Source: Cytophagaceae bacterium
GTDB lineage: Bacteria; Bacteroidota; Bacteroidia; Cytophagales; Spirosomataceae
Reading direction: 5' to 3'
Assembly (NCBI GenBank): GCA_947450865.1
Contig: CANFWR010000002.1
Location: forward strand, 1-48,495
DNA length: 48,495 nucleotides
A program made the position numbers and the translations under genes. Within the stretch, counting starts at the first letter, position 1. Every line of letters begins with the position of its first letter. This document shows, one piece after another, positions 1 through 48,495 of the stretch. The notes beneath the pieces are model-generated. The model ran no database searches. It saw only the letters and a list, made by a program, of their open reading frames with translations, and was not told the origin of the DNA.

Positions 1-2
1 AG

Positions 3-257
3 CGCCATTTGAACTACGCGACTTTCACGAAGATGCCGATCGCGGTTCAAAACCACAAATTAGAGGAGACGATCGAACAAGTAGAAGAAGGCGAGATGCC
101 ACTTCCATCTTACACGTATTTTGGCCTACATAGTAATGCTAAATTATCAGAGGCCGACCGCTCTAAAATCATCAACTGGGCTAAGTCTCAAATGGCGATG
201 CTGAAAGCAACCTATCCGGCGGATAGTTTGAAGATGAAGCCGAGGAAGAAAAGCTAA
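3..257 (+). CDS. Haem-binding domain protein, C-terminal fragment
   Basis: The window cuts the 5' end. The reading frame is open from base 3 and stops at 257, giving about 85 residues. The visible part carries a segment reading KLEETIEQVEEGEMPLPSY followed by a helix with LSEADRSKIINWAK. This resembles the C-terminal half of the Bacteroidota haem-binding domain family (Haem_bd type), where the CxxCH haem motif lies further upstream; here that part is outside the window. Such proteins are usually periplasmic, small cytochrome-like proteins. The TTG at base 9 is not a credible start because homology-like sequence is already under way. The TAA stop lies inside the first unit of a hairpin-repeat array that begins at about 251. 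Function beyond haem binding cannot be judged. Confidence 0.6.
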   Translation, partial: RHLNYATFTKMPIAVQNHKLEETIEQVEEGEMPLPSYTYFGLHSNAKLSEADRSKIINWAKSQMAMLKATYPADSLKMKPRKKS

Positions 258-320
258 GCGCTGCTGCGCAGCGCAGGCAAAGAGTCGCCTGCGGCTTAGT
301 CATCGCTTCGCGATTTAGTC
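251..320 (-). repeat. GACTAA/triloop hairpin array R1
   Basis: Read on the minus strand, GACTAA-type heptamers alternate with short self-complementary units: TCGC-GAA-GCGA, then GACTAAG, then a CCGCAGG-type unit, then a degenerate CTGCGCAGCAG unit ending at CGCTTAG. The array covers the stop codon of the haem-binding gene at 255-257. It is related in spacer and hairpin design to arrays at 605-717, 2628-2703 and 33449-33552, and its first unit is identical to that of 33449. Its orientation is opposite to those three, as expected because its adjacent gene is on the plus strand. Confidence 0.75.
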
Positions 321-342
321 TTATATGCCCACTAGGGCCCCT

Positions 343-421
343 GAGGGCACTATTGTGTGAAATAAAGCGCGAGGTATGCAGAGGGCTTTTCAGGTATTGA
401 CAGATTTTGTCAATACCTGAA
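343..421 (+). repeat. Composite 3' element, copy A (linker plus TATTGACA hairpin)
   Basis: A conserved block contains GGCACTATT, GTGAAATAA, CGAGGTA and CAGAGGGC, and ends in a hairpin TTCAGGTATTGACA (389-402), five-base loop GATTT, TGTCAATACCTGAA (408-421). This is the longest perfect stem of the five copies, at 14 bp. There is no T-run after the stem, so it is not a typical rho-independent terminator. It lies in sense orientation downstream of the plus-strand haem-binding gene and its array R1. Bases 422-511 between this copy and the next contain nothing I recognise. Confidence 0.8.
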
Positions 422-511
422 TTTGTTTTTAGGGTAAAATTTAATGTACAAAAGCGCTCGACCCCATTCCAAAACCACAGATTACCTAAACAAAAAAAGT
501 CGACTTTCGCA

Positions 512-586
512 TATTGACACAATCTGTCAATACCTGAAAATCGACTTTTATACTTTGCAAGTTATTTCAACTAAAAGTGCCAATAA
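512..586 (-). repeat. Composite 3' element, copy A' (diverged)
   Basis: TATTGACA (512-519), loop CAATC, TGTCAATA (525-532) is followed by CCTGAAAA and a diverged linker that keeps TTATTTCA and GTGCCAATAA. It is inverted relative to copy A and in sense orientation for the minus-strand alcohol dehydrogenase, whose stop lies beyond array R2. The linker differs more from the other copies than they do from each other, so this is probably an older copy. Confidence 0.65.
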
Positions 587-604
587 GCGCCATAAAAGAC
601 TATT

Positions 605-717
605 CGACTAACCGAAGTTTACTAAATCGCGCAGCGATGACTAAGTCCGCAAGACGACTAAGCGACGCAGTCGCGACTAAGGCGCATAGCGCCGAGTCGA
701 CTAGTCGCGCAGCGACT
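605..717 (+). repeat. GACTAA/triloop hairpin array R2
   Basis: About six units of GACTAA(G/A) separate mini-hairpins with different but complementary stems: TCGC-GCA-GCGA, GCGAC-GCA-GTCGC, GGCGC-ATA-GCGCC and GTCGC-GCA-GCGAC, plus weaker units. The last GACTAG supplies the antisense TAG stop of the alcohol dehydrogenase at 701-703, and the last hairpin encodes that protein's final residues SLRD. The region 258-700 contains no other gene. Confidence 0.8.
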
Positions 718-1750
718 TCATATCAATCACAAAGCGGTACTTCACATCTGACTTAATCACGCGCTCGTAAGCCTCATTGACATCTTTCATATCGATCATT
801 TCGACATCTGAAAGAATATTATGTTCTGCGCAATAGTTTAGCATTTCTTGTGTTTCCTCGATGCCACCGATCATGGATCCGATGATGGAACGTCTTTTGG
901 AAATCAACGTAGCCGCGTAAACCTGAGCCGCCTCTGGAGGAATTCCCACCAAAAGCATCTTGCCTTCGACCTTCAAAAGGCCCAAAAACTTATTCAAATC
1001 ATGTGACGCAGCCACGGTGTTTAAGATAAAGTCAAACGAACCCTTCAACGAATCCATCGTAGCAGGATCCGTCGATAAGGCGAAGTGGTGAGCGCCTAGG
1101 GCTTTGGCATCCTGCTCCTTCGATGGTGACGTACTCAACATGGTCACTTCCGCGCCAAAAGAAGCCGCAAATTTCACCGCCATGTGGCCTAAACCACCTA
1201 ACCCTAACACCGCCACTTTGTGACCCTTACCCACCCCAGCATAGCGCAAAGGTGAATATGTCGTGATGCCGGCGCACAAAAGAGGAGCAACGCGCTCAAG
1301 CTCTTTGGTAAACGGAATATGCAACGTATACGCTTCGTCGATGACATAAGTCGAGGAATATCCGCCAAAAGTCTGCGTCACCCCATCGCGGTAATAGCCA
1401 TTATAGGTAGGCGTCATCTCCTCGTCGCAGTATTGCTCCTGGCCTTTTTTACACGATGGACATTCGCGACATGAGTCCACAAAAACACCCACACCAGCCA
1501 AATCGCCCACTTTAAACTTCGTTACTTCAGCTCCCACTTCCGTGATCGTACCCACAATTTCGTGACCTGGAACAATGGGATACACAGACGGCCCCCACTC
1601 GGAGCGCACCATGTGAATATCTGAGTGACAAACCCCGCAATAGAGGATGTCAATTTTTACGTCTTTGGGACCTACATCGCGTCTTTCAAAATCAATCGGC
1701 GCAATGGGCGCCTGCGGATTTACCGCGCCATATCCGTGTACTTTTATCAT
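701..1750 (-). CDS. Zinc-dependent NAD(P) alcohol dehydrogenase, YahK/CAD type
   Basis: At 349 residues this is a full-length medium-chain alcohol dehydrogenase that interconverts alcohols and aldehydes with NAD(P)H in the cytoplasm. Catalytic zinc ligands are visible as C41 (GVCHSD), H63-E64 (PGHE) and C159 (LLCAG). The structural zinc loop has C94, C97, C100 and C108. The nucleotide-binding glycines are GLGGLG at 183-188. The overall pattern matches the cinnamyl-alcohol/YahK aldehyde reductase subfamily, which usually prefers NADPH, but the substrate is not certain. It is monocistronic and divergent from the antitoxin/toxin pair. Its last codons and stop are formed by the GACTAA hairpin array, which may have replaced the original C-terminal tail. 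Confidence 0.9.
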   Translation of the reverse strand: MIKVHGYGAVNPQAPIAPIDFERRDVGPKDVKIDILYCGVCHSDIHMVRSEWGPSVYPIVPGHEIVGTITEVGAEVTKFKVGDLAGVGVFVDSCRECPSCKKGQEQYCDEEMTPTYNGYYRDGVTQTFGGYSSTYVIDEAYTLHIPFTKELERVAPLLCAGITTYSPLRYAGVGKGHKVAVLGLGGLGHMAVKFAASFGAEVTMLSTSPSKEQDAKALGAHHFALSTDPATMDSLKGSFDFILNTVAASHDLNKFLGLLKVEGKMLLVGIPPEAAQVYAATLISKRRSIIGSMIGGIEETQEMLNYCAEHNILSDVEMIDMKDVNEAYERVIKSDVKYRFVIDMKSLRD

Positions 1751-1833
1751 AGTTTCGTTTTTTATTTATCAGGTAAATATAAATGAATATTAGTAGAAAT
1801 AACTATATTACACGTATGATTATAATCACAAAC

Positions 1834-1841
1834 ACACGTGT
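1834..1841. promoter_or_regulatory. Possible toxin-antitoxin operator (ACACGTGT palindrome)
   Basis: A perfect 8-bp palindrome lies 3 bp before the antitoxin ATG. A partly matching TACACGTA lies at 1810-1817, about two helical turns upstream. Antitoxins with N-terminal DNA-binding segments often repress their own promoter at such paired sites, and this intergenic region also serves the divergent dehydrogenase gene. This is inference from position and symmetry only. Confidence 0.3.
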
Positions 1842-1844
1842 ATC

Positions 1845-2093
1845 ATGACAACTAAGCTCACACTTACCATAGAAGAGTCCGTAATTGATTCTGCCAAAGC
1901 TTATGCAAGAGAACAAGGCAGAAGTCTTTCAGACGTAGTGGAAAATTATTTGAAAATTTTAGCCGCTAAAGGTCCCATGGAGGACGCTCTTTCTCCTAAA
2001 GTGTTACAACTAAGAGGGTCGATCAAATTACCCGCGGATTTTGATTACAAATCAGAATTAGGAAATGCCATCGCTGAAAAATACGCCAAATGA
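1845..2093 (+). CDS. Antitoxin, DUF6364-like ribbon-helix-helix type
   Basis: This 82-residue protein begins TTKLTLTIEESVIDSAKAYA, followed by EQGRSLSDVVENYLK. This beta-strand plus two-helix pattern is typical of DUF6364 and ribbon-helix-helix antitoxins. The C-terminal part (about 45-82) is low in secondary-structure clues and probably wraps the toxin. Its TGA stop overlaps the toxin ATG by four bases (ATGA), so the two are translationally coupled. It probably neutralises the PIN protein and represses the operon. Start choice: the ATG at 1845 gives the expected N-terminal strand directly. Confidence 0.8.
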   Translation: MTTKLTLTIEESVIDSAKAYAREQGRSLSDVVENYLKILAAKGPMEDALSPKVLQLRGSIKLPADFDYKSELGNAIAEKYAK

Positions 2094-2518
2094 TCCCACA
2101 ATTTTATATTGATACGAACGTATTAATCGACTTTCTGGCTGATCGTAAGCCTTTTTCAGAATCGGCAACAACGTTATTCGACTTAGCTGTTAAGAAGAAA
2201 ATCAAACTTTATATTTCAGCCATATCCTATAACAACATCTACTATATTTTACAACGGGAAAACAAATCACACAAAAAGACAATTGCTTTATTAGAATTAC
2301 TATCAGAAGATTGCCAAATTTTAGATGCAACAAAGACCATTTTGCAAAGTGCTTTGCGATCTGATTTTAAAGATTTTGAAGATGCTATACAATATTATTC
2401 TGCCAAAGGTTATGTAGGAATTAATGCCATTGTAACACGAAATCCGAAAGACTTTGCTGTTAAAGATCTTGCCATTCTTAGTCCGGATGAAGCTTTATCA
2501 TTTGCGGCAATACAATAA
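2090..2518 (+). CDS. PIN-domain toxin (VapC-like ribonuclease)
   Basis: This 142-residue protein fits a single PIN domain. Acidic residues typical of the metal-dependent nuclease centre are visible: D8 in the opening strand (YIDTNVLIDFL), D95/D98 in KDFEDAIQYYSA, and D121 in the late TRNPKDF motif. PIN toxins cleave tRNA or rRNA and are held inactive by the partner encoded just upstream, with which this gene overlaps by four bases. No truncation is seen. The RNA target cannot be inferred. The base composition is more AT-rich than the neighbouring dehydrogenase, which fits horizontal acquisition of the module. Confidence 0.85.
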   Translation: MIPQFYIDTNVLIDFLADRKPFSESATTLFDLAVKKKIKLYISAISYNNIYYILQRENKSHKKTIALLELLSEDCQILDATKTILQSALRSDFKDFEDAIQYYSAKGYVGINAIVTRNPKDFAVKDLAILSPDEALSFAAIQ

Positions 2519-2532
2519 TTCCACTTTTGGAC

Positions 2533-2607
2533 TATTGACACTTTCTGTCAATACCTGAAAAGCCCGCTGCCTACCTCGACGTTTATTTCACGTAATAGTG
2601 CCATTGG
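2533..2607 (-). repeat. Composite 3' element, copy B
   Basis: TATTGACA (2533-2540), loop CTTTC, TGTCAATA (2546-2553) is followed by CCTGAAAAGCCCGCTG, TACCTCGACGTTTATTTCA and AATAGTGCCATTGG. It lies between the convergent PIN toxin gene and the 84-residue gene, with its array R3 on the side of the latter. Confidence 0.8.
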
Positions 2608-2627
2608 AGACCCTAATGACCCTTTCA

Positions 2628-2703
2628 ACTAAGTCCGAAGGACGACTAAGCGGCTCCGCTGCGACTAAGCCACGAAGTGGCGACTAAGGCGCAACGCGCC
2701 GAC
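2628..2703 (+). repeat. GACTAA/triloop hairpin array R3
   Basis: Four units are visible: ACTAAG TCC-GAA-GGA, GACTAAG with GCGGC-TCC-GCTGC (one G-T pair), GACTAAG CCAC-GAA-GTGG, and GACTAAG GCGC-AAC-GCGC. It ends a dozen bases before the terminator of the minus-strand gene. Confidence 0.78.
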
Positions 2704-2717
2704 CGCCGCCCCCAACT

Positions 2718-2749
2718 AAAAAACCCTTCAGCCAGCAGCCAAAGGGTTT
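2718..2749 (-). terminator. Rho-independent terminator of the giant-protein/84-aa region
   Basis: On the minus strand AAACCCTT, a 13-base loop and AAGGGTTT are followed by a run of T, ending at 2718. It lies 20 bases beyond the stop of the 84-residue gene and would also stop read-through from the ompA-like gene. Confidence 0.8.
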
Positions 2750-2768
2750 CAAAACTCCGTGTTCTAAA

Positions 2769-3023
2769 TTATCGTATGACTTCGAACTCTGCGAGATCAA
2801 AAAAGATCTCTTCCGAAGCCTCAAAGCGAGACCATCGCTGATTAAATGCATCAATGGTCTCCGCACCACCTAAAAGCGAAACCGACTCTCCCGTCTTTAA
2901 AGAAAGCGTAATAGAAATAGATCCTTTCTTCTCGACTACGTCGAAGCGCTGAAGATTCGCACGATTAACAAACTTAAACGTGCAACCGTTATCCGTACAG
3001 TATTTTAATCGTATTGATTTCAT
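2769..3023 (-). CDS. Hypothetical protein, 84 aa
   Basis: I do not recognise a family. The protein begins MKSIRLKYCTDNGCTFKF and contains alternating strand-like segments (SISITLSLKTGESVSLLGG), an acidic C-terminus and no signal peptide or membrane segment, so it is probably a small cytoplasmic beta-rich protein. It is supported as a gene by a -7 box TAGTTTTG 19 bases before its ATG, a clean terminator 20 bases after its stop and lack of overlap with other genes. It follows the ompA-like gene by 91 bases on the same strand, but the separate promoter suggests independent expression. Confidence 0.65.
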   Translation of the reverse strand: MKSIRLKYCTDNGCTFKFVNRANLQRFDVVEKKGSISITLSLKTGESVSLLGGAETIDAFNQRWSRFEASEEIFFDLAEFEVIR

Positions 3024-3042
3024 CTACAAGAGAAATAACAAT

Positions 3043-3050
3043 CAAAACTA
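3043..3050 (-). promoter_or_regulatory. Bacteroidota -7 box (TAGTTTTG) for the 84-aa gene
   Basis: The minus strand reads TAGTTTTG, matching TAnnTTTG. It ends 19 bases before the ATG at 3023, so the expected leader is short. A convincing -33 TTTG at the usual distance is not obvious. Confidence 0.45.
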
Positions 3051-3114
3051 CACTACCGCAAAATCAATCTATGTCAAAAATCCCGCCAAGCACAGTTTTT
3101 GGACTAAATAAATC

Positions 3115-4275
3115 TTATTTCCAAATATGTACCTCTACACGGCGATTCAACTGCAGATCCGTCTTCGAAGCCGGCACTAACTCAGAGAATGCCTCGCCTT
3201 TAAAGCGATCCGAATTAACACCGCGTTGCATCAAGTAACGGCGAACGGACGCCACACGACGCTTAGCTAAACCATCATTATACCGTTCCGTTTGACGGTA
3301 ATCAGTGTGACCCTGTAACACCACATTCACAGACGGATATTCCTTCAACAACTCAATAATGCGATCCAATTTACGCGCGTTCATAGGCCCTATCCACGAC
3401 TTATCCGTGCGGAAATATACCACGGTATCGAAAAGCGAATCGAGATTCACCTCGCGACGCGGCTCAACAGCAGCAACTACAGGCGCAGGAGCAGCAGCCA
3501 CCGGAGGACAACCCTTCAACTCTTTCAAACCAGCGACCACTGGACAATCATCCAGCGCATCGATCACCCCATCGCCATCTTTATCAGACGGACAACCTTT
3601 GTTTTCGCGCACCCCTTTCACCGTAGGGCAATCATCCTCAGAATCTAATATACCATCGCCATCGGTATCTAATGGAGCCGCCACCACTTCAGGCTCAGGC
3701 GTAACAATCCGCTCATGACCCCACTCAAACACTAGACCTAAAGTGGTGCTAAAATTCGTCCCTCTATGATTCAATGGATCTAATTTACCTGACACAAAAA
3801 ACGGGAATCCCACCTGCGTGATACCGCGCAAAAGCCAGTGTTCCGCCACCTTATAGTCCACACCTGCGGCTATGGATCCGGCGAAATCTACATCGCGGTA
3901 GGTTTGGTTATAATTATTATCGAAAACAGCATCCCCCGCAAACTGCCCGAACGGTTTCAGGCGAAACTTATCCCTATCGCGAAGGTAATAGCGAAGACCT
4001 ACACCCGCGGAAGCATAGCGATCACGCGACCCATTGAGACCGAATAATAAAGTCCCAAAAACGTCCACATTCGGTTTCGTTTCGCGGGCATATTGCAACC
4101 CTAATTCGGTATAATTAACTAAGAAATCACGGCGCGATGGTAACTCCTGCATCCAGCGATTCGTGCCCCCTAAAAGAAGCGACATGCTGTGGCGCGGGGT
4201 GTATTTGATGTCTTCCACGGTGCTCTGTTGGGCAAAAGCAGAAAAACTGAAAAACAAAAACAAAAGCTTCTTCAT
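3115..4275 (-). CDS. OmpA-family outer membrane protein with thrombospondin type 3 repeats
   Basis: This 386-residue protein has a signal peptide (1-15, ending AFAQ), a membrane beta-barrel-like region (about 20-195), two calcium-binding thrombospondin type 3 repeats (DTDGDGILDSEDDCP and DKDGDGVIDALDDCP, about 200-260), a short Pro/Ala linker, and an OmpA C-terminal peptidoglycan-binding domain (about 275-386) with the GHTDYRQTERYNDGLAKRR signature around D325. It should link the outer membrane to peptidoglycan. Its ATG overlaps the PorP/SprF stop in a TAATG at 4273-4277, so the genes are co-translated. OmpA proteins commonly accompany PorP/SprF and T9SS type B cargo genes, and anchoring or exporting the giant surface protein is the likely role. 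Confidence 0.9.
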   Translation of the reverse strand: MKKLLFLFFSFSAFAQQSTVEDIKYTPRHSMSLLLGGTNRWMQELPSRRDFLVNYTELGLQYARETKPNVDVFGTLLFGLNGSRDRYASAGVGLRYYLRDRDKFRLKPFGQFAGDAVFDNNYNQTYRDVDFAGSIAAGVDYKVAEHWLLRGITQVGFPFFVSGKLDPLNHRGTNFSTTLGLVFEWGHERIVTPEPEVVAAPLDTDGDGILDSEDDCPTVKGVRENKGCPSDKDGDGVIDALDDCPVVAGLKELKGCPPVAAAPAPVVAAVEPRREVNLDSLFDTVVYFRTDKSWIGPMNARKLDRIIELLKEYPSVNVVLQGHTDYRQTERYNDGLAKRRVASVRRYLMQRGVNSDRFKGEAFSELVPASKTDLQLNRRVEVHIWK

Positions 4276-5168
4276 TATTTCGGACGATTTAAAATAGACA
4301 GGCGAATCGCGATTTCGTGCGTCTGGTTACTCACTTTGCTTAGGCCGGAAATGGGCATTTCGTAGATGTAGCCGAGGTAGATTTTGGGGTTTGCTTGCAT
4401 CCCAAAACGAAGGCCATAACTATCCTTATGTCGATAGGCCAAACCCGCATCAAACGCCTTTCCTACCCGAGCCATCAGATTCACGTCCCAGCTGAGTGGA
4501 ACGTCCTGCGCGGCACGCGCCATAAACGAGGGCGAAAACGATAACTGATCATTCACGCGCACCGTGGTTCCGGAATTAATATACAAATACGTCACGTCCT
4601 TGTAGGCTCCAGAAAATCCGCCAAAATCATAGCTCAACACCCGCGGCATCGATAAACTCGCGAAGAATCCGCCCTTATGATTAAAGCGCACGCCCCAACC
4701 CGTGTTTCCTTTTAATCCTGAGCCTTTATTTGTGGCTAATATCGGATCATTGGGGTCCACTACTTGGATGCCGTCATAGTCCAAATAAACGCTCGATACA
4801 CCCAAGCGAATCCCGCCAGCCATGCTCCACTCCGGATTAAACTGCACGTGGTAGGCTAAATCCCCCGCCATCGTTGAGATGCGCAAAGGTCCCGCCTGAT
4901 CTGCGAGCAATAAGAAGCCTCCGCCTATTTTGGGTTTGTATTGAAAGTTCGCCGTTAAGGCCAACGTCCGCGGCGCTCCCTGAATCCCTAACCATTGCTG
5001 GCGGTCCATCACCACGATTTCGCCGCGGTGCCCGTCCTCCATCGTTCCTGCGTATGCGGGCGACGAGATGATCGGATTAATGCGGTACATCGAATACATG
5101 GTTTCAATCTGCGCAAACGAACGCAAACTAACCAGCAAAAACATCAATAATATATAACTCTTTTTCAT
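4275..5168 (-). CDS. PorP/SprF family type IX secretion outer membrane protein
   Basis: The protein has 297 residues: a signal peptide (about 1-19, SFAQ), then the family N-terminal signature YSMYRINPIISSPAYAGTM, then amphipathic beta-strands to the end (IYLGYIYEMP, HEIAIRLSIL), consistent with an outer-membrane barrel. In Flavobacterium johnsoniae the homologue SprF is needed for secretion of the giant adhesin SprB. Genes of this family typically sit directly after the type B cargo they serve, exactly as here. Its ATG shares a base with the giant gene's TAA (TAATG at 5166-5170), so both proteins are probably made in coordinated amounts. Confidence 0.92.
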   Translation of the reverse strand: MKKSYILLMFLLVSLRSFAQIETMYSMYRINPIISSPAYAGTMEDGHRGEIVVMDRQQWLGIQGAPRTLALTANFQYKPKIGGGFLLLADQAGPLRISTMAGDLAYHVQFNPEWSMAGGIRLGVSSVYLDYDGIQVVDPNDPILATNKGSGLKGNTGWGVRFNHKGGFFASLSMPRVLSYDFGGFSGAYKDVTYLYINSGTTVRVNDQLSFSPSFMARAAQDVPLSWDVNLMARVGKAFDAGLAYRHKDSYGLRFGMQANPKIYLGYIYEMPISGLSKVSNQTHEIAIRLSILNRPK

Positions 5169-8100
5169 TATTTCGAAGATCTATCTAAGTACACATAATT
5201 GCCTAGGTTTGGTCTAGCACCAAAGAAGTCAAGGATGTAATAATACGTTCCATCCGGCAGCTGACTGTCTGTCGCAAGCGCCCCAAAAGCACTGTCTGTT
5301 TGACCTGACCAGTTGTTTTGGTAATTACCCGTCGAGAACACGATGTTACCCCAACGGTTGTAAATCGTCAAGCGGTTTTCGATGTTCAATGCCGGCAAGC
5401 CACGGAAAATCAAGGTGTCATTTTTACCGTCCCCATTAGGCGTGATGGCCTGAGGCGCGATCATATCCGGCACCGGTAAAACGGTAATGTGCAAGGTCGC
5501 TTTCGTGCAAATTCCATCTGCGCTGCACACCGAGTAAATGATGTCCACCGGTCCTACATAACCCGCCGCTGGTGTGAACGTATACGCTCCCGAAGGACTT
5601 AAGCTAAAGCTTCCTTTCGCCGGATCCACATTCGTCACCGCCGTCGCTGTCAAGGCGCTACCCGTCGAACTCTTGTCGTTTCCTAACACGTTTCCGCTCA
5701 CTAAACCGCCCTGCGTCGTCGCAAAGTCATCTGAGGCCAGCAAGTTTTTCGATGCCGAGGCTCCCACCGTGTAGTACACTTTCGCGGTCTTGCAAAGTGC
5801 CGGCGTGCTGTTGTCGCAGATCGTGTAGGTTAACACGTCTGTTCCCACAAATCCTGGCTTAGGCGTGTACGTGATCGTTCCGTCCGCATTGACTTTCGCG
5901 GTGCCGTTAAGCGGTGCGTTAGTGATTGCCAAAGTACTATAAACCAGCACTCCTCCCACATTCGCCGCCTGGTCATTCGCTAACACATTCGTCGTCACAG
6001 GAGATCCTGCTGCCACAGAAACCACGTCCGCATTGGCGATTGGTGGATTCGTGATCGCGTTCGGATCGCTCACCGTGATGACTAATGGAACGAGAGGACA
6101 GTTGGTCGTTTGGGCTTTGGCACAAACCGGAACCAAATACTCATACGTTCCCGGCGTCGTCGAACTAAAGCGATACGTTCCATCCGGATTCATTTGTAGA
6201 CTCGCGCCGCTGATTGAAGCCGGCTGACCATACGTCGATCCCGCTGGCACCACGTCATTCGTCGCCGCGCTACCATTCACCGGAATCCCAATCAAGGTCG
6301 CGTTAAAGTCAGGCGTGATCACTGGCGCCGGATTCACGACTAAGTGAAGCGTCGCTTTCGCACACACATTACTCGCAGAACAAACGGTGTAAACCACATC
6401 CACCGGACCAGAGAAGCCTGGCGCTGGCGTGAATACATAGGTTCCGTCCGCATTAAATACGAGCGTTCCTTCGGCCGCAGAAACCCCACTGACAATCGTC
6501 GCGGTTAAGGTCTCGCCCGCCGTATTTCCATCATTCGCTACGACAGATCCGCTAGCAGGAGATCCCGCTGGCGTGCTGTTATAATCGTCCGTCGCAAAGG
6601 TCTTCGCTGGTTCTGCAACCGGCTGAATCGTATACACGACTTTCGCCGTCGAGCAAAGTGCCGGTGTCGAATTATCACAGATTTTATACGTGATTTCATC
6701 CACTCCGGTGAAGCCTGCTTTTGGCGTATACGTTATCGTTCCATCCGAATTCACCACGGCCGCTCCGTTCGCTCCGTTGGTTACGATTGCCAAACTCGCT
6801 AGATTCAGACTCGCCGCTGGATTCGCCGCTTTATCATTTGCCAAAACTTTCGTCGTCACAGATGATCCCGCATTCACCGTCGTCACATCCGTATTAGCAA
6901 CCGGACTGTTGCTATCTTTTAACGGATCGCTAACCGTAATTACGAGTGGAACCGTAGGGCAGTTCGTCGTTTGACCCGCAGGACAAGCTGGAACTAGGTA
7001 CGTGTAAACACCCGGAATCGTCGCTGTGAAGCTGTAGGTTCCGTTCGCATTGACCGTAATCGTCGCACCCGATTGTTGCGCTGGCTGACCATAAGTCGCA
7101 CCTGGCGCATCGTTCGTCGACACATTACCGCTCACCGGCACATTGATGTTCGTCGCATCGATGTCTGGATTAGTGGTAGGTGCTGTATAAGGAATGGTCG
7201 GATCCGTTACTGTTATCACCAAAGTCTCCGTAGGACAATTGCTCGTCTGACCCGGTGCACATACTGGTATCGTATACGTATACGTTCCTGCAGCTGTGGC
7301 TGTGAAGCTATACGTTCCGTCTGGATTTACGGTAATCGTCGCACCTGTTTGTTGCGCTGGTTGACCGTAGGTAGAACCTGCTGGGTTTGTATCGTTCGTT
7401 GCTACATTTCCAGTTTTCGCTGTGTTTATGGTCGTCGCTGCCACGTCATTTGTGACTTGCGGCGCGGTTACTGTTATCGCCAAAGTTTGCGTAGGACAAT
7501 CAACCGTCTGACCCGGTGCACACACTGGAATCGTGTACGTATACGTTCCTGCAGCTGTCGCTGTGAAGCTGTAAGTTCCGTCCGCGTTCACCGTGATCGT
7601 CGCACCGGTTTGTTGCGCTGGTTGACCGTAGGTAGAACCCGCAGGGTTCGTTTCATTCGTAGAAATGTTACCTGTTTTAGCCACATTCGCAAGAGCCGTC
7701 GCCGTGTCATCAACGACTTGCGGCGCCGTCACCGTAATCACCAAGGTTTCCGTAGGACAATTGCTCGTCTGACCCGGTGCACACACTGGAATCGTATACG
7801 TGTAAGTTCCGGCAGCAGTTGCTGTGAACGTGTACGTTCCGCTAGGTCCCACCAAAATGGTAGCACCTGTTATTGCAGCTGGTTGACCGTACGTAGAACC
7901 GGTAGGAATCACGTCGTTCGTAGCTACATTTCCTGACTTAGGCACGTTCGCGAAAGCCGTAGCCGTGTCGTTCACTGGTGTCGGTTCCGTCACCGTAATC
8001 ACCAACGTCTCCGTAGGACAATTGCTCGTCTGACCCGGTGCACACACTGGGATTGTGTAGGTATATGTTCCGGCAGCTGTTGCTGTGAAACTATACGTTC

Positions 8101-11100
8101 CGTCTGGATTCACCGTGATGGTTGCGCCAGTTACCTGCGTAGGTTGACCGAAAGTCGTGCCCGTTGGATTGCTGTCGTTCGTAGCTACATTTCCTGACTT
8201 AGGCACATTCGCAAAAGCAGTCGCCGCGTCGTCAACGACTTGCGGCGCCGTCACCGTAATCACCAAGGTTTCCGTAGGACAATTGCTTGTCTGACCCGGT
8301 GCACACACTGGAATAGTGTAGCTGTAAGTTCCAGCAGCTGTTGCTGTGAATGTGTAGGTTCCGCTAGGACCGACCACAATCGTTGCACCGGTTAGAGTGG
8401 CCGGTTGACCATACGTAGAACCAATAGGAATAACATCATTCGTGGAAACATTTCCGGTCTTAGCCACGTTTGCAAACGCACTCGCCGTATCATCAACTGG
8501 CGCAGGCGCAGTCACCGTTATCACTAACGTCTGCGTAGGACAGCTCACTGTCTGACCTGGTGCACACACTGGAATCGTGTAGGTATACGTTCCTGCAGCT
8601 GTCGCTGTGAACGTATAAGTTCCGCTAGGGCCGACCTCGATGGTTGCGCCGGTTAAGGCCGCTGGTTGACCATAGGTAGATCCTGCAGGGTTCGTGTCAT
8701 TCGTAGACAAATCACCCGCCTTAGCCACGTTAGCAAACGCACTCGCTGTGTCGTTTACTAGTGTCGGCGCGGTCACCGTTATCACTAACGTCTGCGTAGG
8801 ACAGCTCACTGTCTGACCTGGTGCACACACTGGAATCGTGTAGGTATACGTTCCTGCAGCTGTCGCTGTAAAAGTATATGTTCCAGAAGGACCTACCTGA
8901 ATCGTCGCACCCGTTAAGGCAGCTGGCTGACCGTACGTAGAACCGGTAGGAATCACGTCGTTCGTCGAAACATTTCCTGACTTAGGTACGTTCGCGAAAG
9001 CAGATACTGCATCATCCACTGGCATAGGCGCAGTCACTGTAATCACCAACGTCTCCGTAGGACAATTCACAGTCTGACCTGGTGCACACACTGGAATGGT
9101 ATATGTGTAAGTTCCGGCCACTGTAGCTGTGAACGTGTAGGTTCCACTAGGCCCCACTACAATAGTAGCACCCGTTAATGCAGCCGGTTGACCGTAAGTT
9201 GTGCCCACACGAACCACATCGTTCGTCGAAACATTTCCACTAACTGGAACATTCGCAAAACCGGATGCCGTGTCATCTACTAAAACTGGCGCTGGATCCA
9301 CTAAAATGTGAAGCGTCGCTTTCGAGCAGATATTGCCAGTCGTGCACGCTTGGTACACGATATCGACTGGGCCACTAAATCCGGCTGTAGGGGTAAATGT
9401 ATAGCTTCCATCGGCCGCTAAAGTAAACGTTCCTTGCGCAGACGTAGGACCACTAACAAGTGAAGCCGTTAAACTAGCACCGGCCGTATTACTATCATTC
9501 GCAAGGACGCTGCCGGTTACGGAGACGCCTGGAGGAGTTTTGGCAAAATCATCATTCGCCGTTGTACTAGGAAGCGCGTTCGCCGGAGTAACTGTGTAAG
9601 AAACGGAAGCTGTTTGGCATAAAGCTGGGGACGAATTATCACATACTTGATAAGTCAACACATCCGTACCCACAAATCCCGGAGCCGGCGTGTACGTGAT
9701 CGTTCCGTCGGAATTAACGACCACCGTTCCATTCGTAGGCTGAACCGTAATCGCAACGGAAGAAGGAACCAGTGAGGTTCCGCCATTCGCCGATTTATCA
9801 TTTGCTAAGACATTTGTCGTGGTCGAACCTCCCGCCGGAAGAGTCGCTACGTCATTATTGGCGACTGGTAAATTCGTCGCTGACAATGGGTCGATAACGG
9901 TAATTTCCAAAGGCGTGGTAGGGCAGTTCGTGGTTTGGCCTGGTGGACAAACTGGAACATCATACACATATTTGCCTGGAACGGTTCCTGTGAAGGTGTA
10001 TGTCCCATCTGGATTTACCACTAAAGTGGCCCCCGCTTGAGCGGCTGGTTGACTGTAGGTCGTACCTGCAGGAACCACATCGTTCGTTCCTAATTTTCCA
10101 GCTACTGGAACATTCAGATCCGTGACATTGAAATCAGGGGTTACAACAGGCGCTGGATCCACTAAAATGTGAAGCGTCGCTTTCGAGCAAACTCCCGCAC
10201 TGGTACAGGCTTGGTAAACGACGTCCACTGGACCTGAGAATCCCGGTGCAGGCGTAAACGTATACGTTCCATTGGCTGCTAGGGTAAACGTACCTTGTGC
10301 GGACGTAGGTCCCGTCACCAGACTTGCCGTCAGCGCTGAAGCTGCGGTATTTTTATCGTTCGCGAGAACACCTCCGGTGACAGGGGCGCCAGGAGAAGTT
10401 TTGGCAAAATCATCATTCGCTGTCGTGCTCGCTGAAACAGAGGCTGGAGTTACCGTGTAAGAAACGGTCGCCGTCTGGCAATTCGCTGGTGTCGCATTAT
10501 CGCAAACGGTGTAGGTTAACACATCAGTGCCCACATAACCTGCCGTAGGAGAATAAGTCAACGCACCCGTGACTAGGTCCACAGAAACGGTTCCATGTAC
10601 AGGTTGAACTGCAATGGCAACCGAAGATGCCACGAGCGAAGTCCCAGGATTCGCCGCCTTATCATTTGCTAACACATTCGTCGTCGTAGAACCACCCGTA
10701 GGAAGTTTCGCCACATCGTTATTTGCGACTGGTAAATTGGTCGCAGACGTAGGATCGATGACGGAAATTTCCAAAGGTGTGGTTGGGCAATTCGTTGTTT
10801 GGCCTGGAGGGCAAACCGGAACATTGTAGACGTATTTACCAGGAACCGTTCCCGTAAAGGTGTAGCTTCCATCTGGATTTACCACCAGTGTCGCACCTGA
10901 TTGAGCCGCCGGTTGACCGTAGGTTGTGCCTTCCGGAACCACATCATTCGTCCCTAATTTTCCAGCGACCGGAACATTTAAATCCGTCGCATTGAAATCA
11001 GGCGTCACGACAGGCGCTGGATCCACCAAAATGTGAAGCGTTGCCGTTTCACAAACACTTCCTGCACAAGCTGTATAAACGATATCGACCGTTCCAGAGT

Positions 11101-14100
11101 AACCTGGAGCTGGCGTGAAGGTGAAGCTTCCGTTCGCGTTTAAGGTGAAGACTCCTTGAGAGGCAGATGGGCCACTGACTACGGTCGCAGATAAGGTGCC
11201 GCCCGCAGAATTCGTGTCGTTCGTTAAGACATTTCCAGTTACAGAATTCGTTCCGTTTGGACTGCCGGAAACAGAAGTGTAATCATCCACCGCCGTCGTA
11301 TGTGCAGGAGCAGTTGGAGCAGAGACGGTGAAGTAAACGACCGCTGTTTGGCATAAGGGTGGAACCGAAGTATCACACACCTGATATGTCACTTGATCCG
11401 TTCCTACGTATCCTGCCGCTGGCGTAAACGTGATCGTTCCATCGCTGTTCACCACCACAGAACCGTGCGCCGGATTCGAAGTAATCGTCACCGAAGCTGG
11501 ATTTAAACTGCCTCCTGGATTACCCTCCGCATCATTCGCTAAAATATTCACAACAGATGGAACACCAGAAGTTACCGATGCGATGTCATTATTTGCCACC
11601 GGTCTATCCGTCGCTGGTATCGGATCTAGCACGGTAATTTCCAAAGGCGTCGTAGGGCAATTCGTCGTTTGACCTGGCGCGCAAACTGGAATATTAAACA
11701 CATATTTACCCGGAATAGAGCTGGTAAAAGTATACGTTCCACTTGCACTAACGGTAATTGTAGCGCCTGCAATAGGAGACGGCTGACCATAGGTTGAACC
11801 TGTAGGTACTAAATCATTCGAGTTTAAATTGCCACTTACCGGTACATTGGTATTCGTTGCATTAATGTCAGGTGTCAAGCTAGTCGTAGATATGGCCAAA
11901 GTCCGAGCCGGCCCACTGCACGTCGCGCTATTCGCTACCACACTAATTGAACCTGAGTTTTGGTCTACCCGAACCACTAAGGTATTCGTCGTCGACACGC
12001 CTGACCAGCCTCCCGGAACCGTCCACGTATAAGACGTCGCGCCTGCAACTGGCGACACAGAATAAGTATTTAGGCTATTTAATCCTACCGCAATTGGTCC
12101 AGAAATCGCAGCCGGTTGAGCTGGAACGGTTAAGGCCGCTCCTACCGTCGCACTCGTCGCTGGGCCTGCACAGTCTGCTGTCGTTTTCACAGTCACACTG
12201 TGATTACCTGAAGCGACTCCGGTGAATACCGGTGACACTTGGTAAGCACCACCATCTAAACTGTAGCGGTAATTCGCGCCTAAAGGTGCGGTCACCGAAA
12301 TCGTTCCCGTACTCACTGAACAAGTCGGATCTGTCACCACCAAAGTAGGTGCCACTGGCAAGGCATTGAACGTAATTGCCGTAGGTGTCGCCGTCGTGCT
12401 GCATCCGTTCGCATCCGTTACTAACAATCCATAAGTTCCAGCAATGCCAGTTGTATAGGTCGACAAGGTCGCTCCCGGAATGTTGTTTCCTCCTACCAGT
12501 GACCATTGATAGGTAAAGCTAGGTGTTCCCGTTGCCACAGCCGTCAAGGTCGTCGTACCGCCTACACAAGCCGCTGCAGAAGCCGTTACGCTTACAGCTG
12601 GAGGCGTGAATTGAGTTATAATAATCGGGCATGAAATCGACACAGTCGATCCTTCTGTCACTTTCAAATGGTATTGTCCCGCGGCCGTTGCCGTGTAAGA
12701 CAAGGTATTGCTTGTTCCCGTGGCGTTCGACCAAGTCGTTCCATCTGCGGAGAACTCCCACTGATATACCGGATTAGTGAAGCCAGTATTTATGCCTGAA
12801 ATCACCGTCGATCCTCCTACACAAATCGCCGTATTCGCTGCATTAACAGATGGCGCCGAAATGATTTTTGTGAATGGCGAAGTCGATGAACAGCCGTTAT
12901 TCGTAATCACCACTTCATAATTTCCGGCTTGCGTCGCGTTATAGGTTGCTGATGTGCCACCTACATTTATCGCATTGCCATTCAAGTACCATTGGTAGGT
13001 ATTTCCGTTCGCGGTTGCTGCGTTCAAGGCCGTCAATACGATTGTCGAATTCGTGCAATTGTTAAATGCTAATTGAGCCCCTTCAGAGATCGAAGCCACA
13101 GGCATCGCTTGGAAAGTCACCACTTCTGGCAGACTCGCGATTCCAGTACAACCTTGTGCATTGGTTACAATAACGGTATAGCTTCCGGATGCCAAAGGCT
13201 GGAAGGTTTGCTGAACCGCACCCGAAATTAACACGCCGTCTTTGTACCATTGGTTTCCTGTCGTTGCGCTGCTTGTTAATGTCACCGCGGTGCCTGCGCA
13301 CACCCTGCCACTTGCGGAAGAAGCAATCGCTGCTTGCGCTGGAATAGCTGGAGCCGCATTGATCACCGAAACGCTAGCCGCACTTACGCAACCGCCCGCT
13401 GATTGAACAGTGACATTGTAGCTACCTGGATTCACGTTCGTGAAAATTGGACTCGATTGATACGATACGCCATCAATCGAATAGGTATCCGAATTGTTCA
13501 CAACCGACACTGTAATCGTTCCTTTGCGATTCGTACAGGTAGGCTGCGTTTCGGCAGCTACTGGGGCTAAAGGAGGCACAGGGGCCGCATTAATCACAAC
13601 CGTCGCCGGTGCAGAAATACATCCATCGGCATTTTTCGCCGTCACATTATAGGTTCCTGCTGGCAACGGACTGAAGGTTGTAGATGATGCATACGTTAAT
13701 CCATCCGCGCTATACGTATACCCAGTTCCTAGCGGGGCTGTGACTAAAATACTACCAAAAGTATTCGTACAAGTCGGTTGCGTACTCGCCGCCGCTACTA
13801 CAGTAGATGGTAAATCATTTACCTTCACCGTGATCAAAGCGCGATCGGATTCGACGCCGTTCACGGTTTGGGAAACATAGTAATTTGTGCTTCCTACTGT
13901 TCCAGTCGATGGTGTAGGAGCCGTAGAAGCACCTGTGCCTCCGCTCGCTACCGTGTAATAGAGTATGGAGGTTCCCGTCGCGGTTAAGGCAATCGCAGGT
14001 GCATTTTTACAATAGGCAATCGTATTTCCATTAATGCCAAAGTTCGTACTAATCGCTGGCGCCACCGGTTTCACCGTTACCGTGTATGGAACGAGGGCGC

Positions 14101-17100
14101 TCTCGATGCCGTTGATGCTTTGGGAAACATAATACGTATAAACTCCTGGCGTCGTAGGCGTGGTCTGAGACGTAGTGGAGGCAGTTCCGGAGGCATTTGA
14201 AGTATAGAAATTTAACGTCGCACCGTTTGCTGGAGTAATTAAAGCTGTCGTGTTTGAAGCAATGTTCGAAGGAGTAGAACCAGTCACAAACGTCACGTTC
14301 GACGCCACTGGAGGATTCGTTACCCCCGTGATCGTCACGACTAAAGTAGACGCCGGACTCGTACAAGAACCGATCACCGCCTGAACGCTGATCACGCCGC
14401 CGGAAGTTCCTACCGTAGCGGAAATCGAATTCGTTGTGGATGTTCCCGACCAGCCAGTAGGCAAGGTCCAAGCATAGGCCGTGGCCGCCACATCGTTCGT
14501 CACGCTATAGGTTTGTGACGCCGCAGCTAACGGAGCTGAAACTCCAGCAATCGCACTCGGCGTGCTAGGCGTAGGATTTACTGTTACGTTGATCGCAATG
14601 CGATCAGATTCGGCACCTCCTACGGTTTGAGTTACATAATAAGAGGTCACGGTTGCGGTACCTGTCGAAGGCGTAGGCGCCGTCGTCACTCCAGAGCCTC
14701 CGCTCGCTGCGGTATACCATTTTAAGTCGGTTCCCGTCGCGGTTAAAGCTGGAGCTGATGCGTTTTGGCAATAGGTTACATCCGCAACCAACGGTGCCAA
14801 AGGCTTAATCGTAATCGTGTAAGGCACTAGATTACTCTCTACCCCATTGATTGTTTGCGATACATAATAGGTGTAAACACCTGCCGTGCTAGGCATCGAT
14901 TGCGAAGCCGCAGAAGCGCCGGAAGCAGACGAATAGAAGTTCAAGGTCGCCCCATTTGCCGCAGTCGCTCGATCCGAAGTGTTCGCCGGAATTGCCGGAT
15001 CTCCAATCGTATAGGTCGCATTCGTTGTCGTAGGATCTGGCGTGATAAATGGCTGTGCCGTAATCACCTGCGTGCTTCTGGCCACACTAGGACAACCCGT
15101 TGCATCCGTCGCCACAACCGTCACATAGCCTGTTCCGGCGCGGTCGATGTTCGCTGAAATGCTATTCGTCGTAGTTGTGCCCGACATAAACGATGGTAAG
15201 GTCCACACATACGTCGTGTTCGCTACCGAAGTCACCGAATAGGTTTCAGATGACAAGGCTGTCACCGAAGTGGCACCAGAAATTACGCTCGTTTGCGGAG
15301 TCGCTGCGTTCACGGTTACGGTGATGCCTGCGCGAGCAGATTCGACGCCGTTCACTGTTTGAGAGACGTAATAGGTCGTAGTTCCCACGCCCGAGGTTAC
15401 AGGAGTAGTGGCTGTCGTCGAAGAAATGCCTCCAGAAGCAGCCGTTCCGTACCAGTTTAGAATACCTCCGATTGCCGGGTTAGCGGTCAAAGCAATGGCG
15501 CTTGCGTTTTGGCAATAAGCTAAGTCTGCTACGGAAGGTGCTAAAGGTTTCACTGTCACATTCGTCGCTAATCGCGGCGAGCTCGAACAGAAACTGCTGT
15601 TCGCATCGTATTGATCCACATAATAAGTCGTCACCCCTGCCACCGCGGTAGATGGAATCACCGGCGAAGCTAAGGCCACACCACCCGTCGCATTCGCATA
15701 CCAACGGATGCTGTAAGCAGGAACCGTTGTGGACGCATTTAAAGGCACCGCGAAGTCCCCTACCGTATAAGTAGGCGCACTCGCAGCTGTTAAGGTAGGT
15801 TGCGCTACTGAAGTTACCGTTAAAGTAAAGGCCAAAGAAGCCGGGCTATAACAGCCCGCCGTCGCATTTTTCGCGTATAAATAATACGTGCCAGCCGTAG
15901 AAACCGCCGATGGATTTCCCACCAGCGTCGAGTTCGTCGGATTAGACGAAGTCGTGTGCCATTCGTACAGAATTCCTGCCAAAGCGACCGGCTTGTACAA
16001 GGTCAAATCCGCTGTGGTATTCACACAAATATTCGCCGATGTCGCCGTCAAATTAGGCGCCGCAGGTGGGCTCACAATCGTCACTGTCGTGGCCACGGAA
16101 CTGTTCGCACAGGTCGTCGAACCATTCGAAACTGAGAAACTATAATCGCCAACCGTGGTAGCAGAATACGTTCCCGCCGTTGCTCCAGCAATTAAACTAC
16201 CGTTTTTATACCAAGCAAAGGTAGGGCTCAATGCATTCGAAGTCGCGGTTAAGGTAACCGTGGTACCTGCACAAACTGCTGCAGATGAACTGCTCGTTAT
16301 AGTGGCGGTAGGGAGAGGATTGACAGTAACTTGTGTTGCTGTCGTCGTATTAGGGACATTGATCACTACCCCGTTCAAGGTAAATTGTGCCGCATAAGAT
16401 CCAGAAGTAGTGGCAGTATACGTTAAGCCTGTTCCTACTACCGTGGTTCCATTTTTTAACCATTGAACTCCATCTGCCCCAGAAGCCATTGTCGTAGTTA
16501 ATACCACATTTCCTCCTTCACAGAAAGTCGTAGCTCCGTTTGCTTGTGCACTTGGAAGACTCGAAATGGCAATCGCCGTACTCGTCGCAAAACAAGAGGC
16601 TGCGTTTGTGGCTTTGACTGTATAAGATCCCGTTGCGATCACCGTATACACATTCGAATTCGCTGCATTTAAGTCCGTCCCATCTTTGTACCAAGTATAA
16701 GTATACGTTCCCGCTGGGCTCGCGGTGGCTGTTAATTGTTCCGAACCACCTGCTAATGTCAAGGTCGTTCCCTCCGCAATACTCACCGTAGGCAAGGCCG
16801 AAATCGTTACAGTCGAAGTCGCAGAACCTGCCGCACAATACCCTACTGAGCTCGCTTGAACACTGTAATTTCCAGAAAGGGTCGGGTTAAAGCTCGCGCC
16901 TGTCGCACCGCCTATCGCGGATCCGTTTAGGTACCATTGGAAGGCAGGAGAACCTGATGCAGAAGCCGTTAAAGTTACGGGAGTTCCCGCACATACCGTC
17001 ACATTGCCTCCGCTGATGGTCGGCGTAGCTAAAGTTGGGTTAAGCACTGCAACCGTACTCGTTACAGATCCACAAGAACCGCTGGAAACAATGACTTGGT

Positions 17101-20100
17101 ATTCATAATTAGTGTCCGCTGAAGGCGCTGAAGTTAATACCAAAGTCGCCGAATTCACATTCGTATAAATGCCTGCATCTAGCGAAGTCGTCACGTTAGT
17201 CCAAGCACCCACACTCGACGTTCTACGTTGCCACTGATACGTCAAATTCGTACCCGTCGCCACCACGCTGAAACTCGTTCCGGTGCTCGTACACAAGGTA
17301 CTGTTGCTCGGTTGTGTTACGATCACTGGCGGACCTGTGACCGTTAACATATCCACATTTGAGTAGTTTGAACACACCCCGTTTGTTGTTACAATGCGGT
17401 AACGATACCCGTTTAAGCCAGTTGTTACAGCTGATAAAGTCAGCGTACCCGTGGTATAATTCGAGTAGGTAATGCCGTCCAAAGAAGCCGCCACATCTAC
17501 CCACGTATTTCCTCCATCCGTACTGCGCTGCCATTTCGTAGACGTCGCACCGGCCGTTCCAGAAACAACCGTTCCCGTCAAAGTAAACGAAGTGTTAGAC
17601 GCACATGTCGTGTAATCTGGAATCGTGTATTTCGTATTATTCGTTACCGTTAAAGTACCTGCTAAGGAAGTAGCCGTTGCGCCGCTGGCATCCGTCGCCA
17701 CTACAGTGTATGCTCCCGCATCAGCTAATTGAGCGTTCGTTAAGTCCAAAGTCGCCGAAGTCGCACCCAGTATGTTCGTGCCATTTTTCTTCCATTGGTA
17801 AGTAACAACGTTTGTTCCTGTTTTAGTCACAGAGAAGGCTACGTTTCCATCCAAACAAATCGTCGATGAAGCCGGGTTCGTGAGAACGGTGGCGTTCACG
17901 GTGTTGCTGGTTACACTTTGGCAAGAATTAACTAAGCCCACTATACAATAATAATTACCTGCATTCGACGTCGATGCGGCATTTGCAACCGTGAACGAAG
18001 CGCTCGTCGCAGCTGAAACAGCCACACCATCTTTGTACCATTGATAGGTCAAGGTCTTGCCCGTAGGAGGCGTCGCAGTAACCGAAAGAACTAAACTAGC
18101 ACCCACAAACACCGTTTTATTCACCGGCTGAGCCGTAATCGTAGGCGGCGTCGTATCCGCCAACAAAGCATTTGCAGTATAGTAAGAGGTATACGAAGTC
18201 ACCCCTGACTCTGTCGAAGTCTCAATTCCATCCGCTAAACCATTATTTCCATAAGGGCCATTCGCCACCGCGTTTTGTGTCAAAGTCGTCGATGTTACTG
18301 CGCCTCCTGTTCCGTTTTTCACAGAGCCAGATGTCAAGGTTCCTGTCACTCCAGATTCTTTGGCATCCGGACATCCATCGCCATCAGAGTCAAGATCAAG
18401 ACGGTTTGGGATTCCATCGCTATCGGTATCTATATCAACTCCACAGGCCAAAAATATTTTTAAATCTGAATAAGGATCTCCTACTAATAATTTAAACGTG
18501 ATTGATGTTAGGCTTGAAGTTGTGATTAACCAATCTTCTGAATTATTATCTGAAGTTGCTTTTGGGGTAAAATTAATCGCGCCTCCTGAATTTGAATTAA
18601 GGGTTACGTAAGAATTTGGATCCTTTATTGAAAATGTTCCTCCAGCTGAACTAATTTCCCAACGATCACCCGTATTAAATGCAACAGTTGCATTATCACT
18701 ATGTTTGATACTAAGTTTTATCGGTTTATTAAATGTTAATGTTGCGGTTGTATTATTACTTAAAGCCAAGTTCCCATTATTATCTGATCCACTAACTTTT
18801 GCAACAGAACTTAATTGACTAACAGTATATCCACCACCCAAGTTGATTGTTTGGGAAGTTGTTCCAATGGACGAAAAATCTAAATTTCTACAAATCTGTT
18901 GTTCATCCGTATCCAATATCCCGTCATTATCATCATCTAAATCGATTGTATTAGGAACGCCATCCCCATCTGTATCCAAACATGCATTTACCGTTGCATC
19001 CGTTGCATTATTATAAGTGTAAGAACCAATGTATAATCCACTTTCATTTGCCGTTTCTAATCCATTCGCAAACCCATTTGCGCCGTAAGGAGAAGGGATG
19101 ATACTCGATGTAAATTTAGCAGTAGGTAATACTCCTGAGGTAGAAATAGCGGTAGTTCCTGCCTCCACTGCATCTGAACAACCATCGCCATCAGAGTCAA
19201 CATCTAAGTAGTTAGGAGTGCCGTCACTATCTGTATCAAGAGTGGTACAGTTTTGGTAACTTGCACCATTCATAGTGAAGCCAACTTCGTACCAAAACTG
19301 ATTTCCTCCAGCATAAGTCAAAGAGGTGCGTGTATCTAATCCTAATGTTATTGTAGTAGTAGTACCAATAGCTGTAAAAGTTACAGAGCGAACACCTGAG
19401 CCATTTAGATAAGTGGAACCTAATACAAAACCTGAAGTTGCATCAACCCCTTTTAAGTAAGGTTTAATTCCTTCTGCATCCACAAAGCTACTCATCAAGT
19501 TAACGGAGAATGTATAGGTCACACCTGGGATGGTGGTAAAGTTCTTATACATTTTACCACAAAGTTGAGTGGTAGCACTACTATTGACAGACCCTTGGAA
19601 ATCAAAATAAGGAATGCCACCTGTAAGACCCATGTAATCGAAATTCGAAATGATATTTACCGCAGGCGAAGGATCATAATCAAAACCGGTCCACCCAGAA
19701 CAATGACTCGTTATTCCATAAGCCAATGGGGCTGCTAGACATGTTGCATTGGTTACAATTGGAGTACATGACATTTCTGATAGATCTACTATTCCATCAT
19801 TATCATCATCAATATCATCTAAATTGGAAACGCCATCTCCATCAGTATCTAAACAAGCGTTTAAAGATGATAATACAGCTCTGATATATTTATAAGTACC
19901 ACTGTATATACCGCTTTCAGTCGATGTTTCTAAATTATTTGCAAATCCATTTGCCCCCGTAGTTGTTGCATTTAAAAAGCTTGTAGCGCTGTAAGCGATT
20001 GTTCCAAATGCTGCTGTTCCTTCTTCAATGGCATCAGGGCAAGAATCCCCATCCGAATCTAAATCCAAATGATTTAATTTACCATCCCCGTCGATATCAT

Positions 20101-23100
20101 TTGTACATCCTGCAATTGGCATAGGTGCCGTAGATGAAACAACATTAAAGGAAGCATTAAGCACTCCTCCATAATAACAGGTTCCTGCTACACCTAGTAT
20201 TCGGTAATATTTAAACTTAGATGAAGTAGCTAAACTATTGGTAACTGTAAATACGCCTGTAGTAGCAGTTGAAGCAACAGCTGCTGATAAATCAGACCAA
20301 ACTACATTGTCAATCGAGCCTTGTAATTTAAATGTATTGGTAGAAGGATTTGAGAGTGCCCAAGTAGTCAAATTAAAAGACATGCCCGTGATAGCAATAT
20401 TTGTCTTAGCTGTAAATTTAAAAACCTCTTTACCTACCCAGTTTTGACCAGTTGCAAACGCAGAAGCAGTAGTTAAACTTTCATCAATTGCATAATCAAT
20501 ATTATATGTTGAGTACTGGAGTAATTCTGAACTAATTGCAATTGGTTTCGCAAATTCTGCAACTGGCGTAAAACAAGCTGGAGATTCTATGATGTCAAGA
20601 ATACCATCATTATCATCATCTAAATCAACAATATCTTTAACCCCATCATTATCCGAATCCGAACAAGCATTTAACGTATTAGTAAGCGCATATTCCGTAT
20701 AAAAGGATGGATAATTTATTGTTCCTGCAGTTGTTCCTTCATAAGTATTCAATAATCCGTTCAAATTATTATCAGTGCCTGTTGGATAAACTGAAGTACT
20801 CGTTGCAGATGTTGAACTCCCCGCTTCAATAGCGTCACTACACCCATCGCCATCAGAATCTAAATCTAAACGATTAGGTATGCCATCTCCATCTATATCT
20901 GAGATACAATTTGCCTCTTTAAAATAAATTTCTGTTGCCCAACCTGCACCTGCTGCACCCGAAATACCAAAAATCCGGTAGTATTTATATGCCCTCCGAT
21001 TGCTTGCGAAATTCGCAATATTGGAATTATTAGTGGATAATCCCCCGCTGGTAGAAGTTGCAACATTGTTATAAGTCAAAGTTTCTGAAACATCTGTCCA
21101 ATTTGTATTATCGCTACTTCCCTGAATTTTATAGGTAGAACTTAAAGAGAATAAATATTGATTAAGGTAATGCCCTATTTCTAAATAGGTTAACGCTTTA
21201 GGAGTGGGGAATTCAAAATTAAACCAAGGACTATTGTTTAATGTACCCGTTGGTGTACTTGTCACATATACATTATTGTCTACCCCATCAATTAAATTAG
21301 CAATTGTATTAGCATTAAAGGTATAATTAATGGTCGAAGGCTTAGTAATGATTAGACCCGTTTTGCTTGTGGTAATGGTATTACAATTTTCCTCTAATGT
21401 ATCAAGGACTCCATCATTATCATCATCTAAATCCTTAACATCCACAACACCGTCATTATCTGTATCTAAACAACCACTCATTGTCGCATCCGTTACATAA
21501 TCGTAAGTATAGGTTCCCGAATATAAGCCAGACTCAGAGGCAGTTTCCACACCATTTGCAAAACCATTAGCGCCAAATGTTCCCGAAATAACAGCACTTG
21601 CAATATTTGTGGTACTAGTTGCGCCCCCCACTTTATTTACTACTGAAGCTGTTATTAAAGTGGTTGTAATTCCAGCCTCTCTCGTATCTGGACAGCCATC
21701 GCCATCAGAATCTAAATCTAAGTGATTGGGAATCCCATCTAAATCGGTATCTATATTAGTACAGTTTAATTCTACCGGATTTTTTGCATCCGTTAAAACA
21801 ATATCAGTCAAAGAAGACGCTCGATATGAACTAATTGCTAATTTATAATCTGAAACCGTTCCTTGAAATGCCTTCTGAACAACACCGTTTATAGCTGCCT
21901 TGACATATCCTATAGAAGATATATCTATACTTAATACATCTGTTGGCAAGATGGCAATTGGGCCAAAGTCCCAAGATGTTGTAAAATAACCATAGGTATT
22001 GGTTGTTTGCGGATAAAATTTATACCCTGCATCATTCCAGCTTACTGGTGTTTGCGCATTTGCTGCTGGTAGTAAGCCCACCATTTCATAGCCAGTCGTA
22101 GAAGCATGTTTGAACTTTAATGAAATAGGTAGTTTTAAGTTCTGAAACGAGTAAGATGTTTTCCAAACATCGCCACCATCCGTAGTTAATGAATTACTTG
22201 TATTGGCTGTTATCGAAGATCCCGTAAAAGTTAATTTGCCTAAATCTATTCCGGTTGATATGCAATTGGTTTGTTCAGTAGTATCCAAAATACCATCATT
22301 GTCATCGTCTAAATCAAATACATCCGCAACGCCGTCGCCGTCCGTATCAGTACAACCATTTACGGTGGCATTCGTCGCATATTTATACAGATAGGAGAAT
22401 GAATAAATTCCGGATTCAGTGGTGGTTTCTAAACTATTTGCAAAACCATTAGTCCCATAAGACCCTTGAGCGATTGCATTACTAACAGTTGAACTAGTTA
22501 ATACGCCATTCGCCTTGTTTTGTATACTTCCTGAGAGTAACGTTCCTTTCACATTTGATTCTTTGGCATCAGGACAACCGTCACCATCGGTATCTAAATC
22601 CAAACGATTTGGAATCCCATCACCATCGATGTCTGGATTACAAGAGGCAGCAATATTATCAGAATAATCCGTCCCTCTTTCAAAGGGATTAAACACATAA
22701 ACTGCTCTATTAGAAGAAGTCCCATCTGCAAAGGCGCCAGCCACATTGTGACCCACATTTCCTATCTCCCCATCATCATTTAACATTGGTGTTAGGTGGC
22801 CCCCATTTTCTATGACATAAATAACATCTGTGTCTACAATACCATTAGGCACTCCAGGCACTAATGCACTCACATTTCCTAGGCCAATCATATTTTGCGC
22901 ACCAGCAGATCCCCATGATAAAGGTTTTCCCGTATTTAAAATAACGGAAGCTGAGGTATACTGATCTGTGGAATTTTGGGCACTTAAATATTCTACATTT
23001 TGAAGAACCCCTACTCCATTTTGACCTTTCACATTTACCCAAGAAGTAGAGTTAGTAGTACTATTCTGTCCTAAAATACCTTCAGAACCAGATCCCAATG

Positions 23101-26100
23101 CATAAACTTTTTTATCTGTTCCTAACAACAAATAGGTCATGCTAGTACTGTAAGTTCCATCAATCATTGCAATCCTAATTCCATTTGGCAAAGGATTGGT
23201 CATTTCAGTAGCATAATTTTTCGTAGACGCTGCAGAAGCATTTCCAAGGTAGACATTAGTCCCCCAGGTATATAATTTATTGTTTGTAATATCAGCTGCT
23301 ACTGAACCACCAGAAGTAGCTTCAATTTGAGCAATATTTGTAAGGGGCGAATTGGCACCTGTTAACACTTGGGTAAACCCTTTCGTAGCTGTTGTTAAGC
23401 CTGCGCCATTTAAAGAGGCATTCGCCATTCCGTAAGCGTAAACAGTTCCGTCTTGTAATAAGATTAAGAAATTATTTGTCGACGCGCTAATTGATTTGAT
23501 GTTTTTGGGATCAATTTCAGACGGTAGCTTTACTTTTTGAAATGGAGACCCACCCACCGCAGTTGTCGTACCTGGTAAAATGAAATTGTCATTTAAATAC
23601 CCCCAAACCCAAATACCTTTTGTAGTCGCAATCGCATAGGTACTACTTGAACCAACTCCCGCGATATCAATTATTTCTCCCGTATAATTATAGCCATTTG
23701 CAGGTGTAACTAAAGTAGGAATTGTCTGGTCTGTTCCATCGGGTTTTGCATACTGTCCCGCCACATAGTAATTTCCTTTAGCACTTCTAAATAAGGTTCC
23801 GTGAAATGCAGAACTCATTAATTTAGATTTAAAGCTGGCTAAATCAACCCAGTTGTCAAACAAGGGAGCTGAACATTCTTCTGAATCTAAAACACCGTCG
23901 TTATCATCATCAAGATCAAACAAGTCACTGACATTATCGCCATCTGTATCTAAACATGATCTATTATATCGATCTATAACATTTAAAAAAGTATACGTCC
24001 CACTGTAAATTCCATTATCCACTGCCGTCTCTAATACATCTGCAAAACCATTTGTTCCAAAGGAGGTTGTATGAGCATAATTAGCCGTACGATTTGTAGT
24101 AGTTCCAGCCTCAAAAGCATCACTACATCCATCTGCATCTGAATCTAAATCCAAACGGTTAGGCGTACCATCGTTATCTGTATCACGATCTAAACAAAAT
24201 GTTTTTTCTACATAGGTATTATTCGTTAATCGAATGTTTGAAAGCTCGGATGCCACTGAACCTGCCGATACCGCTAACTTATAAGCGGAAACAGCTCCTT
24301 GATAAGCTTGTTTTTGTACCCCATTAATTTTTACCGTCACATAACCCGTTGAAGAAATATCGATACTGTATTCTTCGCTTCCATTTATAGCTCCATGACT
24401 AAAACTCCAAACCCCTCCATTGAAATAACCATATGCTTGAGTCGCAGCTAAATTAAACTTATAACCAAGATCATTATAGTTCGCTGGTGTTTGCGTATTA
24501 GCAACCGGAATTAGACCAAACATAACTGTACCTTCCGTCGTTAAACGATTAAATTTAAGAGATAGAGGAAGGGCGAAATTTTCGGTAGAATAAGAGGTGG
24601 TCCAGCCATTATTATTCGTAGTAATGGAGTTGCTAGTTTTGTCGGTTATCGAAGTTCCAGTGAAGTTTACATTATTTATATTGACTCCATAAGAATAACA
24701 AGACACTTGTTCTTGGGTATCTAAAATACCATCGTTATCATCGTCAATATCAAGAACATCATTCAGTCCATCATTGTCTGAATCCAAACACGCATTCATT
24801 GCAGCAGAGCTGACAAATTCATAGGTATACATTCCAGAATAAACGCCTGATTCCGTTGCCGTTTCTATGGAATTTGCAAAGCCATTAGCTCCATAGGTTC
24901 CGGAAACCACAGCACTTGCGACATTCGAAGTAGAAATTAAATTTGACGGTGTTCCATTTTTTATCGTGCCGGTTAATAAGGCCACCGGTATGCTCGCCTC
25001 TTTCGCATCTGGACAACCATCCCCATCCGAATCTAGGTCTACATGATTTCGAATACCGTCTCCATCCGTGTCACTTATGCAAGTGGGCTTGGGATATTGT
25101 GAAGCATTATAACTATTCGCATTGAAGTCAAAATAGAATTCGGCTGCCGCACCTCCTAAGATATTGGCTGCCGTAGTTCCTACGCCATAAATGCGGTAAT
25201 ATTTATAATAGCCCGCATTTGTGTTTATGGTAAACTTGTTCGAGTTCGCTAAATCTATTCCGCCGTAAACCGTTGTATTCGTTGCGTTAGCCGGAGAGGC
25301 GATAGGTGCTGTTAATAAATTAGTCCAAGAGGTATTATTATTTGACCCCTGTACCATTAAACTACTTGCAGTAGTAGCAAAAATTTGTGTTGCACTCGTT
25401 TTTACAATGTACCAAGCATCTACTTTTACTGGGGTATTAAAGTTTACTGTAAAAATGGCTTTACCTATTTGAGATTGGGCCGTTGCAGTAGTAAAAATAC
25501 TCGATGTAGTAGCGTTATAATCCGTTAATAATTGCGATGATAATGTAGTCGTAGTAGTCGTTAAATCTGATGTTACCTTAACATAATTCGACCTGTCTGA
25601 CGTATTCCATTCAGATTCTTGAAAGAAACAAGCAGGAGACTCCATCGCATCTAAAATTCCATCATTATCATCATCAATATCCACAACATCGTTAACGCCG
25701 TCTCCATCCGTATCATTACAAGCAGCGTAATTACCTGCAATCGCAAATGGATAGGAAGACACATAATTAATCACTCCATTATCAGCAACTGTTTCTAAGC
25801 TATTATCCAAACCATTGGTACCTATTGTACCTGTAAATGCATAATTAGGGGTTGTAATAGTTGTGGCTCCAGATTCTAAAGCATCACTACAACCATCCCC
25901 ATCTGAATCAAGGTCTAAACGGTTAGGTGTTCCATCGTTATCCGTATCTATATCAGCGCAAAAAGTTCCGGCATTTGAATAAAGTCCTAGTTCCCCCATT
26001 TGCATACCATTAGCAGCTTGCGTACCTGCTGGCAGTGTTTTATATACAAGTATTTTGATGGAGGTGATATTATTATAGCCTTTGGTAAATGGATAACGGA

Positions 26101-28522
26101 TAGTAGAGGAAACGTCTTGCATATTATCAATCGTTTCTATTCCCATCAAAGTAGGATTTGCTACTGAACCAGTATATAATTTTATGTCGGCTTTTAAAAT
26201 ATTATCCCCTGCGGCTCCATAATCATTCACGATAGAGAAACCATCTGCATGCAGCGGATTTTGAGTTACCAAAGTATAAATAATAGGTGTTGCTGTAAAA
26301 TCATCGCCATCTATCGGATTGTCAACTGTACCAGGTCTAAATACTTCAACTCCATTATTTAAAACACCATCTATATAAATATCAGGAGTAGCATAAGAAT
26401 ATTGTGCTAAATAGGCTCCGCCCGTCCAAGCAATTGACTTCCAATAAGTGGGTCCATAATAATTTGTTGATGCCCCAACAGTCGTACAATATTGTTCGGT
26501 AACATCCAGTACCCCATCATTATCATCGTCAATATCAACATAATCAGAAACTCCATCGCTATCCGTATCAGTACAAGTAAATGTTTTGGAATCTATATTA
26601 TTTGTGTAACTGCACTCACTCAAACCAGTGTTAGTGGTCCAAGCGCTTAAATTAAATGGTCTCGCGGTTGTACCTCTATCATTTACTACTGCATGAATAA
26701 CCGAAGAAGCCCCAACTAAATTAGCCGTCATAGTTACATTCATTGATGCTCCAGCTGCAATGGTGGCCGTAGTTTGAAAAGTCCCTATTAGATTAGCGGC
26801 GCCGGCTGTAGGATTAGCATCATAAATAGCTACAAAAGTACCGGCAGGTAGTAAATAAGATCCTGTGTTGCTAATTGTAGCAGCAATAGTGATGGTTGGA
26901 CAATTAGTGGTAACCGTATTAATGGTAATTTGTGCGTCAGCCGTATACGTATAGCCACTAGGAACTCCATTCCCCACTGCATCAGCTAATTGTAATTGCG
27001 CTTCGTTATTGTTATAAGCAATAGAACTAGCAGCATTAATTTCAGTCGAAGGAACCGTTAAATTGCTATTAATATTGACAATACGGTAGTTACGTTGGTT
27101 CCAATAATTAGGCGCCGCTTTCCAAGCAAATGTGGCAGGGTCGCTACCAAAAACTTGTAACATATTATTGCCTGTAACAGCAATTTCTGCTTGTCCATCA
27201 TTATTTAAATCCGCAACAATTGGATATTCTCCCCACGTGCTAGAAGACACCGCTTCGGTAGCATAATCAACGGGGGTGGTTCGGTTACCATTGATAATAC
27301 GTAGAGTGGACTGATCACGGTATACAATTTCACGCAAACCATTACCATCAAAGTCAAAAGCGGTAATACCAGTGCACCCTGACATATCGTTTGTTGCCAA
27401 AGACCAGATATGTTGAGTTGCAGTTCCTGCAGTCGTATTATAATTTAGATTATAGGCAGTAACAATACCAGCTGATCCACTAACTGAATTTATAATTACC
27501 GCTTCTGGCAGATCCGTTGATTTGCCTCCTGTAGTTTTATCGTTATAAACATTGGCAATTAATGGTAATCCTCTAGTACCATAATTGAAACTTGGCGGTA
27601 TTCTTCTAAACAAAAGTGTATTTGCAGCAGTCGTTCCATTAGGATCCCACATAACCACAAACGCGGATCCATTATACACAATATCTAATTTACCATCACC
27701 ATTCATGTCCGCAACAGCGGTGGGTCCGTTGTCATTTACTGCAATCAAACTTGCGCCAACGATCGTACTGAGGTCTTTTAAAATGGTAGTTACACCTGTA
27801 GATACATTAACGCCATATACTCTAGAGCCATATATTAATTCTTTACCAGGGTTAGTTGAAATAATGTCTGCAACTATTACATCAATGGGAGTTCCAGTAC
27901 TACCCGCAGTTTGACCAACATATCCTAAAGCGGGTCCTGCAACACGCTTAACCAAAGCATTGCCAACAATGCCAAATACATCACTGCCCAATACAATTTC
28001 TGCAGTACCGTCCTGATCAATATCTACGATATAAGGAGTAACATCCGTGTTGTATTGTGAAGCCGTAGTTGATTTGTATAAATAATTAGATTCTGTTCCT
28101 CCGGTGCTAGCAAAAATATACAGAAAGCCTGAAGTATTAACCATCACAACTTCTGGAGCAGAAGATGCACTTCCTATGATATTCGCAATAGCAGGCTGAA
28201 CTGATCTTACACTTGAGGTCGTTATAACAAAATCCTTTGTTGCAGTTGTTTTATTTGATCCATCACCCTTGTAAACATAATAACCGGTATAGTCATTAGC
28301 AGGCGCTAATAATTCAGAAATACCATCTCCATTTAAATCCGCAGCGGTAGGTGTTCCACCATTCCAAATCACAGCACTTGATTGAAACTTCTGTACCATT
28401 CCCCAGCTAGAGGCAGGTGTTGGATTGTAGGGAGCTACGCAAGGAGTCTGCGCAAAAGCAAACAAAGAAGCCAGCTGAAATAGAACAATTAGAACAATGC
28501 GAATCGGTAAACGTAATTTCAT
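5168..28522 (-). CDS. Giant T9SS-exported surface protein, 7,784 aa
   Basis: One uninterrupted frame. The signal peptide is at 1-24 (AFA-Q). Residues 30-470 hold FG-GAP/VCBS propeller motifs (ADLNGDGISEL, VDIDQDGTAEI, ADMNGDGKLDI). Residues 530-645 are CARDB-like. Residues 645-3400 hold nine thrombospondin type 3 modules enclosing variable domains, including discoidin-like and RCC1-like ones. Residues 3450-5550 hold Ig/PKD-like domains (YQWYKDG) and at least three SprB repeats (TQPTCTNRKGTITV type). Residues 5550-7685 are cadherin-like tandem domains including an exact 261-bp array. Residues 7686-7784 are the type B sorting domain (ITPNGDGKND, YNRWG). It is probably an SprB-like adhesin for gliding or surface attachment, but the ligand is unknown. 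The 5' half is visibly more AT-rich than the 3' half. Confidence 0.93.
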   Translation of the reverse strand: MKLRLPIRIVLIVLFQLASLFAFAQTPCVAPYNPTPASSWGMVQKFQSSAVIWNGGTPTAADLNGDGISELLAPANDYTGYYVYKGDGSNKTTATKDFVITTSSVRSVQPAIANIIGSASSAPEVVMVNTSGFLYIFASTGGTESNYLYKSTTASQYNTDVTPYIVDIDQDGTAEIVLGSDVFGIVGNALVKRVAGPALGYVGQTAGSTGTPIDVIVADIISTNPGKELIYGSRVYGVNVSTGVTTILKDLSTIVGASLIAVNDNGPTAVADMNGDGKLDIVYNGSAFVVMWDPNGTTAANTLLFRRIPPSFNYGTRGLPLIANVYNDKTTGGKSTDLPEAVIINSVSGSAGIVTAYNLNYNTTAGTATQHIWSLATNDMSGCTGITAFDFDGNGLREIVYRDQSTLRIINGNRTTPVDYATEAVSSSTWGEYPIVADLNNDGQAEIAVTGNNMLQVFGSDPATFAWKAAPNYWNQRNYRIVNINSNLTVPSTEINAASSIAYNNNEAQLQLADAVGNGVPSGYTYTADAQITINTVTTNCPTITIAATISNTGSYLLPAGTFVAIYDANPTAGAANLIGTFQTTATIAAGASMNVTMTANLVGASSVIHAVVNDRGTTARPFNLSAWTTNTGLSECSYTNNIDSKTFTCTDTDSDGVSDYVDIDDDNDGVLDVTEQYCTTVGASTNYYGPTYWKSIAWTGGAYLAQYSYATPDIYIDGVLNNGVEVFRPGTVDNPIDGDDFTATPIIYTLVTQNPLHADGFSIVNDYGAAGDNILKADIKLYTGSVANPTLMGIETIDNMQDVSSTIRYPFTKGYNNITSIKILVYKTLPAGTQAANGMQMGELGLYSNAGTFCADIDTDNDGTPNRLDLDSDGDGCSDALESGATTITTPNYAFTGTIGTNGLDNSLETVADNGVINYVSSYPFAIAGNYAACNDTDGDGVNDVVDIDDDNDGILDAMESPACFFQESEWNTSDRSNYVKVTSDLTTTTTTLSSQLLTDYNATTSSIFTTATAQSQIGKAIFTVNFNTPVKVDAWYIVKTSATQIFATTASSLMVQGSNNNTSWTNLLTAPIASPANATNTTVYGGIDLANSNKFTINTNAGYYKYYRIYGVGTTAANILGGAAAEFYFDFNANSYNASQYPKPTCISDTDGDGIRNHVDLDSDGDGCPDAKEASIPVALLTGTIKNGTPSNLISTSNVASAVVSGTYGANGFANSIETATESGVYSGMYTYEFVSSAAMNACLDSDNDGLNDVLDIDDDNDGILDTQEQVSCYSYGVNINNVNFTGTSITDKTSNSITTNNNGWTTSYSTENFALPLSLKFNRLTTEGTVMFGLIPVANTQTPANYNDLGYKFNLAATQAYGYFNGGVWSFSHGAINGSEEYSIDISSTGYVTVKINGVQKQAYQGAVSAYKLAVSAGSVASELSNIRLTNNTYVEKTFCLDRDTDNDGTPNRLDLDSDADGCSDAFEAGTTTNRTANYAHTTSFGTNGFADVLETAVDNGIYSGTYTFLNVIDRYNRSCLDTDGDNVSDLFDLDDDNDGVLDSEECSAPLFDNWVDLASFKSKLMSSAFHGTLFRSAKGNYYVAGQYAKPDGTDQTIPTLVTPANGYNYTGEIIDIAGVGSSSTYAIATTKGIWVWGYLNDNFILPGTTTAVGGSPFQKVKLPSEIDPKNIKSISASTNNFLILLQDGTVYAYGMANASLNGAGLTTATKGFTQVLTGANSPLTNIAQIEATSGGSVAADITNNKLYTWGTNVYLGNASAASTKNYATEMTNPLPNGIRIAMIDGTYSTSMTYLLLGTDKKVYALGSGSEGILGQNSTTNSTSWVNVKGQNGVGVLQNVEYLSAQNSTDQYTSASVILNTGKPLSWGSAGAQNMIGLGNVSALVPGVPNGIVDTDVIYVIENGGHLTPMLNDDGEIGNVGHNVAGAFADGTSSNRAVYVFNPFERGTDYSDNIAASCNPDIDGDGIPNRLDLDTDGDGCPDAKESNVKGTLLSGSIQNKANGVLTSSTVSNAIAQGSYGTNGFANSLETTTESGIYSFSYLYKYATNATVNGCTDTDGDGVADVFDLDDDNDGILDTTEQTNCISTGIDLGKLTFTGSSITANTSNSLTTDGGDVWKTSYSFQNLKLPISLKFKHASTTGYEMVGLLPAANAQTPVSWNDAGYKFYPQTTNTYGYFTTSWDFGPIAILPTDVLSIDISSIGYVKAAINGVVQKAFQGTVSDYKLAISSYRASSLTDIVLTDAKNPVELNCTNIDTDLDGIPNHLDLDSDGDGCPDTREAGITTTLITASVVNKVGGATSTTNIASAVISGTFGANGFANGVETASESGLYSGTYTYDYVTDATMSGCLDTDNDGVVDVKDLDDDNDGVLDTLEENCNTITTSKTGLIITKPSTINYTFNANTIANLIDGVDNNVYVTSTPTGTLNNSPWFNFEFPTPKALTYLEIGHYLNQYLFSLSSTYKIQGSSDNTNWTDVSETLTYNNVATSTSGGLSTNNSNIANFASNRRAYKYYRIFGISGAAGAGWATEIYFKEANCISDIDGDGIPNRLDLDSDGDGCSDAIEAGSSTSATSTSVYPTGTDNNLNGLLNTYEGTTAGTINYPSFYTEYALTNTLNACSDSDNDGVKDIVDLDDDNDGILDIIESPACFTPVAEFAKPIAISSELLQYSTYNIDYAIDESLTTASAFATGQNWVGKEVFKFTAKTNIAITGMSFNLTTWALSNPSTNTFKLQGSIDNVVWSDLSAAVASTATTGVFTVTNSLATSSKFKYYRILGVAGTCYYGGVLNASFNVVSSTAPMPIAGCTNDIDGDGKLNHLDLDSDGDSCPDAIEEGTAAFGTIAYSATSFLNATTTGANGFANNLETSTESGIYSGTYKYIRAVLSSLNACLDTDGDGVSNLDDIDDDNDGIVDLSEMSCTPIVTNATCLAAPLAYGITSHCSGWTGFDYDPSPAVNIISNFDYMGLTGGIPYFDFQGSVNSSATTQLCGKMYKNFTTIPGVTYTFSVNLMSSFVDAEGIKPYLKGVDATSGFVLGSTYLNGSGVRSVTFTAIGTTTTITLGLDTRTSLTYAGGNQFWYEVGFTMNGASYQNCTTLDTDSDGTPNYLDVDSDGDGCSDAVEAGTTAISTSGVLPTAKFTSSIIPSPYGANGFANGLETANESGLYIGSYTYNNATDATVNACLDTDGDGVPNTIDLDDDNDGILDTDEQQICRNLDFSSIGTTSQTINLGGGYTVSQLSSVAKVSGSDNNGNLALSNNTTATLTFNKPIKLSIKHSDNATVAFNTGDRWEISSAGGTFSIKDPNSYVTLNSNSGGAINFTPKATSDNNSEDWLITTSSLTSITFKLLVGDPYSDLKIFLACGVDIDTDSDGIPNRLDLDSDGDGCPDAKESGVTGTLTSGSVKNGTGGAVTSTTLTQNAVANGPYGNNGLADGIETSTESGVTSYTSYYTANALLADTTPPTITAQPVNKTVFVGASLVLSVTATPPTGKTLTYQWYKDGVAVSAATSASFTVANAASTSNAGNYYCIVGLVNSCQSVTSNTVNATVLTNPASSTICLDGNVAFSVTKTGTNVVTYQWKKNGTNILGATSATLDLTNAQLADAGAYTVVATDASGATATSLAGTLTVTNNTKYTIPDYTTCASNTSFTLTGTVVSGTAGATSTKWQRSTDGGNTWVDVAASLDGITYSNYTTGTLTLSAVTTGLNGYRYRIVTTNGVCSNYSNVDMLTVTGPPVIVTQPSNSTLCTSTGTSFSVVATGTNLTYQWQRRTSSVGAWTNVTTSLDAGIYTNVNSATLVLTSAPSADTNYEYQVIVSSGSCGSVTSTVAVLNPTLATPTISGGNVTVCAGTPVTLTASASGSPAFQWYLNGSAIGGATGASFNPTLSGNYSVQASSVGYCAAGSATSTVTISALPTVSIAEGTTLTLAGGSEQLTATASPAGTYTYTWYKDGTDLNAANSNVYTVIATGSYTVKATNAASCFATSTAIAISSLPSAQANGATTFCEGGNVVLTTTMASGADGVQWLKNGTTVVGTGLTYTATTSGSYAAQFTLNGVVINVPNTTTATQVTVNPLPTATITSSSSAAVCAGTTVTLTATSNALSPTFAWYKNGSLIAGATAGTYSATTVGDYSFSVSNGSTTCANSSVATTVTIVSPPAAPNLTATSANICVNTTADLTLYKPVALAGILYEWHTTSSNPTNSTLVGNPSAVSTAGTYYLYAKNATAGCYSPASLAFTLTVTSVAQPTLTAASAPTYTVGDFAVPLNASTTVPAYSIRWYANATGGVALASPVIPSTAVAGVTTYYVDQYDANSSFCSSSPRLATNVTVKPLAPSVADLAYCQNASAIALTANPAIGGILNWYGTAASGGISSTTATTPVTSGVGTTTYYVSQTVNGVESARAGITVTVNAATPQTSVISGATSVTALSSETYSVTSVANTTYVWTLPSFMSGTTTTNSISANIDRAGTGYVTVVATDATGCPSVARSTQVITAQPFITPDPTTTNATYTIGDPAIPANTSDRATAANGATLNFYSSASGASAASQSMPSTAGVYTYYVSQTINGVESNLVPYTITIKPLAPLVADVTYCQNASAPALTATGTDLKWYTAASGGSGVTTAPTPSTGTATVTSYYVTQTVGGAESDRIAINVTVNPTPSTPSAIAGVSAPLAAASQTYSVTNDVAATAYAWTLPTGWSGTSTTNSISATVGTSGGVISVQAVIGSCTSPASTLVVTITGVTNPPVASNVTFVTGSTPSNIASNTTALITPANGATLNFYTSNASGTASTTSQTTPTTPGVYTYYVSQSINGIESALVPYTVTVKPVAPAISTNFGINGNTIAYCKNAPAIALTATGTSILYYTVASGGTGASTAPTPSTGTVGSTNYYVSQTVNGVESDRALITVKVNDLPSTVVAAASTQPTCTNTFGSILVTAPLGTGYTYSADGLTYASSTTFSPLPAGTYNVTAKNADGCISAPATVVINAAPVPPLAPVAAETQPTCTNRKGTITVSVVNNSDTYSIDGVSYQSSPIFTNVNPGSYNVTVQSAGGCVSAASVSVINAAPAIPAQAAIASSASGRVCAGTAVTLTSSATTGNQWYKDGVLISGAVQQTFQPLASGSYTVIVTNAQGCTGIASLPEVVTFQAMPVASISEGAQLAFNNCTNSTIVLTALNAATANGNTYQWYLNGNAINVGGTSATYNATQAGNYEVVITNNGCSSTSPFTKIISAPSVNAANTAICVGGSTVISGINTGFTNPVYQWEFSADGTTWSNATGTSNTLSYTATAAGQYHLKVTEGSTVSISCPIIITQFTPPAVSVTASAAACVGGTTTLTAVATGTPSFTYQWSLVGGNNIPGATLSTYTTGIAGTYGLLVTDANGCSTTATPTAITFNALPVAPTLVVTDPTCSVSTGTISVTAPLGANYRYSLDGGAYQVSPVFTGVASGNHSVTVKTTADCAGPATSATVGAALTVPAQPAAISGPIAVGLNSLNTYSVSPVAGATSYTWTVPGGWSGVSTTNTLVVRVDQNSGSISVVANSATCSGPARTLAISTTSLTPDINATNTNVPVSGNLNSNDLVPTGSTYGQPSPIAGATITVSASGTYTFTSSIPGKYVFNIPVCAPGQTTNCPTTPLEITVLDPIPATDRPVANNDIASVTSGVPSVVNILANDAEGNPGGSLNPASVTITSNPAHGSVVVNSDGTITFTPAAGYVGTDQVTYQVCDTSVPPLCQTAVVYFTVSAPTAPAHTTAVDDYTSVSGSPNGTNSVTGNVLTNDTNSAGGTLSATVVSGPSASQGVFTLNANGSFTFTPAPGYSGTVDIVYTACAGSVCETATLHILVDPAPVVTPDFNATDLNVPVAGKLGTNDVVPEGTTYGQPAAQSGATLVVNPDGSYTFTGTVPGKYVYNVPVCPPGQTTNCPTTPLEISVIDPTSATNLPVANNDVAKLPTGGSTTTNVLANDKAANPGTSLVASSVAIAVQPVHGTVSVDLVTGALTYSPTAGYVGTDVLTYTVCDNATPANCQTATVSYTVTPASVSASTTANDDFAKTSPGAPVTGGVLANDKNTAASALTASLVTGPTSAQGTFTLAANGTYTFTPAPGFSGPVDVVYQACTSAGVCSKATLHILVDPAPVVTPDFNVTDLNVPVAGKLGTNDVVPAGTTYSQPAAQAGATLVVNPDGTYTFTGTVPGKYVYDVPVCPPGQTTNCPTTPLEITVIDPLSATNLPVANNDVATLPAGGSTTTNVLANDKSANGGTSLVPSSVAITVQPTNGTVVVNSDGTITYTPAPGFVGTDVLTYQVCDNSSPALCQTASVSYTVTPANALPSTTANDDFAKTPPGVSVTGSVLANDSNTAGASLTASLVSGPTSAQGTFTLAADGSYTFTPTAGFSGPVDIVYQACTTGNICSKATLHILVDPAPVLVDDTASGFANVPVSGNVSTNDVVRVGTTYGQPAALTGATIVVGPSGTYTFTATVAGTYTYTIPVCAPGQTVNCPTETLVITVTAPMPVDDAVSAFANVPKSGNVSTNDVIPTGSTYGQPAALTGATIQVGPSGTYTFTATAAGTYTYTIPVCAPGQTVSCPTQTLVITVTAPTLVNDTASAFANVAKAGDLSTNDTNPAGSTYGQPAALTGATIEVGPSGTYTFTATAAGTYTYTIPVCAPGQTVSCPTQTLVITVTAPAPVDDTASAFANVAKTGNVSTNDVIPIGSTYGQPATLTGATIVVGPSGTYTFTATAAGTYSYTIPVCAPGQTSNCPTETLVITVTAPQVVDDAATAFANVPKSGNVATNDSNPTGTTFGQPTQVTGATITVNPDGTYSFTATAAGTYTYTIPVCAPGQTSNCPTETLVITVTEPTPVNDTATAFANVPKSGNVATNDVIPTGSTYGQPAAITGATILVGPSGTYTFTATAAGTYTYTIPVCAPGQTSNCPTETLVITVTAPQVVDDTATALANVAKTGNISTNETNPAGSTYGQPAQQTGATITVNADGTYSFTATAAGTYTYTIPVCAPGQTVDCPTQTLAITVTAPQVTNDVAATTINTAKTGNVATNDTNPAGSTYGQPAQQTGATITVNPDGTYSFTATAAGTYTYTIPVCAPGQTSNCPTETLVITVTDPTIPYTAPTTNPDIDATNINVPVSGNVSTNDAPGATYGQPAQQSGATITVNANGTYSFTATIPGVYTYLVPACPAGQTTNCPTVPLVITVSDPLKDSNSPVANTDVTTVNAGSSVTTKVLANDKAANPAASLNLASLAIVTNGANGAAVVNSDGTITYTPKAGFTGVDEITYKICDNSTPALCSTAKVVYTIQPVAEPAKTFATDDYNSTPAGSPASGSVVANDGNTAGETLTATIVSGVSAAEGTLVFNADGTYVFTPAPGFSGPVDVVYTVCSASNVCAKATLHLVVNPAPVITPDFNATLIGIPVNGSAATNDVVPAGSTYGQPASISGASLQMNPDGTYRFSSTTPGTYEYLVPVCAKAQTTNCPLVPLVITVSDPNAITNPPIANADVVSVAAGSPVTTNVLANDQAANVGGVLVYSTLAITNAPLNGTAKVNADGTITYTPKPGFVGTDVLTYTICDNSTPALCKTAKVYYTVGASASKNLLASDDFATTQGGLVSGNVLGNDKSSTGSALTATAVTNVDPAKGSFSLSPSGAYTFTPAAGYVGPVDIIYSVCSADGICTKATLHITVLPVPDMIAPQAITPNGDGKNDTLIFRGLPALNIENRLTIYNRWGNIVFSTGNYQNNWSGQTDSAFGALATDSQLPDGTYYYILDFFGARPNLGNYVYLDRSSK
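5171..5465 (-). other. T9SS type B (gliding motility-associated) C-terminal sorting domain
   Basis: Residues about 7686-7784 of the giant protein contain APQAITPNGDGKNDTLIF, LTIYNRWGNIVF, NWSGQTD and LPDGTYYYILDF, the hallmark order of the CHU_C/type B sorting domain. This domain directs export by the type IX system and release or retention at the cell surface. It is the firmest functional clue in the protein. Confidence 0.92.
5466..7205 (-). repeat. Two three-domain cadherin-like super-modules (E, F)
   Basis: Each super-module has a first domain PDIDATNINVPVSGN or PDFNATLIGIPVNGS, a second beginning PVANTDVTTV or PIANADVVSV with ANDxAAN, and a third ATDDYNS or ASDDFATT ending in ATLH. Each is about 287 residues. 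They continue the series A-C seen at 9294-11880 after interruption by the 261-bp array. Confidence 0.8.
7206..9293 (-). repeat. Eight exact 261-bp tandem repeats (87 aa each)
   Basis: The codons for the end of each unit (ITVTAP region) recur at 7206, 7467, 7728, 7989, 8250, 8511, 8772 and 9033, and the next boundary is at 9294: always exactly 261 bases, with no indel. Each unit reads V-D-T-A-FANV-K-GNV-TND, GSTYGQPA, GTYTFTATAAGTYTYTIP, VCAPGQT and CPT-TLVITVTAP, with two cysteines eight residues apart. Bases 8511-8608 and 8772-8869 are identical for 98 nt. A ninth, diverged unit starts super-module E. Confidence 0.95.
9294..11880 (-). repeat. Three three-domain cadherin-like super-modules (A, B, C)
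   Basis: Boundaries are marked by the recurring GGATCCAC(T/C)AAAATGTGAAG at 9294, 10155 and 11019, a spacing of 861-864 bases. Each unit has a PDxNxTxxNVPVxG domain, a PVANNDVAxxxxG domain and a TANDDFAK-like domain. B and C are highly similar, and A is more diverged. Confidence 0.85.
18360..26590 (-). repeat. Nine thrombospondin type 3 modules with variable guest domains
   Basis: The calcium-binding sequence D(I/L)DDDNDG(I/V)LD occurs nine times, starting at approximate residues 650, 935, 1245, 1520, 2055, 2350, 2617, 2890 and 3180. Each is followed by a guest domain, then a partner D-GDG-PNRLDLDSDGDGCPDA and an NGFANSLET-ESGIYSGTYTY segment. Guests recur: YKYYRI(Y/F)G-type discoidin-like domains in modules 2, 6 and 7; an AYGYF-type domain in 3 and 5; an RCC1-like domain in module 4. 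Confidence 0.85.
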
Positions 28523-28534
28523 ATATCAGTCTGC

Positions 28535-28567
28535 CAAAGTGGAAAAAACACAACTAGGCAAACAAAT
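28535..28567 (-). promoter_or_regulatory. Candidate promoter of the giant-protein operon
   Basis: On the minus strand a TTTG at 28567-28564 (possible -33) is followed after 21 bases by CCACTTTG at 28542-28535. The latter matches the TTTG part of the Bacteroidota -7 consensus TAnnTTTG but not its TA. The ATG follows only 12 bases later, so the leader would be very short. The box is imperfect, and an activator could compensate. Confidence 0.35.
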
Positions 28568-28591
28568 AAAATCAATCAGGATGGGGGGATT

Positions 28592-28614
28592 TGTCAAAAA
28601 AAGTGTCTTTGACA
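28592..28614. promoter_or_regulatory. Inverted repeat TGTCAAA-N9-TTTGACA upstream of giant gene
   Basis: Perfect 7-bp arms lie in the 109-bp gap between the second AraC-type regulator and the giant gene, 70-92 bases before the giant ATG. It could be an operator or a weak hairpin at the end of the regulator transcript. The minus-strand side lacks a T-run after the stem, which argues against a classical terminator. Confidence 0.4.
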
Positions 28615-28626
28615 GAATTTGGACGA
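28612..28626. promoter_or_regulatory. Third regulator-box copy (ACAGAATTTGGACGA)
   Basis: This matches the two ACAAAAATTGGACAA repeats found between the regulator genes at 12 of 15 positions. It lies about 90 bp upstream of the giant gene start, a usual distance for an activator site. It overlaps the right arm of the TGTCAAA/TTTGACA inverted repeat by three bases. Confidence 0.4.
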
Positions 28627-28631
28627 ATAAT

Positions 28632-29789
28632 CTAACCTATTCTCGAGTTGAAATACTCCTTAGGGGTGCAGCCTTTGGCTTTCTTGAAGGCCGTGTAGAA
28701 GCTTTGGCGAGATCCAAAACCGGACGCTTCTGCGATTGTTTCAATAGAGGATTTGGCCAAATAAGCCGGGTCGCTTAACTTCTCTTCAATGTACGCAATC
28801 CGGTAATTGTTCAAATAATCCCGGAAAGAAATACCGTGTGTGTTTTTGATCGCCTGCCCTATCAAGCGGTGTGGGTGACCTGTAAGAGAACCCAGTAATT
28901 CCGCAGTCAACTGCGAATTCAAGAACACCTCCGTGGTTTTAAAGTACTCATCCACTTTTGCTGCTAAAGCACTTAATCTCGCTTCCTCTTCGTCACTGAG
29001 AACGATTTCTTCTTTCTCAGGACCGCGTAAATTCTCGGCGAGAATCTTGACATCTAATAGTTTGGGGTTAATGGCCAGGTAAAATAAATGGAAGACAAAC
29101 TCTGCGATTAAAAGATAATCCGTCGTGATAAAAGATGATTTCCCTGCGTCTGTATAGATGAAAAGATACCATAAATAAAAAATGGTACAGAAACGAAAGA
29201 GCAAAATCCCAATGATCCAGAAGTGAAATATTCCCTTTTGGAATAAAATCTTATTCTGTTTATCCAGTCTAAATCGGAAATAGAAATAGACCATGGCACC
29301 ATAGAATACCAGGTACATGGCAAATTTCGCATACACGTGGTAGTAAGGATCGAACCACAAAAACCGAGGATTATAGGCGAAATAATCTCCTTGAGCAAGC
29401 ATCCATTTCACCTCTTCTATTTTAACTTCTTTCGAGCTCAAATAGTAAGGAGTATTCTCAATGAGTTGTAGTAGGAATGGTAAAAAAAAGATCAAATGTA
29501 TCCACTGGAATTTTGCACGGGGATGTAGTAGATACCACAAGAACATAAAATTCAAAGGCGGCAAAAGGTAAAATAGCGGAGCGGAGGTCCGATAGAAGTA
29601 GGGGGTTTCCACAATAACTTCAGGCATTAAATAATAGGCCGCTACCACTAAATAGGCAAGGATTAAAAACTGGGCAGCTAAGATTTTAGCAACAACCAGA
29701 TTGCCTTTCCTGAACAAAAAATTCAGACCGAAGAGCAAGCAAAGCGAGCTCACCAGAGAGAATAAGTACACAGATCCGACGTTTGACAT
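28632..29789 (-). CDS. Membrane-anchored AraC-type transcriptional regulator (downstream paralogue)
   Basis: This 385-residue protein has a hydrophobic N-terminal half with about six or seven membrane segments (1-235) and an AraC-type double helix-turn-helix at the C-terminus (about 275-385). The second helix-turn-helix signature is visible as SIETIAEASGFGSRQSFYTAFKKAKGCTPKEY. Such membrane-bound AraC proteins are frequent in Bacteroidota and presumably sense an envelope or external signal. It is adjacent to the giant gene on the same strand (109 bp) and is the best candidate for its direct regulator. The paralogue upstream has the same length and layout. The ligand and the sign of regulation are unknown. 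Confidence 0.85.
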   Translation of the reverse strand: MSNVGSVYLFSLVSSLCLLFGLNFLFRKGNLVVAKILAAQFLILAYLVVAAYYLMPEVIVETPYFYRTSAPLFYLLPPLNFMFLWYLLHPRAKFQWIHLIFFLPFLLQLIENTPYYLSSKEVKIEEVKWMLAQGDYFAYNPRFLWFDPYYHVYAKFAMYLVFYGAMVYFYFRFRLDKQNKILFQKGIFHFWIIGILLFRFCTIFYLWYLFIYTDAGKSSFITTDYLLIAEFVFHLFYLAINPKLLDVKILAENLRGPEKEEIVLSDEEEARLSALAAKVDEYFKTTEVFLNSQLTAELLGSLTGHPHRLIGQAIKNTHGISFRDYLNNYRIAYIEEKLSDPAYLAKSSIETIAEASGFGSRQSFYTAFKKAKGCTPKEYFNSRIG

Positions 29790-29817
29790 TTAGAACAATT
29801 GAATGATAAGCTAAATA

Positions 29818-29874
29818 ACAAAAATTGGACAAGTAGCTTTGTAACAGATTGTGTTAATTACAAAAATTGGACAA
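29818..29874. promoter_or_regulatory. Two identical 15-bp direct repeats (ACAAAAATTGGACAA)
   Basis: Exact copies at 29818-29832 and 29860-29874 lie in the 88-bp gap between the two AraC-type genes. Their starts are 42 bp apart, four helical turns, so both face the same side of the DNA. Direct repeats of this size are typical AraC-family operators. Autoregulation of the downstream regulator gene is the natural inference. Confidence 0.55.
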
Positions 29875-29877
29875 AAT

Positions 29878-31038
29878 TTATTCTTCGTCTTTCTGAGCGA
29901 AAAAAGCGGCCGGAGAGATATTATGAAGCTTATTTATCGCATTATGAAGTCCTTGCCTTGACCCGAATCCGGCTTGTTCCGCCATCAAGTCCTGAGACAT
30001 CGCACGCCATGACTCGTGTATCTTCCGCTGCTCTACGATGTAATTTATTCGCCACGAATTGACAAAATCTGGATAGTTTAATTCGTAGATATATTGAGTG
30101 ATCCGTGATAGTTTTCTGGCTGAAATCCCTATCATTTTTGCCGTTGTCTCTAAACTGGCGTCGCCCTGCAGAAAGGGTTTCTGCGTCAAAAAATACTCCT
30201 CAAGACGCTGGGCACTAGCCTCGTACCTTTTTAGTTTCTCCGCATCCTCTTCAGGCTCTGCTTGGCGCTGCTCTGGCTGCAAACGACTAACTAGACTTTG
30301 AAAGGTGGATGCATCAAGTAAAGCAGGACGATAAAGTACAACGCCTAAATTCAGAAATGCCGCTAAATTCATGAGCAAATCAGCATAGGAGAATTGGAGA
30401 TTATTAAACCCGATTATGCCCATCACATAGGCGATAATGAATACAATGGAAAGCAAACTTAAACTCGTGTAGGCAAGCAACCAATTCAAGACGAAACTCC
30501 TTTTGTAACTATTTTTACGGATGAAAATGAGGACCAAAACAAAACTTACAACCGCCCCCAGCAACGTATTACTCACCTTTAAGGTAGCTAAGGTTTGAGG
30601 AGAAAAATAACTGACCTCGCTCGGATATTTAATCAGCGAATGGTACTTCATGATGAGCCCTACTTCTTTCACCTTAATCTCCATTGGCCCCAGAAAAAAC
30701 GGAAGTAATTCCACCAGGTGCAAAACAGAAGGCACAAATAAAAGTCCATGCCACCATACCATTTTCCGCTGGGGATAGAGCATGAAATAGACAAACAAAA
30801 AAGATATGACTGGGGCTAAAAAATGAAACGGCGAATAGGCATGAATAAAACCAGGGTGTAAAACTAATCGTCCGTCAGTAACAAAATAGGCGATAAAAAT
30901 GCGATAGCAAAAGACCAGGAAAAACACACCTAAAAACTTCGATGCTAAGATGCCCTTCTTCGTAATGAGGTGTAGCCCGAATAACCCCACCAATGTGGAA
31001 ATCACGAAATCATAGAATAGTTCGACGACGGTAAGCAA
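29878..31038 (-). CDS. Membrane-anchored AraC-type transcriptional regulator (upstream paralogue)
   Basis: This 386-residue protein has a hydrophobic N-terminal half with several membrane segments (1-240), a charged linker rich in Glu/Gln (RLQPEQRQAEPEEDAEK), and an AraC-type DNA-binding region (about 275-386) with SLETTAKMIGISARKLSRITQ and LMAEQAGFGSRQGLHNAINKLHNISPAAF. The start is TTG. It is chosen because the distance to the shared F-G-L near residue 20 equals that in the downstream paralogue and no in-frame ATG lies upstream. It is divergent from the thioredoxin-like gene, 57 bp away. The pair probably arose by tandem duplication, though their sequences are now far apart. Confidence 0.82.
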   Translation of the reverse strand: MLTVVELFYDFVISTLVGLFGLHLITKKGILASKFLGVFFLVFCYRIFIAYFVTDGRLVLHPGFIHAYSPFHFLAPVISFLFVYFMLYPQRKMVWWHGLLFVPSVLHLVELLPFFLGPMEIKVKEVGLIMKYHSLIKYPSEVSYFSPQTLATLKVSNTLLGAVVSFVLVLIFIRKNSYKRSFVLNWLLAYTSLSLLSIVFIIAYVMGIIGFNNLQFSYADLLMNLAAFLNLGVVLYRPALLDASTFQSLVSRLQPEQRQAEPEEDAEKLKRYEASAQRLEEYFLTQKPFLQGDASLETTAKMIGISARKLSRITQYIYELNYPDFVNSWRINYIVEQRKIHESWRAMSQDLMAEQAGFGSRQGLHNAINKLHNISPAAFFAQKDEE

Positions 31039-31082
31039 GGTTGTGTTTTGTTTTCGATTGTAAATTAAGCATAATTTCGTTT

Positions 31083-31090
31083 TATATTTG
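31083..31090 (+). promoter_or_regulatory. -7 box TATATTTG for the thioredoxin-like gene
   Basis: This is an exact TAnnTTTG match ending five bases before the ATG at 31096. Transcription starting the usual few bases after the box would give a leaderless or nearly leaderless mRNA. A clear -33 TTTG is lacking; an ATTG lies about 22 bases upstream. Confidence 0.5.
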
Positions 31091-31095
31091 CCCTT

Positions 31096-32463
31096 ATGAA
31101 CCGGTTCTTTGCCCTTTTACTTTTTATCCCACTTTTTACCCAGGCGCAGTTTAAAATCACTGTCTCCCGCACGAAAGAACCCGTTTATTTCCGCGGGACC
31201 TTGTTTGATGAGAAGAATTATTTGGCCAAAGATACGCTAAGGGGCTCGCTCTTATCATCTAAAACCCCCATCAAAGGCGGCATTTATTACCTTCAATTCG
31301 CCCCCTCTAAGGAACGTATCTACTTCAATATCGAGAACAATGATAAATTCGCTTTGACTTTTTCGGGCCCGGCCTATTTAGCCTCAGCACACTCCTCAGA
31401 CCCGAAAAACGAAGTCTTTTTAAACTACCAAAGACTCGAAAAATCCTTCTCCGTCATCGACTCCCTTTACCAGGTAGAAATTGCCCGCGGCCGCAAGTTC
31501 AAGTTCGCAGAGAAAGCGGCCTTTTTCCAGTCCAAAACCGCTGCCTTAGTTTCTTTCCGCAAGAAAGCACTTGCTACGCTTCCGCCCTCTTCTACGCTTG
31601 CGCTCTATTTCAAATCGCTGAATTCGCTGGACGAATCCGTTCCTAGCCGTACGGATTACGCGGCTCGTTCTAAGTTCTTTTCTCGCATCCCTTTTAGCGA
31701 TGGCAAGTTATTGTTCACCCCCGTTTTCCGCTCTTTATTAGTCGAATACCTCTCCTATTTCCCTCTTCAGGCTGATTCTATTCGGGTCGGTGTAGAAAAA
31801 GCCATGTCCAAAATCGACTGCGGCGCTAAATCCTATCCCTTCGTTTTCGACTATTTCTCCAGCGTGATGAAGAACCGAAACATCGTGGGAAACACGGAGG
31901 GTTATGCCTGGTTTTTAACCAAATACGGGGTAGGGAATGCGTGTGGCGCGTTTACCGCCGCGCAGAAAAAAGCCTTTCAAGAAGAAGCCGATAAATTGAG
32001 CGCCTTAAAATCGAACGCAGTCGCCGCAAACATCGTACTAAAAGACACCGCCGGCGTCACACAGGACCTCCACAAATTCGCATCAGAGAACGATTACACC
32101 CTGTTAATGTTCTATGCACCCACCTGTGATCATTGCCAAAAAGAGGTCCCCGAAATCGACTCCACCACCTCCGTCATCTCCCGCATCATGAACCTAAAAA
32201 TAGGCCGCTTCGCGGTCTGCAACGAACCCGGCGTTTCCCGCGCGGTTTGGCTCGATTTCATTTCGCGCTACCACGTAAACACGAACGTCCTACACGTAGA
32301 CTTACCCGCTAATTCCCCCTTGCGCAGCACCTACGATGCCTTCTCAAATCCTACCTTTTATCTCTTAAACCGCAAAGACGAAATCGTCGCTAAAAAAATC
32401 AGCCCCACCACCCTCCGAAAATACTTTGCAGGGTTACAGGTTGCGCGCCCAAATGTGCCCTAG
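31096..32463 (+). CDS. Thioredoxin-like (TlpA/DUF5106-type) periplasmic protein
   Basis: This 455-residue protein has a signal peptide (about 1-17, TQAQ) and a DUF4369-like beta-rich N-terminal domain (about 20-115). A helical middle resembles DUF5106 (about 120-310). The C-terminal thioredoxin fold (about 315-455) has the redox centre APTCDHCQKE at C344-D-H-C347. Bacteroidota encode many such proteins, which act in the periplasm or at the membrane as thiol-disulfide reductases. The substrate cannot be told. There is no lipobox cysteine after the signal peptide. It is monocistronic, and its transcript runs into the repeat element copy C immediately after the stop. Confidence 0.85.
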   Translation: MNRFFALLLFIPLFTQAQFKITVSRTKEPVYFRGTLFDEKNYLAKDTLRGSLLSSKTPIKGGIYYLQFAPSKERIYFNIENNDKFALTFSGPAYLASAHSSDPKNEVFLNYQRLEKSFSVIDSLYQVEIARGRKFKFAEKAAFFQSKTAALVSFRKKALATLPPSSTLALYFKSLNSLDESVPSRTDYAARSKFFSRIPFSDGKLLFTPVFRSLLVEYLSYFPLQADSIRVGVEKAMSKIDCGAKSYPFVFDYFSSVMKNRNIVGNTEGYAWFLTKYGVGNACGAFTAAQKKAFQEEADKLSALKSNAVAANIVLKDTAGVTQDLHKFASENDYTLLMFYAPTCDHCQKEVPEIDSTTSVISRIMNLKIGRFAVCNEPGVSRAVWLDFISRYHVNTNVLHVDLPANSPLRSTYDAFSNPTFYLLNRKDEIVAKKISPTTLRKYFAGLQVARPNVP

Positions 32464-32473
32464 CGTGCTTTAA

Positions 32474-32544
32474 TGGTGTTTTTATGTGAAATTTTGCTCG
32501 AGGTACGCAGAGGGCTTTTCAGGTATTGACACTTTCTGTCAATA
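32474..32544 (+). repeat. Composite 3' element, copy C (no hairpin array)
   Basis: AATGGTGTTTTTATGTGAAA, CTCGAGGTACGCAGAGGGC, TTTTCAGG, then TATTGACA (32524-32531), loop CTTTC, TGTCAATA (32537-32544). It is in sense orientation directly after the thioredoxin-like gene. Unlike the other copies, no GACTAA array separates it from the stop codon. Confidence 0.78.
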
Positions 32545-32622
32545 CCCTACTTTCGATTATCAATAACCTGATAGGTTTAGGCTAAAAATTGTTAGAGGTT
32601 TGCAAAAATAACCACTAATAAA

Positions 32623-32871
32623 ATGCCTGAAATTTGCCGATTCTACGGTCTTACGATTTACATGTTCTTCAACGATCATCTACCTCCGCACTTCAAAGTA
32701 AAATTTGCAGAATTCGAGGCCAATATCAAAATTCTAGACGGCTCCATTCTAACTGGAAATTTGCCAAAGAATAAACTCAAGCTAGTACAAGCATGGGCAG
32801 AAATTCATACATTTGAATTAATCACGATGTGGGATAGCAAGAGTTTTCACAGTATTAAACCACTTCAATAA
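32623..32871 (+). CDS. DUF4160 protein, likely partner of a toxin-antitoxin-like pair
   Basis: This 82-residue protein begins MPEICRFYGLTIYMFFNDHLPPHFKVKF, the signature of DUF4160 (a G-I-Y-M/F-ND-PHFH-like opening). It has no signal peptide. Its TAA stop and the ATG of the DUF2442 gene share a base (TAATG), so they are coupled. DUF4160/DUF2442 pairs are widespread in mobile regions and are suspected toxin-antitoxin-like modules, but to my knowledge their biochemical role is not settled. Both genes are complete. They sit between two inverted repeat elements, C and D. Confidence 0.85.
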   Translation: MPEICRFYGLTIYMFFNDHLPPHFKVKFAEFEANIKILDGSILTGNLPKNKLKLVQAWAEIHTFELITMWDSKSFHSIKPLQ

Positions 32872-33161
32872 TGATACGCATAGATAAAATCATCGAAATT
32901 GCTCCCTATTATGTTGATTGCCTTTTCAATACGGGAGAACTAAAGCGAATTGAAGTGCTACCGCTGCTTTTAAATCACCAGCATTTAGAAGGAATTGATC
33001 AATTAAAAGACCATTCAATCTTTGAAAAAGCGCTCATTGGTGAAATGGGAGAACTAAAATGGGAGAAAATCATTTTATCGCCCAAGGACGATTCAGGAAA
33101 GCATTGGGATTACGACATCTCTCCTGAGTTTGCTTATGAAATAGGCAATATTTTGGTTTAA
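32871..33161 (+). CDS. DUF2442 protein
   Basis: This 96-residue protein matches DUF2442 by its V-x-V-FNTGELKRIEVLPLL opening and the WDYDISPEFAYE-type tail, and it is probably a small beta-rich cytoplasmic protein. It is the second gene of the DUF4160 pair, overlapping the first by one base. A short promoter-leader-terminator unit follows 60-170 bases downstream. Which of the two proteins would be toxic, if either is, cannot be seen. Confidence 0.85.
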   Translation: MIRIDKIIEIAPYYVDCLFNTGELKRIEVLPLLLNHQHLEGIDQLKDHSIFEKALIGEMGELKWEKIILSPKDDSGKHWDYDISPEFAYEIGNILV

Positions 33162-33224
33162 ATCCGGCAATTGTTTAACCGTAAAATAAATCATTCACAA
33201 TCACCATTAATCCATTTTTCCTCC

Positions 33225-33333
33225 TACCTTTATCCCAGTTTTAAACAAACACAAAATGAAAAAAGATGTAATTGTAGGCTAAGCGCCTAATTAATATTCG
33301 AATTGAAAAAGCCTGAATCTTCAGGCTTTTTTT
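33225..33333 (+). ncRNA. Candidate ~95-nt transcript with a tiny ORF (small RNA or leader remnant)
   Basis: A -7-like box TACCTTTAT (33225-33233) is followed by an A-rich leader, an eight-codon ORF MKKDVIVG (33256-33282), a small hairpin TAGGC-TAAGC-GCCTA around its stop, and a strong terminator ending at 33333. The next gene is convergent, so this cannot be an attenuator for it. It may be a small RNA, a leader left behind after loss of its gene, or a peptide gene. No -33 TTTG is visible at the right distance, so transcription is uncertain. Confidence 0.35.
33309..33333 (+). terminator. Rho-independent terminator
   Basis: The GCCTGA/TCAGGC stem (33311-33326 with its short loop) is flanked by AAAAA on the left and seven T on the right. 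It ends the small candidate transcript and any read-through from the DUF2442 gene, and because of the A-run it may work on both strands. Confidence 0.85.
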
Positions 33334-33355
33334 ATGCCAAAAATAATGGGAAGCA

Positions 33356-33430
33356 TATTGACAGAAAATGTCAATACCTGAAAAGCCCTCTGAGTACCTC
33401 GACGTTTATTTCACACAATAGTACCATTAG
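33356..33430 (-). repeat. Composite 3' element, copy D
   Basis: TATTGACA (33356-33363), loop GAAAA, TGTCAATA (33369-33376), then CCTGAAAAGCCCTCTGAG, TACCTCGACGTTTATTTCA and CACAATAGTACCATTAGG. It is in sense orientation for the minus-strand GH3 gene and inverted relative to copy C. Confidence 0.82.
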
Positions 33431-33448
33431 GCGCTCTATTGGCCTACT

Positions 33449-33552
33449 CGACTAAATCGCGAAGCGATGACTAAGCCGTAGGCGACTAAACGGCCTCGCC
33501 GTGACTAAGGCGCAAAGCGCCGATCCGACTAAGCGGCTCCGCCGCGACTAAA
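33449..33552 (+). repeat. GACTAA/triloop hairpin array R4
   Basis: Five clear units: CGACTAAA TCGC-GAA-GCGA, GACTAAG CC-GTA-GG, GACTAAA CGGC-CTC-GCCG, GACTAAG GCGC-AAA-GCGC, GACTAAG CGGC-TCC-GCCG, then a final GACTAAA whose CTA (33548-33550) is the antisense stop codon of the GH3-family gene. Stems differ from unit to unit but remain complementary, and loops are always three bases. Confidence 0.85.
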
Positions 33553-35038
33553 CCGCTAACAACCCTTCCGCCAGCACCCGGTCATTCGAGAGGCGGGGAA
33601 CTTTGTTTTGGCCCCCTAATTTACCCTGAGACTTCATATAAGAAATAAAAGCACCTGCGGGAAGCGAAGTAAGCACTAAAGGGCGCAAGATGGACCCGGT
33701 AATCAAGTCGCGATAATAGATATTTTGCGCGCACATGGACGCGTCTAAAGCCACCTGAAATGTAGATAAAGACGGCGGCGGCGATGAAAACTCGATAAGC
33801 CACTCATGGTATGGCAAACCACTCGCAGGAGAAACCTGCGGTGCGACAGTAAACTCAACGACTCGCGCTTCAGGACAAGCTAAAAGTGCAGCAGCCAGTG
33901 CTTTCTCGACTTCTTCAGCGATCACGTGCTCACCAAAAGCCGAAATAAAGTGCTTAATCCGACCCGTCACCACAATGCGGTACGGATTCAAAGAAACGAA
34001 CTTCACGGTATCACCAATGGAATAGGACCAAAGGCCGGCATTCGTTGTCAACAAAAGCGCGTAATTAACGTCTAATGACACCTCTGTGAGGCTTAAACGA
34101 ACAGGGTTCGCGCCGAAATAGGTATCCGTAGGAACAAACTCAAAGAAAATCCCGCCGTCTACGTTCAATAAAAGCCCTGGTTCGCCCGAAGAGTCATCAA
34201 ACGCAATGAACCCCTCCGAAGCGGGATATGTCTCCACCACGTCAATTTCTCGGCCTATCGAGGCCAGTAGTTTCTCCCGGTATGGCTCGAAGTTCACACC
34301 GCCGGTCACGAAGACCTGAAAATCGGGGAAGAGGTCGCCTATTTTTTGGCCAGATAACTCCTCTAAACGATCGAAATACATCTGCACCCAAGGCGGAATC
34401 CCGGAAATCAATCCCATCCGCTTCGAGATCGTTTCTTGCACAATCGCCTCGAGCTTTTGCTCCCAGTCTTCGATGCAATTAGTCTCATACGATGGCATTT
34501 GATTACCGCGTAAATAGCCCGGCACATGGTGGTTCACGATTCCTGAAAGACGACCCGTAGGTACGCCATTGGTCTCATTCATCTCCGGAGAGCCACTTAA
34601 AAAGATCAATTTCCGGTCTAAAAACGAAGCATTTCCACTATAAAATACATAATGCAACAAGGCATCCCGCGCGGCGGTGATGTGAAAAGGCATCGAATCC
34701 GATGAGATGGGAATGTATTTGACGCCGGAGGTGGTGCCGGAGGTTTTGGCAAAATAGGCTGGTTTTCCAGGCCAAAGAATATCTTCCTTGCCCGCCACCA
34801 CTTCGTCGATATAGGGTTTGATGTCTTCGTATTCGAAGATGGGTACGTTAGAGCGGAAGTCGAGGTAGTTCTTGATTTTGGAGAACGAGTGACCGCGCCC
34901 AAAAAGCGTTTTCTCCGCTTTCGCCACCATTTGCTTCAACCAAAAGTCTTGGCGCTCAAAGGCCTGCTCCTGGCTCAAGCGATACTTTTTAACGACACGG
35001 GCCGCTAGAGGTTTGGCAAAAAAGGAACGAATACCCAT
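33548..35038 (-). CDS. GH3-family (acyl-acid amido synthetase-like) protein
   Basis: This 496-residue, full-length member of the GH3 superfamily is related to adenylating acyl-acid amido synthetases known from plants and found in many Bacteroidota with unknown substrate. The ATP/phosphate-binding motif is at 99-105 (TSGTTSG in AYFAKTSGTTSGVKYIP), a second motif is YPASEGFIAFD near 296-306, and the hinge region is YSIGDTVKFVS, followed by a C-terminal domain of about 120 residues with the adenylate-forming lid motif GRIKHFISAFGEHV. It is cytoplasmic. It follows the TPR-protein gene by seven bases, probably in one transcript. Its stop codon lies in array R4. Confidence 0.85.
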   Translation of the reverse strand: MGIRSFFAKPLAARVVKKYRLSQEQAFERQDFWLKQMVAKAEKTLFGRGHSFSKIKNYLDFRSNVPIFEYEDIKPYIDEVVAGKEDILWPGKPAYFAKTSGTTSGVKYIPISSDSMPFHITAARDALLHYVFYSGNASFLDRKLIFLSGSPEMNETNGVPTGRLSGIVNHHVPGYLRGNQMPSYETNCIEDWEQKLEAIVQETISKRMGLISGIPPWVQMYFDRLEELSGQKIGDLFPDFQVFVTGGVNFEPYREKLLASIGREIDVVETYPASEGFIAFDDSSGEPGLLLNVDGGIFFEFVPTDTYFGANPVRLSLTEVSLDVNYALLLTTNAGLWSYSIGDTVKFVSLNPYRIVVTGRIKHFISAFGEHVIAEEVEKALAAALLACPEARVVEFTVAPQVSPASGLPYHEWLIEFSSPPPSLSTFQVALDASMCAQNIYYRDLITGSILRPLVLTSLPAGAFISYMKSQGKLGGQNKVPRLSNDRVLAEGLLAV

Positions 35039-35045
35039 CGCTACA

Positions 35046-35759
35046 CTATTTAAATATGCCTTTCGGATCAGGCATTTTGGCAGCTAACAGCGAACCAAAA
35101 TTCAAGTCCAATTGCAAAATATCAGCCATGCGAGCTTCGTGGAAATAGGTCCACGCTAACTCGTAATTCTCTTTGTAATACGCCACCTGGCAACGCTTCA
35201 TCCACGCATTCGCGTTCTTCGGATCCTGCGCCAAGGCATGCTTTAATTCTGTTTCAACTTCGTCCAATGTTCCGCAATCGATTCCCTTCTGATAGCAATC
35301 TAACTTCACGATCGCATAGTCCACGCGCATCATTGACTGTGTAGAATCTAACTCTAAACCCTTGTTTAACAGGCGAATAGCTAAATCATTGTCTCCTCTT
35401 TGGTAGGAAATAACACCTAATCCCCAAAATGCATCCACGCTATTCGGGTCAAGTGCGCTAATTAAATTAAAGCGATAAGTCGCTGTATCCAGGCGTGCCG
35501 AAGCCACATATTCCCAAGCGCGTTCTGCAAAGAAAGTTACGGCTTCCGCTCTCGAGCCAAAAGAGGCATCGCAGCTCGCCACGAACTCATTTAATTCCTT
35601 TTGATCGGCTTTCGAAAGTGGTTTTGAACCATACAAAACCTCATATTTTGCTGCGCGAACCGGAGTAGCCGGCGCCTGCGGCGCCGCCGCCGCCACCTCT
35701 TTTTTCGTCTGAGAATACCCCATGAACGAAATCAAACACAATAACAGAACTCTCTTCAT
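35046..35759 (-). CDS. Exported TPR-repeat protein
   Basis: The ATG at 35759 is preferred over one 57 bases upstream. It begins with a signal peptide (MKRVLLLCLISFMGYSQ) and avoids overlap with the helicase stop at 35770. The product has 237 residues. Three or more tetratricopeptide-like helix pairs are visible in the middle (NSVDAFWGLGVISYQRGDNDLAIRLLNKGLEL, NANAWMKRCQVAYYKENYELAWTYFHEA). It is probably periplasmic and involved in protein contacts; nothing points to a specific partner. It lies 7 bp before the GH3 gene and 10 bp after the helicase gene, all on the minus strand. Confidence 0.8.
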   Translation of the reverse strand: MKRVLLLCLISFMGYSQTKKEVAAAAPQAPATPVRAAKYEVLYGSKPLSKADQKELNEFVASCDASFGSRAEAVTFFAERAWEYVASARLDTATYRFNLISALDPNSVDAFWGLGVISYQRGDNDLAIRLLNKGLELDSTQSMMRVDYAIVKLDCYQKGIDCGTLDEVETELKHALAQDPKNANAWMKRCQVAYYKENYELAWTYFHEARMADILQLDLNFGSLLAAKMPDPKGIFK

Positions 35760-35769
35760 AATCACAAAA

Positions 35770-37194
35770 CTAACGTTTCTTTTTACTTGACCCTGCGCCG
35801 GGACGGAATTTTGCATTCTTACCTGGGCGATTATTGCGGACGATTGGCTTGGGCCCCTGAACGGCGCCGCCTTTGGGTCCAGCTTTGGTAACCGCCTTTT
35901 TCTGAGGCACTTTCTTCCCTGCCGCTTTGGCCTTAATCACCCATTTTTTATCGTGGAACGCACCCTTAAAGTCCGGATCCTCGCGTTTGCGCTGGTCATC
36001 GACCGCACGTAACATATCTTGTTGCTCTAAAAACGGCGTTTCTTCGATCTTAATTCCTTCCGGCAGCTGTTCGATTTCGATCTTCTGCTGAATGATTTCC
36101 TCGATCTTTGACCAGTGGTAGCTTTCTGCCAAAGTAATAAAGGTAATCGACTCCCCTATTTCCTCCGCACGACCCGTACGGCCGATTCGGTGGACATAAT
36201 CCTCGTAAATCAAGGGCACATCGAAGTTAATCACGTGGGAAACTTTCGGGATATCGATCCCGCGTGCAGCCACATCCGTGGTGACTAAAACGCGCACATT
36301 TCCTTCGCGGAATTGCGCCATTGCGTTGATACGCGTGTTTTGGCCCTTGTTTGAGTGGATAACGCGAACTTGGTCTTTCGGTAATGATTTCAATAACCAT
36401 TTCTCCACGTCATTCACCGCATCTTTCGAACGACAGAATACCATAACCCGATGAAAATCAGGGTTTTGCATAAAATAAGCAAGGGCGTGTAGCTTCGTTA
36501 ATAAGTTAGGCGCCTCGTAGACCGATTGCGTCACCTGGCTCGCTGGCGTAGCCTGCGGGGTGATTTCGATCTTCATCGGAAACTCCAAAAACTCATGAGA
36601 CAAGTTCTCCACCTTCTCTGGGAAAGTAGCAGAAAACAGCCCGTTCATACGTTTCTTGTACGGTATTTTCTCTAAAATCTGACGAATCTGCGGCATAAAG
36701 CCCATATCCATCATCTTATCTGCTTCGTCTAAAATCAAGAATTTCAATTCCTTCACCACGATCACATCCTTGCGGTACAATTCTAAGAATCGACCCGGTG
36801 TAGAAACGAGGATATCGACGCCTTCCTCGAGGGCTTGAATCTGCGGTTTTGGCCCTAATCCTCCGTATAATGCCAAAATACGCAAGTCCGTAAACTGCGC
36901 TAATCCAATCATCACGGTATGAATTTGCATCACAAGTTCGCGGGTAGGCGCTAAAATCAAGGCGCGCGGATTCTTTCCCTGCGCATATTTGCAGCGCATC
37001 AAAATAGGTAAGGCATAAGCGGCCGTCTTTCCGGTCCCCGTTTGCGCAATTCCTAGCAAATCATGGCCTTGCAATAACAACGGAATCGCCTTCTCCTGAA
37101 TGGGCGTTGGTTTTGTATAACCCACCGCTGTGCAAGCGCGTTGTAGCTGTGGATTTAACCCCAAACTTAAAAATTCATCCATTGGATTCGGCAT
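35770..37194 (-). CDS. DEAD-box ATP-dependent RNA helicase (RhlE-like)
   Basis: This 474-residue protein has all helicase core motifs: the Q motif (PTPIQ near 29-33), motif I AQTGTGKT (50-57), PTREL (83-87), STPGR (131-135), DEAD (156-159), SAT (188-190) and HRIGRTGR (about 336-343). It ends with a basic Lys/Arg/Gly-rich tail (about 420-474), which suits RNA binding. It would unwind RNA during ribosome assembly or mRNA turnover. It is transcribed away from the CLC gene with a -7 box TACCTTTG 13 bases before the ATG. RhlE-type subfamily assignment rests on general resemblance. Confidence 0.92.
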   Translation of the reverse strand: MPNPMDEFLSLGLNPQLQRACTAVGYTKPTPIQEKAIPLLLQGHDLLGIAQTGTGKTAAYALPILMRCKYAQGKNPRALILAPTRELVMQIHTVMIGLAQFTDLRILALYGGLGPKPQIQALEEGVDILVSTPGRFLELYRKDVIVVKELKFLILDEADKMMDMGFMPQIRQILEKIPYKKRMNGLFSATFPEKVENLSHEFLEFPMKIEITPQATPASQVTQSVYEAPNLLTKLHALAYFMQNPDFHRVMVFCRSKDAVNDVEKWLLKSLPKDQVRVIHSNKGQNTRINAMAQFREGNVRVLVTTDVAARGIDIPKVSHVINFDVPLIYEDYVHRIGRTGRAEEIGESITFITLAESYHWSKIEEIIQQKIEIEQLPEGIKIEETPFLEQQDMLRAVDDQRKREDPDFKGAFHDKKWVIKAKAAGKKVPQKKAVTKAGPKGGAVQGPKPIVRNNRPGKNAKFRPGAGSSKKKR

Positions 37195-37207
37195 TGTGTT
37201 AGATTTA

Positions 37208-37239
37208 CAAAGGTAGGGAAAATATAATTCTTACCTTTG
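37208..37239. promoter_or_regulatory. Divergent pair of TACCTTTG -7 boxes
   Basis: TACCTTTG occurs on the minus strand at 37215-37208 (for the helicase gene) and on the plus strand at 37232-37239 (for the CLC gene), exact TAnnTTTG matches within 32 bp. The plus-strand box ends 19 bases before the TTG start at 37259, the minus-strand box 13 bases before the ATG at 37194. The two promoters must overlap, so they may compete. Confidence 0.6.
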
Positions 37240-37258
37240 AAACATAAATACGATTGTT

Positions 37259-38350
37259 TTGGCTCAAATTAAGGCATTTCTGACGAATCTAGGCCTATTG
37301 GTCGCACTCTCCTTTGCCACAGGGAGCCTTTCTTCGCTATTTTTAGCCGGCCTCGACTGGATTCAGCACAACGGATCCTATTTATACGCCTTACCTCTGT
37401 TAGGATTAATTTTCCAAAGCTTCCCTTTCCCAGCCTACCTCATCATCCCCGCTACTTGGCTCAGTCATTTGGCAGGCGCCTCGGTCGGTCGTGAGGGAAC
37501 GGCGGTGACTATGGGTCGAGTGCTGGGTGAGAAAATATCCTCTTCTGAAATTTTCTCTAAAGCAGGCATGGCCGCTGGTTTCGCCTCCGTTTTCGGGACA
37601 CCGCTGGCCGGAGCATTCTTTGCACTCGAAGTAGGCGAGGTGGGCAAAATTAATTTCCGACACCTCCCCGCCTGTCTTTTCGCTGCCTTTTTCGCGAATT
37701 ATGTCAGTCTCCACGTGTACGGCACAAAACATCTTTCTTACCCGGCCATTTTTTTACCTGCCTTTTCAGCTACATTTTGTGCGAAATTAGCGCTCTTAGG
37801 CCTATTTTTAGCCCTAATTGCCTTTCTCTATAAGCGCTCAGAATCGATTATAATTTCTGCGTTCGACAAATCACCCGTACAAGGTCCTCTAAAAGGGATT
37901 CTCGCGGGCTTAATTTTATTCGGCGTACTAAGCATCCCGGTGTTTCACGAAACGATCGGACTTGGTTCGGAATTTTTGCTTCGACCATTTACGTCGGTAG
38001 CGACAGACTTCGCACTTTGGAAATTGCTCGCGACAAACTTGAGTTTGGGTCTCGGTTTTAAAGGGGGAGAAGCGACGCCCTTGTTTTTGATCGGGTCACA
38101 TGCGTCGTCTGGTTTTGCCTCTTGGTTTGCATTACCTGTAGGATTATCGGCAGCCATCGGCTTCGTCAGTTTGTATGGAGGTCTTGCCAAAACTCCGCTT
38201 GCCGCCACCTTCCTAGGCGTGGAACTTTTCGGTCCATCCGCCTGGGTATGTTATCTAGTCATTACCTTAATCGTCTTGTTCGGTTCAGGAAAAAAAGGAA
38301 TCTTTGCGTCTCAAACCTGGGCAGATTATTTGCCTAAACCAATTTACTGA
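37259..38350 (+). CDS. CLC family anion transporter, probable CLC-F fluoride/proton antiporter type
   Basis: This 363-residue membrane protein has about ten hydrophobic segments. The gating-glutamate motif reads GREGT (77-81, E79), as in the fluoride-exporting CLC-F clade, rather than the GREGP of chloride CLCs. The later motifs GFKGGEATPLFLIG and TPLAATFLGVELFG and the tail GSGKKGIFASQ also resemble CLC-F. The segment before GREGT is short, and I see no GNNLI- or GSGIP-like first selectivity motif. Start: TTG at 37259, with the -7 box just upstream and no in-frame ATG before it. Its stop overlaps the peptidase ATG (TGATG). It would expel fluoride in exchange for protons. Confidence 0.75.
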   Translation: MAQIKAFLTNLGLLVALSFATGSLSSLFLAGLDWIQHNGSYLYALPLLGLIFQSFPFPAYLIIPATWLSHLAGASVGREGTAVTMGRVLGEKISSSEIFSKAGMAAGFASVFGTPLAGAFFALEVGEVGKINFRHLPACLFAAFFANYVSLHVYGTKHLSYPAIFLPAFSATFCAKLALLGLFLALIAFLYKRSESIIISAFDKSPVQGPLKGILAGLILFGVLSIPVFHETIGLGSEFLLRPFTSVATDFALWKLLATNLSLGLGFKGGEATPLFLIGSHASSGFASWFALPVGLSAAIGFVSLYGGLAKTPLAATFLGVELFGPSAWVCYLVITLIVLFGSGKKGIFASQTWADYLPKPIY

Positions 38351-39531
38351 TGTTTAATAAAGTCTTCGAACAATACGACACCTTCCGCGAAAACCGTCTT
38401 ACAAAACGCCGCTTTTCGGCAGCTCTTTGGCAGGAATTAATCACTGAATGGTCGTCTCATTTTGCCGTAAGAGAGCTAGGAAAAACCGAAGAGGGCAGAC
38501 CTATTCACGAATTTCGCTATGGCGAAGGTCCCATCCAAGTGATTGCTTGGTCCCAAATGCACGGAGACGAAGCGACAGCCACCATGGCTTTGGCTGATAT
38601 TTTTCGTTTATTATCCACATCGTCGGATCTTTCAGCTGAATTAAAGCAAAAATTGCATCAGAATATTACTTTACGCATCATTCCGCGTCTGAACGCAGAC
38701 GGTGCCGAAAGATGGCAACGCGAAACCGCTCTTGGCATCGATATGAACCGCGATGCGACGAAGCAAAACTCTGTAGAGGCTCGCCTTTTATCGGCTTGGG
38801 CAGACGAAATCAAGCCTGCATTTGCCTTCAATTTACATGATCAAAATCGGTTATATTCCGTAGGCAATAGCCCCGAACAAACCCATATCGCCTTCCTAGC
38901 CACCACAGGGGACGACTCAGGAACTTGGACTCAATCCCGTATGCGCGCTGGCCAAATCTGCCAGCGAATGCTGCACCAAATCCAACCCATTATCCCGGGT
39001 AAAATAGCGAAATGGACAGACGAATTTGAATCCCGCGCCTTTGGTGATACCTTCTCTTCTCGCGGATACGGTTTGGTATTATTAGAATCCGGTGGAGCAG
39101 GATGGGACCTAGAAAAGCAATCCCTGCGCAAATTAAACGCCTGTCTATTACTCGATGCGTTCTGTGCGATTGCAGATGGAAGCTATGCAACAGAATCCAT
39201 CGCAGCATACGAAGCCTTACCTACGAACGAACGCGCGATTGTAGACATCAAAATAACCGATGCACCTCTAAGTGCAAGCGTTCGCGCAGACGTATTATTT
39301 AACCTCGTAGAAACCCCGATGACCGACGGAAATATTCACTATTCGTGGGTGGTAGAGAACATCGGAGATATGTCTCCATTTTATGGATTAACAGAAATCG
39401 ACGGGAAAGACTTACATTTGTCCCCTGATTCAAGCATTAAATTAGGCGAGAATTACACCGAATTAGTCTTATTAAAAGACGGAAAACCCAGCTTTAAACT
39501 ATCAGATTACACGCATAAAATACAATCCTAA
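38350..39531 (+). CDS. M14-family zinc carboxypeptidase-like protein
   Basis: This 393-residue protein has the M14 metallopeptidase zinc ligands H71 and E74 (SQMHGDEATA) and H163 (FNLHDQNRLYS), a substrate-carboxylate-type NR pair at 133-134 (DMNRDA), and a candidate catalytic glutamate near 238 (LLESGG). No signal peptide is evident, so it is probably cytoplasmic. M14 proteins of this kind trim peptides, including cell-wall peptides, or remove amino acids from modified proteins. It overlaps the CLC gene by one base and abuts the NeuD-like gene, so the three form an operon, although they share no obvious pathway. Confidence 0.8.
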   Translation: MFNKVFEQYDTFRENRLTKRRFSAALWQELITEWSSHFAVRELGKTEEGRPIHEFRYGEGPIQVIAWSQMHGDEATATMALADIFRLLSTSSDLSAELKQKLHQNITLRIIPRLNADGAERWQRETALGIDMNRDATKQNSVEARLLSAWADEIKPAFAFNLHDQNRLYSVGNSPEQTHIAFLATTGDDSGTWTQSRMRAGQICQRMLHQIQPIIPGKIAKWTDEFESRAFGDTFSSRGYGLVLLESGGAGWDLEKQSLRKLNACLLLDAFCAIADGSYATESIAAYEALPTNERAIVDIKITDAPLSASVRADVLFNLVETPMTDGNIHYSWVVENIGDMSPFYGLTEIDGKDLHLSPDSSIKLGENYTELVLLKDGKPSFKLSDYTHKIQS

Positions 39532-40167
39532 ATGACTTCATTACCTGTAATTATCATTGGCGTAAATCCTTTTGGCTTAGAAGCTGCACACATTTTCCAA
39601 AAAAACGATGTCGTTATCTACGGATTCTTAGATGATGATCCTAAGAAAAAGGACACCAGCATTGGCGAAATTCCCGTTTTAGGAACAGCAGACGATGAGT
39701 CTTATTTCAAATTAATTGGTAAAAACTGCGGCGTATTTGTGGCATTAGAAAACCCTACCGAGCGCAAGAAAATGATCGAATTGATCTTAGAAGAGCGCGA
39801 AGTAAAACCTGTAAATGCTATACACCCTACTGCTAATATCGCAGATGTGAAAAGCCTTGCTTACGGTGTTTTCATCGGTAGCGGAGCCCAAATTTTACCT
39901 GAAACAAAATTAGGCGATCACGTTATCATTGGCTCTGGCGCTATCGTAGAAACAGGTGCGCAGATTGCTGATTTTGCTTCCATTGGAGCAGGTTCTGTAA
40001 TAGGTAAAGAAGCCATCATTGAGAACAACGCCTACGTAGGAATTCACTCTACAATTGTGGGAAGCGTGAAGGTAGGAAAAAGTGCTACAGTGGGAGCGGG
40101 GAGTGTGGTAATTGAGAATGTGGCAGCCTCGAAACGCGTATTCGGCAACCCGGCCAAAGCCCTATGA
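39532..40167 (+). CDS. NeuD/PglD-like acyltransferase with left-handed beta-helix
   Basis: This 211-residue protein has an N-terminal Rossmann-like sugar-binding domain (about 1-85, VIIIGVNPFGLEAAHIF) and a C-terminal hexapeptide-repeat beta-helix (about 95-205; GDHVIIGSGAIVETGAQIADFASIGAGSVIGKEA). This is the arrangement of PglD, NeuD and related O- or N-acetyltransferases that modify UDP-sugars or sialic acid precursors. No other sugar genes are nearby, so the substrate is open. It starts directly at the previous gene's stop (TAAATG) and is the last gene of the operon. It converges with the exonuclease gene with 18 bp between them. Confidence 0.82.
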   Translation: MTSLPVIIIGVNPFGLEAAHIFQKNDVVIYGFLDDDPKKKDTSIGEIPVLGTADDESYFKLIGKNCGVFVALENPTERKKMIELILEEREVKPVNAIHPTANIADVKSLAYGVFIGSGAQILPETKLGDHVIIGSGAIVETGAQIADFASIGAGSVIGKEAIIENNAYVGIHSTIVGSVKVGKSATVGAGSVVIENVAASKRVFGNPAKAL

Positions 40168-40185
40168 TGAACCCTGTAGTGAGCC

Positions 40186-40911
40186 CTATAATTTGACAAT
40201 ATTTTCTGGCGCAACTAAATCTAAAAAGTGAAAACGCAGATAGAGTTGCGCCACTACGATTACATCTTCTAGGCAATACTCATTGATCCTAGCTAATCCA
40301 TTTTCCTTGTAGAAAACACGGTTCACCTGGTCTCCAGATAGGTCTGCTTTGGCCCCTGAAATACCCATCAATTCCGCTAACAATTCCAGCGAAGTATAGG
40401 ATCTTCTATCGCCAAATTTCCACATCTCCATCGTATCCTGGTGGATAATTTCCCACGGTTTTTTACCTTGCAATTGCAGTGATTTCGGAATCTCTAATCC
40501 ATTAATTAACATACGTCTGCACAGATACGGGAAGTCAAACTCCTTACCATTATGCGCCACCAGCGTTAATTCTCTCGACTTATAGGTCTTATTTACGAAA
40601 GATATGAACTCCGTGAGAAGCGTTTTTTCATCCGCATGGGCAATCGTCTTCACTTTTAAAGACATCTCGCCCTCTTTGTTAACGAACAAAAAGCCCATTC
40701 CCACCACTATGATCTTACCAAACTCTGCATACAATGGCGCCTTTTCGAAATACATCTCCTCCAGGCTAATATTGGCAGGATTTACCAAATTCTTCGCCTT
40801 TTTTAGCCAAAATTCTTTCATCTTATCCGAAAGTAGGGCAAAATCGGATACTCCTGACGAAGTTTCGATGTCAATGAAAAGCGTATTCTTGAAGTTCTTT
40901 AACGTATCCAT
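40186..40911 (-). CDS. 3'-5' exonuclease, DEDD superfamily (PolB-like)
   Basis: This 241-residue protein shows the RNase H-like exonuclease pattern: Exo I as FIDIET (D14, E16), Exo II as LVAHNGKEFDFPYLCRR (about 118-134) and Exo III near the end as YCLEDVIVVAQLYLRF. It matches the predicted stand-alone PolB-like 3'-5' exonuclease family common in Bacteroidota, acting on single-stranded DNA or RNA ends. It is transcribed after lipB on the minus strand with 30 bp between them, and a parS-like site lies just before its ATG, so the site could fall in the promoter or leader. Confidence 0.82.
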   Translation of the reverse strand: MDTLKNFKNTLFIDIETSSGVSDFALLSDKMKEFWLKKAKNLVNPANISLEEMYFEKAPLYAEFGKIIVVGMGFLFVNKEGEMSLKVKTIAHADEKTLLTEFISFVNKTYKSRELTLVAHNGKEFDFPYLCRRMLINGLEIPKSLQLQGKKPWEIIHQDTMEMWKFGDRRSYTSLELLAELMGISGAKADLSGDQVNRVFYKENGLARINEYCLEDVIVVAQLYLRFHFLDLVAPENIVKL

Positions 40912-40917
40912 ACTTAT

Positions 40918-40933
40918 TGTTCCACGTGGAACG
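40918..40933. promoter_or_regulatory. parS-like site 1 (TGTTCCACGTGGAACG)
   Basis: It matches the ParB-binding parS palindrome TGTTNCACGTGNAACA except for the final base. It lies between lipB and the exonuclease gene, 20 bases from a perfect parS, and is about 6 kb left of oriC. Confidence 0.75.
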
Positions 40934-40941
40934 CGTAAATC

Positions 40942-41676
40942 TTATGCTTTCAATGTTTCACGTGAAACATTCACTAATTCCATTTTAAATAGGTCATTCA
41001 AATGCCTTTTTACAATATCCGAAACGGCCTCCATATCCATTTCCTTGCCTAATTCTTGCTGCAACGAAGTAACCCCTAGCGTTGCAATGCCACAAGGCAC
41101 AATGTGCGAGAAATAGCTTAAATCCGTATTTACGTTCAAAGCAAAACCATGCATACTAATCCAGCGTGACGCCTTCACACCCATCGCACAAATCTTGCGC
41201 GCGCCTTCTTCCGAGGGATCAATCCACACACCAGTTAAGCCCTCAATCCGTCCAGCAACTAATCCAAAACCCTCACAGGTTTTAATAATCGCTTCTTCTA
41301 ACATCCGAAGATATAAGTGAATATCTGTATAGAAATTCTCTAAATCCAAAATAGGATATCCTACTAATTGACCCGGTCCATGATAGGTAATATCGCCACC
41401 CCTATTCGTCTTAAAATAGGTCGCGCCTATTGTAGATAAGAACGATTCTTGCAGCAACAAATGTGACTCGTCACCGCTTTTACCTAAGGTATAAACGTGG
41501 GGGTGTTGGCAAAATAAAAGGTAATTATTCGTAATCCCCTTTTGGTCTTCATCAAGTCCTCTGTTATCCAACTTGACCGTCGCTATGCGATTTAACAAAG
41601 TCTCCTGGAGATCCCAAGCTTCCTTATATTCTATCAGTTTTAAATCAACAAATTGGACTTCTTTATTCTGCTTCAT
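40942..41676 (-). CDS. lipB: Octanoyl-[acyl-carrier-protein]:protein transferase LipB
   Basis: LipB moves octanoyl groups from acyl carrier protein to the lipoyl domains of pyruvate and 2-oxoglutarate dehydrogenases and the glycine cleavage H protein, the first step of lipoate synthesis. The 244-residue protein has the RGGDITYHGPGQLVGYPI motif (92-109), catalytic lysine K168 (AMGVKAS) and catalytic cysteine C195 (VPCGI). Its last residues (NVSRETLKA) are partly encoded by a perfect parS site at 40954-40969, so the tail may exist because of the DNA site. No other lipoate genes are in view. Confidence 0.93.
   Translation of the reverse strand: MKQNKEVQFVDLKLIEYKEAWDLQETLLNRIATVKLDNRGLDEDQKGITNNYLLFCQHPHVYTLGKSGDESHLLLQESFLSTIGATYFKTNRGGDITYHGPGQLVGYPILDLENFYTDIHLYLRMLEEAIIKTCEGFGLVAGRIEGLTGVWIDPSEEGARKICAMGVKASRWISMHGFALNVNTDLSYFSHIVPCGIATLGVTSLQQELGKEMDMEAVSDIVKRHLNDLFKMELVNVSRETLKA
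40954..40969. promoter_or_regulatory. parS site 2 (TGTTTCACGTGAAACA) inside lipB
   Basis: A perfect 16-bp ParB-binding palindrome lies in the last codons of lipB, 20 bp from parS-like site 1. It encodes NVSRET there. Confidence 0.9.
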
Positions 41677-41717
41677 TCTTTATCAAGAGGCTGATAGCGC
41701 CGGCCTAAACACAGAGC

Positions 41718-41725
41718 TACCTTTA
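41718..41725 (+). promoter_or_regulatory. -7-like box (TACCTTTA) before yraN
   Basis: It matches TAnnTTTG at all but the last base, 19 bases before the yraN ATG at 41745. No clear -33 element. Confidence 0.35.
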
Positions 41726-41744
41726 GAAAAACAAAGATACAATA

Positions 41745-42098
41745 ATGGCAAAACATATAACACAAGGAAAATTAGGTGAACAGATTAGCGTGGACTACCT
41801 ACTAAAAAACGCCTATACTATAGAGGCAAGAAACTACCGCTATAAGCGAGCAGAGATTGACATCGTTGCAAAAAAGGGAAACCTATTAATCTTCATAGAA
41901 GTGAAATCCCTGAGAAGAAACACCCACGGACATCCCGAACAGAAAATCACACAGAACAAAATTAGACTGATCAGTCGTGCTGCTTGCGCGTATCAATACC
42001 AGCACAAATGGCGCCAAGAAGTCCGTTTTGACAGCATTTCAGTGAATTTTTATCCGCAAGCCTTCAAAATAGAGCATTTCGAGGATGCTTTTTCGTAA
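41745..42098 (+). CDS. yraN: YraN family protein (UPF0102)
   Basis: This 117-residue protein matches the YraN/UPF0102 family with a restriction-endonuclease-like fold. The opening is GKLGEQISVDYLLKN (E12) and the nuclease-like core is RAEIDIVAKKGNLLIFIEVKSLRR, with E37, D39, E52 and K54 resembling the D-ExK centre. Its role is not established, but it is thought to be a DNA-processing nuclease. It is the first gene of a plus-strand run yraN-ybeY-mnmG-methyltransferase-lipoprotein leading to oriC and lies divergent to lipB. Confidence 0.88.
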   Translation: MAKHITQGKLGEQISVDYLLKNAYTIEARNYRYKRAEIDIVAKKGNLLIFIEVKSLRRNTHGHPEQKITQNKIRLISRAACAYQYQHKWRQEVRFDSISVNFYPQAFKIEHFEDAFS

Positions 42099-42121
42099 AT
42101 TCGCGGTTTAATAGCGCGCAC

Positions 42122-42532
42122 ATGATTCAATTTTGCACAGAAGACATAACATTCTCCTTAAAAGAGAAGTTAAAACACAAAGCCTGGTTAAACGAGGTGG
42201 CGAAACAAGAAGGGAAAAAGATCCTGGAATTAAGCTATGTTTTTTGTTCAGATGAGTATCTGTTACAGATTAATCAGGAGTACTTGAATCACGATACGCT
42301 AACGGATATCGTGACTTTTGACAACTCGGAAGACCCTAAAAAAATTGAAGGAGATATCTTTATTTCCATCGATCGGGTGAAAGAAAATGGAGAGAAATTA
42401 GGAACATCTGAAACAGAATTAGAACGCGTTATGGTGCATGGCTTATTGCACTTGCTAGGTTATAAAGACAAGAAGAAAGAGGACAAAGCGTTAATGACCG
42501 AAAAGGAAGATTTTTACATTAAACAATACTAA
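42122..42532 (+). CDS. ybeY: Endoribonuclease YbeY (rRNA maturation)
   Basis: This 136-residue protein has the expected length and the conserved NQEYLNHDTLTDIVTF segment (51-66). The zinc motif reads HGLLHLLGYKD: H106 and H110 are present, but the third histidine of the canonical HGxxHxxGYDH motif is replaced by D116. I believe this is usual for Bacteroidota, which would make it a lineage variant and not a defect. YbeY takes part in 16S rRNA 3'-end processing and ribosome quality control. It is followed by parS site 3 and then mnmG. Confidence 0.88.
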   Translation: MIQFCTEDITFSLKEKLKHKAWLNEVAKQEGKKILELSYVFCSDEYLLQINQEYLNHDTLTDIVTFDNSEDPKKIEGDIFISIDRVKENGEKLGTSETELERVMVHGLLHLLGYKDKKKEDKALMTEKEDFYIKQY

Positions 42533-42534
42533 AA

Positions 42535-42550
42535 TGTTTCACGTGAAACA
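42535..42550. promoter_or_regulatory. parS site 3 (TGTTTCACGTGAAACA) before mnmG
   Basis: A perfect ParB-binding palindrome fills most of the 27-bp gap between ybeY and mnmG, about 4.4 kb left of oriC. It also forms the body of a seven-codon ORF MFHVKHS (42534-42557) that ends 2 bp before the mnmG ATG. Confidence 0.9.
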
Positions 42551-42559
42551 TTCATAGCT

Positions 42560-44419
42560 ATGCTAAATTCATACGATGTAATTGTGGTGGGGGCGGGACA
42601 CGCCGGATGCGAAGCAGCTTATGCAGCAGCGCAAATGGGCTCACGTGTTTTGTTGGTCACGATGAATATGCAGACGATTGCTCAGATGTCATGCAACCCA
42701 GCGATGGGTGGCGTGGCGAAGGGTCAAATCGTTAGAGAAATTGACGCCCTAGGGGGAATGTCTGGAATCATTTCAGACAAGACGATGATTCAATTTAGAA
42801 TGTTGAATCGCTCCAAAGGTCCGGCGATGTGGTCACCCCGTTGTCAGTCCGATCGGATGCGTTTCGCAGAGGAATGGAGAAATGCATTAGAAGGGAATTT
42901 GAATGTTGATTTTTGGCAAGACTCTGTTCAACAATTAATCGTAGAAAAGGGCGAAGTGAAAGGTGTCATCACCCGGATGGGAATGACCTTCACAGCACGC
43001 GCTGTGGTACTAACGAATGGTACATTTTTAAATGGCTTGATTCACATAGGGGAGAAGAATTTTGGTGGAGGAAGAATGGCAGAACCGATGGCCATCGGAC
43101 TAACAGAACAACTTGTAAACCTAGGTTTCGAATCCGGGAGAATGAAGACAGGAACGCCGCCACGTGTGGATGGTAGAAGCCTAGACTTCGCTGCGATGGA
43201 GGAACAAAAAGGCGATGAGAACCCAAGCTCTTTTTCTTACCTTACAGAAACTCCACTGACAGAGCAACGCTCTTGCTGGATCACGCATACCAACACGAAA
43301 GTGCACGAAGTCTTGCGTAAAGGCTTCGACCGTTCGCCCATGTTCGCAGGACGAATTAAAGGTTTAGGTCCACGCTACTGTCCATCGGTTGAAGACAAAA
43401 TCAACCGCTTTGCCGACAAGGATTCTCACCAAATTTTTGTGGAACCAGAAGGCTGGAGTACGGTAGAAATTTACGTGAATGGATTCTCAACTTCATTACC
43501 AGAAGACATACAATTCGAAGCGATTCGTTTGATCCCTGGTTTTGAAAAAGCAAAGATGTTCCGCCCGGGTTATGCGATCGAATACGATTATTTCCCGCCT
43601 ACTCAATTGACGCCTACGCTAGAAACGAAGCGCGTGAAAGGCTTATTCTTTGCTGGCCAAATCAACGGAACCACCGGTTACGAAGAGGCAGCTTGCCAAG
43701 GTTTAATGGCTGGTATCAACGCCCACTTAAAAACGCACGAATTAGATCCATTTACTTTGTCTCGTTCGGACGCCTACATCGGTGTATTGATCGATGATTT
43801 AATTAACAAAGGAACGGACGAGCCGTACCGCATGTTCACGTCGCGTGCTGAATTTAGAACGCTGCTTAGACAAGACAATGCGGATGAACGTTTGACTGCG
43901 AAAGGATACCAATTAGGTTTGGCGACCGAACAACGCTGGAATAAATTCCAAGAGAAGAAAGCGCAAGTCGCGGCTTTGACCGAAGAGATAAAAAACACGA
44001 AAGTAAAACCAACAGAAGTAAACGACTGGCTCGAGCAGGAGGGAAGTGCCACCTTAAAAGAAGGAGCGCCTATCGTGAATTTATTACGTCGTTCCGATTT
44101 ATCATTCGACCGTATCGCGACACACCCGAGTGTAGAACCGATCGTCAGAAACTATTCACAAGAAGTACGCGAACAAGTAGAAATCTTAGTGAAGTACGAA
44201 AGCTATATTGAGAAAGAACGTTTGATGGTTGACAAAATGCGATCGATGGAAGACCTATCCATTCCGGCGAATTTTGACTACGATAAAATCAAAACACTTT
44301 CGACTGAATCACGCATTAAATTGAAATCGATTTTGCCACAGACAATTGGACAAGCGAGTCGTATTTCTGGAGTGTCTGCTTCTGACGTTTCCATCTTACT
44401 TTTATTCATGGGACGCTAA
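42560..44419 (+). CDS. mnmG: tRNA U34 carboxymethylaminomethyl synthase subunit MnmG (GidA)
   Basis: This 619-residue, full-length protein has the FAD-binding [10 protein letters not shown] (11-20), the GidA signatures ([24 protein letters not shown] and RTGTPPR-like [12 protein letters not shown]) and the C-terminal helical domain ([40 protein letters not shown]). With MnmE it modifies uridine-34 of several tRNAs using 5,10-methylene-tetrahydrofolate. mnmG close to oriC is common in bacteria and supports the origin call. Its stop overlaps the methyltransferase ATG by one base. Confidence 0.96.
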
Positions 44420-45303
44420 TGGAAAATATTCAAAACTGCCCGGTCTGCGGATCTCCTGATTCCACTTTGAAATTCAAGGCGAAAGATTATACGGTATCGA
44501 ACGAACTGTTCCACATCGTGACGTGTAATTCATGTCAGTTGATCTACACAAATCCACGACCGGCGGCAAATGAAGCGGGGCCCTATTATCACGCGAGTGC
44601 GTACATTTCCCATAGCGATACGAATGAGGGAATTGTAAACAAGCTGTACCACGCCGTACGCAAGTTCACCTTGCAGTCGAAAACGAATTGGATTGAGCCA
44701 GAAAAAAAAGGAAACAAAGAATTACTAGATATCGGCTGTGGAAACGGCCACTTCTTAGCGGCAGCGAAAGAAAAAGGTTGGAATATAAATGGTGTAGAAT
44801 TAGACCCAGAAACGGCCGCTAGAGCCGCGAAGTTAACAGGCCTAACCATTGCGCCATCTTTGAAAGAAATCGGCTCAGAAAAGAAATTTCAGGTAATTAC
44901 ACTTTGGCATGTATTAGAACATGTCTACGAACTAGACGAATACTTTCAGTTCTTCAAAAGCCGTTTAGCGCAAGACGGAAAATTGCTTTTAGCCTTGCCT
45001 AATCCCGCTTCCTTCGATGCGAATTATTTCGAGGAATATTGGGCGGCTTATGATGTTCCACGACACATCTACCACTTCACGCCAGCGACCATTACGGCAT
45101 TAGCCGCGAAATACGGGTTTAAGTTAAAAAAGAGTCGCGGACTTATCTTTGATAGCTTTTACATTTCTTTGTTAAGTAACGAATACAAAACAGGAAATAA
45201 ACGCTTGCTTCATTCGTTCTGTATTGGTTTACTTTCAAACCTGCGAGCGATGCTAGGAAAACCCAATTATTCAAGTAATTTATATATCTTTGAAAATGCG
45301 TAA
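44419..45303 (+). CDS. SAM-dependent methyltransferase with N-terminal zinc ribbon
   Basis: In this 294-residue protein, C7-P-V-C10 and C36-N-S-C39 form a zinc-ribbon-like knuckle. It is followed by a class I methyltransferase domain with LLDIGCGNGHFLA (102-114) and the post-motif WHVLEHVYELDEYF, as in the Methyltransf_23 group. The substrate is unknown; related proteins act on sugars, lipids or quinone-like molecules. The C-terminal third (about 220-294) includes a hydrophobic stretch. It overlaps mnmG by one base and the next gene's ATG by eight, so it is part of the same operon. Confidence 0.82.
   Translation: MENIQNCPVCGSPDSTLKFKAKDYTVSNELFHIVTCNSCQLIYTNPRPAANEAGPYYHASAYISHSDTNEGIVNKLYHAVRKFTLQSKTNWIEPEKKGNKELLDIGCGNGHFLAAAKEKGWNINGVELDPETAARAAKLTGLTIAPSLKEIGSEKKFQVITLWHVLEHVYELDEYFQFFKSRLAQDGKLLLALPNPASFDANYFEEYWAAYDVPRHIYHFTPATITALAAKYGFKLKKSRGLIFDSFYISLLSNEYKTGNKRLLHSFCIGLLSNLRAMLGKPNYSSNLYIFENA
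45285..45292 (+). promoter_or_regulatory. -7 box TATCTTTG inside the methyltransferase 3' end
   Basis: This is an exact TAnnTTTG match ending three bases before the ATG at 45296. If active, it would produce a leaderless transcript for the lipoprotein gene in addition to the operon mRNA. No -33 TTTG is seen at the usual distance. Confidence 0.4.
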
Positions 45304-46927
45304 GTACTTGAAATTCAGTCTTTTAATTGCATTCCTTGGCCTTGGAATCAGCTTGGTATTTCTACAAAGTTGTGCCCAAATGGCATCGCCTCCGGGTGGT
45401 AAAAAGGATACCCTAGCGCCCGTCGTAATTACCTCTATTCCGCTTAACAAAAGCAAGAATTTTAAAGGCAAAAAGATTGAATTAAATTTCAACGAATACG
45501 TCACCGTTAAGGGCTTGAATCAAGAATTATTGATCACCCCTTCGATTAGTAATTACGAACCTCGTATCCGCCCTACCGGATTAACGCTCGTTCTCGATAG
45601 TGCACTGAAAGACAATACAACCTACACCTTTAATTTTAGGAACGCTATCGAAGATGTCGCGGAACGCAATAAAGGCAAGAATATAAAATTGGTTTTTAGT
45701 ACATCTAATACGATTGATTCCCTAAAAATTGTGGGTCGCGTAAAGCATTTGTTGACAAATAAAAAGGCAGATAACATCACCGTGGGGCTATATCCCTACA
45801 CTGACAGTTTATCTATCGACAAAGCCAAGCCCTATTATTTCGTTCGAACAGATACATCTGGCACCTATGCTCTAGAGAATTTAGCGGCTGGTAAATACTA
45901 TATGGCGGCGTTTGAAGATGCGAATAATAACCTGATTTATAACTCCGCAAAAGAGTCTGTTGATTTCATCTCTGAGCCTTTTATCGATCTGCGTAAAAAT
46001 GAGACGCGTGATTTCAAAATCGCTCTCCAAAACCAGGATCCGCTGAAATTAAGCAAAACAACATCAACGGCAAAGACAATTCTATATGAATTCTCTCGTG
46101 GAATTAAAGCAGCAGATTTGCGCTTTTCGTCTAGTGAAAAACCGCTATACCAAATCGAAAATGATCGAAACCTTCGCATCTATGCTAGTAGCTTAAACAA
46201 AGCGGATACCCTGAGAATAGAGGCCGAATTACAGGATTCAGTGGGACGCACAAGCCAACTAAATCTGAAGGCAAAATTCAGGGAATTAGCCAAGAAAGAA
46301 AAGTCAACGTATGTGGCGCTAGGCTTTGATATATTCCCTAAAGTGGGTGCCCAAATCGTTCCTACAGATTCTATTCTCATCATTTTCCCAAAACCCGTCT
46401 TACAATGGGTATCTAAGAAGGTACACATTTTGACTGAAAACGAGGATGATTTAACGTTCCCAGACGAGGCCTTTTCTTGGAACAAATTCCAGAATGTGTT
46501 AACCATTAAATCAGCCTTCTTACCCAAGCTAGAAAAATTCACCCTTTCTCTAGATAAAATCGCATTCGTAGGCCCTGAGGCTGATTCTACGAACGAATAC
46601 AAGCAAGTCATTAAACGACTAGACCCAGAAGAAACCGGGGTAATTGAAGGGGGTATTCGCAAGCCTGGACACTATATCTACCAATTATTGAAGGGTGAAA
46701 AGCTGGAAAAAGCCTACGAGCAAAAATCTACAGGACCCTGTTCTTTCCAAAACGTGGAACCCGGAATCTACACCTTGCGCGCAATCGTCGATACGAATGC
46801 GAATGGACAATGGGATATTGGTGATTACAAGACGAAAACTAAGTCTGAGCCCATCTACTATTTTGATACTAAGATCAAATTAAAGGCAAACTTCCAGTTA
46901 AGTGACTTGTGGATAAATACCCCTTAG
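45296..46927 (+). CDS. Ig-like domain lipoprotein (Big_5 type)
   Basis: The ATG at 45296 is preferred to a TTG six bases upstream. It gives 543 residues with a lipoprotein signal peptide ending in the lipobox LQSC (C26), so it is probably anchored in the envelope. Then comes a bacterial Ig-like domain (about 40-135; SPLNKS-FKGKKIELNFNEYV, TYTFNF-AIED), a SusE/carboxypeptidase-regulatory-like middle (ADNITVGLYPYTDS, GTYALENLAAGKYYMAAFEDANNN) and a last beta-domain (GPCSFQNVEPGIYTLRAIVDTNANG). The family is conserved in Bacteroidota without a known function. It is the last gene before oriC. Confidence 0.82.
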   Translation: MRKYLKFSLLIAFLGLGISLVFLQSCAQMASPPGGKKDTLAPVVITSIPLNKSKNFKGKKIELNFNEYVTVKGLNQELLITPSISNYEPRIRPTGLTLVLDSALKDNTTYTFNFRNAIEDVAERNKGKNIKLVFSTSNTIDSLKIVGRVKHLLTNKKADNITVGLYPYTDSLSIDKAKPYYFVRTDTSGTYALENLAAGKYYMAAFEDANNNLIYNSAKESVDFISEPFIDLRKNETRDFKIALQNQDPLKLSKTTSTAKTILYEFSRGIKAADLRFSSSEKPLYQIENDRNLRIYASSLNKADTLRIEAELQDSVGRTSQLNLKAKFRELAKKEKSTYVALGFDIFPKVGAQIVPTDSILIIFPKPVLQWVSKKVHILTENEDDLTFPDEAFSWNKFQNVLTIKSAFLPKLEKFTLSLDKIAFVGPEADSTNEYKQVIKRLDPEETGVIEGGIRKPGHYIYQLLKGEKLEKAYEQKSTGPCSFQNVEPGIYTLRAIVDTNANGQWDIGDYKTKTKSEPIYYFDTKIKLKANFQLSDLWINTP

Positions 46928-47340
46928 CACTGTGGATAAGTGGTGTATAACTCGCCTTTTTATCCACAATCAGTGTGCATAAATGTGCATAACTTTTTAG
47001 CCGACACGTTCACTGTGGATAAACTCAGACTTATCCACAAGTTGTTAGCTAGTTATCCACACAGGCACAATGGGTTTTATATTTACAAAACTTGCTCATA
47101 TAAAGCACTTACAAACACGAATTCGACTTATCCACTTATCCACAGAGAACAACAAGAAGAAACAAAAAAGAGATTTAAAATTCTTTTTCTTTTTTTAATT
47201 TATGTGTGTGGATAAGTTTTTAGGCTGAAAAAGAGGATTTGATGCTTTTTTGATATTTTAGGTATAAAAAATATTTATATCAGATAAAAAAAGATTAAAT
47301 CACCTGTTCACTTGTGGATAACTTGTGGATAAGTAATTTA
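46928..47340. other. Chromosomal replication origin (oriC)
   Basis: Nine exact DnaA boxes (TTATCCACA or its complement) lie at 46931, 46960, 47014, 47031, 47053, 47136, 47207, 47313 and 47324 (first bases). Two TTATGCACA variants lie at 46974 and 46984, and one TTATCCACT at 47128. An AT-rich stretch lies at 47240-47300. No gene fits here: the 91-residue frame at 46940-47215 is only box sequence. Neighbouring mnmG and three parS sites support the call. Confidence 0.93.
47240..47300. other. AT-rich stretch, probable DNA unwinding element
   Basis: The segment is almost entirely A/T, including TTTTTTGATATTTTAG and ATAAAAAATATTTATAT. It is flanked by DnaA boxes at 47207 on the left and 47313/47324 on the right. 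Confidence 0.65.
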
Positions 47341-47404
47341 GGTGCAAAAAGAACTATATTTAATACTATTTGGCTAAATTGCTGCCTCTAAACCCTTCAT
47401 ACTA

Positions 47405-48495
47405 ATGGTTCATCAACAATTCACCCGTGTCTTCGATTTACTAATCGCGTATCAAAATTTTCAAAAAGCGGATCTCTTTAACTTAAAGAGGGACGGAGAG
47501 TGGAAAAACTATTCTACTTCAGATACCTTAGAAACGATTCAAACGTTGGCTTTGGGTCTTTTAGCCCTAAAAGTGAAACCAGGTGACAAAATTGCAATCA
47601 TCTCAGGAAATCGTCCGGCTTGGAATTTTGTGGATTTTGCGGTGCAAATCATTGGCGGTGTAACCGTTCCCATGTATCCTACGATTACCATTGAAGATTA
47701 TGACTACATTTTTAGAGATGCAGAAGTGAAATACATCTTCTGTGAAAACGAGGAATTGTATTTAAAAGCCAAGGAAGCCTCTAAGGGAAATAAGTTGATT
47801 AAGGGCATTTACACCTTTGATCCAGTAGCGGATGTCGAAATGTGGACGGCGGTGAAGGATTTAGGAGAAGGAAAAGATGCCGCTGTTTTGCAACCTTTAA
47901 TGGATGCGGTGAAACCAAGTCATTTATTGACGTTAATTTATACTTCAGGTACCACAGGGCGACCTAAAGGTGTGATGTTAACACACCATAACATTGTCAG
48001 CAATGTGAAGTCCTTAGTGCGCGGAAATTTCTTTGATTTATTGCCTGGTGATCGTGCCTTGAGCTTCTTGCCACTTTGCCACATTTATGAACGCACAGAC
48101 ATTTACATGTACATGTATTATGGCGTTTCGGTCTATTATGCGGAGAGTATGGAGACGATTGCGGACAATATCCGCGAGGTGAAACCGGCGATGTTTGCTT
48201 CTGTGCCGCGTTTATTAGAGAAAGTATATGATAAGATTTTGGCCAAAGGAAATGAGCTCACCGGCATCAAACGGACTCTCTTCTTTGGGGCATTGGAATT
48301 TGGATTGAAATACGATCCAATGGAGAAGTTAGGATTAATCGATTCGTTAAAATTAGCGTTCTATCGAAAAGTGATTTTCAGCAAATGGCGTGAAGCATTA
48401 GGCGGAAATGTGCGTTTGATCGCTTCAGGATCCGCGGCATTACAACCTCGTTTATCCCGCGTTTTCTGGGCAGCCGGAATTCCTGTTTCTGAGGG
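47405..48495 (+). CDS. AMP-forming long-chain acyl-CoA synthetase, 5' part
   Basis: The frame starts at ATG 47405 (MVHQQFTRVFDLLIAYQ) and is still open at the window edge, giving 363 residues so far of an expected ~590. It has the adenylate-forming signatures YTSGTTGRPKGVMLTH (P-loop T180-G189) and LPLCHIYERT, plus IISGNRPAWNF and the FAD-independent ligase layout of FadD/long-chain acyl-CoA synthetases. It activates fatty acids to acyl-CoA through an acyl-AMP. It is the first gene on the right side of oriC, 73 bp past the last DnaA box, read away from the origin. Confidence 0.93.
   Translation, partial: MVHQQFTRVFDLLIAYQNFQKADLFNLKRDGEWKNYSTSDTLETIQTLALGLLALKVKPGDKIAIISGNRPAWNFVDFAVQIIGGVTVPMYPTITIEDYDYIFRDAEVKYIFCENEELYLKAKEASKGNKLIKGIYTFDPVADVEMWTAVKDLGEGKDAAVLQPLMDAVKPSHLLTLIYTSGTTGRPKGVMLTHHNIVSNVKSLVRGNFFDLLPGDRALSFLPLCHIYERTDIYMYMYYGVSVYYAESMETIADNIREVKPAMFASVPRLLEKVYDKILAKGNELTGIKRTLFFGALEFGLKYDPMEKLGLIDSLKLAFYRKVIFSKWREALGGNVRLIASGSAALQPRLSRVFWAAGIPVSE

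Follow-up and report, generated by a model that had tools for sequence, protein, structure and literature searches.

The window analysed here, a stretch of 48,495 nt, contains four arrays built on the motif GACTAA, and inspection of the sequence located in them all the hairpins quoted by the initial annotation. Array 4 (33449..33552, plus strand) comprises five perfect units (33450-33468, 33469-33483, 33484-33502, 33503-33521 and 33527-33545) and a terminal GACTAA (33546-33551), which makes the TAG stop codon (33548..33550, minus strand) of a GH3-family gene (33548-35038, PF03321). Array 2 (605..717, plus strand) has perfect units at 656-674 and 675-693 with imperfect units on either side, and a GACTAG within it makes the stop codon (701..703, minus strand) of an alcohol dehydrogenase gene (701-1750; PF08240, PF00107). 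Array 3 (2628..2703, plus strand) has perfect units at 2663-2681 and 2682-2700 and an imperfect unit at 2644-2662 with one G.T mismatch, while array 1 (251..320, minus strand) has perfect units at 302-320 and 287-301, followed by a degenerate hairpin region that continues to 251. The window contains 12 instances of GACTAA followed by a purine and a perfect triloop hairpin of 3-5 bp; when the six letters of the tag were reordered, the 119 alternative hexamers gave 0.26 instances on average and never more than 3. One of the 12 matches (3102-3118) lies outside all arrays and is probably a chance occurrence. GACTAAR alone is mildly enriched in the window (22 against 11.3 +/- 3.5 in shuffles), and the whole genome of origin gives 25 adjacent-unit matches against 5 for a reversed control pattern. 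Tandem Repeats Finder (minimum score 40) returned four rows for the window, with no GACTAA array among them; Rfam gave no match in the window at gathering score, and a scan of the surroundings of array 4 for promoter and terminator consensus sequences gave no excess over shuffles.

Several other features accompany the arrays. A separate palindromic element with the core TATTGACA-N5-TGTCAATA precedes all four of them, at 33355..33440 (plus) before array 4, 333..415 (minus) before array 1 and 2533..2605 (plus) before array 3, with its core at 511..540 (plus) before array 2; a further copy at 32471..32544 (minus) has no adjoining array. It carries about 40-60 bp of partly conserved flank and sometimes forms a long imperfect palindrome. 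Since it is found without arrays and many arrays are found without it, we consider it distinct from them; among the matches listed, it occurs only in array carriers. A block at 33200-33335, which aligned in all seven carriers compared, includes a tiny open reading frame (ORF; MKKDVIVG) at 33256-33282 and, beyond it, a hairpin with a run of T, seen by eye and not listed by the promoter and terminator scan. By appearance this block may be a small leader or an RNA gene, and it has no Rfam match. Beside array 3, a PIN-domain protein (2090-2518, PF13470) has a small ORF directly upstream, and this block (1845-2518) is probably a VapBC-like toxin-antitoxin pair. The minus strand also carries a 7784-codon open reading frame (5168-28522) with an internal 261-bp tandem repeat. 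At three of the array loci (L039, L051 and L053), loose 7-nt periodic runs (AAAGTTC-, GGTAAAT-, AGAGTAT- and CAGTGGA-like) stand directly before the arrays.

On the GACTAA strand, each unit consists of the tag, a stem arm of 3, 4 or 5 bp, a loop usually of 3 nt and the second stem arm, giving units of 15, 17 or 19 nt with hairpin parts of 9, 11 or 13 nt. The four arrays had been described as sharing a heptamer, GACTAA(A/G). The arrays are real, and the tag itself is the hexamer GACTAA, because the seventh base opens the stem and pairs with the pyrimidine before the next tag. The stem-NNN-stem units proposed to lie between the tags were confirmed in the sequence, some of them imperfect, and tag variants within arrays include GACCAA and GACTCA. 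The fetched loci that were used hold 712 units with 9, 11 or 13 nt separating the tag from the next GAC. Pairing is perfect in 601 of them, and 128 of the perfect units are distinct; the first set alone contained 26 different 5-bp stems. In that first set, 365 of the 421 units with a 13-nt hairpin part were perfect, against a mean of 53 and a maximum of 71 in 500 redeals of the 3' halves, although such counts are not independent because units copy one another. The excess over random pairing persisted when each distinct 13-nt unit was counted once (87/140 perfect, against a mean of 6.1 and a maximum of 14 when the 3' halves were redealt). Thus, the proposal that pairing is kept while the unit sequences differ holds.

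The hairpins also follow a rule that links loop and stem. The pair closing the loop is C-G in 597 of the 601 perfect units and, read on the GACTAA strand, the loops are GNA in 466, TNC in 22 and of other types in 113, so that the GNA-type loops first noticed in several units are in fact predominant. Counting distinct perfect units, the figures are 65, 9 and 54, and 97 units from loci fetched after the rule had been noticed gave 73, 5 and 19. As TNC is the complement of GNA, equal counts would be expected if the strand were irrelevant. Perfect stems with a 4-nt loop are represented by five distinct units, three of them with GNNA. The use of GNA falls as the stem becomes stronger: it is found in 166/173 units with stems of 3-4 bp (distinct units, 21/28), in 222/278 units with a 5-bp stem of at most three GC pairs (26/51), in 73/100 with four GC pairs (15/29) and in 5/50 with an all-GC 5-bp stem (3/20). 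All-GC 5-bp stems thus differ from the remaining stems, where GNA occurs in 461/551 units (Fisher p 8e-27 for units and 5e-4 for distinct units), and in the later set none of 8 all-GC stems had GNA against 73 of 89 others. Weak stems with GNA and strong stems without it form the pattern that a stability threshold would give. DNA mini-hairpins with GNA or GNNA loops are described as exceptionally stable and nuclease resistant (PMC4686876). This known extra-stable DNA mini-hairpin, C(GNA)G, is defined by a GNA or GNNA loop on at least two G-C pairs, and the units match it in sequence by the counts made for the loop (GNA in 466/601) and for the closing pair (C-G in 597/601).

The arrays are not confined to the window; they are spread across the genome and shared with relatives. 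Neither of the two outcomes named beforehand as refuting the initial annotation, a lack of excess complementary changes over random and arrays unique to the window, was observed. Ten of 37 Aquirufa genomes (G000, G002, G007, G008, G013, G015, G020, G022, G024 and G028) carry arrays, with 22-99 adjacent-unit matches each, while the other 27 have 0-2 and 22 other genomes of the order Cytophagales have 0-1. A scan of the genomes of 84,980 species for two 5-bp units, each centred on CGNAG, together with the three tags that border them returned 30 stretches, labelled Cytophagaceae, Aquirufa and, for one metagenome-assembled genome (MAG), Spirosoma fluviale; this narrow pattern is tied to GACTAA and GNA, so that arrays with another linker or other loops would escape it. 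The MAG labelled Spirosoma fluviale (CAMDSI records) shows Aquirufa arrays whose positions on the contigs agree with those in G008, and its label therefore looks wrong. The contigs with the array pattern include those of A. antheringensis 30S-ANTBAC, a cultured freshwater isolate. In a tree of the GH3-family protein (20 rows), the 7 carriers sampled of the 10 form one clade with full support, and on this one-gene tree the arrays are restricted to one branch of the freshwater genus Aquirufa. The literature on the genus separates the branch of A. antheringensis from that of A. nivalisilvae (PMC11861422), and we infer that the carriers represent the former.

Comparison between carriers indicates that the sites persist while their contents change. 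Among 155 arrays under 10 genome labels, 135 have at least one partner array at a matching flank in another genome, in a count where one label (CANLVU) is unmatched to a genome handle and sites at which the relative has no array are uncounted. Orthologous arrays of at least three units share on average 24% of their units, whereas random arrays drawn from two genomes share 7.5%; for pairs with aligned flanks at least 90% identical (43 of 110) the mean is 25%. At orthologous positions beside an identical neighbour, we counted 72 identical units, 32 loop-only changes, 30 differences in length, 15 different words, 8 compensated pairs and 9 uncompensated stem changes; the 200 pairs behind these counts are non-independent, and differences in length or word may represent separate gains and losses. 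Among the 8 compensated units, several have changes at two or more pairs and may likewise be swaps. The stems had initially been called compensating, which is partly right: they are conserved, and stepwise compensation is a minor contribution, as loop-only (32) and whole-unit (45) changes outnumber compensated ones (8). The counts thus indicate that the variety of units comes mainly from different whole hairpins together with strong conservation of the stem, and the conserved stems with variable loops of repetitive hairpin-forming elements are found here (32 loop-only changes against 8 and 9 stem changes). Within arrays, units are repeated more often than by shuffling in G020 (53 pairs against 8), while the value for G007 (6 against a mean of 1.9 and a maximum of 7) is within the shuffled range. 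Adjacent unit pairs common to different arrays show no excess in either genome (4 against 3.5 in one and 1 against 0.3 in the other), and tandem block duplications are visible in several arrays. Repeats within arrays, with no excess of blocks common to different arrays, suggest that arrays can grow locally and that what different arrays share is single units.

Such behaviour might be that of a purely mutational satellite, in which slippage and template switching (quasi-palindrome correction) make and perfect the hairpins with no selection. Template switching changes both arms of a hairpin in one event, and the fast turnover of units, the tandem block duplications, the lack of a block order common to arrays in the two genomes and the restriction to one clade all agree with this explanation. 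The preference for GNA could likewise reflect a mutational mechanism rather than selection on function. By itself, however, a mutational satellite predicts neither GNA on one strand nor the inverse relation between loop and stem, and we regard it as possible but doubtful. If GNA hairpins were better substrates for template switching, it would merge with the explanation that we favour, namely a DNA hairpin kept by its stability.

The genomic position of the arrays bears on a second alternative, that they act as RNA elements in 3' untranslated regions (for termination or protection of mRNA 3' ends) or in leaders. Of the 108 arrays classified, 67 are flanked by convergent ORFs. In a set of 79 arrays, 60 have the 3' end of an ORF directed towards them at no more than 300 nt and 19 have none. 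For 23 of those 60, a count in which some stops were tallied twice for neighbouring arrays, the CTA of a GACTA in the array or just past it serves as the stop codon. The median distance to the next ORF boundary is 22 nt for the array end that is 3' on the GACTAA strand (at most 30 nt in 61/108) and 202 nt for the other end (at most 30 nt in 6/108). Arrays lie inside called ORFs in 2 of 79 cases, and 11 outward-facing pairs with a centre below 100 nt were found among these 79 arrays. The reading frame of the GH3-family gene ends within the array region in all seven carriers compared, in G002 only after a longer tail, and the tails of the gene in these carriers are short and changed relative to 8 non-carriers. 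On a possible bias towards the leading or lagging strand, both array orientations were often seen by eye at one site in G007, and sampled GC skew gave no clear origin.

If folding of mRNA were under selection, the strand with GNA should track the transcribed strand, and it does not. The ratio of GNA to TNC is 45:3 where the flanking ORFs predict transcription in the TTAGTC sense only, 55:0 where they predict the GACTAA sense only, 200:10 between convergent and 49:2 between divergent ORFs; these figures cover 108 of 128 arrays (15 at an edge and 5 too far away were left out) and rest on ORFs of at least 120 codons rather than annotated genes, the direction of transcription being predicted from them. 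Because the polarity is independent of gene direction, DNA is favoured over mRNA, and the structure first attributed to either RNA or single-stranded DNA is better read as folded DNA. RNA forms of C(GNA)G mini-hairpins are much weaker than the DNA forms. All unit pairs appear in the predicted minimum-energy fold of 13 of 53 arrays for GACTAA-strand DNA, against 5 for TTAGTC-strand DNA, 3 for GACTAA RNA and 2 for TTAGTC RNA, the mRNA-sense molecule being the one least predicted to form the unit hairpins. For array 4, the plus strand as single-stranded DNA is predicted to fold into five separate hairpins (z -1.99; 4/200 shuffles as good), while the minus strand as RNA, which is the mRNA sense, is predicted to adopt a long-range structure (z -1.26; 22/200 shuffles as good). 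These predictions agree weakly with folding of GACTAA-strand DNA. Computed unit energies show no strand difference for any unit with DNA parameters, and RNA parameters differ in 5 of 71 5-bp units, so that the strand preference rests on loop statistics and on the literature. Single mismatches on the GACTAA strand are G.T in 28 cases and A.C in 9 (p 0.003; the later set by itself has two of each), an excess that runs against RNA of the mRNA sense. For the authors of a survey of repetitive extragenic palindromes (REPs), G.T pairs point to RNA (PMC3733652), and in that light the excess leaves room for RNA of the GACTAA sense. Taken together, we consider RNA elements distinctly unlikely.

The initial annotation knew of no named repeat family with this design, and in the open-licence literature searched we found no description of a GACTAA mini-hairpin array family; a term search of the main text of Aquirufa species papers gave no mention of repeat, hairpin or palindrome. 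Like CRISPR, the arrays alternate a constant short repeat with variable units. CRISPR spacers are unique, non-palindromic and foreign, whereas the repeat here is just 6 nt long and what varies is a set of palindromic hairpins that recur in different arrays. The very small mobile repeats and small dispersed repeats of cyanobacteria are also tiny, dispersed and proposed to be mobile; they comprise a few conserved sequences and are not known to have the design of one tag with many hairpin words. The hairpin elements of mitochondria (in sponges, and the GC clusters and double hairpin elements) share with the arrays an intergenic location, multiplication within a lineage, tandem arrangement and stems kept while loops change (PMC2800124). 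They differ in being longer and of few motifs, with a constant linker, a GNA rule or a stem-strength rule not noted for them in the parts of that account used here, and the GACTAA arrays lie in bacterial genomes.

The closest bacterial likeness is to REP, BIME and REPIN elements of the GTAG and CGTC types, which likewise are small hairpins outside genes, polar with respect to strand, tagged at one foot and situated mostly downstream of genes (PMC3733652, PMC3116915). As far as these accounts go, many REP families also have alternative paired stem bases, and the GTAG-1 family of Thauera has 5-bp stems. The predominance of REPs downstream of coding regions (PMC3733652) is matched by the extragenic position of the arrays at gene 3' ends, between convergent ORFs in 67/108. 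The REP tag has 4 nt and the stems are mostly 6-9 bp of a family sequence, whereas the arrays have a 6-nt tag, GACTAA and its variants, with stems of 3-5 bp and more than 100 different units (128 distinct perfect ones) arranged head to tail. REP or REPIN elements moved by a Y1 (RAYT) transposase are therefore a very improbable identity for the arrays: tag, stem length and stem variety all differ, and none of the 10 carriers has a Y1_Tnp match (E <= 0.001; three carriers are 96-99% complete and the others 73-91%), against 12 of 27 Aquirufa non-carriers, although an ancestral transposase may since have been lost. A RAYT defines GTAG REPs and REPINs and not CGTC REPs, which are said to have no dedicated transposase (PMC3733652).

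A Y1 transposase was rejected as the mobiliser on the same result. A reverse transcriptase was rejected as a companion because its occurrence is inconsistent (3/8 carriers and 1/16 Aquirufa non-carriers). Loss of SbcD (TIGR00619) was rejected as a cause, since it had no match in any of the 24 Aquirufa genomes searched, carriers and non-carriers alike, with 6 of 13 other Cytophagales genomes above the cut-off; its lack would be at most permissive for hairpins and leaves the restriction to one clade unexplained. Scarcely credible, finally, are docking sites or decoys for a hairpin-reading protein, such as an N4-like virion RNA polymerase or a nucleoid or topoisomerase protein: the early promoters of phage N4 are short DNA hairpins with a 3-nt loop and a sheared G:A, extruded by supercoiling and used on one strand (PMC4496689), but they are three single promoters with base-specific contacts and not arrays, the stem sequences of our units vary widely, IMG/VR gave 22 pattern matches with no hairpin units by inspection, and one rich array had no match in GenBank phages or PLSDB plasmids. 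By the tests made, the arrays belong to none of the compared systems. By analogy, they would behave in the genome like REP-type repeats and the hairpin elements of mitochondria, and physically they would resemble the N4 promoter hairpins. They form a well-supported clade-restricted repeat design that we did not find described in the searches made.

The explanation to which we give about an even chance is that the arrays are a lineage-specific, strand-polar DNA mini-hairpin repeat with REP-like anatomy, kept by the stability of the hairpin. The sequences show the units, their polarity, the trade-off between stem and loop, the restriction to one clade on a one-gene tree, the matching sites in different species, the fast turnover and, in one of the two genomes tested, the repeats within arrays. 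The molecule that folds would be DNA of the GACTAA strand, either single-stranded or extruded by supercoiling; in phage N4, small hairpins whose 3-nt loop holds a sheared G:A are described as extruding from supercoiled DNA (PMC4496689). Arrays may be shortened and lengthened by slippage across hairpins, or by template switching there, with GACTAA as the flanking direct repeat; this 6-nt homology may also serve to copy single units from array to array. Only units with a stable enough DNA hairpin would be kept or copied, and we propose that weak stems need a GNA loop, and strong ones do not, because retention needs enough DNA-hairpin stability. To the host, the arrays would be REP-like elements between genes, taking up the room that is left before the next ORF boundary and often providing its stop codon; a possible, unproven benefit is the absorption of torsion between convergent genes. 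A counterpoint is that only 65 of 128 distinct units have a GNA loop, and the stronger figure of 466/601 counts copies. A bolder form of the DNA-hairpin explanation, which we hold to be rather speculative, would see the units as nuclease-resistant cassettes of single-stranded DNA, copied singly at GACTAA by strand annealing or a nicking enzyme. The arrays would then be shuffled decks of the smallest known mobile DNA, with selection for the C(GNA)G fold and a trade-off that is the footprint of a stability threshold in the cell.

To conclude, the test-tube rule for extra-stable DNA mini-hairpins is followed by hundreds of natural units, on a single strand and with what looks like a stability threshold. 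The rapid change of single hairpins at fixed sites raises the question of what copies a unit of 15-19 nt. As the carriers include the cultured A. antheringensis 30S-ANTBAC, both DNA folding and unit copying can be tested. Thus, the arrays of Aquirufa may offer an evolutionary read-out of the folding of DNA, rather than RNA, hairpins in cells.
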